From NCBI GenBank assembly GCA_023055355.1, contig JALJCS010000022.1:13640501-13704500 (forward strand): a stretch of 64,000 bases of DNA, given 5' to 3'. Under the pieces are notes generated by a model. The model was not told the origin of the DNA. It saw nothing but the letters and a program-made list of their open reading frames with translations, and ran no database searches. The translations under genes and the position numbers were made by a program. Shown here one piece after another: positions 1 to 64,000 of the stretch (positions within the stretch are counted from its first letter, which is position 1; each line of letters opens with the position of its first letter). The DNA is from Agelaius tricolor. Taxonomy: Eukaryota > Chordata > Aves > Passeriformes > Icteridae.

Positions 1-394
1 CCTGCCTGGTGCTGATTATTCACTTGCTCTGGCTGTTAGTGACAGCCATAAAACCTGACAATGCCTTGGGGGAGCGCTTTCAAAAAGGCTTTTTAATAAA
101 CTGTGAAAACTGTTGTTTCAGCAATTGGAAAATAATTAAGGAGCAATTATGGGAGCAAACAGAAATCCTGAGCATATAGGCAAGCTATTAAAATATGTTC
201 TTTAAGAAATTATTGCAGTCACAATGGAAAGAAAAGCGGCTTTTAAATAAAGTTATGGTTACAACAGACTGAAAGGAGGGGGGAAATGAAAGGAATAATT
301 CATGCTGGAAAGAGGAAATACTCCCTGCCCTCCCAGCACACGGTTCATGCATTTGGGAACTGGCCTTCCTGAATTTCCTTATGCACAAACAGAA
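1..394. other. Unannotated AT-rich sequence
   Basis: Unique-looking sequence with no gene, array or element recognised. Confidence 0.5.
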
Positions 395-547
395 TTGCAT
401 CTTTCCCTGGCAGTGCCCAAGGCCAGGCTGGACACTGGGGCTGGGAGCACCTGGGACAGGGGGAGGTGTCCCTGCCATGGCAGGGCTGGCACTGGGGGGG
501 ATTTGGGGTCCCTCCCACCCAAACTATTCCAGGATTCTGTGCCTGCC
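395..547 (+). mobile_element. CR1 LINE tail, 5'-truncated
   Basis: Carries CAAGGCCAGGCTGGACACTG and TGTCCCTGCCATGGCAGG and ends at ATTCTGTG, the CR1 3'-terminal signature. Confidence 0.75.
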
Positions 548-761
548 CTGAGCCCTCCCAGCACAGCCCCATGGGCCCTCCAGGAAGGAATTCTGGCTTC
601 TCTCACCCCCAGAGGGGCAGGAGCTGTGGGAGCTCACGGATCAGCTGCTGGAGGCTGCTCAGGGAACGCTGCTCCTTGCGACAGCCCCTGCTGCCAGCTC
701 CTCCTGCTCTGAAGGGCTGGGGGACCTGGCACAGGTCACCCCGGGCTGCTGTCACCAGCAG

Positions 762-1012
762 GAGCTGTGTCACTGTCACCTGGCTGTGTGTCACTGGGTC
801 ACCTGGCTGTCACACAGGTCACTGTCACCCGGCTGTGTGCCATTGTCTCACCTGGCTGTGTGTCACTGTCACCCAGCTGTGTGTCACTGGGTCACCTGGC
901 TGTCACACAGGTCACTGTCACCCGGCTGTGTGTCACTGTCACCTGGCTCTGTGTCACTGTGTCACCTGGCTGTGTGCCACTGTGTCACCTGGCTGTCACA
1001 CAGCTCCTCCTC
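762..1012. repeat. Minisatellite, TGTCACCTGGCTGTG units
   Basis: Short units of TGTCACCTGGCTGTGTG with a higher-order period near 90 bp. It sits between two CR1 tails in opposite orientation (395-547 and 1050-1200). Confidence 0.85.
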
Positions 1013-1049
1013 CTGTGCAGCAGAACCAGGAGGGAGCTGCATTGACCCC

Positions 1050-1200
1050 AGAATCCCAGCCTGGCTTGGGTTGGAGGGACCCCAAACCCCCCCAGTGCCA
1101 TCCCAGCCATGGCAGGGACCCCTCCCACTGTCCCAGGTGCTCCCAGCCCCAGTGTCCAGCCTGGCCCTGGGCACTGCCAGGGATCCAGGGCATTTCCAGT
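1050..1200 (-). mobile_element. CR1 LINE tail
   Basis: Reverse complement of the same tail as at 395-547, starting at the 3' end with GAATCCCAGCCTGGCTTGGG. Confidence 0.75.
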
Positions 1201-2269
1201 TCCACAGACCCAGTTCTGCCCGTTCAGCACTTCCCCACTGCTCAGGTGTAACCTTGCAAGGCCTGGTGGAGTTTTCCTGCTGTTCCCATTTCCCTGCCAT
1301 GGGATCACTGCAGCCATCCCTCCTGCAGCCCAGAACTGCTCTGAGTTGTTATTTCTGGAGCAGCTGATTCTGCAAGCAGCATCACAAGTGAGAGAGTTCT
1401 CAGTGCATCACCTCCCTGTCAAAGCAACAAATGCCTTGTTTACCCAGGGACACACCAGGAAAAGGCTGGGATTTCACCCAGGAGCTGGCTCTGACAGTGA
1501 TGGTAGTTAAAGGCTATCACATGGAACATTGAATTATCAGCTCAACCTGCAGAGCTGCAGCGAGATAACAGAGAATTCTGAATAATAATTGATAACTCCA
1601 TGCTGAAATCAATGCTATTAGACTGCACCGATGTAGAGACTCCTTTTACCCATAAAGCACAATTAAAAATTGAACTGGGAAGAGCTTTAATGTGGGATGT
1701 CTGTCACGTGTGTGGCTGCCAGCACCTCCCTGACAAACGTGAGAGTGCAAATCCCCGCTGTGGAAATGCTCAGAGAGCCCTGTGCAAAGTCAGGGCTTCC
1801 TTTAGAGCTGGGCTGGGATCACAGCCCTGGCTCCAGGAGCGTTTCTCAGCCACACAGGGCAAGGCCAGGGCCCTGCAGCCCCTCCAACCCCAGGGATCTC
1901 CCTGGGCTCCCTCACTGACCCGAGCCTCCCTTTGCCCAGCCTGGAACTCCTCCAGGCAGGCTGGGCACCTGCTCCCAGGCACAGGGGGCATTGCTGGGCA
2001 GGGCAGGGCCGGCACTGGGTGGTCCCTGTGGGTCCCTTCCTGCCCAGCACATTCTGTGAAATGAGATTTCACAGCCCCCTCTTGGAACAAACAACACAAA
2101 CCCCACACTGCTCTAAGACAACATTCCCACAGCAATCTTATCAATATCTTAATATTATTTTATCAATAATCTTAACAATCTTAACCTTACCAATAGAAGA
2201 GAGAGGATTTCAGGTTTTTTCCCTATTCCAGCCCCCAGAAATGGTGAATCCAAGCAATGATGCCACTTC
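1201..2269. other. Unannotated intergenic sequence
   Basis: No gene seen. 1990-2060 has weak resemblance to a CR1 end (GGGTCCCTTCCTGCCCAGCA); 2140-2200 is AT-rich. Confidence 0.45.
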
Positions 2270-2830
2270 ACCCAGAGCCAGCTCTCACAGAGACAGGCAG
2301 GGACACCTCCCACTGTCCCAGGGGCTCCCAGCCCCAGGGTCCAGCCTGGCCTTGGGCACTGCCAGGGATGCAGGGGCAGCCCCAGCTGCTCTGGGCACCT
2401 GTGCCAGGGCTGCCCACCCTGCCAGGGAACAATTCCCAGTTCCCAATCTCCCATCCAGCCCTGCCCTCTGGCACTGGCAGCCATTCCCTGGCTCCTGTCC
2501 CTCCATCCTTGTCCCCAGTCCCTCTGCAGCTCTCCTGGAGCCCCTTCAGGCTCTGCCAGGGGCTCTGAGCTCTCCCTGGAGCTGCTCCTGTTCCAGGTGA
2601 GCCCCCCAGGTGTCCCAGCAGAGCTGCTCCATCCTCTGAGCATTTGGTGCCTCCTCTGGATGCCCCAGCAGCTCCAGGTCCCTCCTGGGCTGGGCTCTGC
2701 AGGTGGGGCTCACCTGGGCACAGGGGCACAATTCCCAAGCCATGGAAGGAGTCCCAGGTGTCCCCCCAGAGCCCCAGGAAGGTGACTGAGGCGTTCCTGC
2801 ACCCCAGGTTTTCCCCAGCAGGCTCAGGAT
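2270..2830 (-). mobile_element. CR1 LINE 3' region, long copy
   Basis: The longest CR1-like copy in the left half, closely similar to the plus-oriented copy at 48850-49300. It shares CCATCCTTGTCCCCAGTCCC and AGGGAACAATTCCCAGTTCC. Confidence 0.7.
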
Positions 2831-3805
2831 CCATTCCCAGCGTGGAACTGAAGGCAAGAAATGGCCCTGAGCCCCCAGAGCAGCCCAGAGGGGATTCAGA
2901 GCTGGTCTAATGAAGAGCAAAGCCCAGCTCTGGAGGCAGCAGCAGCTCTTTCCAGCATTATTTGCTGTGCCTAAAGGTGACAGAGGAGCCCGTGTCAGCG
3001 CTGGGAGCTGTGATGGATGGAGCCCCACGCTGCTTTTATTGGAACAAATGCTCCAACAAGCCCCATAATGTGATTGTATCTCTGCCTGCTCCGTGTTCTA
3101 CAAGTGCACATCGCTCCCAGCCTCCTGCAGGAGACTGGCAATCATTTCCTGCAGCAAATAAAATAATTCCCTATTACTCTCTCTTATGAAAATGCCATTT
3201 GTTTTGATTTGATAAAGTGACTTCTGTTTAGCATCTTCACAAAGCAGAAGGGTTGGTGGGTTTGATGGATTTTGCTCTCTTTTTTGCAGGTTTAGATGCA
3301 CCTGTTAAACACACACACACTCATCATTTTCAGATATTGCTGGTTTGGGGATTGGGGGTGCCACGCTGATACAGAGCATTAACTCCCACAATGGCTCTGG
3401 GAAGGGATGAGAATGGATCCCCCTCAATCACATTCCTTTGAACAAATGATCTCTGGGCCTACAAAGGCAATTTATAGGTAATAGAACTTTGTTATTTGGT
3501 GTTTCACAACAAATGCCAAACAGAATTCCACGGGATAAACTTGCAAGAAGGAGAGATCAGCTGTGTTGGAAGAATAAATCGTTCAAAACCTTCCAAAGGT
3601 TAAAAACAACCACGCCAAAACTTTTCAGGGGAAGTAACACACGCTCAGCACCGAGGGCTGGGCCATTCCTTCAATCCCTCTGCAGCCCTGAACCCTCCCT
3701 GGCAGAGCTCTGCCCGTGCTCCCCAAAGCTCCTGTGCAGCTCCAGAAAGGATTCCCAAACATTTCACCCTTGCCAGGCAGCTCTGGGGGTTCCTGCAGGG
3801 CTGGG
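2831..3805. other. Unannotated intergenic sequence
   Basis: No gene or element recognised; a short (CA)n run near 3312. Confidence 0.45.
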
Positions 3806-3962
3806 CCAGGTGGGGCTGCTCACCTGGGGCAGGTGGGGATGGATCACCTGGGCCTGGCTCACTTGGGCCTGGCTCACCTGGGGCAGGTGGGGATGGCTCA
3901 CCTGGGCCTGGCTCATCTGGGCCTGGCTCACCCGGGCCTGGCTCACCTGGGCCTGGCTCCAG
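3806..3962 (-). repeat. 15-bp array with donor-like units
   Basis: About ten units of GGCTCACCTGGGCCT; on the minus strand each reads CCCAG|GTGAGCC, a strong 5' splice-site match, but no confirmed exon adjoins it. Confidence 0.9.
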
Positions 3963-4159
3963 CAGCTGCTGCAGGGGTGCAGAGGTGAGCAGGGAGCTCC
4001 AGATGTGCAGATCCTGCTGGCAGGAGCCCGCAGGACAGGCTGCCTCATTACAGGGGATAATTAACGACAGCTGCCTGCACGGTTAATTACTGCCAGCAAT
4101 TAAAGCCAGAGACACATTGCAGCAGACACCCAGCAGGGCTGGGGAGTGGGTGAGGCCAG

Positions 4160-4800
4160 GGACCCTGGATTCCTGCCCATCCCTTGGAAAAGGTTGGATT
4201 TCTGTCCCAGGACATTGTTTGCATTTTCTTATGGAATCCCTGGGGTTGGAAAAGCCCTTCCTGAGCCCACCCTGTCACTGTCCCATCCCCACCCTGTCCC
4301 CAGCACAGAGCCCTGGGTGCCACCTGCAGGGATGGGCACTGCAACCCTCCCTGGGCAGCTCCTGAGCCCCCTTTCCATGGGGAAATTCCTGCTGCCTCAA
4401 AGCCTTCCTGGAGCTTTTCCTCATTCCTGGCTGTGGTTTCCACTCTTCCCAAAACTCCCTCAGGTTTCTGGTTATGAGCACCCCGTGCTGGACCTGGTGC
4501 TGCTGCCCCATCCCAGCACCTTTTGGAGCTGCAAAGGCTTTTTTTCCTCCAGAATCCTGGAATCCCTGAGGCTGGAAAAGCCCTCCCAGCCCAAGCTGTG
4601 CCCATCCCCACCCTGTCCCCAGCTCTGAGGGCCACCCCCAGGTGCCACCTGCAGGGATGGGCACTGCAACCCTCCCTGGGCAGTTCCTGAGCCCCCTTTC
4701 CATGGGGAAATTCCTGCTGTGCTCACCCTGAGCTGCTCTGGCCCAGCCTGAGGCCGTTCCCTCTGCTCCTGTCCCTGTTCTCTGGAATCCCAGGGTCACT
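4160..4800 (-). mobile_element. CR1 LINE tail with internal duplication
   Basis: A CR1-like copy containing CACCTGCAGGGATGGGCACT twice (near 4320 and 4645), so either a duplication or one copy inserted in another. Same subfamily as 16010-16310. Confidence 0.65.
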
Positions 4801-5834
4801 GAGGCCGGAGCTGCACCAAGCCCAGCCCTGAGCCCTTGCAGGGATGGAGACCCAGCCCTTCCCTGGCGTCCTGCTCCTCAGAAACCTCAACCTGCAAAGA
4901 AATCCAAGCACAGATGGTGCCAAGGCAGATCCTGGGCTGGGAGCTGAAATCCATTCATCACACACACACTGAAATATTTCACATTACAGCTTCTGATACA
5001 GGAGGAGACAAGAAATGTGTTCTCTCCCTCAGGAGAGGGGAAACAAAAGAAGCGTAATATTAATTTTAATATTATTTGTTGCCCACAACAGCTTGCAGAA
5101 CACAAAGAGACCTCAGTGGGGTTGGAACATGCTGGTTTAGGAAGCTGCACCCAGGGTAGAGTTTATGAAAAATTAAAATTACACCACCAGGATTTTCTGA
5201 TAAAAACCCCTTAAAGTTTCATCACAATCAACGGGAACATTTGTCATCTTTATAATGTTTTAGGTTACATTTTCCCAAGTTTTATCATCCTTAGGATTCC
5301 CTTGGGAAGGGCAGAGCAATGACAGAGTGTTCAGGAGAGCTCCAGCTCGCAGCCAAACATTCCCATTGAATACAACCAAATACATTCTATTATCATACAT
5401 GGCAATAAAACACATTCCATACAACAGATGAATAAAATTAAATATAACCCATGGGCAGCTTGCAAGCAGCAGATTCAGGCAGAGCAGGGGGGGACAGGAC
5501 AGCTCCATCCCCTGAGCTCCCCAGGACCCCTGCCCAGCACCTCCAGCCCACCGGGGATCCCAGCCTGGGGCTCCCCCACATCCATTTCCAGGTGTCTCTG
5601 CCCTGCAGAAGGCACAGGAAGGTGGGACATGAAAGGCACTGGGGGATGATGAGGAGAAGCTGTGACCCATGGGCCACAATTGGGTGTCAGACTTTTCATT
5701 GTCCCAGCTGGGCTTTAAAATGAGAGACAGAGAAAGGCCCAGCCCCATTAATGCCCATCAGCAGAAATGGGGAAGGAAGAACAAGGACCCTGTTTAAAGG
5801 GTTTTCCATGGGCAGTGTCCTTAAAGCCCTCATT
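4801..5834. other. Unannotated intergenic sequence
   Basis: Partly AT-rich (5050-5450), no gene or element recognised. Confidence 0.45.
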
Positions 5835-5975
5835 GGTCTGCAGGACACTGAAACCCAGGGGCAGCAGGAAGGGCCAGGCTGGACAGGGGGCAGGGGAGCT
5901 GTCCCTGCCATGGCACAGGTGGCACTGCGTGGGATTTAAGGCCCTTTCCCACCCAGAGCATCCCATGACCCTGGG
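5835..5975 (+). mobile_element. CR1 LINE tail
   Basis: GGGCCAGGCTGGACAGGGGG and CTGTCCCTGCCATGGCA, then the CCCACCCAGAGCATCCCATGA end. Confidence 0.65.
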
Positions 5976-6029
5976 GGTGATCCCTGCCAGGCCCTGGCAG
6001 GAGCTCAGGGCTGGCTCTCCAGACCCCTT

Positions 6030-6397
6030 TCTGTAGCTCTGTTCTTTTATGGAAAATCCTTTCCTTGGGATTGTTCCTCCTGAGAGGCCTCAGGAACAAA
6101 ATGTCCCCAATGGTTATCTGCTGCTGTGGGATGCAACAGGTGCCTCTGGGATTGGGCTCATGGGGTTGTTTCTAATTCATGGCCAATCACAGCCCAGCTG
6201 GCTCAGACTCTCTGTCCCAGACACAAACCTTTGTGATCATTCCTTCCTGTTCTATTCCTTGCCAGCCTCCTGATGAAATCCTTTCTTCTATTCTTTTAGT
6301 ATAGTTTTAGTGTAATATATATCATAAAATAATAAATCAGCCATGGAGTCAGATCCTGGTCTCTTCCCCCATCCTGGGCCCTGTGAGCACCACCACA
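6030..6397 (+). mobile_element. Solo LTR, family L1 (copy 1)
   Basis: One of six copies of an LTR of about 380 bp with ATGGAAAATCCTTTCCTT, CTAATTCATGGCCAATCACA, a TATATATCATAAAATAATAA region and GGAGTCAGATCCTGGTCTC. The 5' end is diverged or truncated. Exact family name not assigned. Confidence 0.75.
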
Positions 6398-8094
6398 CCT
6401 TTCCAGGAGGGAGGAGGTGAAAACCCCCATTTCTTCCCTGCCTGGGCTGTTTTCCCTCCCTGTGGCACCTGGAGGCTGCAGGGCTGGGAGGTTTTGGAGG
6501 AGCAGCTCCAGGTTTGCCTGCCTGCAAGCTGACAGCTTGCTCTAGGAGCAAACAGAGGCTGTAAAAGCTCTGATTTGTCTTTTCAACACACATTTCCAGC
6601 AGGATACTCTCTGGAAATATAAATCTTGAAGTCTGCACGCTGTCCTGGCTGTATGGGTGTACAGAAGTACAGAGCTGCCTTGCCCCACTTCACTTCCACT
6701 CTGATGACTGATGCCAGCTTTTATTCCCTTTAACACTCCAAGAAATCACCCAAGGCATCACAAATAATAGGGAAACGTCAGGCCCAGGAAGTTATCTCAC
6801 TTATCCCATCTGAGAAATCCCTTCCCTTTGGGCACTGCTTCATCTGCTCCCCCAGAAAACTGCCTTACAACGAGACAGAAAAGCCAAGTGGCTTTGGGCT
6901 TATCTGAAAGGGCATTATTGATAATTACAGGGTCCTGTTCCAGCCCGAGCTGTCCTGGCTCAGGATGAATTCGTTGTGAAGGGAAGCAGGAGCTGGAACT
7001 CCCCCTGCTCTGTGCTGGCAGAGCAGCACAAAACCTCATGGAATGTGTCTGGAATCCCAGCACGAGTGCCAGCAGCAGGGAAGGGGCAGTAAAAGAGATT
7101 TACCTGTGCCCATGGAGGATGCAGTTTGACACCTACACCCATGAGCTGGGGAAGCTGCACTTGGAATAAGTGGAATGAGAATAAATAAATGGTGTTTTAC
7201 AGGGGAAGCAAGTGGACAATGGGGAAGTACCTCAGGCTTTTAAAGCCTGCCTGCAGGAATATCACTTCACCTCCCACAGCTCTGATAGGCTTTTTCTGCC
7301 AAATCGAGCAATGTTTCTGTCACCTCAGAGGAGTAATGTTGAGGATGCCCAAGGGCTCTGTACCTGCCTGCCAGCACCGTGTGTCACCCTGACACAGCCC
7401 CCAGCCCTCTGCAGCAAACCTTAGCTGGCACAGCTCCTGAAAAACAAAAAAAGCAGCTGGTTTACCCAAATCGTGCCAAATCCAGGCATTATCTGGCTCC
7501 CCACCAGTTCCCAAATTGTCACTGTCACTCCCCGTGCTGTCAGCTCACTTAAAAACCAAAGTCAATAAAGATGAAACTGCTTAAGGAGCAGGAGGTGTTT
7601 TCCTTTGCTAATATGCTCTGCCTTCAAAGCAAACATAATTTTACAGCACCTTTAAATATTAACACGTGTGCAGTGTTTGTTCCATGCTGAGCACAGCCAG
7701 CAGAGACAATCCCCAGGAAAGGATGGGCTGGGGCTCCTTCCCCTGCCCCACCAGACACGGGCAGCATGGAGCACCCGTTGTGTCCCAAACTGGGCAAACT
7801 GGGATGGCTCTGGGCTGGGGACAAGCTGGGCAGCAGGCACAGCTTGCACTTGGAGGGTTTCTCCAGGCCCATGAACCCACCTGCAGCACTCCCTGGGTCC
7901 AAACTGCCCCCAGATCAGAGAGAAACCCCTGCAGGAGCAGGGAGCCCCCCACTCACCTTCCCAGCCGGGCTCCCTCCTGCTCCCTTTGCCTCTTTTCTTG
8001 CCTTTTTAGAGAAATGAGGTTAATGGAGGAACCACCTGCAGTGAACCCAGCTCCCTGGCAGCGGGGCTGAGGGGACCCTGCTGGTGCCAATTCT
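6398..8094. other. Unannotated intergenic sequence
   Basis: Mixed unique sequence; only short frames without domain features. Confidence 0.45.
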
Positions 8095-8478
8095 TTAAAA
8101 TGTGGTTTGGAAAAAGGAATCAGTGACATTCAATGAGCTCCACAGCAAACTGGGGTGTTTAGACCTGTTGTTTTATGTGAAATATATAAAAAATAGATAC
8201 AGAGAACGTGAGATGTTTTTTGCAAAATGATTTACCCGTTTTCTTCTGGTCTCCTGTGTGCCAGATGAATCATTTTCTTACTGTAAGGATGTGCCCAGAG
8301 ACAAAGGTGGGATGAGCTCTTGGAGTGGAATGAAAAACATAACAATTTCAACATAAAGAATCAATTTCAATATTAATAATCAATTTTCCAACATACAATC
8401 AATTTCAATATATAACAATTCTACATACTAAAATAGATAGAAACACAGATATGCACCGCCTTATCCCTACACTCATTT
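8095..8478 (+). mobile_element. Interspersed repeat, family L2 (copy 1)
   Basis: Roughly 370 bp, roughly 85-90% like 11866-12234 by eye. It shares CAGATGAATCATTTTCTTAC and TGTAAGGATGTGCCCAGAGA. Probably LTR-derived; ends not resolved. Confidence 0.7.
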
Positions 8479-9144
8479 AACTAATGGATTAATTGGTGAT
8501 GGCAGGGTGGGGGCAGGATGCAAGCACTTGTTTGATTCCCTCAGCCAGCCCCCAGCAGCCCAGAGCAGGAGGGAAATGTGCCCTGAGGGACAGAACAAAC
8601 CCCGAGCGGGACAGGAGAGGTTTCCTGAGCAGGGAGCAGCTCCCAGCTCCACCCCAGCCTGACAGTGACTGAGATGGGACACAGCTCAATACAGATCCCA
8701 CATTCCCTGCAAACCAAGGGATTCATTAGGCCAAAAGGCATCATTCACTCCAGGTAATTTATATTGCACAGGTAATTTAGGTAATTACCTCAACAACCAG
8801 GTAATTTATATTACACAGCAAACTTGCCTCTCTCCCCCTCCACCCCCCCATGGATTTGCTGTTGTTATCCTTTGTTAAACGACACTGAACCTTCCCATAA
8901 AAGCTGGAACGGAGGCTTTGATGGGCTTTGTGTGTTTTCACATGGAAAACAGCTCCTGGGCAGGAGCTGCAAGCCTTGCACTGCTATCCTACTGGGTCTT
9001 ATTATTTCCAGGAGAGGATTTATGGGATTGCTTGTAGCAGGTAAAAGCTGCTCTATGCAAGCACTCCCTGCAGCTTTCTGAGGAGGAATCTCCTCCTTTC
9101 CTCAGGTCAGCTGCTCCAGAGCCTGGCCAAGGGCAACAGGCAGG
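8479..9144. other. Unannotated intergenic sequence
   Basis: A small repeat of AGGTAATTTATATT near 8752-8818; otherwise nothing recognised. Confidence 0.45.
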
Positions 9145-9535
9145 GCCAGAGCTGGGACAGCCCCTCCTGGCACTCCCAAATCCCAGTGTGCCATTCCCAA
9201 AATCCCAGAGAGACATTCCCAAATCCTAGTGAGCCTTGGACAGCCCCTCCTGGTGCTCCCAAATCCCAGTGTGCCATTCTCAAATCCCAGAGAGCCATTC
9301 CCAAATCCCAGAGAGCCTTGGACAGCCCTTCCTGACATTCCCAAATCCCAGTGTGCCATTCCCAAATCCCAGTGAGCCTTGGACAGCCCCTCCTGCCATT
9401 CCCAAAATCCCAGTGTGCCTTGGACAGCCCTTCCTGCCATTCCCAAATCCCAGTGTGCCTTTCCCAAAATCCCAGTGTGCCATTCCCAAATCCCAGTGTC
9501 CCTCCTGCCATTCCCAAAATCCCAGTGAGCCTCGC
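9145..9535. repeat. Minisatellite, CCATTCCCAAATCCCAGTG units
   Basis: Roughly 22-bp units CATTCCCAAATCCCAGTGTG mixed with CCTTGGACAGCCCCTCCTG in a longer higher-order pattern. Confidence 0.88.
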
Positions 9536-9869
9536 ACTCCATGATCCTGGAAGTGTTTGCTCATTAACACTCCTGATTTCTGCTGCAGCTGGAGTCTTTT
9601 GGTATCTATCAAATGTCCTTGCCTGAGAAAAGAAAGCCAGAAACCCCTCCCAGGCCTCCTTAACGAGCCCAAAAGGTTCGGGAGAAGGGATGGGAAAGAG
9701 CCAAAGCTGAAATACAAATGGGATTGCTTGTTTTGAAGGAAGCCCTTTGATGGCACTGTGTAGGACCCAGGACATTGCTCTGGCACTTGTGCCTTGGATT
9801 TTAGCCCATGGAAACAATTCCCAACTTTGGGAGGAGTTCCAAGCCACAAGGGTTTGAGTAGAATGGCAG

Positions 9870-10275
9870 TGAATTTGTCACAGGGCGAAAATGGAGAATT
9901 TTGGGGATTTAGAATGGGGGTTCAGGAGGCAAGATGGAGGAGTCTGGGTGTGTCCTGTCCTCCTTCTCCTCCATCCTCTGCTGTGTTGGTGACACTTCTG
10001 GATTGGTTTAGAGTACAGACAGACTGTCTGACATAGGGGATAGGTATTGGAAATTATTGTAAATAAATACAGGCAGTTTTTAGTGTCAAAAGCCAACACC
10101 ACGCCAAGGGCAGGGACTGAGCCACAACCCAACCTGCTGGGCAGATCTCAGCAGGTCAGAGAGGATGGAACAGATAAGAGAAAATGAACAACCTTGAGAA
10201 CCAGAGCTGAGGAATCTCAGCTCCTTCTTTGGTCACCGGGCTGGGAAATAAAGAGATTTTCTAATAGTTCAGGAG
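9870..10275 (+). mobile_element. Probable ERV LTR
   Basis: TGGATTGGTTTAGAGTACAG, GGGATAGGTATTGGAAATTA and CACCGGGCTGGGAAATAAAG are arranged as in a common songbird LTR. Boundaries approximate. Confidence 0.6.
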
Positions 10276-11865
10276 TCATCCCCAGCACAGAAAGCTGAGA
10301 GCTCTGTGCTGGCTTTGAGGGGCCACCAGAGCCCCCTCCTGCCCCTTGTGACAGCAGCAGGGGCTCAGGGCTGGGTTTGGGTTCCCCATTCCACCCAAGC
10401 CTGCCAGGGATCCCCTCCCACAGGAGCTGGGTGTGAGCACAGGGCAGGGGAAGGCTCTGCCCACACCCAGGGGGGACATTTGGGACGCAGAGTTTGTGAC
10501 CTGCAGCCAAAAAGGAAAGTTCTACAGAAACCTGTCCCTTGTGCCAAGCTGCCAGCTTGTGTCTGATGGATGCTGAGGGACTCAGCCCTGCTCCCTGACA
10601 GCTTCCAGATTAAACTTGGGGCTGCTTAGGAGGCTGTCAGTCAATAAATCCAAGTGTTTTCGAGGTCCAAGGCTGTTTCTCCTGCCTATTAGACAGGATG
10701 GATGGGTTGGTCTGTGGGAACATGGAGGCACCGACCACCTTGGCTTTCCCTGCTTCTGCCTCGTGTTTATGTGGCTGCTGAGGGAGATTTTGTGCTTTAC
10801 AAAGATCTCAGGAGCTGTTATTTGCTTGGGCTGAAATAGCTCTGATTCCTGCCCGCACCACTGCTGAGAGCAGGGCAGGAATTCCCAGGAGAGCCCCCCT
10901 TACCTGTGCTGCCTGAAGCCTGTTAGGAAAACCAGCACCAAACAGTTGATTTTCCCCTCCCAGGCTGCTGGCACACCTCTCCCTCCCCAGATTTCACCCA
11001 GCACCTCATACCAAGCCAGCTTCGGGTCTCCAACAGCACCCCTGAGCTGTCCTCCTGTAATGAAGTCATTAATTAGCCCCCTGATATCCATGGAGTCCTC
11101 CTCATCATCCTCTCCCCTGTGTCAGAGTCACCTTTGATGTACCATAGGAGGGGTCACTGGAGGTGGCACCTGGGCACATCTGGAGCCAGGGCCTGGAGGG
11201 TTTTCCCAGCCAGAGGGACTCAGACTCCCTGAGGTCAGCATCCTCTCCTGGGCTGCAGCTTCCCTGGCTTTCCTCAGTCTGCCCCGTCCTGGCTTCAGCA
11301 GATCTGATGAAGACATTCTGGAAACGAGGCCTGAGACAAGCGATGAGCAAAGTCCCAGACTGGGCTGAATGAAAGGCCCTAATGAGGCCATTTGGGGGTT
11401 CCCTGTGCCAGCTTCAGGCTCTTCCCAAGGATTGCCTCATCAGGCTCTTCCATGGAGCTTTGGGAGGTTCTGCTGGGACACCCGTGCTGGGCAGTGACCT
11501 GTGGCGCCAGCCTGAGCGAGTAAATGGAATAAAGGCCCCTCCTCTGCAGGAGGCAGCACAAATCCCAGGCTTTCCTGACAGCCCTGCACGGCAGCAGAGG
11601 GGGATGAGGGACATGTCCCCATTCCCAGCAAAGCAAGGGCTCCTTGACATCCCTGACAGCTCTGATGACATTGCAGGGCAGCTCTGCCCGCTGGATCCAT
11701 CCCTCAGCTCACAGCCCAGCTCTGAGGCTTTGCAATGGGATAATGGGGCTATGATTCCCTGGAAGTCGCAGGGAAATTCAGGCTGTGAGACAATTATGTC
11801 GTATTTGATAAGGCTAATTGACATTTCAGGGCAGGACTTAACTAAGACTGAGGTTAAAGCTTTGG
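10276..11865. other. Unannotated intergenic sequence
   Basis: Unique-looking. A 180-codon plus frame (11382-11924) has no domain and runs into the L2 repeat, so it is not supported. Confidence 0.45.
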
Positions 11866-12234
11866 GAAGTGATAGGAACTATTTAATATGTCGTTTAGGA
11901 AAAAGAATCAATGATATTCAATAAGCTCCACAGCAAACTGGGGCGTTTAGACCTGTTATTTTATATGAAATATATAAAAAATAGATACAGAAACCGTGAG
12001 ATGTTGTTTTGCAAAATGATTTACCTGGTTTCCTCTGCTCTCCTGTGTGTCAGATGAATCATTTTCTTACTGTAAGGATGTGCCCAGAGACAAGGGTGGG
12101 ATGAGCTCTTGTAAGAGACTTGGAGTCAAATAAAAAATACATCAATTTCAATATAAATAAAGCAATTCTATATACTAAAATAGATAGAAATAAAAATATG
12201 TATTGCTTAGTCCCTACATTCATTCAGGGAAATT
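11866..12234 (+). mobile_element. Interspersed repeat, family L2 (copy 2)
   Basis: Same orientation as copy 1, about 3.8 kb away; the sequence between them shows no retroviral coding. Confidence 0.7.
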
Positions 12235-12274
12235 CTCCTTTTCTACTCTCTCAGCTCTTACAGGCAAAGTGCCT

Positions 12275-12445
12275 TTGAATCTGGGACCTTCCCCTATCCC
12301 AGGGTGCTCCCAGCCTCATCCAGCCTGGCCTTGGGCACTTCAGGGACCCAGGGCCTGCCCACCCTCCCGGGGAACAATCCCTAATTCCCAAAATCCCACC
12401 CATCCCTGCCCCGGGTGCCTCAGGAAGAGCAGCTGCAGCAAAGGC
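12275..12445 (-). mobile_element. CR1 LINE tail
   Basis: CCAGCCTGGCCTTGGGCACT and GGGGAACAATCCCTAATTCC match the tail seen elsewhere, with more divergence. Confidence 0.6.
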
Positions 12446-12650
12446 TGACCACGTGCTGCTGGCATGGACCATAAATTGCATGATAATGCACTAAAAGGTA
12501 CTTCACATTAGGTGTTATAATGCAATAACACTGCATGTAATTTTCCTGTTTAAAATCCCATTTAAATCCTGTTTGTCTGACCTTTTTGTAGGAAACACAG
12601 AGCCAGGGGAAGGCTCCTGGCTGTGCTCGCTGAGGATTCCCCACGAGCAC

Positions 12651-13248
12651 TGTGAAAAACGCCAATCACTTGTCTTTAAAATTTTAAAAGTTTAATAGTA
12701 ATAAAATGGTTATAAAAATAGTAATACAGTTAGAGTAATAATAATTTGGACAATTTGGATTAGGACAATATGAGACAATAAGAACAAAGAGTTACAGGCA
12801 GTCCGGGCACCTTTTCTGGGCAGCACGAGCCCGTTACCAGAGGATTAACCCTTAAAAGCAACAGCCTGTTGCATATTCATACAGCTCATCCATGATGCAG
12901 AAATTCCATTCAAACACAGGATTCTGTCTGGGCAGTGCCAGCTGCTTCCTCTGAATCCTGACAGCGCCTTCGAGGTGGGCAGAAGTTCATTTCTCCTGAT
13001 AATGGAGCAATAAATTCCCTTTCTCTGAAAGATTCAGGTGTCCTGTGGCTGCTGTCTCACTGTGAGTCCTTTCTTTAAAAAATTATCCTACATAGCACAG
13101 TTTCTATTTTAACAATTTTTATAACCTAAAACTATATTGAACACACGACTTAAGATAATTAATACAGCATCACTTTCTAACACAACACATCTAACATTCA
13201 TTTGAATATTTGTGAAAAGCCAATCATAAAATACATGCGTTTTTCACA
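12651..13248. mobile_element. 598-bp solo LTR-like element with inverted ends
   Basis: Ends TGTGAAAAACG and CGTTTTTCACA are inverted repeats; flanks AGCAC/AGAAC are near-matching. The first 18 bases recur as a direct repeat near the right end (TGTGAAAAGCCAATCA at 13211). Orientation not settled. Confidence 0.7.
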
Positions 13249-14154
13249 AGAACCTCCCAGCTGTGCTGCCTCACCCAGGAGCTCCACAACCCCCTCTGCA
13301 TTCCCTGGAGCTTCCACAGGTCCCACAGATCTTCACCAGGCCTGGGAACCCAGAGGGATGAACCTGCTGGTTTTAATGCTCAGAAGGAAAAGCCCCACGT
13401 GCAGCCCTCCTGTGTCAGGGCTGGAGACAAACCCAAGAGGTTTCCTTCACTCAGCTGGGGGATAATGCAGGGTGAGGAGAGGAATCCCTGCGTTTGCCTG
13501 GAATAGATTTTGTCACCCTGCAAGGAGAGAAGGCGCCTCAACATTCCTGTAAAATCCTGCACTCAAAAATGGTGAAAATCCAGAGTTCTGAGGAGCCCCG
13601 AGGACAGCAGCAGCTGAGGAGAGAAACACCTGGGTTTATCTGATGTGAATTTTGGGAGCTGCAAGAGTCAGTCAGCACCACAAAAAGGGCTGAGCGTTGC
13701 AGCCCAGCCCTGGAATGAAATGTCAATGAAGGGATTTCCATTTCCACTGCTCCCCTCCAGTTCCCTGTTACCTGGTGCCTTTGTTCCTGCTCTGCTGAGC
13801 CTTCCCAGCTCATGCCCAGCTCCTGGGCTGGCCTTTGATGTGGGGCTCCAGCAGCCTCCTGCAGCTGCCAGGATCTTGAAAGGGAAATAAATTCTGCTGT
13901 GTGAAGGGCACTGGAGCTCCAGGCACGCTGGGATCTCCTGCACGCTGCAGAGGAGGATTTATCTGCAGATGAAAATCACCTCCCAGGGCTCCCGGTGGCT
14001 TTGTGTCCCCCTTTCCCTGCTCCCCGAGGGGATGGCTCCTCCTGGCACAGCTCTGACAGCCAGAACACCTCTTACAACGGATGTGAATGGGAATTCACAG
14101 CCAAGCATTCACCCCGGGGGACTCAGGGATTCTCCAAGGGTTCCACCAGCTTCC
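13249..14154. other. Unannotated intergenic sequence
   Basis: No gene or named element recognised. Confidence 0.45.
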
Positions 14155-14600
14155 AGAAGGAGCTGGGAGAAGAACCGGGAGCAGAATGGGGAACTGGGAG
14201 AAGAACCGGGAGCAGAACTGGGAGCTGGGAGCAAAATCAGAACCAGGAGCTGGGAGCAGAACTGGGAGCAGAACCTGGAGCTGGGAGCAGAACTGGGAGT
14301 TGGGAGCAGAACCAGGAGCAGAACCTGGAGCAGAACCAGAACCAGGAACAGAACTGGGAGCTGGGAGCAGCATCAGAACCAGGAGCAGAACCAGGAGCAG
14401 AACCTGGAGCTGGGAGCAGAACCAGGAGCAGAATGGGGAGCTGGGAGCAGAACCTGGAGGAGAACCAGGAACAGAATGGGGAGCTGGGAGCAGAATCAGA
14501 ACCAGGAGCAGAACCTGGAGCTGGGAGCAGAACCTGGAGCAGAACTGGGAGCCGGGAGCAGAATGAGGAGTTGGAGCAGAACCAGGAGCAGGAGCAGCCC
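14155..14600. repeat. Minisatellite, GGGAGCAGAACCAGGAGCA units
   Basis: Purine-rich units of GAGCTGGGAGCAGAACCAGG. Three plus-strand frames stay open (up to 269 codons) with Glu/Gly/Ala/Gln repeats; a repeat artefact rather than a gene. Confidence 0.88.
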
Positions 14601-16009
14601 AGTCCAGTCTGGATTCTGCTGTTCTGCCATCCCAAAGGCCTCTCCTGCTCCCTCCTCGCCAAGCTCAGGGGGCTGGGCAGAGCTGGGCCCATTCCCAGCC
14701 TGTGTCCCAGCCCCGTGGGTTCCTCAGTGGGACTGAAGCAGATCCCCTGCCCAGGCTCCCCTCCAATCCATTCAGTTATTAAGGCCCAGTTTAGCAGGGG
14801 TTGAGCTTTGCAGCCTGACAAAGCAGCAGCACAGGGCTTGTTTATGAGGAGAATAAACAGGGATTGAAAGTGCTCTCCTAACTCTGGGATCGAGCTCTCC
14901 TGAATAAAAGGGGAAAAGCAAATTATTGTTGTTTGCTCTGTAAGCAGCTTGAGTTCTTTTCTCTTCCAGGGAAACCAATTAGGCCTTTTAATCTACTTAA
15001 AGAGGGGAGGGGAGGAGTGTATGACCGCAAAAATCCACATTCCTGCCTGTCCTTCTGCTCCTGCAGGTCCCCTTGCCCAGGAGAACCTACACAGGGAATT
15101 TCAGGGGCTTGTTCTAAAGAAAATATTCCCAGATTCCAGAAAATATTCCCAGATTCCCCTGCAGTTGCCTTCTCCAAGCTCCATCCTCCTCCAGGACATG
15201 AGGCCACCCTGGTGAGGTTCTGTTCCATGCAATGTTCCATGGGGTGCAGCTGGTGGCGGGCAGGAGCAGGTTAATGCTCCCCTTAATGTGAGGGCTGTAA
15301 TTAGTGGCATCAGGAGCAGGTTAATGCTCACAGTTAATGGGTAATTAGTGTGTAATTAGCGGCATCAGGAGCAGGTCAATGCACAGCAGCCCCCTGGTGA
15401 CAGATGAAGAGGGTTGGTGGCTCCTGTCACCTGTTCCATTGTCCCTCTCCAGCTGCTGCTCCAAACCAGTCCCACTGCTCCCACTCCCAGCCTCTGCCGC
15501 CTCCGACGTTCTCCTTTCAGCTCCTGCTCGTGTTATTTATTCCATCTGATATTCTCAAATCAAGCAGTGGATCTTCAAAAGAAGCCCTTGATCAAAGTGC
15601 AGCTCCACCTGGGCCTGGTTCTGGCCGGGTTCAAGCCGTGACTCCCCTCCCTGATGGCAACGTGATCATGGAATATTTCACTCTCGGGCTCTGAAGGAAA
15701 TGCTGCTGATTGATAATTTTCCATTTCCATTCCCATTCCCTCTCATCTCCTTGGACTAAAGTGAAACAATCTTCTTTTTTTAGAGAGCCTGCTTTGATGT
15801 TGCTGGGAACGTTGGACTCAGCTAATTCAGAAAGATTTAATATTTATTTTTTAATATTTATTTTTATCCTTATTTTTGGATTTATTATCCCTGGCTGGGG
15901 GATAATAACCTGCACTGGCAGCTCTGGAATAGTGGGGATGGTGATTCCATGCCAGCAAGGGAACAAGTCTGGGACATTTTGGGAGGATGGGAGGAAGCGG
16001 GGAGAAAAA
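14601..16009. other. Unannotated intergenic sequence
   Basis: Apart from the short repeat at 15260-15385 and duplicated AAATATTCCCAGATTCC near 15120, nothing recognised. Confidence 0.45.
15260..15385. repeat. Short tandem repeat, GGCATCAGGAGCAGGTTAATG
   Basis: Three to four imperfect units with core AGGAGCAGGTTAATGC. Confidence 0.75.
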
Positions 16010-16310
16010 AAGCTCCAAAAGGTGATGGGGCAGCAGCACCACGTCCAGCACGGGGTGCTCATAACCAGAAACCTGGGGGAGTTTTGGGAAGAGTGGAAGC
16101 CACAGCCAGGAATGAGGAAAGCTCCAGGAAGGCTTTGAGGCAGCAGGAATTGCCCCATGGAAAGGGGGCTCAGGAGCTGCCCAGGGAGGGTTGGGGTGCC
16201 CATCCCTGCAGGTGGCACCCAGAGCTGGGGACAGGGTGGGGATGGGGCACAGGGTGGACTCCAGGGCTGGGAGGGCTTTTCCCAGCTCAGGGATTCCAGG
16301 ATTCTGTGAC
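16010..16310 (+). mobile_element. CR1 LINE tail
   Basis: Same subfamily as 4160-4800 in opposite orientation (AGCACGGGGTGCTCATAACC), ending AGGATTCTGTGAC. Confidence 0.75.
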
Positions 16311-17576
16311 TCTGGCTCCTGGCACCAGGGTCAGTGTTTGCAGTGCTTGGAGGAGAGCTGGGTGATCCTGCTCAGTGTGAACCTCTCCAAACCACCTTTT
16401 CTGGAGCAGTTTGGCTGTCAATGTTTAGGGCTGACAGCACATGAAATAAGAGCAGGTTTGGAGCCTGGAGAGATCACCAGATAGAACAACCACGTGAGAC
16501 AAAAGCAGACACCAAATGTTCTCCATGTGCTCCCTGATTACAGGGATTGCAATCATTGCAGATTCTGGAGGACAAACCCTCTCATGGCAGCACTTCAGGG
16601 AAGGCACAGGGCCCTGTGGGAGCCCAGAGCCCTGCAGGCACCTTTCCCTGGTGCCACATCCCAAACCCCACACCCCAAACCCCAAATCCCAAATCTCAAA
16701 CCACCCCCTGAGCTCAGAGACAGCCTCAGGCACAGGGGGAAGCTCACCTGGCACTGCTGGGCCATTTCACCTGCTGTCCTTCACAAGGGAGAACAAATGG
16801 CACCTGTTGGCTTTCTCATCCTGGGCCTTGTCTGACTGGGAAAACACTCAGAGACAAATCCCAGCCCGATTTTTCCTGCAGAGTGTCAGGAAAATCAATG
16901 CACAAACACCAGAGGTTTGTGTCCAAAAAGGGGACAGAGGAGTCCCTTTCTGGCTGTATTCCAATACAGGCAGAGGCCATGGGGCATCCCCCTGGGATCT
17001 CTCCAATTTTTGGAGGATGTAGCCTCCCTTTTTATCCCAATTTCCCAGCCACATTTCCCTTCTCTGTTTCCCCATTTCTGAGGTACTTGAGAGGTTCAGA
17101 CTTCCCAAAACACCTGATCCCAAAGATTCCCCTCTAATGTACAACCCTCCCTTTTCATTTTTAATTCTTATGGAATTTAGGGTTTTTTCTTCCCCATTGT
17201 TTCTTTCATCTTTCAATGTCTAATTTCATTTCTCAGCAAACCTAAAGTTCATTTGTCAAAAGCAAATCTCTTTTTCCATTCATCAATCAGTGGAACCCTT
17301 CCCATTGTTCCCTTCCTCTCTCAGTGTTGGTTTTATCTGCCAGCAGAGCCACAGCTGGTTTGGAAAGACAAACCTGCCATCCCTCTCAAGAGTGTGCCAG
17401 AAAATGGATGCAGCAGGCAGGCAGGACGTGGTGCTGGAGATTCTCCTGTGGCAGGCACTGGAGGGGAGGGCTCTGGAGAGGAATCCTGGAATGCTCCTGC
17501 CTGCCCTTCCCCTGTGCCCCAGCATGGATCAGAGCCTGTCTGCCCGTGCCACCTGGGAGAGGGCACGGCCACCACC
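16311..17576. other. Unannotated intergenic sequence
   Basis: A small CCCCAAACCCCAAATCCC run near 16670; AT-rich 17140-17300; no gene. Confidence 0.45.
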
Positions 17577-18296
17577 TGTCCTGGCTTAGGGCAAATTGGG
17601 GAGAAAACCTCCAAAGGGACCCCTCCAGAAAGCAAACCCACACAGCCCCTCTGCCCAACTGGGTCAGGAAGGATTCCTTGGAGAGAAGTGGAAAGAACCT
17701 GTTTATTTTCCAGGCACAGCACCCCCAGCACACAGAATGAACAATACCAGGTGACACCACTCTGTCACCGCTCTGAAATGATGACAAATTCAGAAAGTCT
17801 CTCTGGGGGTGGTCGCTCTGTTCTCAGTCCCTCCTGTGCTGGGGCAGCTGCTGCAGCCACAAGGGGCAAACTCTCGGTGTTCCCAGGTCCCAGTCCGGAG
17901 CAGGCTTGAGTAGGTCCAAAAAGGGGAAAGGAGAAACAGTCCAGGGAAAATTTGGGCTGCTCAGCTAAACTAACTAATGGGCAGGAGAAAGCAAGAGCAA
18001 AGCAGGAGCAAAGCAGGAGCAAGAGCAAAGCAAGAGCAAAGCAGGAGCAAGAGCAAAGGGAAAAGCCAAGCAAAAAGCAAAAGCAGCACCGTGCACTGCC
18101 CTATCTGTGTGTCCTGCCAGCCGTGGGGGAGCGGCTGAGAGCAAAACCAAACCAAAACATTGGCTCTGCAGAGCCAGTGTGGGAGGCACAGAACATGATA
18201 TCCAGCATGAACAGAGCACAGGAATGGGGAAACAGCATCAGAACATCACCCTGGGACAGCTCCTCACCATCCCAGGAGGGGCTGATAACACAACCC
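17577..18296 (-). mobile_element. Probable ERV LTR with internal AGCAAAGC repeat
   Basis: Begins TGTCCTGGCTTAGGGCAAAT and contains CCTGTTTATTTTCC (AATAAA on the minus strand) and AACAGCATCAGAACATCACC. A short minisatellite of AGCAAAGCAGGAGCAAG units fills 17985-18070. The right end is approximate. Confidence 0.65.
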
Positions 18297-19145
18297 TGGT
18301 ATGCTGGGAGAGGAGTTTCTGCTCCAAGGGTCAGGAGTTTTCCACTCAGAACAGCCTCTGATAACAAGGAGGAAATTGGAATAAGCCAATATATCTCGTG
18401 CTGCTACAGAGCCCTTCGCTGAGCTGCCTGCATTTCCATCTGCTCAATGTGATGGATTTATTTCCTGAGCTCTGGGGGCACTGAGAATTTGTATTGAGTT
18501 TTTATTTGGAGTCATTAACGCGGCCCAGTGACAGCCTAATGGAAATCAGTGTAAGCAGAACAGGACCATGGATCCACCCAAGGGCTGGGAAGGACCTCAG
18601 AGCCCTGGGCTGGTGGCAAGGAGGAACAGATTGGTTCCAGCTCCGAGGAACAAACCCTTCCCTGGCCCTGAGGTCCTGGCCTGAGCCTGCCCAGCTCCCA
18701 CAGTGGAGATAAAACAGATAAAACAGCCATGAGAGGAAAATGCAGACACCAATGTGGGGATTTACACTCAGCTCAAACCTTAGCTCAGCTCAGCATTTAC
18801 CCTGAGCTCAAACTCAGCCTGGGCAGGCACAAAAGGGGCCCTGGAAGCAGGAGGGATGGAAAAGGAAAGTGCAGCATTTATCCCTTCTGCCTGCTGCATG
18901 GAGGAGCCCAGAAAATTTACAAACAGTGCAGATTAATCCTGGAAAATTTGAAGTTCAAATCAGTACTCCTGTTCTTTTGGTGAGGCTCAGTGTTTCCCAG
19001 AAAGAGCTGAGATCCTGGCCAGGGTGTGCTGGATCAGCTCTGACCATCCACCACCCTCCTCCACTGCAGCACACACAGCTCCTGTTTGAGCTCACATCAC
19101 AGGGGAAAGGCAGAGATCACAAACCCTGCTCAGAAATCTGAGCAC
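18297..19145. other. Unannotated intergenic sequence
   Basis: No gene or element recognised. Confidence 0.45.
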
Positions 19146-19512
19146 TCGTGGTGGTGCTCACAGGGGTCTGAGGGAAGGGACCAGGGTCTGACTCCATGTT
19201 TCACAAGGCTGATTTATTATTTTATGATATATATTACACTAAAACTATACTAAAAGAATAGAAGAAAGGATTTCATCAGAAGGCTGGCTAAGAATAGAGA
19301 AAGAAAGAATGATCACAAAGGCTGTGTCTGGGACAGAGTCCGAGCCAGCTGGGCTGTGATTGGCCATGAATTAGAAACAACCCCATGAGCCCAATCCCAG
19401 ATGCACCTGTTGCATCCCACAGCAGCAGATAAGCATTGGGGACATTTTGTTCCTGAGGCCTCAGGAGGAACAATCCTCAGGAAAGGATTTTCCATAAAAT
19501 GTGTGTGTGACA
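19146..19512 (-). mobile_element. Solo LTR, family L1 (copy 2)
   Basis: Minus-oriented member of the six-copy family. AGCAC occurs immediately on both sides (19141-19145 and 19513-19517), a possible 5-bp target-site duplication, though the LTR 3' terminus is mutated from CA. Confidence 0.78.
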
Positions 19513-19517
19513 AGCAC

Positions 19518-21904
19518 TGACACAGGCAGCAGCTCTGAAATGTGGAATTCTGCTCCAGGCTGAGCTGGGAGTCACTCCAGGGCTCTCCAGCCTCCTCAGT
19601 CCCTGGGGAGGAGCATGGGGGGCACTGCTGGATCCAGCCCTGGGCTGGAGGGAGCAGCACAGCTGGAATTTGGTTACAGAGGGAAGGGAAAGCAGAGCAC
19701 AGTCGAGATGTACTGCAACTTTAATTCCAGGTTTGAAGAAATAAATTTGAGCTAATTTGCTAAACACCATTTAATGGCTTGGGAAATTAGTTTTCCTGAA
19801 TTAAGACATTATTGAATCCTGGTGTTTATGAGTTTGGGAACCCGGCAGAGCACAGAGCTCAGTGCCTGAGCTTTCTGCTCCCCCTGTACTGTGAATTACA
19901 CAGTGCTGGGACAGCTCCACCCTGGGCACCAGAACTGCCCCGAGAGTGGGCTGGGGGCTGTGGGGTGGGACTGGAGCTGCCCCCAGTGAGGGCAGGGCTC
20001 AGGCACCAGCCAGGGCGGGATGCTGGGGGCTCCTCTTTGGAGGCAAAACCACCAGGCTGCTCCTGATGGAGGCAGGAGCCCAGCCTGGGTCAGGCTGCAG
20101 GGACCCCAGGGGGACACTGCTCCAGCAGGGCCACCCCAGGGCACAGCAGCGTGTCCCTGTGTCCCTGGAATGTCCTGGGAGGAGACCCCAGCCCTCTCTA
20201 AGGGCTGGCACTGCCTCCTGTGCCCGGGGAGCTCCAGGGACCCTGGAATGTCCCTGGGAGGAGACCCCAGCCCTGCCTGGGCTCTGCTCAGGGCTGGCAC
20301 TGCCAAGGGCAGCAGTTCTGCCTCCTGGATAGGGGAATTGCTGGGATCAGTCCCTGCCCCTGCACCTCCCAATCAAAACTGTCCAAAATAACAGAGGTGG
20401 CAGCCAGGGATATCCTGGGCACATCCAGGGATGTCCTGGACACAGCCAGGGATGTCCTGGCACAGCCAGGGCTCTCCTGGCACAGCCAGGGCTCTCCTGG
20501 CACAGCTGCTCCCAGCAGGGTGAAAATCCCAGATTCCCAGGGAGAAGGAGCAGATGGGAGCCAGAGGCAGAGCTGGGGGTGGCACAGCAGCCCCAGAGCC
20601 ATGGGGATTGCAGGGCAGCAGGAGCAGTGCTGGATCCCTCTGCCCTGACCCTGAGAGATCCCAGGAGATTCCCCAGGATTTCAGCAGAAGCTCCAGGGCT
20701 TTTCAGCCCAGCCCTCTCACAGAGCCAGGGCAAGGCAGGAACAGCCAGGATTTGCTGTGGCTGAAATTTGTGCCTTGTGCTGTCTGAATTCCCCGGTGAG
20801 GGACGGGCTGGACTCCCTGGAGCAGGCAGAGGCCAGGAGAAGCAGAGGCAGAGCATCCAGAGGGCACAGAGCAGCCAGGCCAGCTGGGAGGGTGGAGCTG
20901 CAGGAGCCCAGCCTGCCAAGGACACACGGGCACAGATCCTGGGAGATTCCTGTAGGGAGGACCTGGAACCATTCCCAGGCTCCCTGTGTGGCACTGCTGG
21001 GTGCAGGCACCAAGGGCTGCATCCGAGCTGGTGCACAGCCTTTGTCCCAGCCTAAATCTGGGTTTTTAAATCAGAGTGGCCTCACTTGGAGAATGCACTG
21101 AGAGCTCCCCACTGCCTCAGCAGAGCTGGGCAGGCAGAAGGTTGCCATGATCAGTCAGGAGATGAAAAATCAGAAAACGGGCTAGCTCTATCCAAGAGGA
21201 AATAAATCAGAGGGGATCCTGTAGGGACTGATGGAATTACAAAGAGAAGAGCAAGAGGCATCAAACCTGGTACTTGATATCTCTTGCTGGGTACAAAACA
21301 CCAATTTCCAACCCAGAACTAATTTTCCTTCTGACTTACTTTGTTTCTCTGAGGACACAGCCTTCCATGGAGTGAAGCAGCATCCTGCAGGGAGATACCC
21401 CTGGGAAAGGAGCTGGCAGCTCCTGCTGGGAGCCACAGGGATGGAGCTCCTGCTGCAGCCTCTCCCTCCCGGGGCTGCCCTCTGGGCATGGGCATGCACA
21501 AGGTGGAGCAAATAAATGCCACGAAAGCAGCCCCTGCTGCAGCTCTGGGGAGGTCCCAGCCTGCTGGGCTGGGCTGAGCACACACCCACGGATTGCGAGG
21601 CACGCTCTAATTCCATGATTGACTCATTGGCTTTGGAAGGAGTAATCCCAGCTAAGAGGCTTTTCCTCAGCACAGCTGAGTGGCTGATCAGAGGAGATCA
21701 TCACAGTAATGCACACGTCAGGACACTGGAGCTTTGCCAGGAAGGTTTGGCTGGGCTGCTGTAACCCAGCAGGTTCAGGAGCTCCACGTTCAGGGCAGTC
21801 CCAGCAGCATCACAGGGTGGCAAGGGTAACCAAGAGTTGATGCTTTGAGCAGATTTTACCTGAGAGGTGTCAGCAGCACCTGCCACACCTTCCCCACCAC
21901 CAAG
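19518..21904. other. Unannotated intergenic sequence
   Basis: GC-rich, with a duplicated block GGAGGAGACCCCAGCCCT (20165 and 20255) and the 21-bp array at 20401. Frames here show no domains. Confidence 0.45.
20401..20512. repeat. 21-bp tandem repeat
   Basis: About five units of CCTGGCACAGCCAGGGCTCT and the variant GGGATGTCCTGGACACAGCC. Confidence 0.85.
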
Positions 21905-22005
21905 GGGCCAGGAAAGTGCAGCTCATTCCTGGGACACCCCCAGGGATGGGCACTCCAAACCTCCCTGGGCAGCCCCTGCCAAGGCCTGAGCACCCTGGTT
22001 TAAAG
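21905..22005 (-). mobile_element. CR1 LINE fragment
   Basis: CCCAGGGATGGGCACTCCAA and CTCCCTGGGCAGCCCCTGCC. The A/C tract follows directly. Confidence 0.6.
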
Positions 22006-22290
22006 AAAAAATAAACAACAACAACAACAAAAAAAAAAACATTAAAAAACCACAAAAAAACCAAACAAAAAACCAACAAAAAACACAAAAAACCCCAAAA
22101 CCAAAAAACAAACAGACAAACAAAACCAAAAACAACAACAAAAAAAAACAAGCAACAAAAAATAAAATAAAATTTAAAAACCGAAAAACCCAAAAACCAC
22201 AAAAAAAGAATGAAACAAAACTAACTAAAAAAACCAAACAAAAAAAACAAAAACAAACAAACAAAAAACCCCCCCCCAAAACAAAAAAGC
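22005..22290 (+). repeat. 285-bp A/C-only tract
   Basis: Almost pure A and C on the plus strand, made of AAAAACAAAC- and CAACAACAA-like words with few G or T. It follows a minus-oriented CR1 tail and precedes the young 449-bp element at 22310. Confidence 0.92.
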
Positions 22291-22309
22291 CCCCAAAAAA
22301 TGGATGCTT

Positions 22310-22758
22310 TGTGCAGGCTGCCCTAGACAGAGGCTGGGCAGAGCTCCAGAATAAAGCAGGGATTCATTCAAAGGATCTCCTCCATGGATCCACCTTGGGC
22401 AGCACCAGAGCCCAGCCAGGGCTGCACCCAAGATGAACCAAAATGGCCCCAAAATGCACGGCCGGGCACGGGCTCTGTCCCTGGGATCAGTTCTGCTCCA
22501 TTTGCACCTTGCAGTTCATTGTCCCATTCCAGCTTTAGCCCCTGCAGTCCCACCCTGCTTGTTTTTCTCTCTCCAGCCCACGGGGTTTGTGCTCTGGGGC
22601 TGAGATTTGGATCATTTCTCCTTGGTGCCCAGCTGGAGCAGGAATTGTTTTGTGTCCCTGCTCTGTGCACAGAGCTCAGCATCCCCTGATGTGAGCCCAG
22701 ACCCACACACTAAAGCAGCACAGAATGGGAAAATAGAAAAGCCAAACCTGGGGCATCA
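22310..22758 (+). mobile_element. Young 449-bp LTR-like element, copy A
   Basis: Starts TGTGCAGGCTGCC, contains AATAAAGCAGGG and ends GGGGCATCA. Almost identical to copies B and C over at least 300 bp. The TG...CA ends and AATAAA suggest a solo LTR; a roughly 101-codon frame is shared by the copies but is not a known protein. Confidence 0.75.
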
Positions 22759-23879
22759 GCTCTTGCCTTGGGAAATCCCTGCTAAGTTCAGGAAGGGGAA
22801 CATCCCCAGGACACCTGGCAGGATCCTGCACACTCCTTTATCCACTTCTTGGAAAATGATTCCCTCTCAGCCAAAAGAATGTGAAATCCAGAGCAGTGCC
22901 CATGCCCCAGACTGCCAGTGCAGGGATCAGAATGAGCCAGCCATCATTAAATTACATTCTGCTGTTTATTCCATTCTGCTTATGATATCATTTTTCTCCC
23001 CACTGCAGCTATGCAATGAACGATTCCATTGTGCAGCCCCACTCTGGGCCTGCCTGGCAGGATGGGATATTTATGTTAATCAGCCCCGTGCCTGCCTGCC
23101 ATCCCCAGCCCTGCTCATTTGTCTCCTGGTGCCACTCCTGATTACCCACTCTGGGGACAGATTGCTGCAATCAGGGGGCAGGAGCAGCTCCCTGCACAGG
23201 GGGCTTGGATCAATCTCCTGATCACAGCCACCATCCATTTCCTGAATAAATGCCTGTAACTCTGCACTGTGGGCATTCATTAACTAATTAATGCTACTGA
23301 TTGCAAGGAGAGGCAGGTAGAGCTGTGAATCAACGTGCAGGAGCAGCATGGAAAGAGTGAATGAAGAGCAGAACTGGGGCTACTGGAGACACAAACGAGG
23401 GTGAGGGGCTTTGATGGCTCCTGACTCAGCACCTGTGAAAATAAACCCTGCCCAGGCCCAGAGCTCCCCCGGACCCTGCTCAGAACTGCAGCGCTCTCCT
23501 GCTGCTCTGCTCAAGCTGCTGGCCTGCAGAATCAACTTTGCTCCTCATTCCTTCATGGTTTACACCCACCTTGAGCACATTGTCCCCCAGGAGCCTCAGC
23601 CCAGAGCCAGGCTGGGTTTGGGGTCCCACAGCCCAACCCAAGCCCACCCTGCTGCTCCAGGGCTGCCCCTCCCTGGGCCCTCCCAGCACAGCTCCAGGGA
23701 TGGGAGGCTGGAATGCAGGGCTGGGGAATTCCAGGCATTGCAGCACAATTCCAGGGATGTGAGGCTGGAATGCAGGGCTGGGGATTCCAGTCAGTGCCCA
23801 GGTACCAGCCAGGCCCAGCACCTGGAGCTGCTCTCTCATCTGGGGTTTGGTCACAGCACACCTCTGTGGCCCACAGGAC
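22759..23879. other. Unannotated intergenic sequence
   Basis: A 58-bp duplicate around GAGGCTGGAATGCAGGGCTG (23700-23790); otherwise nothing recognised. Confidence 0.45.
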
Positions 23880-23990
23880 AGCCCCAGGAACACAGAATTA
23901 TTCAGCTTGGAAAGGACCTGAAGGTGGCTGAGTGCAGCTGCTGGCAGCACTGCCCAGGCCACACTGACCAATGTCCCCAGGTGCCACCAC
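23880..23990 (-). mobile_element. CR1 LINE fragment
   Basis: CACAGAATTATTCAGCTTGG then GGAAAGGACCT, the inverted CR1 3' end. Confidence 0.6.
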
Positions 23991-24034
23991 AGCAGGGCTG
24001 TTCAACCCCCAGGGATGGCTCTGCCCAGCTCCCT

Positions 24035-24484
24035 TGGTGCCTCAGGTTTGGCTTTTCCATTTTCCCATTCTGGGCTGCTTTAGTGTGTGGGTCTGGGCTT
24101 CACATCAGGGGATGCTGAGCTCTGTGCACAGAGCAGGGAGACAAAACAATTCCTGCTCCAGCTGGGCACCAAGGAGAAATGATCCAAATCTCAGCCCCAG
24201 AGCACAAACCCCGTGGGCTGGAGAGAGAAAAACAAGCAGGGTGGGACTGCAGGGGCTAAAGCTGGAATGGGACAATGAACTGCAAGATGCAAATGGAGCA
24301 GAACTGATCCCAGGGACAGAGCCCGTGCCCGGCCGTGCATTTTGGGGCCATTTTGGTTCATCTTGGGTGCAGCCCTGGCTGGGCTCTGGTGCTGCCCAAG
24401 GTGGATCCATGGAGGAGATGCTTTGAATGAATCCCTGCTTTATTCTGGAGCTCTGCCCAGCCTCTGTCTAGGGCAGCCTGCACA
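24035..24484 (-). mobile_element. Young LTR-like element, copy B
   Basis: Inverted relative to copy A, same ends (TGGTGCC...CCTGCACA on the plus strand). Confidence 0.75.
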
Positions 24485-25604
24485 GGGCATCACCAGCACA
24501 CTGTCCACCAGGACAGGAGGGCAAGGAAGGCACAATTGTCATTAGCTGAGACCAATCAATTGTGGGATCAATTAAACAATCTGCTGAGCTGTGGGAGCAC
24601 AGACCCTGCTGATGCCCCTTTACTGCTCCAAGATCATCTGGTTTATTATTTATTTTCCCTGACCCTTCAGACAAGCACTTTGCTTAACTCAGAAATGGGG
24701 AGGGGCATTAAACTTATTTCCCATTTGCTTATTTACAGTAATATAACATAACACCATATAAAATTATATAAAATCATATTACGATAAAATATAAATAATA
24801 CAAAATTATATACAATCTAGCAATATATTAATTATTATATATTATTATATTAACTATTATTAATTATTAATTAATCAATAGTTATATAACATAGTAGATT
24901 AATGTTAAAATAAAATATAAATAATACAAAATTATATGCAATCGATCAATATATTGATTATTATATATTATGATAATTATTATATTGAGCGTTATTAATT
25001 AAGAATTAATCAATAGTTATATAACATAATAATGTTAAAATAATATATAAACAATATGAAATTATAAAATATAATACAACAAATTCTGTATTTCATTTAT
25101 AAGTGGTGCCCAGAGAAGCTGTGGCTCCCCCTGGATCCCAGGGAGGAGCCTAGGATAGTCCTGCTCTCCATTTCTGCATTGGAATTTCTAGTTTCCTTTG
25201 TTTTGTTTTTTAAATTGAAAGTCAAAATGGATTTGTGGGTTTTTCTCAGAAACTGCCCAAAGGAAAGACTTTAATTTTTAAGCAGTTCACTGTTCTGCTT
25301 TCCCCAGGGCATCCCTGGGCAATGGAGGTTTTGGTGCAGCAATTTCAGAGGCTGACATGGAGCACCCTCTGCTCACTGCTGAGACCTCAGCAACAGAAAG
25401 CAGAGGCAGTGACTTGAAAGATTTACTCATTTTTAATTAGTGAGAAGCCAAAACCCATCAGTGCCTCACCTGGGCTCCTCTCCTGTCAGTGCCAGAGAGG
25501 AGAGACCATCAATGCTGCAGTGCTGAGACCTCTCCTGGCCCCTCAGCCACAGCCACTCACCCCTGAGTGAGCCCACACCCACCCGGGACTGCAGTGCCCA
25601 CAAA
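24485..25604. other. Sequence flanking the AT-rich dimer
   Basis: Besides the AT-rich array (24785-25085), unique-looking sequence with no gene. Confidence 0.45.
24785..25085. repeat. AT-rich tandem dimer (~125 bp units)
   Basis: Two full units and part of a third, about 90% A/T, each with AATAATACAAAATTATAT and ending ATCAATAGTTATATAACATA. Confidence 0.85.
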
Positions 25605-26640
25605 CCCCTCTGTGTGCAGAAACCCCATTTATGTACAGAAACCCCCTCTGTGTGCAGAAACACCCTTTATGTGCAGAAACCCCCTTTATGTACAGAAACC
25701 CCCTCTGTGTGCAGAAACCCCATTTATGTACAGAAACCCCCTCTGTGTGCAGAAACCCCATTTATGTACAGAAACCCCCTCTGTGTGCAGAAACACCCTC
25801 TATGTGCAGAAACACCCTTTATGTGCAGAAACCCCATTTATGTACAGAAACCCCCTCTGTGTGCAGAAACACCCTTTATGTACAGAAACCCCCTCTATGT
25901 GCAGGAACCCCCTCTATGTGCAGAAACCCCATTTATGTACAGAAACCCCCTTTATGTACAGCAATCCCTTTATTTCCAGAACTCCCCTTCATGTACAGAA
26001 ACCCCCTCTATGTACAGAAACCCCCTTTATGTGCAGAAACCCCCTCTATGTACAGAAACCCCATTTATGTCCAAAAATCCCTTTATTTCCAGAAATCCCC
26101 TTTATGTACAGAGACTCCATTTATGTCCAGCAATCCCCTTTATGTTCAGCAATCCCCTTCATATCCAGAAACCCCCTTTATGTCCAAAAATCCCTTTATT
26201 TCCAGAAATCCCCTTCATGTCCAGAAATCGCCTTTATGTCCAGAAACCCCATTTATGTCGAGACCCCATTTATGTCCAGAAATCCCCTTTATGTCCAGAA
26301 ATTCCCTTTATTCCCAGAAACCCCCTTTATGTCCAGAAATCCCCTTTATTCCCAACAATCCCTTTTCTTCCCAGAAACCCCCTTTATGTCCAGAAATCCC
26401 CTTTATTCCCAACAATCCCTTTTCTTCCCAGAAACCCCCTTTATGTCCAGAAATCCCCTTTATTCCCAGCAATCCCCTTTATGTCCAGCAATCCCCTTTA
26501 TTCCCAGCAATCCCCTTGATGTCCAGCAATCCCCTTTATTCCCAGCAATCCCCTTTATTCCCAGAAACCCCCTTTATTCCAGCAATAAATCCCTTTATTC
26601 CCAGCAGCAAATCCCGTTTATTCCCAGCAGTGGGGGCAGA
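25605..26640. repeat. 1.0-kb array of 19-bp units
   Basis: About 54 units such as CAGAAACCCCCTTTATGTA, grading from GTGCAG/GTACAG variants at the left to GTCCAG and CCCAGCAA variants at the right. Because 19 is not a multiple of three and the unit lacks stops, all three plus frames stay open (up to 419 codons). Not supported as coding. Confidence 0.93.
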
Positions 26641-27170
26641 GCTGGGCGCTCCCCAGGGCCCCCAGAGCTGAGTCCCCCAGCCCTGGGCAGGCTTGGCCCT
26701 GCCTGTGCCCCTCCTTGGCAATCAGCTGTGCAGGAACAGGATTTTCCTTGCCCTGGGAGCACCCCAGGCACATTGAGATGCTCTGGGGGATGCAGGAGCA
26801 GCGTTTGTTTCACAATAAAGCCATAAAACCACGCAGCTGCAATTTGTAAGGAGATCTGTGCGGAAGATCCAGACACATCAACCTCCAGCTGACTGTGTCT
26901 GAATTATTAAATCAATATTTTATTCTTTTAGGAGGAAAAACATCACATCTGAGGGGAAAATTATTTTTAATACAAACAAAACACGGGCCTTGAAAGGCTC
27001 AGCCTACCGTGCCTACACTCACAGCCCCCTCAGATGGAGAAGGTCTTTATTAAAAATGCTCTTTAAAGTTAAATGAATTCTTGTTTTGCAGGCAGTGCCT
27101 GTTCCAAGCAGAAGCACAGCTTTGCTGTGATTCCAGGGAAAGGCTTTTCTCTTCAAAGGGGAAAAAGGAG

Positions 27171-27200
27171 AAATATATATATATATAAAAAAATAAAAAG
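27171..27200. repeat. (TA)n microsatellite
   Basis: Short AT dinucleotide run followed by A-rich sequence. Confidence 0.85.
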
Positions 27201-27229
27201 ATATTTTGTTTCATGGGGTAAAGCCTGGT

Positions 27230-27400
27230 CTAAGAACTGACTGGTTTGGGTTGGAAATCCCAATCCAGTGCCCCCCTGCCATGGCAGGGACACCTTCCCC
27301 TGTCCCAGGTGCTCCAGCCTGGCCCTGGGCACTGCCAGGGACCCAGGAGCAGCCACAGCTGCTCTGGGAATTCTGATGGTTGATCCCCACCTGGTGTCAT
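27230..27400 (-). mobile_element. CR1 LINE tail
   Basis: TGGTTTGGGTTGGAAATCCC followed by CCATGGCAGGGACACCTTCC. Confidence 0.72.
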
Positions 27401-27734
27401 TGCTTCAAACCCAGCAATGGCCACATTGATTCCAGCAGGTGAGCGTGGAAAAGCTCACTTGGAGAGGTTCCAGTGAGTCCTTCCAGCTCAGCAATGCCCC
27501 AGCAGAGCTGGAGACCCCATGTCCTTGAAAAGCTGCCTGAAAGGTGCAGCTCGAGCAAGCAGGAGAATTTACAAAGACTGGGGTTTTTTCTCTCTAAATA
27601 AATAACAAGCTGAGAAAGGAGTGCCCAGAGAATGTTCAGTGAATTGGCAAAGATTTCTTTGCCTTTTCTGAAATCAAACCCTTCATTTTATCAGCAGCTG
27701 ACTCCAAAATGAGCTGCACAAGGCACTGGGGGGA

Positions 27735-27785
27735 AGGAGATGATCTTTAAGGTCCCTTCCAAGCCAGACCATTCAATGATTGACC
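27735..27785 (+). mobile_element. CR1 LINE 3' end, short
   Basis: Short match to the CR1 end: GGTCCCTTCCAAGCCAGACC then ATTCAATGATTG. Confidence 0.5.
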
Positions 27786-28145
27786 TTGAAAATTATCCCC
27801 AGAGTTAAATATTGGCAAATTATTCACTAATATTAAAGGAGGAGGAAAGGGATGGGGTTGTGGTCTGCACTGAGGGTGAGAGCACAGGATCAGCTCTCTG
27901 ACTGTTCATTATTTCAAAAAAGAACAAAAATAAATCCTTGCTTCTCTCCCAAAGCCAAGCTCTGCTGAGCAGCTGGATGAGGAAATACAACAATCAAAAA
28001 GCAGTTGTAGGCTCTTCCCTCCCTCACGGGTGAAGGGGGAAAAAAGTTCAATTTGGAGCAATTTTGACAAATATGAAGCATCCAGTCAGGGCTGGCAGGA
28101 ACTTCTCACAAACTCCTAAAAGCTCCCAGCCAGCTCCAGCCCCCT

Positions 28146-28269
28146 CTCTGGGAAGGGAAACTGGGAATGCAGAAATGACATTTTTCCTTGCAAAGGGGAC
28201 AGAGTTTTCCCTTTCAAGGAAAAACATCATTTCTGCATTCCCAGTTTTGTCCCATTTCCCTTCCCAGAG
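28146..28269. repeat. Long imperfect hairpin (inverted repeat)
   Basis: The two arms pair over about 50 bp: CTCTGGGAAGGGAAA with its complement at the right end, an 18-bp perfect segment CTGGGAATGCAGAAATGA, then TTTTTCCTTG. There is a roughly 10-nt bulge on the right arm and a loop of only a few bases near 28200. Origin and function are not recognised. Confidence 0.88.
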
Positions 28270-29296
28270 TGGAGACTTTAAACACAAGAGCCTCAGGAAC
28301 CCGTGGGGAGTGCCTGGACCCAGGATGGCTCTGGGAACAGACAATTCCTAGGGAAGAGCTGGGGCAGCAGCAGAGCCAGGGAAACACAAGGTGTGGACAC
28401 TGCCCCGGCCCTTGGGCATAAAGCAGCTGGGATTGCTCACAGAAGCACACCCAGAGCGTCTCTCTGTGCATCCAGGGGAGAAAATTGGGAGTCTCCTGGG
28501 AGCTCTGCCATCATTTGTTCTCATTTCTCTGACTTCTCTTCATTTCTGCTCGGGATTAGCTCTCCCAGCAACGATCACAGCAACAGGGAAACCTGCTCCC
28601 AGGGGGGTGCATGAAAGCAATATTTACCAAAGTAAACCCGAGCAAAGAAATCAAAATATGAAGAACTGAGTTAAAAAAAAACCAAACAAAAAACAAAACA
28701 AACAAACAATCACAAAGTCCTTCAAAAAGAGAACCAAAATGGTTTTAACTCTTGCTCAACCACTAAAAAATCTGTAGCCTTGTTGGGAGGCTGAAAACCA
28801 GAGAAAAAAACCATCCCAAACTGACCAAAACCTCCCAAAATCATCCTTTGCACATCTTCCCATCGCCCACATTGTGCACAGTTTGTTCCCTCAGGATTTC
28901 ACCAAAATGAAGAAAAGCCACACAATATTATCACTTTTGATTTTTGCTCCTGTTTATCTTGGGTTCACACCAAGCCAGCCAAGGGTGCCAGCACACAAAC
29001 TGCTCCTCACAATCCCCAAGCAAAGCCATTATCAGCATTTTATTGGCACATGAGCCAAGCTCAAGCCCTTGGCAGCCCACTCCACCCTAATCTAGCTTTT
29101 AATGACAATTTCCTAATTCTCAGTGCCTTGTCCCCGGGGAGGCAAACCCTGAGCTCCATCTGGAGATACCCTGGGTTCATTCTCCTCCCTGTGATCCAAC
29201 CAACTCCAAATGAAGCTGCTCCCCATGGCCTGGCCTGGCCTGGCCTGGCTGTCTGGGGACCTTCCAGGGATGTCTCTCAGTGCTCTTGGTTGGACT

Positions 29297-29365
29297 GAAA
29301 ACCACTAAAAACCATTAAAAACCATTAAAAACCATTAAAAACCATTAAAAACCATTAAAAACAAT
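29297..29365. repeat. 11-bp repeat AAAAACCATTA
   Basis: Six to seven units of AAAAACCATTA. A short (GGCCT)n run lies at 29225-29250. Confidence 0.9.
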
Positions 29366-30099
29366 CAAATCCATCCCACTCCTTGAGTGTTCAGTGTTTT
29401 TCCAGTTTGAACACTGAACAGAATGCAGCCCTCCAGAAGCCCCAGGGCACTCACCTGAGCAGGAGCAGTTCCAGGAGATCCCTCAGGGATGTGAGACCAC
29501 GGAGCAGCAGCAGGGAGCAATGAAGGCAGCACCTGGGCTGGCCTGGGGCAGGTGGCAGGGCCTGGGACAGCCCTTTCCCTTGTCCCTGCCCACCCCACAG
29601 CCAGGAACCCCTTCCCAGTGTCCCAGTGTCCCACTGACCCTGCCCTCGGGCACTGGGAAGCCATTCCCCCTTGTCCTGCCACTCTGAAGCATTCCAAGCT
29701 CATTTTTCCGAGGCAGCAGAAAGTTCCTTTATGGCCTTGAATATAAAAATATCCAGCACACACCTGAACAAAAACTACTGGGAGTTGGAGAAAGTATCTC
29801 ACTCACTGCAAGCAAACAGAGGTCTATGGATTTAAGGAGCAATAACTTAAAATTTAGGTGTCCTGGGGAAAAAAAAAAAATCACAATCAGAGCATCTTGG
29901 GAGCAGCACAGAGATCTGCTGATGTCCCCCCAGCCACATCCTACCTGTGCAGCCAGAGTGACTCTTTTGTTCCCAATATCCTCAGGTTTCCAATGGATCT
30001 CACTGATTTTGCACACAAATCTTGGCTGGCAGGAGCCCCCTCTGGTTTTCCATCTTTCCAGTAAAAATCATCAGCCCTGTGTCATTTTCCCCATTATTT
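29366..30099. other. Unannotated sequence downstream of TCERG1L
   Basis: No gene or element recognised. Confidence 0.45.
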
Positions 30100-30250
30100 C
30101 CTGGAATCCCAGAGTCTCCTGAGCTGGAAGGGACCCACAAGGATCCAGTCCAGCCCCTGGCCCTGCACAGACACCCCAACAACCCCCACCCTGTCCCTGA
30201 CAGCATTTTCCACTTGAGTTCTGGCAAGAAAACCCAAAACTCTTCAACAA
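30100..30250 (-). mobile_element. CR1 LINE fragment
   Basis: GGAATCCCAGAGTCTCCTGA then GCTGGAAGGGACCCACAAGG. It lies just beyond the distal poly(A) candidate of TCERG1L. Confidence 0.6.
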
Positions 30251-30303
30251 GTTCCACCCCTGAAATCAGGCTTGAAATGCTTCTTAATTACAAAAGTTAA
30301 ATA

Positions 30304-30309
30304 TTTATT
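30304..30309 (-). promoter_or_regulatory. TCERG1L: Candidate distal poly(A) signal AATAAA
   Basis: AATAAA on the minus strand about 730 bases after the stop codon. It would give a 3'UTR of ordinary length that ends just before a CR1 tail. Confidence 0.4.
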
Positions 30310-31038
30310 TATACAAATATGATGAGAAAAATCTCATGCAGACTCTTCACACACAGGAACAGAACCCAAATCCAACTGGGATGGCTTCACCACGGAACTG
30401 GGGTTGGAAGGCTGAGGGGAACCCTGCCCACGGCAAGTTCTGGGCCGGAGAGTTCTCCTATGGAACATGTGCCAAGATTTCCACACTCTTCACCAAGATT
30501 TACAATGAATAGCTGATTACTACTACTCAGAGGACTGGACAGGGACGGATGAGCAGTGGGAGCGGGTCCTGCAGACCACCAGACCCCACACGCTTGGTGG
30601 AAATGCAGAGGTGCCAAAAGATTGCTTGAGATAATTCCCCTAAACGATGGAAATGCCTTGAGATTGCTCTGGATGGCATCTGCTTCTGCTTAATTATAAA
30701 TCTGCATCGGAGTCATAACTTGTGTATATTACAAGTAATTTGCATAATTAAAACAATTAAGGGATCGACATATCATGGCAATTAGAAATGCATCGAACTC
30801 TGGATGTTGTACAAAAGAGAGCTTCAATATGAAACATTAATTCTTTGAGAACAGAATATCCTTCCCATTCCTGCAGAACAGCCTTCCCCACTGCAGCGGG
30901 CGCTGCCCAAACTCCGTCCAGAGGCAGCTTTCCCTGGGACCCCCCTCTCCTGGCGCTGCCCCGGGACCCCGAGCGTCTCCTCCTTCCTTGGAACCCCTTC
31001 CCGCAGGCACGTGTCTTTATTGCCAGCTCCACTCGCTC
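30310..31038 (-). other. TCERG1L: Probable TCERG1L 3'UTR
   Basis: Non-coding sequence directly after the stop codon. Part of it (about 30640-30850) is AT-rich and repeat-free, unlike the surrounding GC-rich repeats. Its extent depends on which poly(A) signal is used. Confidence 0.45.
31016..31021 (-). promoter_or_regulatory. TCERG1L: Candidate proximal poly(A) signal AATAAA
   Basis: On the minus strand AATAAA follows the TCERG1L stop codon after 17 bases. If used, the 3'UTR would be only about 40-60 nt. No clear GU-rich downstream element is seen, so use is uncertain. Confidence 0.4.
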
Positions 31039-31195
31039 TTATCTCATTTTCCGCAGCCTTATCCTGTTTTCCTTGTCCCTCTTTTTGAGGATGAGGATGA
31101 ACTGGTTGAAGAAATGCTCCTGGTCCTTCTTCTTCGGGACGAGGCGGAAGCGCTGGTCCCGGCCGTGCTTCTCGGCGAACTCCTTGAAGGTTGTC
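31039..31195 (-). CDS. TCERG1L: TCERG1L terminal coding exon (FF2 and stop)
   Basis: 157 nt, starting in phase 2 after the acceptor TTTTCCACAG|G. It encodes [20 protein letters not shown], then [20 protein letters not shown], then [11 protein letters not shown] and TAA. FF2 residues include F300, the GRDQRF motif (305-310) and FF at 322-323. The highly basic C-terminus has no further FF domain, which distinguishes the gene from TCERG1. An AATAAA lies 17 bases after the stop. Confidence 0.97.
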
Positions 31196-34100
31196 CTGTG
31201 GAAAAGGCAAAGTCCTTTGGAAAGTTGGAAGGGTGGCCCTGTGGAAAAGGGGACCTGGGCAGCTGGGGCAGTGCCTGCCGCCCCCAGGCTCCTGCCCTGC
31301 ACCCACACCCAGAACCAGGGTGTTCAAAGGGAATTCCACTCTTTAGCCACAGAGACGGGTTCGCTCAATAACAGCTGCTCCTAAGGAGCTCGCTTGGGTT
31401 TCGGGATGGCAAACTTAAATTCATTTGGCTTGGTCTTTCTTGCTAGACCATGATGCAAAAGGTACAAGGGTTGATCTTTGCTGTTTATAGCTCAGTTTTC
31501 ATTATTATTTCATCTTTCCCTTATGGTACGCAGTCTCTATCGCGCCAATGGTGTCTTTACTATTGCCTGTACTGGGACAAGAAAAGGGGACCTGGGCAGC
31601 TGGGGCAGTGCCTGCCACCCCCAGGCTCCTGCCCTGCACCCACACCAACAACCAGGGTATGGAAAAAGGGACTGGGCAGCTGGGGCTGTGCCTGCCACCT
31701 GTCACACACATCTTTCATGGAAAATCCTTTCCTTAGGATTTCTCCTCCTGAGAAGCTGAGAGGGCTCAGGAACAAAATGTACCCAATGGTTATCTGCTGC
31801 TGTGGGATGCAACAGGTGCAGCTGGGATTGGGCTCATGTGCTTGTTTCTAATTCATGGCCAATCACAGCCCAGCTGGCTCAGACAGAGTCCGAGCCACAA
31901 GCCTTTGTTATCATTCTTTCCTATTCTATTCTTAGCCAGCCTTCTGATGAAATCCTTTCTTCTCTTCTTTTAGTATAGTTTTAATATAATATATATCATA
32001 AAATAATAAATCAGCCTTGTGAAACATGGAGTCAGATCCTCGTCTCTTCCCTCATCCAAGAACCCCTGTGAACACTGTCACAGCCAGCCCCAGGCTCCTG
32101 CCCTGCACCCACACCAAGAACCAGGGCATGGGAGTGGGTGACAGGAACGGGATGGAGAATCCTCCTCCTCTTCCTCCTGGAAGAATGGAGAATCCTCCTC
32201 CTCCTCCTCCTGGGATGGAGGAAGGTGACCCCGCAGGAGGGCTCCGGGCACTGGGGCAGCCAGCAAGGATTAGAATGGGATTTCAGAAGGGTTGGTGGCT
32301 GGCAGGAGGCTGCTGAGCCATTAAAGCCACGCTCACAGAGCAGTGACAAGGAGGTTTTATTTCAGCTCCTGCATGTTTTGTATTTCCAAGGCGAGCTTCC
32401 TCCTAGCAGGGTTTTCTACCTTCATTGCCTTTCAGGCTGCGTGCCCAGCTCCTTTCCCCAAGGTGACTCTTTGCTTTTTATTGGAAATATTTGGGATTTA
32501 TTCCTCTCATTGTGTGCCTAAATCAAGGCAGGGAAAGGAGCTTCCTCAGTGCTTTGTTGTCACAGGCAGCTCCCAAAACCCTTCAGGGGTGAAATGCTCC
32601 TGGCCTCTGGGCCAGCACAGCTTTTCCCCTGGGCACTGGGAATATTAGTGCTGGAAGCAGAGTTTGGGTGGGACACCAGCCCAGAATATCCCTAATTGTG
32701 TTGTAAAATGTTTCTTGTAATTACAATTATTCCAGTCCCACGTGCTGTCTGGAGCCATGTGCCCACGCAGGTCATGGTGAATAATTATCTGCATGTTTTA
32801 TCAGAGAAAACAGTAATTTCTTTGTTCCAGCAATTTAACAATATTTACAATATAAACCCCTTTATTTTCATGTAATTTACAAATGAGAGAGCACTGCCCT
32901 AAGCTCTGCCACTGTGTGAGTCTGGATCCACCACTAGAAAAACAAAGTAAAACATAAATTGTGCCTTGCACGCTGTATTTTAATTTAATCACAGAATTGT
33001 GGAGTCACAGAAGGCTTTGGGTTGGGAGGAATCTCAGAGATCATCTTGTTCCAACCTCCTTCCATGGGCAGGGACACATTCCATGAATTTAATGGCATGG
33101 CATTAATGGGAACTTTGAGAAATTATATTTCTCTTCCACCAAAGCCCAAGACTAAATGCAATTTCTGAGTAATTACACCTGCATGTGTAATATGGATGAG
33201 ACTGAACACTGTGGTACTGATTTTCCATAAGTAATGTGTGTTCTATAATCACTGCATATACAGGAATATAAAATAAATGTGCTGTGCAAAGTGGTGCATA
33301 TTCTGAGGGAGAGAGGGAGAGGGGAAGGGACAGGGACAGGGAGAGTGGGAGACACAGATGGAACATTTCCTCTCCCAGGAATACAACAAAATTCTGGAGA
33401 ATACCAGGGAAGAGATGCCACCCCAGCACTGGAAACTGGCATCTTCCTCTTGCTAGGAAGAATTCTGGGCTGCAAAGCTCAGCCTAAATGACAAAGCCAA
33501 GCTTCCCAACCCTTCCTAAGGCAACACCCACCTTGGGGATAACTTGGATTCTTCCAGAAGCTTCTTGAATTCTTCCTTGGCCAACAGCAGCTTGTTCTTC
33601 TTCTCTTTGTACTCCTCCCTCACCCGGGTCTTGACAAACTGCTCGAAAATCTGGCCAGGGAAGGGAGCCAGGACAAGGAGTCATGGGCAAAGCCCCTGGG
33701 GGGCTGTGGCAAGCCCAGTCCTCATCTGCCTCCCCTCGTGCCCAGGAGTTTCCGTCCCATCACCTCCAAGGACTCGGCCCTCTGTCCTGGCAGTAATTGG
33801 GCATTAATTAAAGGGTAGCAGTGCTGGTACTGATCCCAGAGCCCCAGCCTGGTTTGGGCAGGAAGGACTCAAAGCCCAGCCATGGCTGATAAAATGATTC
33901 CATGGCTCCAAGGAATGTCTCTTGATTGACTCATCGTGCCCAGGTGTTGTCCTTGCCCATTCCCTGAAACGAATCCCAAACTCCCTGCTCAGGCTCTTGA
34001 GTAGCCCTTTCCATCCTGGCAGCTCCTCATACATTTTCATTCCTGTGTTTCCTTATTATTTTGTTTCACTTTTTTTTTCCTTAGGAAAGGAGATATTGGA

Positions 34101-37100
34101 AAGGGAGCAAATGAAGATGTATGTGCCCATTCCTGTGGTAAATACCTACAGGAAGCTCTCTGGAGAACCATGGGACAATATGGAATAAGTTCATTTTTCA
34201 TCCTGTTTATTTAAAAAATGGACCATTCAATATTAAAAATTATTCCTTCTGCAGGATGACAAAAGACTTTTAAGGGAGAGAAATACCCACAGAACAGCAG
34301 TGTTCACCTTCTCTGCAAACCCCTGCATCTCTCCTGAATTCCGTAGACTCATCTGCAGACCTTGGAACCAACCCTTTGTGATAATTAATGCCCAAATTAC
34401 CAGGGCAGCAAAACCCCACATCCCTTTGGAGTCCCCAGAAAAACCCAACCCTGGCAGGGAGCCCCCAGTGCTCTGTCCAGTGGGGTCAGCACCAATCCCT
34501 GCCAGACCCTGGGAAAGGTCCTAAACACTGGAAATCCAGCAGTGTCCCTGCACTATCCCAAGAATCCAGGGCAGAACCATTCCTCTGGGGCCATTTCCCT
34601 GAGAACCCAGCCAGGTTCCCCATTCCCAGGTCCCCATTCCCAGGTTCCCCATTCCCATGTCCCCATTCCCAGGCTTCCATTCCCAGGTCTCCATTCCCAT
34701 GTCCCCATTCCCAGGTCCCCAGGTCCCAGATCCCCATTCCAATGTCCCCATTCCCAGGTTTCTCTGGCTCAGGAGCTGTTCCTGCACCCCAAGGGTCACT
34801 GTGATCAAACCTTGGAGCCCCTGCTTGTCCAAGGAGAGAGCCCTGAGAACCACAGAATGTCCTGATTGGGAAGGGACTCACAACTCCCAGACCCCCCAAA
34901 ACCCCACAGAGTTCAGCTCTCAGACCCCAAACCCCACAGAGTCCAGCTCCCACACCCCCAAACCCCACCCTGTGCCTGGTGAGCATCCCCCCAATGGGCA
35001 GAGCCAAACCTGGGAGTGTCCCCAGGGAAATTCTGATTTTACAGAATTCTTCTCCCCTCCCAGGGGAGCTGCTGCAGGCTCCTGGTCAGGCTGGGGCACG
35101 GGGCACTCACCTGGGGCACAGGGCACTCACCTGGGGCATGAAGCACTCACCTGGGGGACAGGGCACTCACCTGGGGCATGAAGCACTCACCTGGGGCATG
35201 GGGCACTCACCTGGGGCTGGGGCACTCACCTGGAGCTCAGGGCACTCACCTGGGGCATGGGGCACTCACCTGGAGCTCAGGGCACTCACCTGGGGCACAG
35301 GGCACTCACCTGGGGCTCGGGGCACTCACCTGGGGCATGGGGCATTCACCTGGGACACAGGGCACTCACCTGGGGCATTGGGCACTCACCTGGGGCACAG
35401 AGCACTCACCTGGGGCTCAGGGCACTCACCTGGAGCTCAGGGCACTCACTTGGAGCTCAGGGCACTCACCGGAGGCACTGGAGTGCTCAGGGCACTCACC
35501 TGGGGCCCGGGGCACTCACCTGGGGCTCAGGGCACTCACCTGGGGCCCGGGGCACTCACCTGCTTCCTCTCCTCGGGGTTGAGCAGGAGGTAGCGCGGGT
35601 CAAACACGATCTTGTGCAGCTCCTTCTCCCACGTGGAGAACGCCGACACCTGGGCACACAGAGCAGCGTTTTGTGAGGCAAGGGGTGAGTGAATGCTCCT
35701 GAGCTGGGCAGCACCCTTGGCGTGGCTGATTCTAACCCCGGGCAGAGCTCTGGTGGCCCTTGTCACAGACATCTTTTATGGAAAATCCTTTCCTTAGGAG
35801 TTTTTCCTCCTGAGGAGCTGAGAGGCCTCAGGAACAAAATGTACCCAATGGTTATCTGCTGCTGTGGGATGCAACAGGTGCAGCTGGGATTGGGCTCATG
35901 TGCTTGTTTCTAATTCATGGCCAATCACAGCCCAGCTGGCTCGTGTTTTGTGGAGATAGCCAAAAACTCCACAATTTGTGGAAGTTGTAAAGCCAGTGTG
36001 TTTATTACAGCACTGGACGCATGTGGAGATTCTGATCTCCACACAACTTCCACAGAGTTGAGGAGTTTTTGGCTATCTCCACAAAACACTTGGACTCTGT
36101 CTGAGACACAAGCCTTTGTTATTCATTCTTTCTTTCTCTATTCTTAGCCAGCCTTCTGATGAAATCCTTTCTTCTCTTCTTTTAGTATAGTTTTAATGTA
36201 ATATATATCATAAAATAATAAATCAGCCTTGTGAAACATGGAGTCAGATCCTGGTCTCTCCCCTCATCCTGGGCCCCTGTGAACACGGTCACAGCCCCTC
36301 AGGGCCAGGATGGGTTTGCTCCTCTGGAGATGCTCCCCAGCCATGCTCCAGGAGCCTGCAGCAGGCAGGAAATGCCATTTTCTGCTGCACTTTGGGCACC
36401 ACAGGCACCAATGCACCACCAGAGGGACAATTTCAACCCCAGAGCTGGAGCTGGGACCCAGCTGAGGCACACAGGGAGGGCTGGCAGTGAACGCCCTGAG
36501 AGCAGCACAGGGATGGGAATGTGCCATCCTGCAGGATCCTCCTGAGCGTGGCATCACAGGGCACTTTGGGCTGGAAGGGACCTCAGAGACCGCCCAGATC
36601 CATCCCTGCCTGGGCAGGGACAGCTCCCACCGGCTCAGAAGCTTCTACAACATCCCTGCTAATTCACTGCCGACAGAAAAATCTGAAGGAAATAAAATAT
36701 TCTAACCACTCCAACTAATTACAAAAGAATGAATTCACTAAAAAAAAAAAAGATGTGAAGTATAATTAAACAGTAATTAACACTCCAGCAGGAAAGCTCT
36801 GATGAAGTAAAGTGGCTTTAAGTGGACTCGTTTTCCTCTCAGAGTGGCTTGAGAGTGGAAAATCCAAAGCTCAGGCTGGCTTGGGGACCAAGGAAAATCC
36901 AAAAGCTCAGGCTGCCTTTGGGATCTGAGACCTTTGGGATCCCCAGAACCCAGGCTGCCTTTGGGATCTGGGGCAATTGGAAAATCCAAAGCCCAGACTG
37001 CCTTTGGCATCTGAGGCCTTTGGGATCCCCAGAGCCCAGGCTGCCTTGGGCATCTGGGGCAATTGGAAAATCCAAAGCCCAGGCTTGGATTTTTGGGATC

Positions 37101-40100
37101 CAAGACCTTTGGTGTACCCAGAGCCCAGGCTGCCTTTGGGATCTGAGACCTTTGGGATTCCCAGAGCCTAGGCTGCCTTTGGGATCCCCAAAGCTCGAGC
37201 TGCCTTTGGGATCTGAGACCTTTGGGATCCCCAAAGCTTGAGCTGCCTTTGGGATCTGAGGCCTTTGGGATCCCCAAAGCTCAGGCTGCCTTTGGGATCT
37301 GAGACCTTTGGGATCCCCAAAGCCCAGGCTGCCTTTGGGATCTGAGGCAATTGGAAAATCCAAAGCCCAGGCTGCCTTTGGGATCCGAGGCCTTTGGGAT
37401 CCCCAAAGCTCAGGCTGCCTTTGGGATCTGAGGCCTTTGGGATCCCCAGAGCCCAGGCTGCCTTTGGGATCTGAGGCCAGGTCCCCCCAGCATCCCCTTC
37501 CCACAGCCGAGCTCCCCTCCCTGTGCCCCTGTCCTGAGCTCTGGCGTTTCCAGAACCAGGAATTCTCTTTTCCTGGTGCCTTTCACACTCTCCTGGACAT
37601 CAGCTTTGCCCCCTGCACAAATCCCCCTCTGAGCTCAGGCTAATTAAGCTCAGACTAGTTCATCACATAATCATTCCAGCTGATGATTCTGTGCTCAGCA
37701 ATTATTACACTGCACATTTGGCAAACATCACCTAAAATAACCTGGTAATTCTGATTTCATCCCAGGTACACCTCACACACAAACCCCCCTCTCTCCCCGG
37801 GACTAAGAAGGGAGAACCTTGAGCAAAACCAGCCCCTGGAATCCTTTCAGAAGCCTTGAGAGCAGCCCAGCAGGGAGAAGACCTTCCTGGAAATGCTGGC
37901 TTAGAACCTGGATATTTTGATGCTAGGTGGGAGAGGGAGCCAGGAGGAACCTTAAATTTTCCTCTTCCTCTTAGAATTTTGTGGAAACTTTGAAACTTCC
38001 AGAAGAATATCCAGATTACATTCTGCCAGAGGAAAACTCACCCCAGACTTCAGAATAAAGAGTGGCTGAGTCTTGGAGCTCCCCCAAACCCCCTCTATTT
38101 TTAAAATGTTACAATAAATATTCTTCTCTTGACATAATTTCTGTGGGAAGCTGCAGAACTCCACTGGCAAACTCCATCTGCTTCGAGCTCTTTGTGATTC
38201 CATCCAGCAGCTCCTTCAGGAGGAAAGGGCAGGGGGTGGTCATTAAATAATCAGATTTAAATGGCATTAATGGTCTCCCTGTGCTTCAGCCACGCCAAGC
38301 AGCTGCTGCTGAGCTGGTCAGTTGGAAAATGTTCAGGGTAAAAGCAAAGTAACCTCTTCCCTCCCCATCTTTAAACATCAGCGAATCCAAACTGTGAATT
38401 TCCCAAATTTCTTTCTTTTGGGAGAAAATCTTACATAGAAACACCTGAGAATCCTGTTCTAGAGCACCCCTAATCCTTCCAAGTACTGACTTATTGCCCC
38501 CCGAGTTCCAATCTGCCAGCAAAGTCCTCACCCAGGGCTCCTTCATGGCCCTTCTGTATTTCTGCAGCATAAATAACAAGCTGCATTAATAAAGCAGCTC
38601 TGGCGTGGGGATAATTCATTGCTGAGCTGCTGAAGCTCTAATTATCCCCCTTTAAAGCCTGCTGATTGCTGGGATAAATTTTATAGGCTTTAGTGCCTGA
38701 CAAGAGCCACCTTGGGCTGCATTTCCTAGAGGAGTGACATTCCCCTTATGGGATGCACGTGGCAGTGTGGGCAGGCACAGGATCTGCACCCACTGCTCAT
38801 TTTACCCCTCCCTGTCCCCCTGAGCCCAAACCCAGAGCATTCCCTGTTCCTGCAGCTCAGCACAGCTGGAATCATCTCCACAACATCCTTCCCAAGGATC
38901 TGGATAAGCATTAATGGCTTTATGCTCCTGGAGGATGGGGTTAGATGGGAGATTGGGCATTGGGAATTGTTCCCTGGCAGGGTGGGCAGCCCTGGCACAG
39001 GTGCCCAGAGCAGCTGGGGCTGCCCTGGATCCCTGGCAGTGCCCAAGGCCAGGCTGGACACTGGGGGACAGTGGGAGGTGTCCCTGCCATGGCAGGGTGG
39101 CACTGGGGGGGATTTGGGGTCCTTTCCACCCCAAACCACTGATGATCCCAGGATTTTGGGTGGGCAGTCAGTGCAATTGGCTCCCCAGTGCTGGGGTCTG
39201 TGGTGATGGGCACCCAGAGCTGGCCAGGACAGGGCAGTGCCCACAGCCCCACGTCCCCCTGAGCCCCTGCTGGGAGAGCTGCAGGCTCTGGACACCCTGG
39301 GGTTTGTCTGGAAAGGGTCCCAGTTCCCAGGGGTGGCACTGGGGACACGGACAGGGCTCGGGGACAGGACCCCAGCGTGGCTCCTGCAGTGGCTGCTGGG
39401 CCAGGCCATGGCTCCAGGGCTGTGCTGTATGCAGGGAGGGCCATTCCTTACCCCCCTCTCCAGCAGCATGTCCCTGAAGTGGGTGATCCTCTCCTCCAGG
39501 GGCGGTGAGATCTGTGGGGCTGAGCCTTCCTCCCCTGCCTGCTCCTCCTCAGCACCAGCTGGGCCTGCAGCCTGGCACTGCTCTGTTCTGGACAGGAAAA
39601 CACACACAGGGTCAGGCACTGCTCTGTTCTGCACAGGAAAACACACACAGGGTCAGGCACTCCTGTTCTGGACAGGACACACACACAGGGTCAGGCACTG
39701 CTCTGTTCTGGACAGGAAAACACACACAGGGTCAGGCACTGCTCTGTTCTGGACAGGGCACACACACACAGGGTCAGGCACTGCTCTGTTCTGCACAGGA
39801 AAACACACACAGGGTCAGGCACTCCTGTTCTGGACAGGGCACACACACACACAGGGTCAGGCACTGCTCTGTTCTGGACAGGGCACACACACACACAGGG
39901 TCAGGCACTGCTCTGTTCTGCACAGGACACACACACACAGGGTCAGGCACTGCTCTGTTCTGGTCATGGCACACACACACAGGGTCAGGCACTCCTGTTC
40001 TGCACAGGAAAACACACACAGGGTCAGGCACTGCTCTGTTCTGGACAGGGCACACACACACAGGCTCAGCCACGCTCCCCTGCACAGGCACTTCCATCCT

Positions 40101-43100
40101 TTGGATCCTTGATCCTCCCTGGAGCATCCCAGAACCTCCCATGCCCACAGCTGGGCACCAAACCTGGGCTGGAGGGGCTGGAGGGGATGGAGCAGCTCCT
40201 GCTGGGGCAGGAGGGACACTCGGGGCCACCAGAGGGATCTGACACCCAAAGTCAAACTACAGCAACGTGACAGCTTCATACAGCCCTGCCAAGGAGGGGG
40301 CACCTTAAAGGGGGCATTTTTCATGGCAAAAATCACCATAAAGGATCCAGTCCAGCACAGCTGTAATAATCCACTGATGCCTCAGGTTTGGCTTTTCTAT
40401 TTTCCCATTCCGTGCTGCTTTAGTGTGTGGGTCTGGGTTCACATCAGGGGATGCTGAGCTCTGTGCACAGAGCAGGGAGACAAAACAATTCCTGCTCCAG
40501 CTGGGCACCAAGGACAAATGATCCAAATCTCAGCCCCAGAGCACAAACCCCGTGGGCTGGAGAGAGAAAAACAAGCAGGGTGGGACTGCAGGGGCTAAAG
40601 CTGGGATGGGACAATGAACTGCAAGGTGCAAATGGAGCAGAACTGATCCCAGGGACAGAGCCCGTGCCCGGCCGTGCATTTTGGGGCCATTTTGGTTCAT
40701 CCTGGGTGCAGCCCTGGCTGGGCTCTGGTGCTGCCCAAGGTGGATCCATGGAGGAGATGCTTTGAATGAATCCCTGCTTTACTCTGTGCCTCTGTCCAGC
40801 TGAACTAGGTCAGGTTTCCCAAGGCCTCACAGCACAAAGGCTGTGCTGCCCTCTCAGGATGCCTGGCACGGAGCTGGGCACTCTGCACAGCCCAGAGCTG
40901 CATTTCCAGTCATGCCTTCAGCAGAGTGTGAGGCACACCTGGGAATGGAGGTCAGAAACAGCAGCTCCTGGGGCTGAGCAGGGAAAATCTGCTGCACCTT
41001 GATCCAGTGCCTTTGGAATGACCCACAGCCTTGTCTGCAACCATTTGACAAAGGAAGAGTCCCCCAGGCAAACCCAGGTGATGTGCATGGGAAACAGAGG
41101 CTGCAGAGAGTCCTGGCCCTGGCACACCTGGAGAATGCTCCATCATTCACCCACACAGGACCAAAACTGCTTTAACTCGCCCTTCTTTGGACCAGCCCTT
41201 CCCACCATTAGACAGACACAAGGAAACTTTAGAACTCACTTATTTCTCTTGGTTTTGATGCTCAGATCATCATTTTCATCCCCTGGACAAGAGTTAACAC
41301 ACTTGTCTGCTGAAAAGAAATAAGTCATTATCAGATTTGAACGAGATAAATGGGGATACAAATTCCTGAGATTGACTTCTCTTCCCTGTCTCTGCTGCTC
41401 AGGTATTTCCTGGCTTTCACCCCCACAGAGGGTTTTAGAAATAACAAGTATTTTATAAAATCCTCAGAATTGCCTTCATCCAAATGGAAGGAACAGCAAT
41501 AAAGTGACCGTTTCCAGTCAGCAAAATTCCTCATTTTTCATTCATGGCATGATTGCTTTAAATCTTATTATTGTTTCACCTGATCCTCCCTCCTCCCTTC
41601 CCTTCAAAATGCAACCGAAGACATTCCTGCAAAGCCATTTCTGTGCTGACAGCCTGAGGGATCCCCTGGAGGTAATTCTGTCCCGTTTCTCCTCCTGGGG
41701 TCTCAGAATGCTTTGCCAGGAATTCCAGCAGCACCTGGCAGGCCTGGGGAAATCCAGCAAGCCCCACACTCCTGAGGCTGCAGAGCAGCTCCCAGGCCAG
41801 GTCAGCCCCTGGTCAGGCCAAGCTCCTCAGAGCTTGGATTTTCACTCACAGACAATGGGAACAAATCCTGAATTCTGAAAACAAATTCTGAATTCTGAGA
41901 ACAAATCCTGAATTCTGACCCCTTTTCTGTTCTCCTCTGCCAGCTGCAGCTCTCCCCAAAGGCCCCAAGGACAGGAGCCAGATCCCTGCAGGGCCTGCCC
42001 TGGAGGGTCCCAGCACAGGGGCTGGCAAATACTCATGTGCTGGATGCAGGGATGGGCTGCAGCCTCTTGTCTGAGTGCCAAAGGGCCCCAAACACCGGGG
42101 CAATTCAGTAAATGACATCAGCACTGGCTTCAGGAGGAGTTCTGCCAACTGTGCCCAAGGCCAGGCTGCAATGGGATTGGCTTTGAGGTCCTTCCCCTCC
42201 CAACCATCCCACGATTTGGTGACTCCATAATGTCCATTTTCTGGGAATTGGCTGGGAAGCCCTGCTCAGCCCCAGCAGCCAGGCAGACCCTGAGCAGCTG
42301 GGGAAGAGATCAGAGCAGATCAGATGCTCTGGAGGAGCTGCCCTGCGCCCCAGGCCCGTGGGAGCCACCAGGGAGGAGCCACATCAACTCCTGGAACAAA
42401 CCCTTGGTGCAGGAGGAGGAATTGAGAAATGAGCAATTCCTCATTTCTGCCCAAATTTAAAAGCACTTGATCCCTCAGCAGAGACAGCCCCAAGCATCCC
42501 GTGGATAACTTTGCTTGACATCGGGGTTTTTTTTTATTTTTTAAGATGTTTGATTTGAAAATTCTAATTAAATCTCAGCAGCAGCCACTCAGCTAAATAA
42601 ATGTGGGAAGCATTGTTGGGAACACTCAGCTCGTTTGTGTTATTTATTTACTGGAGATTACAAGCTAAGAGAAGAGGTAACAAATCATCCCCCTCACCTC
42701 AGAGCTAATCTATACTAATTATGAACTGCTCCAACCCTGAGCAACCACAGGGCCCAATTACAGCAGGGAGGATTAAGATATTTAACAACAATGGAAAACC
42801 AGGAGCATGAATCAAATCTTTGTGGTAGAGATAATAAAAGGGAAGCATGGAGCACAGCAAAAAATAGATTTTTGAAGTGGCACCTATCAGCCCTGAGTTC
42901 AGACTCTGCTGTTAATTAATTACAGAGCAGGAACAATGATGGAGACCATGAACAATGACCCTCAGCTTTGTCTCTGGCCATCCCTCGGCAGGAATTCACT
43001 GAGCTCGCAGCAGATCCTGCAGTTAAAAGCTCCGTGTTTCTCCTGAAGGATGAATTTCAGCAGATAGGCTTTGGAGGACTTTCATCCACAGCTAAAGCTC

Positions 43101-46100
43101 TTCAAGCCATACACAAAAATTTTACAGAAATGTACCCACAAGCAGCTGCTGTGGAAATGCAGAGGGAAAAATGGAATTACAGGCTGTGTCTACAGGAGGA
43201 CACTGACAGAGAGCCCTCCTTGGAGCTGCTTTGCTGCTGACAGAGGAGCTGAAAATGGTCACTCTTATCTCCCTGCAGGGATGGGCTGCTGCTTCTGTGG
43301 GGTTTGCAGGGGTTCTGTGGGGTTTGCAGGGGTTCTGTGGGGTTTGCAGCGTTTGTTTGGGGTTTATAGCAGTTCTTTGGGCTTTGCAGAGGTTATTTGG
43401 GGCATGCAGGGGTTCTTTGGGGTTTATAGCAGTTATTTGGGCTTTGCAGAGGTTATTTGGGCTTTGCAGAGGTTATTTGGGCTTTGCAGAGGTTCTTTGG
43501 GGGTTTGCAGGGGTTCTTTGGGGTTTGCAGCAGCTAATTAGGGGTTTATAGCAGTTATCTGGGGGTTTGCAGAAGTTCATTGGGGTTGGCAGTGGTTATT
43601 TGGGGTTTGCAGGGGTTCTTTGGGGTTTATAGCAGTTATCTGGGGGTTTGCAGGGGTTCTTTGGGGTTTGCAGCGTTTGTTTGGGGTTTACAGCAGTTCT
43701 TTGGGCTTTGCAGAGGTTATTTGGGGCATGCAGGGGTTCTTTGGGGTTTATAGCAGTTACTTGGGGCATTTGCAGAGGTTAATTGGGGTTTGGAAGGGTT
43801 CTTTGGGGTTTGCAGGGGTTCTTTGGGGTTTGCAGCAGCTAATTAGGGGTTTATAGCAGTTATCTGGGGGTTTGCAGAAGTTCATTGGGGTTTGCAGGGG
43901 TTCTTTGGGGGTTTGCAGTGGTTCATTGGGGTTTGCAGAGGCTAATTAGGGGTTTGCAGGGGTTAATGAGGGTTTGTAGGGGTTCATTGGGGTTTATAGC
44001 AGTTATTTGGGGTTTGCAGTGGTTAATTAGGGTTTGCAGGAGTTCATTGGGGTTTATAGCAGTTATTTGGGGTTTGCAGGGGTTCTTTGGGGTTTGCAGG
44101 GGTTCATTGGGGTTTATAGCAGTTCTTTGGGGTTTGCAGTGGTTAATTAGGGTTTGCAGGGGTTAATTAGGGTTTGCAGGGGTTCATTGGGGTTTATAGC
44201 AGTTATTTGGGGTTTGCAGGGGTTCTGTGGGGTTTGCAGTGGTTAATTAGGGTTTGCAGGGGTTCACTGGGGTTTATAGCAGTTCTTTGGGGTTTGCAGG
44301 GGTTCACTGGCAGCTGTCCCCCCGGACCAAAGCCAGTGCCCATCCCTGGTGCCTGGGGGGACAGGGCAGGTCCCACAGCAGCCTGGCAGTGCCACCACCC
44401 CAATTCAGTTACAAAGCACAGCACCTGCAAACAACCACAAAACTCTCACTCTGTGCCCCTCGAGTTCTCCCCCTCCCCAGCAAGGAGCAAGCAGCAGCTG
44501 GAGGATGTGGCTGTTCCTTCACCACCAAAACCAGAATATTCAAGAACCCCGAGCAGCCAGCCAAGGCCAGGAGCAGCTCCAAGAACGGCCATGGCTGATG
44601 TCCCCAGCAAGGGACAGCCAGGGTGGAGCCTCAGGAGCTCTGGCATGGACACAGCAGCTCCCAGGAGCGGGGGAGCCTTTCCCCCAAACCTCCCTGCTGG
44701 GATTTCCTTTCCCCAAATTCTCCCTGCTGGGATTTCCTTTCCCCCAAACCTCCCTGCTGGGATTTCCTGCTGCACAGCTTGGCTGGGTGATCCCCAGCCA
44801 TGGAGTGATGCCCTGCTGGGTGACCAATTCCCAGCTCTGGGAGCAGGCAATGGTGCCCTGCAGGGTGATCCCATCCCCAGCTTTAGGAGCAGGCAGTGAT
44901 GCTCTCTGGGTGATCCCAGCTCTGGGAGCAGGCAGTGATGCTCTCTGGGTGATCCCATCCCCAGCTCTGGGAGCAGGCAGTGATGCTCTCTGGGTGATCC
45001 CCAGCTCTGGGAGCAGGCAGTGATGCTCTCTGGGTGATCCCATCCCCAGCTTTGGGGGCAGGCAGTGATGCTCTCTGGGTGATCCCAGCTCTGGGAGCAG
45101 GCAGTGATGCTCTCTGGGTGATCCCCAGCTCTGGGAGCAGGCAGTGATGCCCTGCAGGGTGATCCCATCCCCAGCTCTGGGGGCAGGCAGTGATGCCCTG
45201 CAGGGTGATCCCATCCCCAGCTCTGGGAGCAGGCAGTGATGCTCTGCAGGGTGATCCCCAGCTTTGGGGGCAGGCAGTGATGCTCTCTGGGTGATCCCAG
45301 CTTTGGGAGCAGGCAGTGATGCCCTGCAGGGTGATCCCAGCTTTGGGAGCAGGCAGTGATGCCCTGCTGGATGATCCCATCCCCAGCTCTGGGGGCAGGC
45401 AGTGATGCTCTCTGGGTGATCCCAGCTCTGGGAGCAGGCAGTGATGCCCTGCAGGGTGATCCCATCCCCAGCTCTGGGAGCAGGCAGTGATGCTCTCTGG
45501 GTGATCCCAGCTTTGGGAGCAGGCAGTGATGCTCTCTGGGTGATCCCAGCTCTGGGAGCAGGCAGTGATGCCCTGCAGGGTGATCCCATCCCCAGCTCTG
45601 GGGGCAGGCAGTGATGCCCTGCAGGGTGATCCCAGCTCTGGGAGCAGGCAGTGATGCTCTCTGGGTGATCCCAGCTTTGGGAGCAGGCAGTGATGCCCTG
45701 CTGGATGATCCCATCCCCAGCTCTGGGGGCAGGCAGTGATGCTCTCTGGGTGATCCCAGCTCTGGGAGCAGGCAGTGATGCCCTGCAGGGTGATCCCATC
45801 CCCAGCTCTGGGAGCAGGCAGTGATGCTCTCTGGGTGATCCCAGCTTTGGGAGCAGGCAGTGATGCTCTCTGGGTGATCCCAGCTCTGGGAGCAGGCAGT
45901 GATGCCCTGCAGGGTGATCCCATCCCCAGCTCTGGGGGCAGGCAGTGATGCCCTGCAGGGTGATCCCAGCTCTGGGAGCAGGCAGTGATGCCCTGCAGGG
46001 TGATCCCAGCTTTGGGAGCAGGCAGTGATGCCCTGCTGGATGATCCCATCCCCAGCTCTGGGGGCAGGCAGTGATGCTCTCTGGGTGATCCCATCCCCAG

Positions 46101-49100
46101 CTTTGGGGGCAGGCAGTGATGCTCTCTGGGTGATCCCATCCCCAGCTTTGGGGGCAGGCAGTGATGCTCTCTGGGTGATCCCAGCTTTGGGAGCAGGCAG
46201 TGATGCCCTGCTGGATGATCCCATCCCCAGCTCTGGGGGCAGGCAGTGATGCTCTCTGGGTGATCCCATCCCCAGCTCTGGGGGCAGGCAGTGATGCTCT
46301 CTGGGTGATCCCAGCTTTAGGAGCAGGCAGTGATGCCCTGCAGGGTGATCCCATCCCCAGCTTTAGGAGCAGGCTGTGATGCTGTGCTGATGCACACCCT
46401 GAGCTCGGGCAGTGAAGCACACTGTGCCTCCTGAGCCGAGAGGGACTGCAGCCAGCAGAGATCCAGCTCCTGCAGGAGGCCTCCTGCTCCTCTGCAGCAG
46501 GGGGAGGCTCAGTGCCCAGCCCAGCATTGCAGGGAGAACAAGGAGTTTGTGCCCAACGTGGATTTCCCTCCATCGGGAATGCCCCCAGGCCGCCCTCTCT
46601 GGCTCAGGGTCTCACACCCCCACCAGCACACCCAGCCCAGCTCCAGGGGGCTCCAGGGGCTCAGGGAGAGGGGAACAAGGCCAGGTTGGGCCGTTGGTTA
46701 CTTGGTGCAGCCTCCAGCTTGCGCTTGTGCGGGGGGTCCTCGAGCAGGCGCTTGATGTCCCCGCGGTGCCGCAGGTCCAGCGGCCGCTCCCACACCGACA
46801 GCTGCATGCTGGGGTTGAAGAAGAACACCCGGTCATCTCCAGTCCACACCACACACCTGCTCCAGGAGACACAGCAGCCTCAGAGCCTGCCCAGAGACAG
46901 CAACGCGCCCACAGCAGGGCACTGCAGCCCTGGGACACGCGGGGACACACCTGGGACAGACCTGGGACAGGCCTGGGACAGACCTGGGACACACGGGGAC
47001 AGACCTGGGACACACGGGGACAGACCTGGGACAGCCCTGGGACACCTGGGACAGACCTGGGACACACCTGGGACACACCTGGGACACACGGGGACACACC
47101 TGAGACAGCCCTGGGACACACGGGGACACACCTGGGACAGCCCTGGGGACAGACCTGGGACAGACCTGGGACACACGGGGACACACCTGGGACACACCTG
47201 GGACACACCTGGGGACAGACCTAGGACACCCGGGGACAGACCTGGGACACACGGGGACACACCTGGGGACAGCTCTGGGACACCCGGGGACACACCTGGG
47301 ACAGACCTGGGGACAGACCTGGGACACACCTGGGACACACCTGGGGACACACCTGGGGACACACCTGGGACACCCGGGGACAGACCTGGGACACCCGGGG
47401 ACAGACCTGGGGACAGACCTGGGGACAGACCTGGGACAGACCTGGGGACAGACCTGGGGACAGACCTGGGGGACAGCCCTGGGAGACCTGGGGACAGACC
47501 TGGGGACACCCAGAGACAGCCCTGGGGCAGACCTGGGGACAGACCTGGGGACAGCCCAGGCACACCCTGGGCACACTGCAGGGACACCTCCCTGTGCCAT
47601 CCCCATGGCATCCCAATGACATCCCTGTGCCATGCCCATGCCAATCCCTGTGCCATCCCCATGCCAATCCCTGTGCCATGCCCATGCCAATCCCTGTGCC
47701 AATCCCTGTGCCATCCCAATGACATCCCTGTGCCATCCCAGCTCTTGCAGAAGGAAGGGGAGCTCCAGGAATCCAGGCAGAGACAGGCTGGGCTGGCAGG
47801 GTCACATGGATCCCTGGATGTGCCCACGGCCAGGCTGGATGGGCTGGGAGCAAAGGCCCCATGGGTGTCAGCCCCTGGGTAAAAACTAAAGAAACTAAAC
47901 CAGGTCTAAACTGATTATTCTAGGGGTAAAGGAGATAGAGATCCTTCTATCAACCACTCAGGCCACAAAGTGCAGAGAGGTTTGTCTGTTTAAAAATCCC
48001 ACAAGAGCTTGACCCAGCTCCTGCTGTCAGTGCTCGGGGCATGAGGCACAGCCTGTGTCGGACACACAGACAGACAGACAGACAGACCCTGCACAGCAAG
48101 GAGCTGGGACAGGCAGGAGCTGGCCCTGGAAAGCAGCACCACCTCTTTGCAGTGCTGCTTTTCCTTTTCCCTGTGCCCCAGCCCAGTGCCAGCCCAGCCG
48201 GGGCACAGCTGCCCTGCAGACCCCAGGCTTTGGCTGCTGCTCCCTCCCTCACCCTCCTCAGGCCATGGGGATGGAAAAGCTCTGCCAGGAGCCCCCAGCC
48301 ACGCTGCTGCAGCCTTGGCAGTGCTGTGCCCCTGTGGCAGCCCAGGAAGGGCCCTGGCAGCTCCTCACCACGGCGATCCTGGCACTGGGGCCGATGCCAC
48401 GGGCTTGTTCCCACTGGGAGCGCTGTCAGCCTCGCTCAGCAGCTTGAAGGAGTGATCCTGGGGACACACAGGGGTCAGTGAGCACACAGAGCAGCTGCAC
48501 AGAGCTGCTCCAGGGTACAAATCCCCCCTGTGGCCAGAACTGCAGGACAGGCTTTATGGACAGGCTTTATGGACAGGCAGCTGCCTCTGGAGCAGCCCAG
48601 ATCAATGGGGGTTACAAAAACGCCTCCCCATGTAGAGCAGCACAGGTGGAAAAGCAGCCAAGCAGTTCTGTCCATGCCAGCAGCTCCCGTGGCACAGTGG
48701 GTGACGGGCAACCCTGAGGGTGGCACCCACCAGGACAGGAACCAGCCTGGGAGCAGCCTGTGCCAGCCCTGCTCGTTCCAGCAGCTCCTCTGGAACTGCT
48801 CAGGGACATTGCAGGGCTGTCCCCAGCTGCTCCTCTGTCCCCAGCACACGGCAAAAACATGTCTGGAGCTGCTGGAGGGAGTCCAGAGGAGGCACCAAAT
48901 GATCCCAGGGCTGCAGCCAGGCTGGGACACCTGGGGGGCTCACCTGGACAGGAGCAGCTCCAGGGAGAGCTCAGAGCCCCTGGCAGGGCCTGAAGGGGCT
49001 CCAGGAGAGCTGCAGAGGGACTGGGGACAAGGATGGAGGGACAGGAGCCAGGGAATGGCTGCCAGTGCCAGAGGGCAGGGATGGATGGGAGATTGGGAAT

Positions 49101-52100
49101 TGGGAATTGTTCCCTGGCAGGGTGGGCAGCCCTGGCACAGGTGCCCAGAGCAGCTGGGGCTGCCCCTGCATCCCTGGCAGTGCCCAAGGCCAGGCTGGAC
49201 CCTGGGGCTGGGAGCACCTGGGACAGTGGGAGGTGTCCCTGCCATGGCAGGGGTGGAATGGGTGGGTTTGGGGTCCCTTCCAGCCTAAAGTGCTCTGGAA
49301 TTCCAAGGGGGTCAAACCAGCCCTGATGCCCTGGCAGTGCCAGAGCTCCTGCACAGCTCCAGGGTGAGTTAAATCCATGGCTCTTGAAATTCCACAGCAG
49401 GGAAGGATCCCGGCTGTGAAGGCCAGGCCTGAGCCGGGTTTGTGCAGCTCAGGGCTCCCGGGGGCTCTGCAGGCGGACACACCTTGTCACTGTCCCTGCC
49501 CGTGGGGACACTCTTCCTGTCCGCGTGCAGGATCAGCGCCGGGGTGCAGGCGGCTCTGCTCGGCTCCTTGCCACGCTCTGGGAGGGAGAGGAGCACATGT
49601 GGAACCAACAAACAAACTCACACCCAGCCCAAACTGCTGAACAAACCCCAGAGTGCTGTCCATGGAGAGGAGCAAACATGGAACCAACAAACAAACTCAC
49701 ACCCAGCCCAATCTGCTGAACAAACCCCAGAGTGCTGCCCGTGGAGAGGAGCACATGTGGAACCAACAAACAAACTCACAAACAGCCCACACTGCTGAAC
49801 AAACCCCAGAGTGCTGCCCGTGGAGAGGAGCAAACGTGGAACCAATAACCAAACTCACAAACAGCCCAATCTGCTGAACAAACCCCAGAGTGCTGCCCAT
49901 GGCTCTGAGCCTCCTCCTGCCACTCCTCCCTCTTCAGTCACAGCCCCCGTGCCCAGGGGGCACCTCCTCTCCAGACACCCCATTGCAGGGGGACACAGGG
50001 GCAGGGGGAATGGGGTAAGGGGATGATGGGGTAAGGGGATGATGGGATAAGGGGATGGGATGGGATAAGGGGATGGGATGGGATAAGGGGATGATGGGAT
50101 AATGGGATGGGATTCCAGCCCAAACCACTGTGGGTTCCATGGGGCAGATTCCCCTCGAAATGCTCCTCCAATTATTTCAAAACTCCTCGGTTACACAACA
50201 GGCCCCCATTTGAGTCTGCTTCCCCCAGAATATCTCAGAATAATCCACCATTAAACCCGTGGCATTTTGCTCAGAAGATGGCTTTATGGGAGCAAAAAAG
50301 AAGATCTACAAACAAGAGCTATTAATTTCCACATTAAAGGAGGCAGGAGCAGGCAGCTGCTGATACACATCAAAAGGGGCTGGGAATTCATCTTCCCTCC
50401 CTGGACATCTGGTAATTGGGAATCAAAGCCTTCCCAGGCACTCTGGGCACAGGAGGTGACACCCGGTGCCAGTGCCTCCCCCTGCCTGGCTGCTGGGAGG
50501 GCAAGGACAGCCCTGAGCACGGCCTGGCACAGAGGGTGGCACAGGGGCACGGCCAGGGCAGCCCCAGGGGCACTGAGAGGGCACAAGCAATGGCCAGGGG
50601 TGATGGTGCTGCTTTTGCACTCACCATTGATTTGGGAAGCAGCCCTGCATTTCACCCCTCTGAAGTACAGGGTGAATTTCACCCCTGTGAAATACAGGGT
50701 GAATTTTATCCATATGAAATACAGGGTGAATTTCATCCCACAGCCACGTGGGCTCGAGAGACAGGAAAAATTCCCTGCCTTTGGAAGCTCTGATAAAAAT
50801 CATGGGATGGTTTGGGTTGGGAGGGACCCCAAATGCCACCCATTCCAGCCCTGCCATGGCAGGGACAGCTCCCACTGTCCCAGGGGCTCCCAGCCCCAGT
50901 GTCCAGCCTGGCCTTGGGCACTGCCAGGGATCCAGGGGCAGCCCCAGCTGCTCTGGGCACCTGTGCCAGGGCTGCCCACCCTGCCAGGCAGGAATACACA
51001 GATGTCAACTGCAGATGGAAACTGAAACAGTAGCAGAGCCCAAAGCACAGAGCTCTGGGAGCTCTGGGTTGTGCAAAGTCCAACCCAGAGCAGGTGCCTT
51101 GGTCACTGATCAGTGAGGATGAGGATGAGGCTCAGAGCAGGGAGGTGCTGTGGGCACAAGGCCTCTGCTCCTGAGCCTCCCCTGCCCCTGAGGGGACACT
51201 GCTGCAGCACCCAGGCAGCCTCTGCTTCCTCCTGGCACATCTCCCTGTCCTTTTCCTCCTGGGAATTCTCCCTCTCCTTTTCCCTCCTGGGAATCTCCCT
51301 CTCCTTTCCCTCCCATGAATTCTCCCTCTCCTTTCCCTCCCATGAGTTCTCCCTCTCCTTTCCCTCCCATGAGTTCTCCCTCTCCTTTCCCTCCTGGAGA
51401 GCTCCCTCCCAGCCCATCCAAGGCCCTGGGGGCTCCCCTGCTTGCTGCAGCCCTGGTGAGCTCTCAGCTGGCAGCTCCTCGGGCATTCCCATGTGGAACC
51501 CGCTGCCACAGCACTCTGGGCAGCCAGCAGGCAGAAAAGAAGATGGGAATAAAACAAAATAAAAAAGAAAAAGCAAACAATCAAGAAAATAAACTAACAA
51601 AGGGAAGCCCTGAAGGCCTGTGCACAGCAGGAGCCATTCAGTTTTACACCTGCAGTTGAAGGCTGAGTGTTTGCCCGCAGTGCAAGGGAAAGAGGAAAAT
51701 CAAACAAAGAGGTTGTTCCTCCCTCCCCAGGCTCAGGGATCCCTCCTGGAGCAGGGCTGACTGTGCCAGGCAGGAGCCCCAGGGCCCCTGCTTCCCAAGG
51801 GAACCCCATCAGTGCCTCCCCTCCTGTGCCCACCAGCACCAGGTGTTCACCGGGCACACCTCCACTCTTTGCTCATTAATTACCCTCTCTCTCCCCCACC
51901 CTAAGTGCTCAAACTGAGCTGCAGCCCAACAGGGAAGCCAGCATGAGACATTTCCAACTCCTTTTTCACCCCAAAGTCAGCAGCACAGCCAGCACTGGGG
52001 AGTTCTGCTGCTGCTGCTGGAGGATGAGGGGAGATGGAGATAAAGGCTCCTGATGAAAGAGGCTCCTTCTCCCAGGCTCCACCAGCACAGGGACATGAAT

Positions 52101-54645
52101 AATTCACAGCATGCAAGGAAAGGTGAAGCAGCAAAACTGCCTTGGGTACAGCACAGAGGATGTTGGGTGTGATCACAAACAACAGAATTAGAGAGGGAGG
52201 GGAAGAGGGAAGATGGATCCAATGCCATGAGGAGCTGTGGACAAGGCATAGTCAAAATTTGTTTTGTAAGAGGCCAAACCTCCATTAATCTCAAAAAGCA
52301 TTAACAGTTGGACTCTTAAGTGCTCCCAAGAACTGATTTATTGAGCACACACATCCCACACTGTGGGGTTTATCCTCCCCCAGAATCTGCACAGGCCAGC
52401 TCTGTCTGTCCCCACAGCCTCATGGCTCTGCTGTTTGAGATCAGCCCAAAACCTCCCCTGACTGATCCCCAGCTCCTCTGCTGCTCGCTCTTACTCAGTC
52501 CAAGTGTGGGATCCCAGATCTGGTCCCACCAGCCAGGTCCCACCCCAATCCAGGCACTGGGATCCCAGTCCCGATCCCACCCCAGTCCAGGCACTGGGAT
52601 CCCAGTTCTGGTCCCACCCCAGTCCAGGCACTGGGATCCCAGTCCTGATCCCACCCCAGTCCAGGCACTGGGATCCCAGTCCTGATCCCACCCCAGTCCA
52701 GGCACTGGGATCCCAGTCCTGATCCCACCCCAATCCAGGCACTGGGATCCCAGTTCTGATCCCACCCCAGTCCAGGCACTGGGATCCCAGTTCTGGTCCC
52801 ACCCCAATCCAGGCACTGGGATCCCAGTTCTGGTCCCACCAGCCAGGTCCTGCCCCAATCCAGGGACACAGCTCCTGCCTGCCCACGCTGGTTTCCCTTT
52901 AACTCTGTTTCTTTGGTGCTCTGAGCACTCCTGCTGTGCCCTCCAAGTGCTCCTTTCCCCTCTCAGAACAAATCTCCTTGAGCTGAGCTTTTCTCCTTCC
53001 TGCAGCAAACACTGCCCACCCTCCCTGTCATTGTTCAGGGCATTCGGAGTGGGAACAGGAGGAGAACCCAGACAAATTCAGTGCTGGTGTGGAGTTCAGG
53101 GACAAATGAGAACCCAGACAAATTCAGTGCTGGTGTGGAGTTCAGGGACAAATGAGAACCCAGACAAATTCAGTGCTGGTGTGGAGTTCAGGGACAAATG
53201 AGAACCCAGACAAATTCAGTGCTGGTGTGGAGCTCAGGGACACACTCTTTCCATGGCTGGATTTCCAGGCACACAGCCACGCTGCCCATGAGCTGCTCTT
53301 TGCCACTGTCCTGGAAATCACAGAACCACGGCCTGGTTTGGGTTGGGAGGCACCTTGAAGCCCATCCAGTCCCACCCTTCCACTGTGCCAGGCTGCTCCA
53401 AGTCCTGCCCAAGCTGGCCCTGGAGCCTTGCAGGGCTGGGGCAGCCACAGCTTCCCTGGGGTGGAGGGTCAGGTGGGTTATGGCTGAGCTGATCCCTAGG
53501 AATTCCTGATAAACACCTTTGTTTCCCCAGAACAGGTCTGGGAAGGTGCCCCCAGGACCCTGTGGTGCCCCCAAGGTGACAGTGGCACCCCTCCCTGGCT
53601 GAGTGGCCCCAGGTCAGGCAGGGGAAGCAGCAGCCCAGTGTTGGGGAAGATGGAACAGGAAAGCCTTACAAATATGATTGCCTGGCAAAAGATGTTGAGA
53701 ATATGGAAACTATCAGTGAGATTGAAATTAAAGCAAGCTTTGAGATACCTCAGTTACTGAACAGCAGGAAAACAATGGCATGGCCAGCTGAAGGTGATCC
53801 CCTTTTGATGGAACAACACCCTCTGCTTGCAGACAGGCCCAAGGGTCAGAGCAGACCCTATAGCTTGGCAGAAGGGGCTCAAAGAGGAGTTTGTAGGGTT
53901 TAAAATGTAACCCAGTGTGGTAATGTAATGATTGTCATGGGCTGTTTGTAAATGCTATAGGATTTGTATATTGTAGTAGATTGGTCAGTGAGAATCAGAA
54001 TATTCAGCACAGAAGATGATTTATGGTATTGTAATGGGAATCTTGCTCTCTTACTCTCTTCCCCTCCCATCCTCTCTGCCCCTCTCTTCTCTCAGGCCTG
54101 CTCCAGCTGTGCCTGGCAGCTCCCAGCAGGGCCCTGCACCCAGGCCCTTTGCAATGAACCCCAAATCCCAAAAGGCCCCTGCACCCAGGCCCTTTGCAAT
54201 AAACCCCAAATCCCAAAAGGCCCCTGCACCCAGGCCCTTTGCAATAAACCCCAAATCCCAGCAGGGCCCTGCACCCAGGCCCTTTGCAATAAACCCCAAA
54301 TCCCAAAAGGCCCCTGCACCCAGGCCCTTTGCAATGAACCCCAAGTTCCCAACCTGGCTGCAGAGATCTCTGCTCTCCATCCATCCCCACTGTCCTACCC
54401 CCCATGCTCCTACAGCCCAGAGGATCTGGGGGTCCCAGCCCTGCAGGACAGGGCTCAGCCTGGCTGCAGGGACACAGAGCACGGATCCATGCCCTGCCAG
54501 CCCTGGGGACAGCACCCACCTGCTCGTGCCTGCTCCAGCAGGTTGGTGGCCATCAGGGTGACGGCGGGCGCGGCCAGGGCGGTGACACGGGTGACCTGTG
54601 CTGGCACCAGGGGCCCCAGGGCAGTGTCCAGCCTGGAGGCAGAAC
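31039..54645 (-). CDS. TCERG1L: TCERG1L, partial gene (nine 3' exons, joined)
   Basis: Joined minus-strand CDS: 54645-54520, 49577-49483, 48457-48369, 46856-46702, 41309-41240, 39587-39452, 35649-35560, 33650-33532, 31195-31039 (TAA at 31041-31039). It totals 1037 nt; residue numbers in the exon entries count from the split first codon. All internal introns have GT-AG ends, and phases match at every junction, with split codons rebuilding E43, W104, T156, K179 and R294. Order: linker 1-103, WW domain about 99-132, charged linker 133-208, FF1 about 210-265, FF2 about 275-330, basic C-terminus ending RLRKMR. The family (TCERG1/CA150-like) couples transcription elongation with splicing in the nucleus; WW domains bind proline-rich splicing factors and FF domains bind phosphorylated partners. 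Two FF domains followed by a stop fit TCERG1L, whereas TCERG1 has six. The 5' exons are outside the window or not recognised. The gene identity is from recognition, not alignment. Confidence 0.93.
31700..32082 (+). mobile_element. Solo LTR, family L1 (copy 3)
   Basis: Full-length copy with TGTCACACAC start and ACTGTCACA end, in the last TCERG1L intron. No clean target duplication seen. Confidence 0.8.
33000..33085 (-). mobile_element. CR1 LINE fragment
   Basis: TTTGGGTTGGGAGGAATCTC then CCATGGGCAGGGACAC, in the last TCERG1L intron. Confidence 0.65.
33532..33650 (-). CDS. TCERG1L: TCERG1L exon (end of FF1, start of FF2)
   Basis: 119 nt, phase 0 to phase 2. The acceptor is CCCTGGCCAG|ATT and the donor is AAG|GTGGGT at 33532/33531. 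It encodes [20 protein letters not shown] then [20 protein letters not shown]256/F259 close FF1; the charged [10 protein letters not shown] helix links to FF2, which begins near L275 with F282 as its first conserved phenylalanine. The last two bases AG join G of the terminal exon to give Arg. Confidence 0.97.
33651..35100 (-). other. TCERG1L: TCERG1L intron, 5'-array-free part
   Basis: Contains the 34612-34765 minisatellite and short repeats of CCCCACAGAGTTCAGCTC near 34900; nothing else recognised. Confidence 0.55.
34612..34765. repeat. Minisatellite, CCCATTCCCAGGT units
   Basis: About ten 13-16-bp units of CCCCATTCCCAGGTT inside a TCERG1L intron. Confidence 0.88.
35101..35560 (-). repeat. 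20-bp tandem array of 5' splice-site copies
   Basis: About 23 units of roughly 20 bp, each reading (minus strand) CCCAG|GTGAGTGCCC or a near variant. The unit at the 35560 end is the real TCERG1L donor. Variants include one GTGAATG, one AAGTGAGTG and one unit with CCGGTGAGTG; most keep CAG|GTGAGT. Confidence 0.95.
35560..35649 (-). CDS. TCERG1L: TCERG1L exon (FF1 core)
   Basis: 90 nt, phase 0 to phase 0, 30 codons: [20 protein letters not shown] then [10 protein letters not shown]. The acceptor is TGTGCCCAG|GTG and the donor is CAG|GTGAGT, a perfect consensus, at 35560/35559. It carries the FF1 core: conserved Trp W231, the DPRY motif (241-244) and the EER helix. Immediately downstream in the transcript the intron begins with an array of copies of this same donor (35101-35560). 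Confidence 0.97.
35761..36293 (+). mobile_element. Solo LTR, family L1 (copy 4), with nested insertion
   Basis: TGTCACAGAC start and ACGGTCACA end; flanks GCCCT/GCCCC may be a 5-bp target duplication with one change. Interrupted by a 145-bp element at 35944-36088. Confidence 0.82.
35944..36088. mobile_element. 145-bp terminal-inverted-repeat element
   Basis: Perfect terminal inverted repeats of 27 bp (beginning TGTTTTGTGGAGATAGCC and ending with its complement), extended imperfectly to about 46 bp. Flanks CTCG/CTTG look like a 4-bp target duplication inside the host LTR. A second palindrome, TGTGGAGATTCTGATCTCCA, lies internally. No coding capacity. Confidence 0.82.
36540..36650 (-). mobile_element. 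CR1 LINE fragment
   Basis: GGGCTGGAAGGGACCTCAGA, the inverted CR1 3' end. Confidence 0.65.
36860..37475. repeat. 42-bp tandem array
   Basis: About 14 units built on CAGGCTGCCTTTGGGATCTG and CCTTTGGGATCCCCAAAGC, some with AATTGGAAAATCC. Frames stay open on both strands because 42 is a multiple of three. Confidence 0.9.
37476..38934 (-). other. TCERG1L: TCERG1L intron, unique part
   Basis: Mostly unique-looking, partly AT-rich sequence without recognised elements. Confidence 0.5.
38935..39165 (+). mobile_element. CR1 LINE tail
   Basis: GGGAATTGTTCCCTGGCAGG through CCATGGCAGGGTGGCACTGG, about 290 bp downstream of the FF1-start exon in transcript order. Confidence 0.75.
39452..39587 (-). CDS. 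TCERG1L: TCERG1L exon (start of FF1)
   Basis: 136 nt, phase 2 to phase 0. The acceptor TTTTCCTGTCCAG|AACAG is chosen because it is the only nearby AG giving the phase needed after the exon at 41240-41309 (AA + A = Lys). It encodes [20 protein letters not shown], then [20 protein letters not shown], then LLERG. The donor is GGG|GTAAGG at 39452/39451. F216 in [10 protein letters not shown] is the first conserved phenylalanine of FF1. The acceptor and the first 14 exonic bases are the same sequence that is repeated 11 more times in the upstream intron. Confidence 0.93.
39588..40075 (-). repeat. 41-bp tandem array of 3' splice-site copies
   Basis: Eleven units of about 36-42 bp directly upstream of the exon at 39452-39587. 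Each unit (minus strand) has a TG-rich run, a C/T tract ending in CAG, then AACAGAGCAGTGCC, or the shorter AACAGGAGTGCC. The real acceptor and the first 14 exon bases form the twelfth unit. Confidence 0.95.
40375..40787 (-). mobile_element. Young LTR-like element, copy C (truncated)
   Basis: Begins TGATGCCTCAGG on the plus strand and diverges from copy B after CCCTGCTTTA near 40787. Located in the TCERG1L intron between the 41240 and 39452 exons. Confidence 0.72.
41240..41309 (-). CDS. TCERG1L: TCERG1L exon (acidic/KR linker)
   Basis: 70 nt, phase 1 to phase 2. It encodes [21 protein letters not shown] then RN. The donor is TAA|GTGAGTT at 41240/41239. The acceptor reads TTTTCAGCAG: using the first AG (exon from 41309) gives Thr-Asp-Lys, using the second (exon from 41306) gives Asn-Lys, a NAGNAG tandem acceptor. 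The acidic ENDD stretch followed by KTKRN fits the linker between WW and FF1 in this family. The exon is too short to identify alone; identity rests on phase agreement on both sides and the linker motif. Confidence 0.88.
41860..41920. repeat. 20-bp repeat, ACAAATCCTGAATTCTGAG
   Basis: Three units of ACAAATCCTGAATTCTGA with small variants, in a TCERG1L intron. Confidence 0.85.
42150..42220 (+). mobile_element. CR1 LINE 3' end, diverged
   Basis: TGCCCAAGGCCAGGCTGCAA followed by a CCCAACCATCCCACGATTTG end. Confidence 0.5.
43295..44315 (+). repeat. 1.0-kb G-rich 20-bp array (G-quadruplex-prone)
   Basis: About 50 units of roughly 20 bp, GGGGTTTGCAGGGGTTCTTT with variants (TTATAGCAGTTATTT, TTAATTA). 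Runs of four G spaced by 6 bases meet the usual G-quadruplex pattern on the plus strand, which is the template strand of TCERG1L here. Confidence 0.93.
44790..46385. repeat. 1.6-kb array of 39- and 45-bp units
   Basis: About 38 units with core GGGAGCAGGCAGTGATG, alternating between a 39-bp form and a 45-bp form with an extra CATCCC. Both lengths are multiples of three and stop-free in all three minus-strand frames, so three overlapping frames of 607, 677 and 418 codons arise. These are repeat products inside a TCERG1L intron, not supported genes. Confidence 0.93.
46702..46856 (-). CDS. TCERG1L: TCERG1L exon (WW domain core)
   Basis: 155 nt, phase 2 to phase 1. The acceptor is GAGCAG|GTGTGT and the donor is CAA|GTAACC at 46702/46701, the weakest donor of the set. 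It encodes [20 protein letters not shown], then VWERPLDL, then [22 protein letters not shown] hallmarks are present: first Trp W104, an aromatic triad FFF (115-117) followed by NP, second Trp W126 and Pro P129; the W-W spacing is 22. FFF in place of the usual YYY/FFY keeps the aromatic face. The DPPHKRKLE tail is family-typical. A 0.6-kb minisatellite begins about 70 bp upstream of the acceptor. Confidence 0.96.
46925..47565 (-). repeat. Minisatellite upstream of the WW-exon acceptor
   Basis: About 640 bp of short alternating units reading (minus strand) CCCAGGTGTGTCC and CCCAGGTCTGTCC. It lies in the intron about 70 bp upstream of the WW-exon acceptor, whose junction is CAG|GTGTGT. Confidence 0.9.
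47566..48368 (-). other. TCERG1L: TCERG1L intron before the WW exon
   Basis: CATGCCCATGCCAATCCCTG units repeat at 47610-47740; the (GACA)n run follows. No further exon. Confidence 0.55.
48059..48087. repeat. (GACA)n microsatellite
   Basis: CACACAGACAGACAGACAGA run in the TCERG1L intron upstream of the WW exon. Confidence 0.85.
48369..48457 (-). CDS. TCERG1L: TCERG1L exon (start of WW domain)
   Basis: 89 nt, phase 0 to phase 2. The acceptor is GTGTGTCCCCAG|GAT and the donor is GTG|GTGAGG at 48369/48368. It encodes [20 protein letters not shown] then ASAPVPGSP. The last two bases, TG, join G of the next exon to form the first conserved tryptophan of the WW domain (W104). The NKPVA..PVPG motif before that tryptophan is characteristic of the TCERG1/TCERG1L family. 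Confidence 0.92.
48850..49300 (+). mobile_element. CR1 LINE 3' region, long copy
   Basis: Plus-oriented partner of 2270-2830; includes AGGGACTGGGGACAAGGATG and CCATGGCAGGGGTGGAATGG. It lies in the intron between the exons at 48369 and 49483. Confidence 0.75.
49483..49577 (-). CDS. TCERG1L: TCERG1L exon (linker)
   Basis: 95 nt, phase 1 to phase 0. The acceptor is CTCCCTCCCAG|AG and the donor is AAG|GTGTGT at 49483/49482. It encodes [20 protein letters not shown] then [12 protein letters not shown]. The segment is polar and basic, with no folded domain visible. The 79-bp tandem array at 49585-49905 begins about 8 bp upstream of the exon and repeats the polypyrimidine tract of this acceptor (see findings). 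Confidence 0.85.
49585..49905 (-). repeat. 79-bp tandem array abutting an exon acceptor
   Basis: Four units of 79-80 bp starting about 8 bp upstream of the exon at 49483-49577. Each repeats the tract GCTCCTCTCC found in the real acceptor and is followed by an AG (GGACAG or GGGCAG). Confidence 0.92.
50012..50112. repeat. GGGATAAGGGGATGGGATG repeat
   Basis: Short G/A-rich units of GGGATGATGGGATAAG, five to six copies. Confidence 0.85.
50655..50740. repeat. 27-bp repeat, GAATTTCACCCCTGTGAAAT
   Basis: Three units; each holds a small palindrome (ATTTCA...TGAAAT). Confidence 0.85.
50805..51000 (-). mobile_element. CR1 LINE tail
   Basis: GGTTTGGGTTGGGAGGGACC, CCATGGCAGGGACAGCTCCC and GCTCTGGGCACCTGTGCCAG. 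Confidence 0.75.
51240..51395. repeat. Polypyrimidine 27-bp array
   Basis: About five units of CTCCCTCTCCTTTCCCTCCC plus ATGAGTT or a variant. Almost pure pyrimidine on the plus strand and pure purine on the minus strand. Confidence 0.88.
51396..53051 (-). other. TCERG1L: TCERG1L intron
   Basis: Apart from the 37-bp array, no element recognised. TGTGGGGTTTATCCTCCCCC near 52360 recurs near 54695, a possible dispersed repeat pair. Confidence 0.5.
52535..52855. repeat. 37-bp tandem array
   Basis: About 8.5 units of CCAGGCACTGGGATCCCAGT plus CCTGATCCCACCCCAGT. Each has the palindrome CTGGGATCCCAG. Frames are open on both strands because of the repeat. Confidence 0.92.
53052..53240. repeat. 46-bp tandem repeat, four units
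   Basis: Nearly perfect units beginning GAGAACCCAGACAAATTCAG and ending TTCAGGGACAAAT. Confidence 0.93.
53315..53460 (-). mobile_element. CR1 LINE fragment
   Basis: CTGGTTTGGGTTGGGAGGCA and CCAGGCTGCTCCAAGTCCTG. Confidence 0.65.
53639..54414 (+). mobile_element. Solo LTR (class II-like) with 6-bp target duplication
   Basis: 776 bp from TGTTGGGG to CTCCTACA, flanked on both sides by GCCCAG (53633-53638 and 54415-54420). A 6-bp duplication fits an ERVK-type integration. Positions 54124-54345 hold five 45-bp units, three with AATAAA and two with AATGAA. It lies in the TCERG1L intron next to the exon at 54520. Confidence 0.85.
54520..54645 (-). CDS. TCERG1L: TCERG1L exon (linker, most 5' exon found)
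   Basis: 126 nt. The acceptor is a T/C-rich tract ending in CACAG just upstream of 54645; the donor is CAG|GTGGGT at 54520/54519. It starts and ends in phase 1 and encodes [20 protein letters not shown] followed by an Ala/Thr/Leu-rich stretch with NLLEQARA at its end. The final G joins AG of the next exon to make Glu. There is no recognisable domain; it is an alanine-rich linker ahead of the WW domain. The call rests on open frame, good splice sites and exact phase agreement with the next exon. The preceding exon must end in phase 1 and was not found upstream within the window. Confidence 0.8.
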
Positions 54646-55879
54646 CTGTGAGCAGAGCACAAGGGAAGGATTGGTTACCTACACACACCCCACACTGTGG
54701 GGTTTATCCTCCCCCAGAATCTCCACAGGCCGGCTCTGTCTGTCCCCACTACCTCGTGGCTCATCAGAGATCATCTCAGAGTTTGAGATCAGCCCAAAAC
54801 CTCCCCTGGCTGATGCCCAGCTCCGGGGGGATTTGCCCTGGTAAACAACAATTCCCTTTCAAACCCTCAGCGGTCGTGCCCAGCCCTTGGCCCTCGAGGC
54901 CGTGGCAGTGCTGAGCACGGGGCTGCACTGGGGGATCTCAGGGAGCTTTTCCAGCCTCAGTGATTCAGGGAATTCATCTGCTGAGCACATCTCCTGCCCC
55001 CACTGCGGGGTTAAAACAAGGTTTGCGCTCAGCTCGATTCCTGGCCACAATGCCCACGGATCTTCAGCCAGTGAAAGGCACCAGAAATTTAAAATTAATG
55101 AAAATGCTGCCCTCAAAGTAAGAATTTGCCAGGATAGATCGATGCCCTCCCAGCAGGTCACAGCAAGATCAGTGTTCTCATTTTAAATAACACTCCTCTG
55201 GTTTCCACTGTTACTCATCACAACTTCTTGGTGTCCCACTCTATCCACGGGAAATTATTTTGCCAATACTTTAAAAGTGCAGCTTTATCCAGGGCTTCAC
55301 AGTCTGCTGGGACAAGGCCCAAAGCAGAAGCTGTGATTTGCTCATGTGCATTATTCATGAGGAAGCAGTGGTGCTGCTGCTAGAAGCAGGCCAGTTAATC
55401 CAGGCTCTCAGTCCTGCAGCAGAACTCCTGCCTGCTGCCACACCTGAGGTGTGCTCCAACCTGGAGCACTCATTCCCAATGATCTGGGAAGTTCTCCAGG
55501 AGCTGAGCCACACAAGAGCCACCCAAGCCCACCTCCTGCCAGGGTAAAGCCAGGTGTCCCAGCAGCAGTGCCCATGCCCCATTTCCCAGCCAGCACTGCT
55601 AGTGCCATTTGTTGTAAATTCATGGCTGTACATCCCATCCCTGCTTGAAGGCAGACTGGGAACACCACAATTCCCAGCACAGCCCAAGCTGCAGCATTTC
55701 CTGCAGGGTTATCAGACAGCTCCCATCCCGACTTCTGCACGTCCTGGAATAGGATGGGTCACTTCTGAAACCTTCACTGCGTTACAAAAGCCCACTCACA
55801 CACTCTGAATGCCCTCATGGCTCCGTGTCCCTGCATTTCCAGGAGCCACAGCACAATATTCCAACACAGAGCATGGAAT
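54646..55879 (-). other. Sequence upstream of the most 5' exon found
   Basis: Probably TCERG1L intron. No further exon with a phase-1 donor and family sequence was found. Confidence 0.45.
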
Positions 55880-55981
55880 CCCAGCCTGGTGTGGGCTGGA
55901 AGGGACCTTAAATCCCACCCAGTGCCACCCCTGCCATGGCAGGGACACCTTCCCCTGTCCCAGGTGCTCCAAGCCCTGTCC
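55880..55981 (-). mobile_element. CR1 LINE tail cut by an LTR
   Basis: GTGGGCTGGAAGGGACCTTA and CCATGGCAGGGACACCTTCC; it stops exactly where the LTR at 55982 begins. Confidence 0.7.
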
Positions 55982-56366
55982 TGTCACAGACATCTTTCAT
56001 GGAAAATCCTTTCCTTAGGATCTTTCCTCCTGAGAAGCTGAGAGGCCTCAGGAACAAAATGTACCCAATGGTTATCTGCTGCTGTGGGATGCAACAGGTG
56101 CATCTGGGATTGGGCTCATGTGCTTGTTTCTAATTCATGGCCAATCACAGCCCAGCTGGCTCGGACTCTCTGTCCCAGACACAAACCTTTGTGATCATTT
56201 TTTCTTTTTCTATTCTTAGCTAGCCTTCTGATGAAATCCTTTCTTCTATTCTTTTAGTATAGTTTTAATGTAATATATATCATAAAATAATAAATCAGCC
56301 TTGTGAAACATGGAGTCAGATCCTGGTCTCTCTCCCCATCCTCAGACCCCTGTGAACACGGTCACA
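55982..56366 (+). mobile_element. Solo LTR, family L1 (copy 5)
   Basis: Full-length copy with TGTCACAGAC start and ACGGTCACA end, inserted at the edge of a CR1 tail. Confidence 0.82.
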
Positions 56367-57169
56367 CCATCCTTGGGTTCTGTGAGTTCTCTGCAGCCAA
56401 AACTGGAATGATTTCCATAACTTGCATAATTATCCCTGCAATTGCACCCTGCACTGGAGACGAGCTCTGCTCATTCCCCACCTCGGCTTCTGCCACCTCT
56501 CAAACGTGCCGTGCCATTCTATAATTTCAGCTGCTTCTTTATGCTGATTTATTACCCCATCCAGGAACAATATCAGTGCATCTTCTGATGCGATGGAAGC
56601 AATTATCCCACGGCTTCCATCCGCACCAGAGTCAAGTACATATAAATATATATTTATATACACATATATATGCATTTCATACATGCAGATGGGGTTCAAC
56701 TGCTTATTTTAATTATAACTGCTGCTCAAATAAGCTGGAATGATTTAAGGCAATCTTAACCTTTAAGGAATAAATATTTATGCTTTGGAGCTCTTTGTGC
56801 TTATGAAGAGCAGCCTTTGCAATGGATGGCTTCGGAATACAAACACAGCCTGGATGGAGTTGAATGTCACGGTGCAATATCAGCCTCTGCTCTGAACTGA
56901 ACATAACCTGGGCTGGAATTACACCTGAATGTGAACCCACACTCTGCTGCTTTGTGATTAAATTCAGGCCAATTCTACTCTAAAACAATGCTGAGGAGGG
57001 GGAGGGAGGAGGGCAGTGCTGTTCCCTGTGAAGTTCTGGGTGCTGGCGGGGCCAGGGCAGGCTGATGAGCCATCGGTGCCTCTGGAGAACATCTGCACCT
57101 TCCTGGGATCCTTTCAGCCATTTCCAGCATCTTCCAACACAGCCACACAAGGCAGAGGGCAAGGAGGTG
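56367..57169. other. AT-rich unique sequence
   Basis: 56540-56960 is AT-rich and repeat-poor with a TATA/CATA run at 56638-56672; no gene. Confidence 0.45.
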
Positions 57170-57335
57170 ACAGGGACAAGGTGAGCAGGGACAGGAGGAG
57201 GTGACAGGGACAAGGTGAGCAGGGACAGGAGGAAGGGACAGGGACAAGGTGAGCAGGGACAGGAGGCGGTGAGAGAGACAGAGAAAAGATGAGCAGGGAC
57301 AGGGACAAGGTGAGCAGGGACAGGAGGAGGTGGGG
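57170..57335. repeat. 33-bp repeat, GACAGGGACAAGGTGAGCAG
   Basis: Four to five imperfect purine-rich units of GGGACAAGGTGAGCAGGGAC plus AGGAGG. Confidence 0.85.
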
Positions 57336-57401
57336 AGGAGAGGAGGCTGCTCCATGCCCAACACAGATTTATATCCCCTGGTCTCTCTGGTGCCTGCCCC
57401 A

Positions 57402-58010
57402 TTCCCCAGCCCCTCCCTGGCCATGCTGGCACTGAGCTGCAGCAGTGAGGAGTCAGAGATTCAGTGCTGGGCACTGCTGCAGCTATGACATTTTATGGAA
57501 AATCCTTTCCTTAGGATTTTTGCTCCTGAGAGGCCTCAGGAACAGAATGTACCCAATGGTTATCTGCTGCTGTGGGATGCAACAGGTGCATCTGGGATTG
57601 GGCTCATGGGCTTGTTTCTAATTCATGGCCAATCACAGCCCAGCTGGCTCGGACTGTCTCGGTCAGTCACAAACCTTTGCTATCATTCTTTCCTATTCTA
57701 TTCTTAGCCAGCCTTCTGATGAAATCCTTTCTTCTATTCTTTTAGTATAGTTTTAATGTAATATATATCATAAAACAATAAATCAACTTTGTGAAACATG
57801 GAGTCAGATCCTGGTCTCTTCCCTCATCCTGGGACCCCTGTGAGCACCATCACACACTGCCCCAGCCCCTCCTGGCACTGAGCTGCAGCTGTGAGGTGTC
57901 AGAAACTGGGAGCTGGGCCCTGCCCCAGCCCCTCGTGGCACTGAGCTGCAGCTGTGATGTGGCTGAGCTCGGTGCTGGGCCCTGCCCCAGCCCGTGGGAT
58001 GTGAGCAGTG
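57402..58010. repeat. Tandem repeat interrupted by a solo LTR
   Basis: Units of about 65 bp with CTGGCACTGAGCTGCAGC: one at 57402-57484 and two at 57855-58010, separated by the LTR at 57485-57854. Confidence 0.75.
57485..57854 (+). mobile_element. Solo LTR, family L1 (copy 6)
   Basis: Starts TGACATTTTATGG (about seven bases deleted relative to the other copies) and ends CCATCACA. It splits a tandem array. Confidence 0.8.
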
Positions 58011-58206
58011 CCTGCAGTTGCCAGCTCTGCGTGGGCAGCTCCAGGAGGCAGCTGCAGGAGCCAGCGTGCCCTGCTGGTGCTGCAGGCAGAGCTCAGCTCC
58101 TCAGAGCCAGCAGTGCCAGCATTTCCCAGTGCCCTCGCTGCTGCTGCTGCCCCTGCAGGGCCCCCGCGGGACCTGGGCTTGGCAATAAATCACTCAAACC
58201 CGAATT

Positions 58207-58276
58207 AACTCCAATAGTTTGTAAAAACATTGGTCTGGTAGGCCAAAGATTGAAGACTAAACCCCTTCTTAGAGTT
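58207..58276 (+). pseudogene. Mitochondrial tRNA-Thr pseudogene
   Basis: 70 nt with the acceptor stem AACTC...GAGTT and anticodon arm TTGGTCTGGTAGGCCAA. The anticodon loop reads CTGGTAG where the functional gene has CTTGTAA, so it has decayed. Confidence 0.8.
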
Positions 58277-58288
58277 ACCCCCCCATCC

Positions 58289-58643
58289 TGTTGTTGTTCT
58301 ATTTCTCTAGAGTCCCATAATGCTGTTATCAGATTTCTAATGTCCATACTTCCTTGGTGTGCTCATATGGCTGCAGATCTTCACAGCACAGACTCCTTCC
58401 TCTGCATGCTGTTCTCTCTCAGTTCAGGGCTCTTTTAAGGCTCTCTTTGACTGGTTAATTTGCTTTCTTTTATTTTAGTTATTTTTATCAGTTACAGCTG
58501 CAGTTCAATTAAAGACATTGCAGCTGCAGCTTATCAAAAACAACTAAAACTTCTTAAAACAAAGCTTCTATACAGATATTTAAATACAACACATACATTT
58601 TACTAAAACTCAAAAACCACCTCTACTATACACCTTTGCTATA
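58289..58643. mobile_element. 355-bp insertion inside a NUMT
   Basis: Non-mitochondrial sequence from TGTTGTTGTTC to CTTTGCTATA, flanked by CCATCC on both sides (58283-58288 and 58644-58649), so a 6-bp target duplication. Probably LTR-type, but the end is not CA; family not recognised. Confidence 0.7.
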
Positions 58644-58652
58644 CCATCCTAT

Positions 58653-58722
58653 CTTGGGAAGAAAGGACTCAAACCCTCCTCTGCAGCTCCCAAAGCTGGC
58701 GTTTTTAACTGAATGAGAGAAG
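58653..58722 (-). pseudogene. Mitochondrial tRNA-Pro pseudogene
   Basis: Plus strand reads AGAAAGGACTCAAACC and CTCCCAAAGCTGG, i.e. anticodon TGG on the minus strand; the right end of the acceptor stem is diverged. Confidence 0.78.
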
Positions 58723-58974
58723 AAGCAGGGCAGAGCTCAGAGCTGCTGCTGTGATGAGGGTGAGGCACCAGCACAGAGCCCTGCCCGAGGTGGGGCAGCC
58801 CCACAGAGGAGCCCAGCCTGCAGTGGGGAGGGATGTTCCAGGCACAGGAGAGCAGAGGAGAGAGGGCTGAGGGGATAAATCAGGATAAATCCACACCTCA
58901 CGCAGTCCTGGCACTGCTGGGCCATCACAGGGGAGCCATTCCCTGCCCCAGCAGCACCAGCTGGGATCAGGGAA

Positions 58975-59175
58975 TCCCAGGGTCACTACGGCTGCAAAGC
59001 ACCTGCAAGACCATCAAGCCCAGCCAGCAGCACCATGGTCACCACTAAACCATGTCCCCAGGTGCCACATCCTCTCAGAAATCCCTCCAGAGATGGGGAC
59101 TCCGCCATTCCCTGTTCCAGGGCTTTACAACCCTTCCATGAATAAACCTCCCCTAATTTCTGACCTGAACTGCCC
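58975..59175 (-). mobile_element. CR1 LINE tail, older type
   Basis: CACCACTAAACCATGTCCCC and ACAACCCTTCCATGAATAAA match the general avian CR1 3' region. Confidence 0.72.
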
Positions 59176-60071
59176 TGCCGTGGCCGCCCTGGCCCTTGAG
59201 CACTCACCCTGATGTAACCCACGGTCCCCAGGCACAGGGAGGAGGAGTTTGGGACACCCTGGCACATCACCATTGCTTCTCCTAATGGGAAGGAGCAGTG
59301 AAATCAGCAGTTGCAGCCCCAGTGTCTGACAGGCAGGCCCAGAAATGCACCCAGTCATGTTTATTAGTGCTGCTGTCAGCTCCTGGCCCCAGGAGGTGCT
59401 GGAGATCAGGGCCCAGGGACTTGCTTCATTTGGAAGGACAGTCAGTCCATCCTGATGAGGTAATTTGGGGCAGTCCTGCCTACCTGCAAAGCACAAGAGA
59501 ATACTCTCTGCTTGGAAAAAGAGGAAGAATTAAGGAGTAATAAAAAAAAAATAAAAATCGACTTTTCCCAAGCAGGCAGCACCCTTGAGCTCCATGCAGC
59601 CCTCAGCCCTGCTCCCCTTCCCCTCAAGGACACAGCACACTCCTCCTCAGGGCAGCCCCTGCTGGGTGAGCACGAGGCTGCCCAGAGCCACCTCTGAGGA
59701 ACTTCCCTTCCTTCCTCTGCTCCTTTGTACGGCCCAGACGCGTTCATTAAAGCATTCAGCACTTTCTGAATGTGATTATGCCCTTCCCTGTGCTCAGACT
59801 GGGGACGTGTGGTGCTTCCTGAGCAGCAGCTGCCCTTGGCTGCCTGCACAGGCACAGGGCTGGGGGGAGCGTCCCAGCACAGCTGGCACAGCTGGCACAG
59901 CTGCTGCGGGCTCGGCACAGCTGCCCTGCCCCAGTGCCAGCCCCAGCTCAGCCCCAGGGGCAGATGGAGCTCCCTGGGTTGATGGGGAGAGCCCCCAGCA
60001 GTGCTTTGGGAGCCCAAACCCACCCAAGTGGGGCTGGGAATGGCCATCCCTGCTGCCCTTTGTGCTGGGAC
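59176..60071. other. Unannotated sequence
   Basis: No gene or further element recognised. Confidence 0.45.
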
Positions 60072-60132
60072 CAGCCCAGGGGTCACAGGGCATGGGTGGG
60101 CACAGCTCTGACCCCTCAGTGCCAGCTGGGAC

Positions 60133-60554
60133 TGTTGGAGTTCAAAACCACATGATCACATCAACCATTATATGTGGTGCTTTTTATTGAAGAGCTCTGG
60201 GAATCGGGGTGGTTTCCACCCAAATCTGACTCCCACCATACATTCGAGGTGAACGTGTTTTATATTCTATTGTTATATAACTTTCATGTTAATTATCAAA
60301 CTTATATTGTTCTATTGTATACATAGATTTCAGTCAAGCATGGCTTCTCATGGTTCCCCCCCTTAAATTTCTAACATGGTTTCTCACGATTCTTCTGATG
60401 CTTATACAATAATTATATTTAGTTACTAAACAATCACCACATCTAACAATTATACCATTTATCATACTGCTTACACAGGTGCAGTGACCTGAGAAAACCC
60501 AAAGCCCAACATTTTCATTTTCTATCTTTAACATTTTCCAGGGCTCCACTATCA
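60133..60554 (-). mobile_element. Probable solo LTR between duplicated flanks
   Basis: AT-rich, from TGTTGGAGTTC to CACTATCA on the plus strand, with AATAAAAAGCACCACATATA on the minus strand. The flanks share CAGCCCAGGGGTCACAGGGC followed by GTGGGCACAGCT at 60072 and 60562, a longer duplication than an LTR makes. No clean short target duplication. Confidence 0.6.
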
Positions 60555-60679
60555 GGAGCAGCCCAGGGGTCACAGGGCACTGGGCATGGGTGGGCACAGC
60601 TGGGAACAGAACCAGCAAAGCAGCAGCGAGGGGCACACAGGGCTGGGAGGGACACACCAGGCAAGCACAGCATCTGCAG

Positions 60680-60860
60680 AACCCCAGAGTGCCAGGCTGC
60701 TGTGGGCTGGAGGGAGGAACCCCTGTTTATCCCTCCCCTAAATCCCATCCACATCCATATCCCCTAAACCCCACCCAGTGCCACCTCCCAGGGCCCCAGG
60801 TACTCCCAGTGTCCAACCTGGCCTGGGGAGTGCCCAGGGGCCACTTCCATCAGCAGGGAG
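60680..60860 (-). mobile_element. CR1 LINE fragment, diverged
   Basis: TGTGGGCTGGAGGGAGGAAC and CCCAGTGTCCAACCTGGCCT. Confidence 0.55.
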
Positions 60861-61027
60861 GAAAAAGGAGGAGAATTTTATAAATCAGATTTTCTGCTCT
60901 CCCACCCAGTCAGAGCCAAGCCTGGAAATCAGCACTGCTGGCTTTGGCAGAATGACCCAACTGCTCTGCTCTCCTTCATCCACCTGTGCCGTGCTTTATG
61001 TTTGTCTGGGTTTTCCCATTTGCAAAC

Positions 61028-61490
61028 TGAAAAAAAGGATCCAGAAATTTCTGCTGGAGAGCTCCTGTATCCAAAAAGGATCCAGAAATTTCTGCTGGAG
61101 AGCTCCTGTATCCAAAAAGGATACAGGAATTTCTGCTGAAGAGCTCCTGCATCCAAAAAGGATACAGGAATTTCTGCTGAAGAGCTCCTGCATCCAAAAA
61201 GGATACAGGAATTTCTGCTGAAGAGCTCCTGCATCCAAAAAGGACATAGGAATTTCTGCTGAAGAGCTCCTGTATCCAAAAAGGATACAGAAATTACAGG
61301 AATTTTGGCTGGAGAGCTCCTGTATCCAAAAAGGATACAGGAATTTCTGCTGAAGAGCTCCTGCATCCAAAAAGGACATAGGAATTTCTGCTGAAGAGCT
61401 CCTGTATCCAAAAAGGATACAGGAATTTCTGCTGGAGAGCTCCTGTATCCAAAAAGGATCCAGAAATTACAGAAATTTCTGCTGGAGAGC
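61028..61490. repeat. 41-bp tandem array, eleven units
   Basis: Units of GGAATTTCTGCTGAAGAGCT plus CCTGCATCCAAAAAGGATACA, with CCAGAAATT variants. A 229-codon minus-strand frame across it is a repeat product. Confidence 0.92.
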
Positions 61491-61924
61491 TCCTTCCCTG
61501 CTGCACTGGAAAGGGACAAAAAGAATCCACCCTGGGCTGGGGGCAGCACAGCAGAATGACAAGGAGCTGGAAGGTGAGGGGTGGCAGCAGCAGGGATGGC
61601 ACAGCCTGGCCCTGGCACTGGGGACTCGAGGCCATCACAGGGACTGGGAGAAGCAGGATTTTGGCACAGAAATGCTCTGGGTTTTGTTTTTTTTTTTTAG
61701 TTTAAAATTGATGGTGTAGAAGCCAAGTCACCCCACTGGATTCCATCAGAGGGATAAATTGCCCAGGGAGGAGGTCAGAAATTGAATGAAGGGTCTTCTC
61801 TCTTTGGTGAAATGAAAAATAAAAGCATGAGGCACAGAACTACATCTGGAGAGAGATTTATGCCCAGACAAATCAGTGTGCAGCAGAACACAAATGTGGA
61901 GAGACATCACTGCTCTGTTCATGG
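61491..61924. other. Unannotated sequence
   Basis: A T-run near 61685; nothing else recognised. Confidence 0.45.
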
Positions 61925-62035
61925 GACACCTCCCAGCCTGGCAGTGCCCAGGGCCAGGAGCAGGGCTGGAGCAGCCTGGGACAGAGGGAGGTGTCCCTGC
62001 TGGATCCCTGGGTGGGATTTAGGGAATCCAAACCC
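61925..62035 (+). mobile_element. CR1 LINE tail
   Basis: CCTGGCAGTGCCCAGGGCCA and GGGAGGTGTCCCTGCTGGAT, running into the 82-bp array. Confidence 0.65.
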
Positions 62036-62039
62036 ATTC

Positions 62040-62480
62040 CATGGCTGGATCTCCATTAGATCCCAACCCCTGCTGGATCCCTGCCATGCCCTGGGTGGGA
62101 TTTAGGCCATCCCAACCCATTCCATGGCTGGATCTCCATCAGATCCCAACCCCTGCTGGATCCCTGCCATGCCCTGGGTGGGATTTAGGGCATCCCAACC
62201 CATTCCAAGGCTGGATCTCCATTAGATCCCAACCCTGCTGGCTCCCTGCCATGCACTGGGTGGGATTTAGGGCATCCCAACCCATTCCAAGGCTGGATCT
62301 CCATTAGATCCCAGCTCCTGCTGGATCCCTGCCATGCACTGGGTGGGATTTAGGGCATCCCAAACCATTCCAAGGCTGGATCTCCATCAGATCCCAACCC
62401 TGCTGGCTCCCTGCCATGCACTGGGTGGGATTTAGGGCATCCCAACCCATTCCAAGGCTGGATCTCCATTAGATCCCAGC
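62040..62480. repeat. 82-bp array grown from a CR1 tail
   Basis: About 5.5 units with GGGTGGGATTTAGGGCATCC and TGGATCTCCATTAGATCCCA. The first unit continues directly from the CR1 tail at 61925-62035, which has the same GGGTGGGATTTAGG. Confidence 0.9.
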
Positions 62481-63049
62481 CCCTGCTGGCCCCCAGCCCC
62501 TCCCCAGCAGAGCAGGAGCTGCACTTTTGTTTCTGCAGGGTCATTTGGAGCTTTCATTTCAATATGCATCGCCATAACCACTTCAGAACTGGTGAATGCT
62601 GGAGTAAATTGCTTATTGGAGCGGGAAGGGAAGAAAGTCAGCAAGAATTCCTGAAAATCTGCAGAGTCAGGCCTAAGTGGCAATGAGCACGTTCTGCAGT
62701 GAGCTGTGCTGAGGAGCATTTCCCTCTCCAATTTCTCCTCCTTTAACAACCTGGTTTTTTGCAATTTCCACCAAATGAGCAGTGAAACGAGGGAAGGCAC
62801 AGAGGCTTCAAAAGCAAAGTGAAATCAAAACAAATCAACCCCCCCAAAGGCTGGAGTGCCACATTCAGCCATTTCTTACAGTCCTGTCCTATTGGTGTTT
62901 GAAATGCCACCTGTAAAAACCAGCCAGGGAAACACTCCTCCCTCAGGGAGGGGGACAGGATGACCTCTGAAGGGCCCCTCAAAACCAAATTATTCCATGA
63001 GAGTGGCAGCACCAGCAGAGCCCACACCCCAAATCTGCTGGGTTCAGGG
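62481..63049. other. Unannotated sequence
   Basis: No gene or element recognised. Confidence 0.45.
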
Positions 63050-63290
63050 GCAGGAAATACCCCCCAAAGCCCTGTGAAGGGTCCTGCCCCTCCCTGCCAG
63101 GGATAATCCCAGGAAACCACAGCTCTGACCACCCTCCAGAGCCCTGTGAAGAGTCCTGCCCATACTGCCAGGGACAATCCCAGGAAGCCACAGCTCTGAC
63201 CACCCTCCAGAGCCCTGTGAAGGGTCCTGGCCCTCCCTGCCAGGGATAACCCCAGGAAACCACGGCTCTGACCACCCTCCAGAGCCCTGC
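63050..63290. repeat. 72-bp tandem repeat
   Basis: About 3.3 units with CCAGAGCCCTGTGAAGGGTC and GGGATAATCCCAGGAAACCA. Confidence 0.9.
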
Positions 63291-64000
63291 TGCAGCACTT
63301 GGGACACCTGGGGAGTCCCAGCTTAGAAATTCCTCAGAGGAATCATTTCAGACAGGGTCTGTCACCCCCATTTCTTCTCTTTTGGGGGGGAATGGTTGCT
63401 CAAGGCCCTGTGCCCATCCCAACAAAGCCCTTGCCCACCCTGACATCCTCTGGTGCTGCCCCTGTGATCCCAGGCAGGAATTCTCCCTTTGTGCCAAATC
63501 CCAACAGTGGCTTTAACTGGGAAAAAAAGAAGTTCAGACCAAAACAAGAAGTCTGTGAGCAGCAGAAGCCAAGAGAAAGCATTTCCCAACTTTTAATGAG
63601 ATTTCTCATCAGAGGAGCTGTAAGAGCAGGGCTCACCATGACGGAATTGAACCCGACACATTTAATAACAAAAAGAGCAGGATTATTAAACCCCATTCAA
63701 GCCTTGCTTAGAAAAGCAAATGATGCAAATCCTGGCAGGCTCAGCTCGTGTCCCTGGGTGACTGCAGAGCTGAGCCCTGCTCCAGGCCCCGCTGGGCTCA
63801 GCTCCTCAGCCTCAGGCTGCACATCCAGCTCCTGCTGGAGGCTCTCCCTGCCCGCTTCTGTTCTGGAATAGGGGCAGGCAGGGAGTGTTTGGGCAAGGCT
63901 CTCAGGCACGGGGCACTGCTGGGTGCCTGTGCCAGGCCAGGAGCTGGGCTGGGCCCCTGGGGTCCCCTCCAGCTTGGGGTGTGCTGTGATCCAGAGTAAA
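63291..64000. other. Unannotated sequence at window end
   Basis: 63560-63750 is AT-rich and repeat-poor; no TCERG1L exon recognised. Confidence 0.45.

Follow-up and report, generated by a model that had tools for sequence, protein, structure and literature searches.

The TCERG1L exon of Agelaius tricolor at which the FF1 region starts (exon A) is preceded by a tandem array that we interpret as a minisatellite of the exon's own 3' splice site, and among the copies in this array the spliceosome is predicted, from sequence, to pick the one nearest to the exon. We put the probability of this reading at about 0.68.

TCERG1L gene model and the acceptor of exon A

TCERG1L is encoded by the minus strand of the window, by which we mean the whole 64-kb stretch that was analysed (13640501-13704500 of 14687500 in contig C22); positions are those of the window, and all features of the gene are on its minus strand. 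The mapped exons are a WW2-type exon (about 46857-46702, the outermost junction at 46857 being approximate), exon U (41309-41240, 70 nt, encoding the orthologous peptide TDKC..KRN), exon A (39587-39452, 136 nt, donor GGGG|GTAAGG), exon B (35649-35560), exon C (33650-33532) and the coding part of exon D (31195 to the stop at 31039). Exon U ends at the donor AATAA|GTGAGT with two spare 3' bases, and an intron of about 1.65 kb (41239-39588) separates it from exon A. The joined product of the mapped exons contains an FF domain (Pfam PF01846, E 3.9e-26). Its closest relative among 13 aligned orthologues (five birds, tuatara, three mammals, a salamander, coelacanth and two cartilaginous fishes) is that of Callaeas wilsoni (95%), and a partial protein of Mimus melanotis shows 99% identity across 66% of the query. 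Within exon A (39452-39587) the first half is fast-changing among birds and the FF region is nearly fixed (P0122, P0124, P0003). The acceptor of exon U is a CAGCAG (NAGNAG) site with the junction at 41310, and much of the intron upstream of exon U is made up of large arrays (43293-46383), with a 20-bp unit in about 50 copies and nested units of 85, 124 and 334 bp.

The original prediction held that codon phase forces the acceptor of exon A to 39587, and the alignment upholds it. The terminal AA of exon U and the first A of exon A together encode Lys, followed by ACA GAG for Thr Glu, and the resulting ...KTKRN-K-TEQC... aligns with the 13 orthologues. All 13 share the junction KRN-[K/R]-[T/V/I]-E without insertion, with R22, N23 and E26 among the invariant columns of the alignment. 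Because the phase with exon U and the junction residues are both kept, the acceptor is fixed at 39587; because the junction is conserved in 13/13 orthologues, this acceptor is ancestral and the exon start far older than the array. Judged from these alignments, the exon A junction is ancient. Other AGs are present within exon A (in AACAG, AGCAG and others), but against the same phase and the same conserved residues a start at another acceptor, outside the array, is hardly credible. Since the orthologue genomes may be without the array, the orthologues are uninformative on the choice among its copies.

An array of whole acceptor modules

Tandem Repeats Finder (TRF) places the array at 39574-40077 (period 42, 12.2 copies, 89% matches), a minisatellite with head-to-tail units of at least 10 bp whose last 14 bases, 39574-39587, are exonic. 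Its minus strand carries 12 CAG|AACAG acceptors, the real one included, in agreement with the eleven intronic copies that had been counted before. The first exonic bases lie at 40040, 39999, 39959, 39917, 39873 and 39829 in units 1-6 and at 39790, 39748, 39707, 39667, 39628 and 39587 in units 7-12. Neighbouring acceptors are thus 39-44 nt apart, with units of 38-44 bp, which fits the spacing of about 41 bp given for the repeated block. Each of the eleven decoy units (39615-40068) consists of a TG/pyrimidine tract, a CAG and a copy of the exonic block. The 3' splice site of exon A itself is unit 12 (39574-39614), which reads CTGAC, (TG)4, TTTTCC and CAG|AACAGAGCAGTGCC and contains the real AG together with 14 exonic bases and what is presumably the branch point. 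A degenerate outer unit 0, CCTGTGCAG|GGGAGCGTGGCTGAG, lies at about 40069-40094 with boundaries set by eye. Nine of the 12 units have the exonic block AACAGAGCAGTGCC, the other three (2, 6 and 10) a shorter one of 12 nt, AACAGGAGTGCC, and CAG is present in 12/12; the claims that the repeat includes the 14 exonic bases or a shortened form of them, and that the intron ends with up to twelve candidate AGs, are therefore borne out.

Beyond this earlier description, the copied block also includes the branch point. The branch-point consensus, reported as nnyTrAy at a distance of 29.3 +/- 11.9 nt in human introns (PMC8531310), is represented by CTGAC in 11/12 units (2-12), whereas unit 1 has CTGAG, which falls outside it. 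From the branch A to the G of the AG there are 23-27 nt in the CTGAC units, and no AG intervenes in any of the 12. Within the AG exclusion zone and a further 15 nt, yTrAy occurs once and only once in each of units 2-12 and is absent from unit 1. The array has 11 such branch-point/AG modules on its minus strand versus 0 on the plus strand; window-wide, the array included, the same module type occurs about once per kb and strand. The pyrimidine fraction is 0.62-0.69 in 11/12 units and 0.50 in unit 3. Four other TCERG1L acceptors have 0.62-0.75, a range that the decoys (0.50-0.69) partly share; on these grounds the decoys look usable, which counts against our preferred reading. Units 2-12 are whole 3' splice site modules of U2 type and, as such, candidate splice sites.

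Predicted consequences of decoy use

Use of a decoy is computed to add 41-453 nt and to lengthen exon A from 136 to 177-589 nt. Most decoys had been expected to break the reading frame, and indeed 7/11 additions are not multiples of three; the exceptions are those of units 1, 3, 4 and 9 (+453, +372, +330 and +120 nt). A premature stop is nevertheless predicted for all eleven decoys, the four in-frame additions included, and it falls in the extended exon A for nine of them and in exon C for two. Nonsense-mediated decay (NMD) is expected for a stop that lies beyond the 50-55 nt rule distance before the last junction. The predicted stops lie 91-617 nt before it, and all eleven decoys are therefore predicted to yield NMD substrates.

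Choice among near-identical copies

Units 12 and 9 agree in 58 contiguous bases, the 14 exonic ones among them, so that motif strength is unable to tell the real copy from a decoy; units 7 and 11 are likewise identical over 77 contiguous bases. The nearest copy is predicted to be chosen because it alone adjoins the exon body. Splicing is reported to use the first AG after the branch point (PMC8531310), and scanning for the AG is also described in PMC1431707. Under this rule each branch point would serve its own AG alone and the units would act as insulated modules, in which case the acceptor would be settled at branch-point selection, by position. We infer this insulation from the sequence in combination with the first-AG rule. 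Runs of at least six purines occur four times in exon A and not once in the 483 nt of 39588-40070. A short, definable exon (136 versus 177-589 nt) and purine-rich sequence that is absent from the array could single out the real copy, an argument for which exon definition provides the general background, and the downstream donor together with exon length would also favour the nearest unit. Any decoy would yield transcripts that stop prematurely and enter nonsense-mediated decay. The growth of the array is probably due to unequal exchange within a repeat-rich chromosome arm, and the array may be tolerated because the proximal choice would be sufficiently accurate.

Two further candidate factors were considered and rejected. 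By predicted RNA accessibility the real AG does not stand out, being 0.73 unpaired versus 0.74 for that of unit 6. Nor do we argue for selection preserving AG and branch point: 31/44 unit columns are invariant, and the four key columns would be so by chance with P about 0.23.

The array has to be seen against its surroundings. Counting arrays of at least three copies and a period of at least 10, arrays make up 16.8% of the 64-kb window, compared with at most 0.7% in each of 12 10-kb samples between 0.5 and 11.5 Mb of contig C22 and 0-40.6% in eight samples between 12.5 and 14.5 Mb, two of which have none; the distal arm of this contig is dense in minisatellites and the window region is a minisatellite hot spot. 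Within 31038-46860 arrays cover 28%, and 2/11 mapped junctions lie inside them. Random placement of the eight arrays gave a mean of 2.55 junction hits and at least two hits in 77% of 20000 trials; hence, with the junction at 46857 approximate, no enrichment of arrays at the 11 TCERG1L junctions was found over random placement, and the overlap by itself calls for no particular explanation. Both the local density and this agreement with chance favour the view that a hot-spot minisatellite merely happened to overlap a junction and that its decoys are ignored by the spliceosome, without any consequence. Two observations weigh against it. The overlap comprises only 17 exonic bases, and among the 2659/20000 placements with at most 20 exonic bases, a condition chosen post hoc, only 0.6% give two or more hits. 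Moreover, the decoys resemble the gene's real acceptors in motif content, and complete inertness is therefore not expected. Such an inert passenger is a serious minority possibility.

Two other explanations would give the decoys a function. Steady decoy use might divert transcripts into degradation, with copy number setting TCERG1L output as a rheostat. In its favour are the NMD predicted for 11/11 decoys and the human ABCA7 variable number tandem repeat (VNTR) on the donor side of an exon, for which out-of-frame retention of one 25-bp unit has been observed (PMC5954066); the same source, however, reports that retention is unchanged with VNTR length. A further point for it comes from P0002, a 173-aa protein on a 1579-nt contig of another species, which joins exons A-D. 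These exons span more than 8 kb here, which makes P0002 a processed copy or an RNA-like sequence. Its residues ahead of TE are MCVAPL-R rather than KRN-K; the usual upstream exon is unjoined there and other sequence stands upstream of exon A. Intron retention, a different first exon, use of an acceptor farther upstream or a processed pseudogene would each account for this, which counts against our preferred reading. The sequence before RTE also differs in P0005 (Pteropus) and P0125 (Sciurus), both of which are open to several readings. On balance, we consider the rheostat unlikely. Alternatively, TDP-43 might bind the UG runs within the pyrimidine tracts of the decoys and silence them, and its loss would then produce a ladder of extended exons. 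High-affinity binding of TDP-43 is reported to require at least six UG repeats (PMC3985631), and cryptic exons are described as repressed by TDP-43, their use being able to cause NMD (PMC11416411). From unit 1 to unit 12 the UG runs count 6, 4, 6, 6, 7, 7, 4, 6, 4, 5, 4 and 4 repeats. The requirement of six is thus reached by 6/11 decoys and not by the real unit with its four, but the run is shorter than six in the other five decoys, and the nearest decoy, unit 11, has four like the real unit. Silencing by TDP-43 accordingly strikes us as quite unlikely.

Origin of the array and a glutamine at the exon start

The array was most simply seeded by exon A, with copies spreading from the exon start into the intron. 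Exchange of sequence between array and exon seems to be ongoing, because unit 12 equals unit 9 over 58 bp and because exon and decoys have a derived base in common. This base, derived within birds, replaces Glu/Asp by Gln and is common to exon A and 8/11 decoys. At this position the five other aligned birds have Glu or Asp, with G as the first codon base, versus Gln (CAG) in exon A; T-E-D is found in a partridge, two parrots and Acanthisitta. Gln occurs there also in the two cartilaginous fishes and, among the birds seen, only here. Removal of 2 nt turns AACAGAGGAGTGCC, but not the present AACAGAGCAGTGCC, into the short form AACAGGAGTGCC, and AACAGAGGAGTGCC would encode ..T-E-E-C as seen in Callaeas (P0122) and in P0002. 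While the three short decoys retain G, eight decoys and the exon have the derived C. The simplest reading is that the array is older than the G-to-C change and that the changed base then spread over eight decoys and the exon, in either direction, by unit duplication or conversion; this history of the Gln is drawn from outgroup proteins rather than nucleotides. More speculatively, the start of exon A and the decoys may evolve in concert, with the array having written the Gln change into TCERG1L, a proposal that we regard as doubtful.

The reverse course would be that the array does not stem from the exon, and that a minisatellite of a TG-rich type arose beside the junction and either resembled the exon start by chance or came to resemble it through conversion. 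A search of the bird's own genome returned 10 other matches to the array, seven of which were cut as loci (L002-L008) and represent five separate arrays. Units of 4/5 of these align to the exon A unit better than 500/500 shuffles each, and the alignment of the fifth was reached by 2/500 shuffles (better than 498), but this test is biased, as the loci had been chosen for being the best matches in the 1.16-Gb genome. One of them, L006, has a 42-bp unit with GAACAGAGCAG and a TG run in common with the exon A unit. Against this course stands the K-T-E start of exon A, which is ancient; the exon is therefore not derived from the array. We consider such an origin improbable, and the motif overlap with other TG-rich arrays has lowered our confidence in the preferred reading, a minisatellite of the exon's own splice site with proximal choice, from 0.72 to 0.68. 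The L006 array itself (L006:1434-2212, contig C14) has no neighbouring exon that we recognised. The array at L003:1484-1681, with 5.1 copies of a 39-bp unit and 98% matches, resembles a 3' splice site in having CTGAC, a pyrimidine tract and CCCAG, and no exon adjoining it was recognised.

Tandem donors in the next exon and across the genome

Exon B opens into an array as well. A 20-bp tandem array (35091-35559, or 35562 with the end of exon B; TRF 23.1 copies) begins with the donor of this exon and contains 22 GTGAGT, counting the real donor, of which 20 are part of a CAGGTGAGT. It is, in the very next exon, the donor-side mirror of the exon A array, composed of putative sites of the form CAG|GTGAGT that are by sequence candidate donors or acceptors.

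Tandem donor arrays recur in the genome. Three tandem copies of CAGGTGAGT were found in 114 places genome-wide versus 4 for the reversed word; the single word occurs in 200 kb 4 times versus 1 for the reversed word, counts too few for normalising. Manual grouping of the matches listed gives at least 24 separate CAGGTGAGT arrays, that of exon B included. For 20 of the 23 remaining arrays the 5' flank was retrieved. In one (L039, C36:6346450-6347350) the array directly follows a peptide that we take to be Pumilio-like, for which no PDB match was found, and in another (L041, C66) a frame of 97 codons runs up to the first donor. However, other CAGGTGAGT arrays also have frames running up to them, as long as 243 codons (L031), and frame length alone therefore proves nothing. 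Pfam returned no match for four peptides from three of the donor-array flanks, and next to the other 18/20 flanked arrays no exon was recognised by eye.

Known systems of repeated splice sites

The closest precedent is the human ABCA7 VNTR. Located in intron 18, it has a 25-bp unit in 23.7 reference copies and starts with the donor of exon 18 (PMC5954066). As at exon A, a minisatellite includes the exon's own splice site and use of a repeat-unit site shifts the frame, but ABCA7 repeats a donor, whereas the exon A array repeats an acceptor together with its branch point and 12-14 exonic bases. The ABCA7 repeat is polymorphic, with one-unit retention and skipping of exon 19 reported (PMC5954066), while the exon A array is known from one assembly. 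Being donor-side too, the exon B array is nearer to ABCA7 than the exon A array is. Dual-specific splice sites within tandem repeats have been described in UBC and VCX3A, where AG|GT serves as donor and acceptor (PMC10809524). The exon B array with its CAG|GTGAGT has this form; the exon A units, CAG|AA in 12/12, have the form of acceptors only. In NAGNAG acceptors several AGs likewise compete for one exon, yet there they are 3 nt apart (PMC3250501) and here 39-44 nt, with 11/12 having a branch point of their own.

A resemblance of another kind is with CFTR. One unit of the exon A array, with its UG run and T run before an acceptor, has a single counterpart there, compared with twelve copies at exon A. 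In the (TG)m(T)n tract at CFTR exon 9, a UG run followed by a T run stands just before the acceptor. The UG repeats near this exon are discussed in PMC3985631, beside which an action of TDP-43 at the exon A array is purely hypothetical. Among the matches listed in our literature search (titles and abstract openings, with most subscription journals outside its reach), no acceptor-side tandem array was described.

Significance

Minigenes with duplicated splice sites were reportedly studied in the 1980s. Exon A represents a natural experiment of this kind, in which up to twelve near-identical acceptor modules are lined up in front of one exon and position is almost the sole variable. A single RNA-Seq library could measure the weight of proximity and of exon context in the choice of a 3' splice site. 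For annotation the array is a warning: in chromosome arms of this kind, the annotated start of an exon could be wrong by a multiple of about 41 nt. The finding also suggests a route by which the turnover of intronic repeats may lead to a change of coding sequence.
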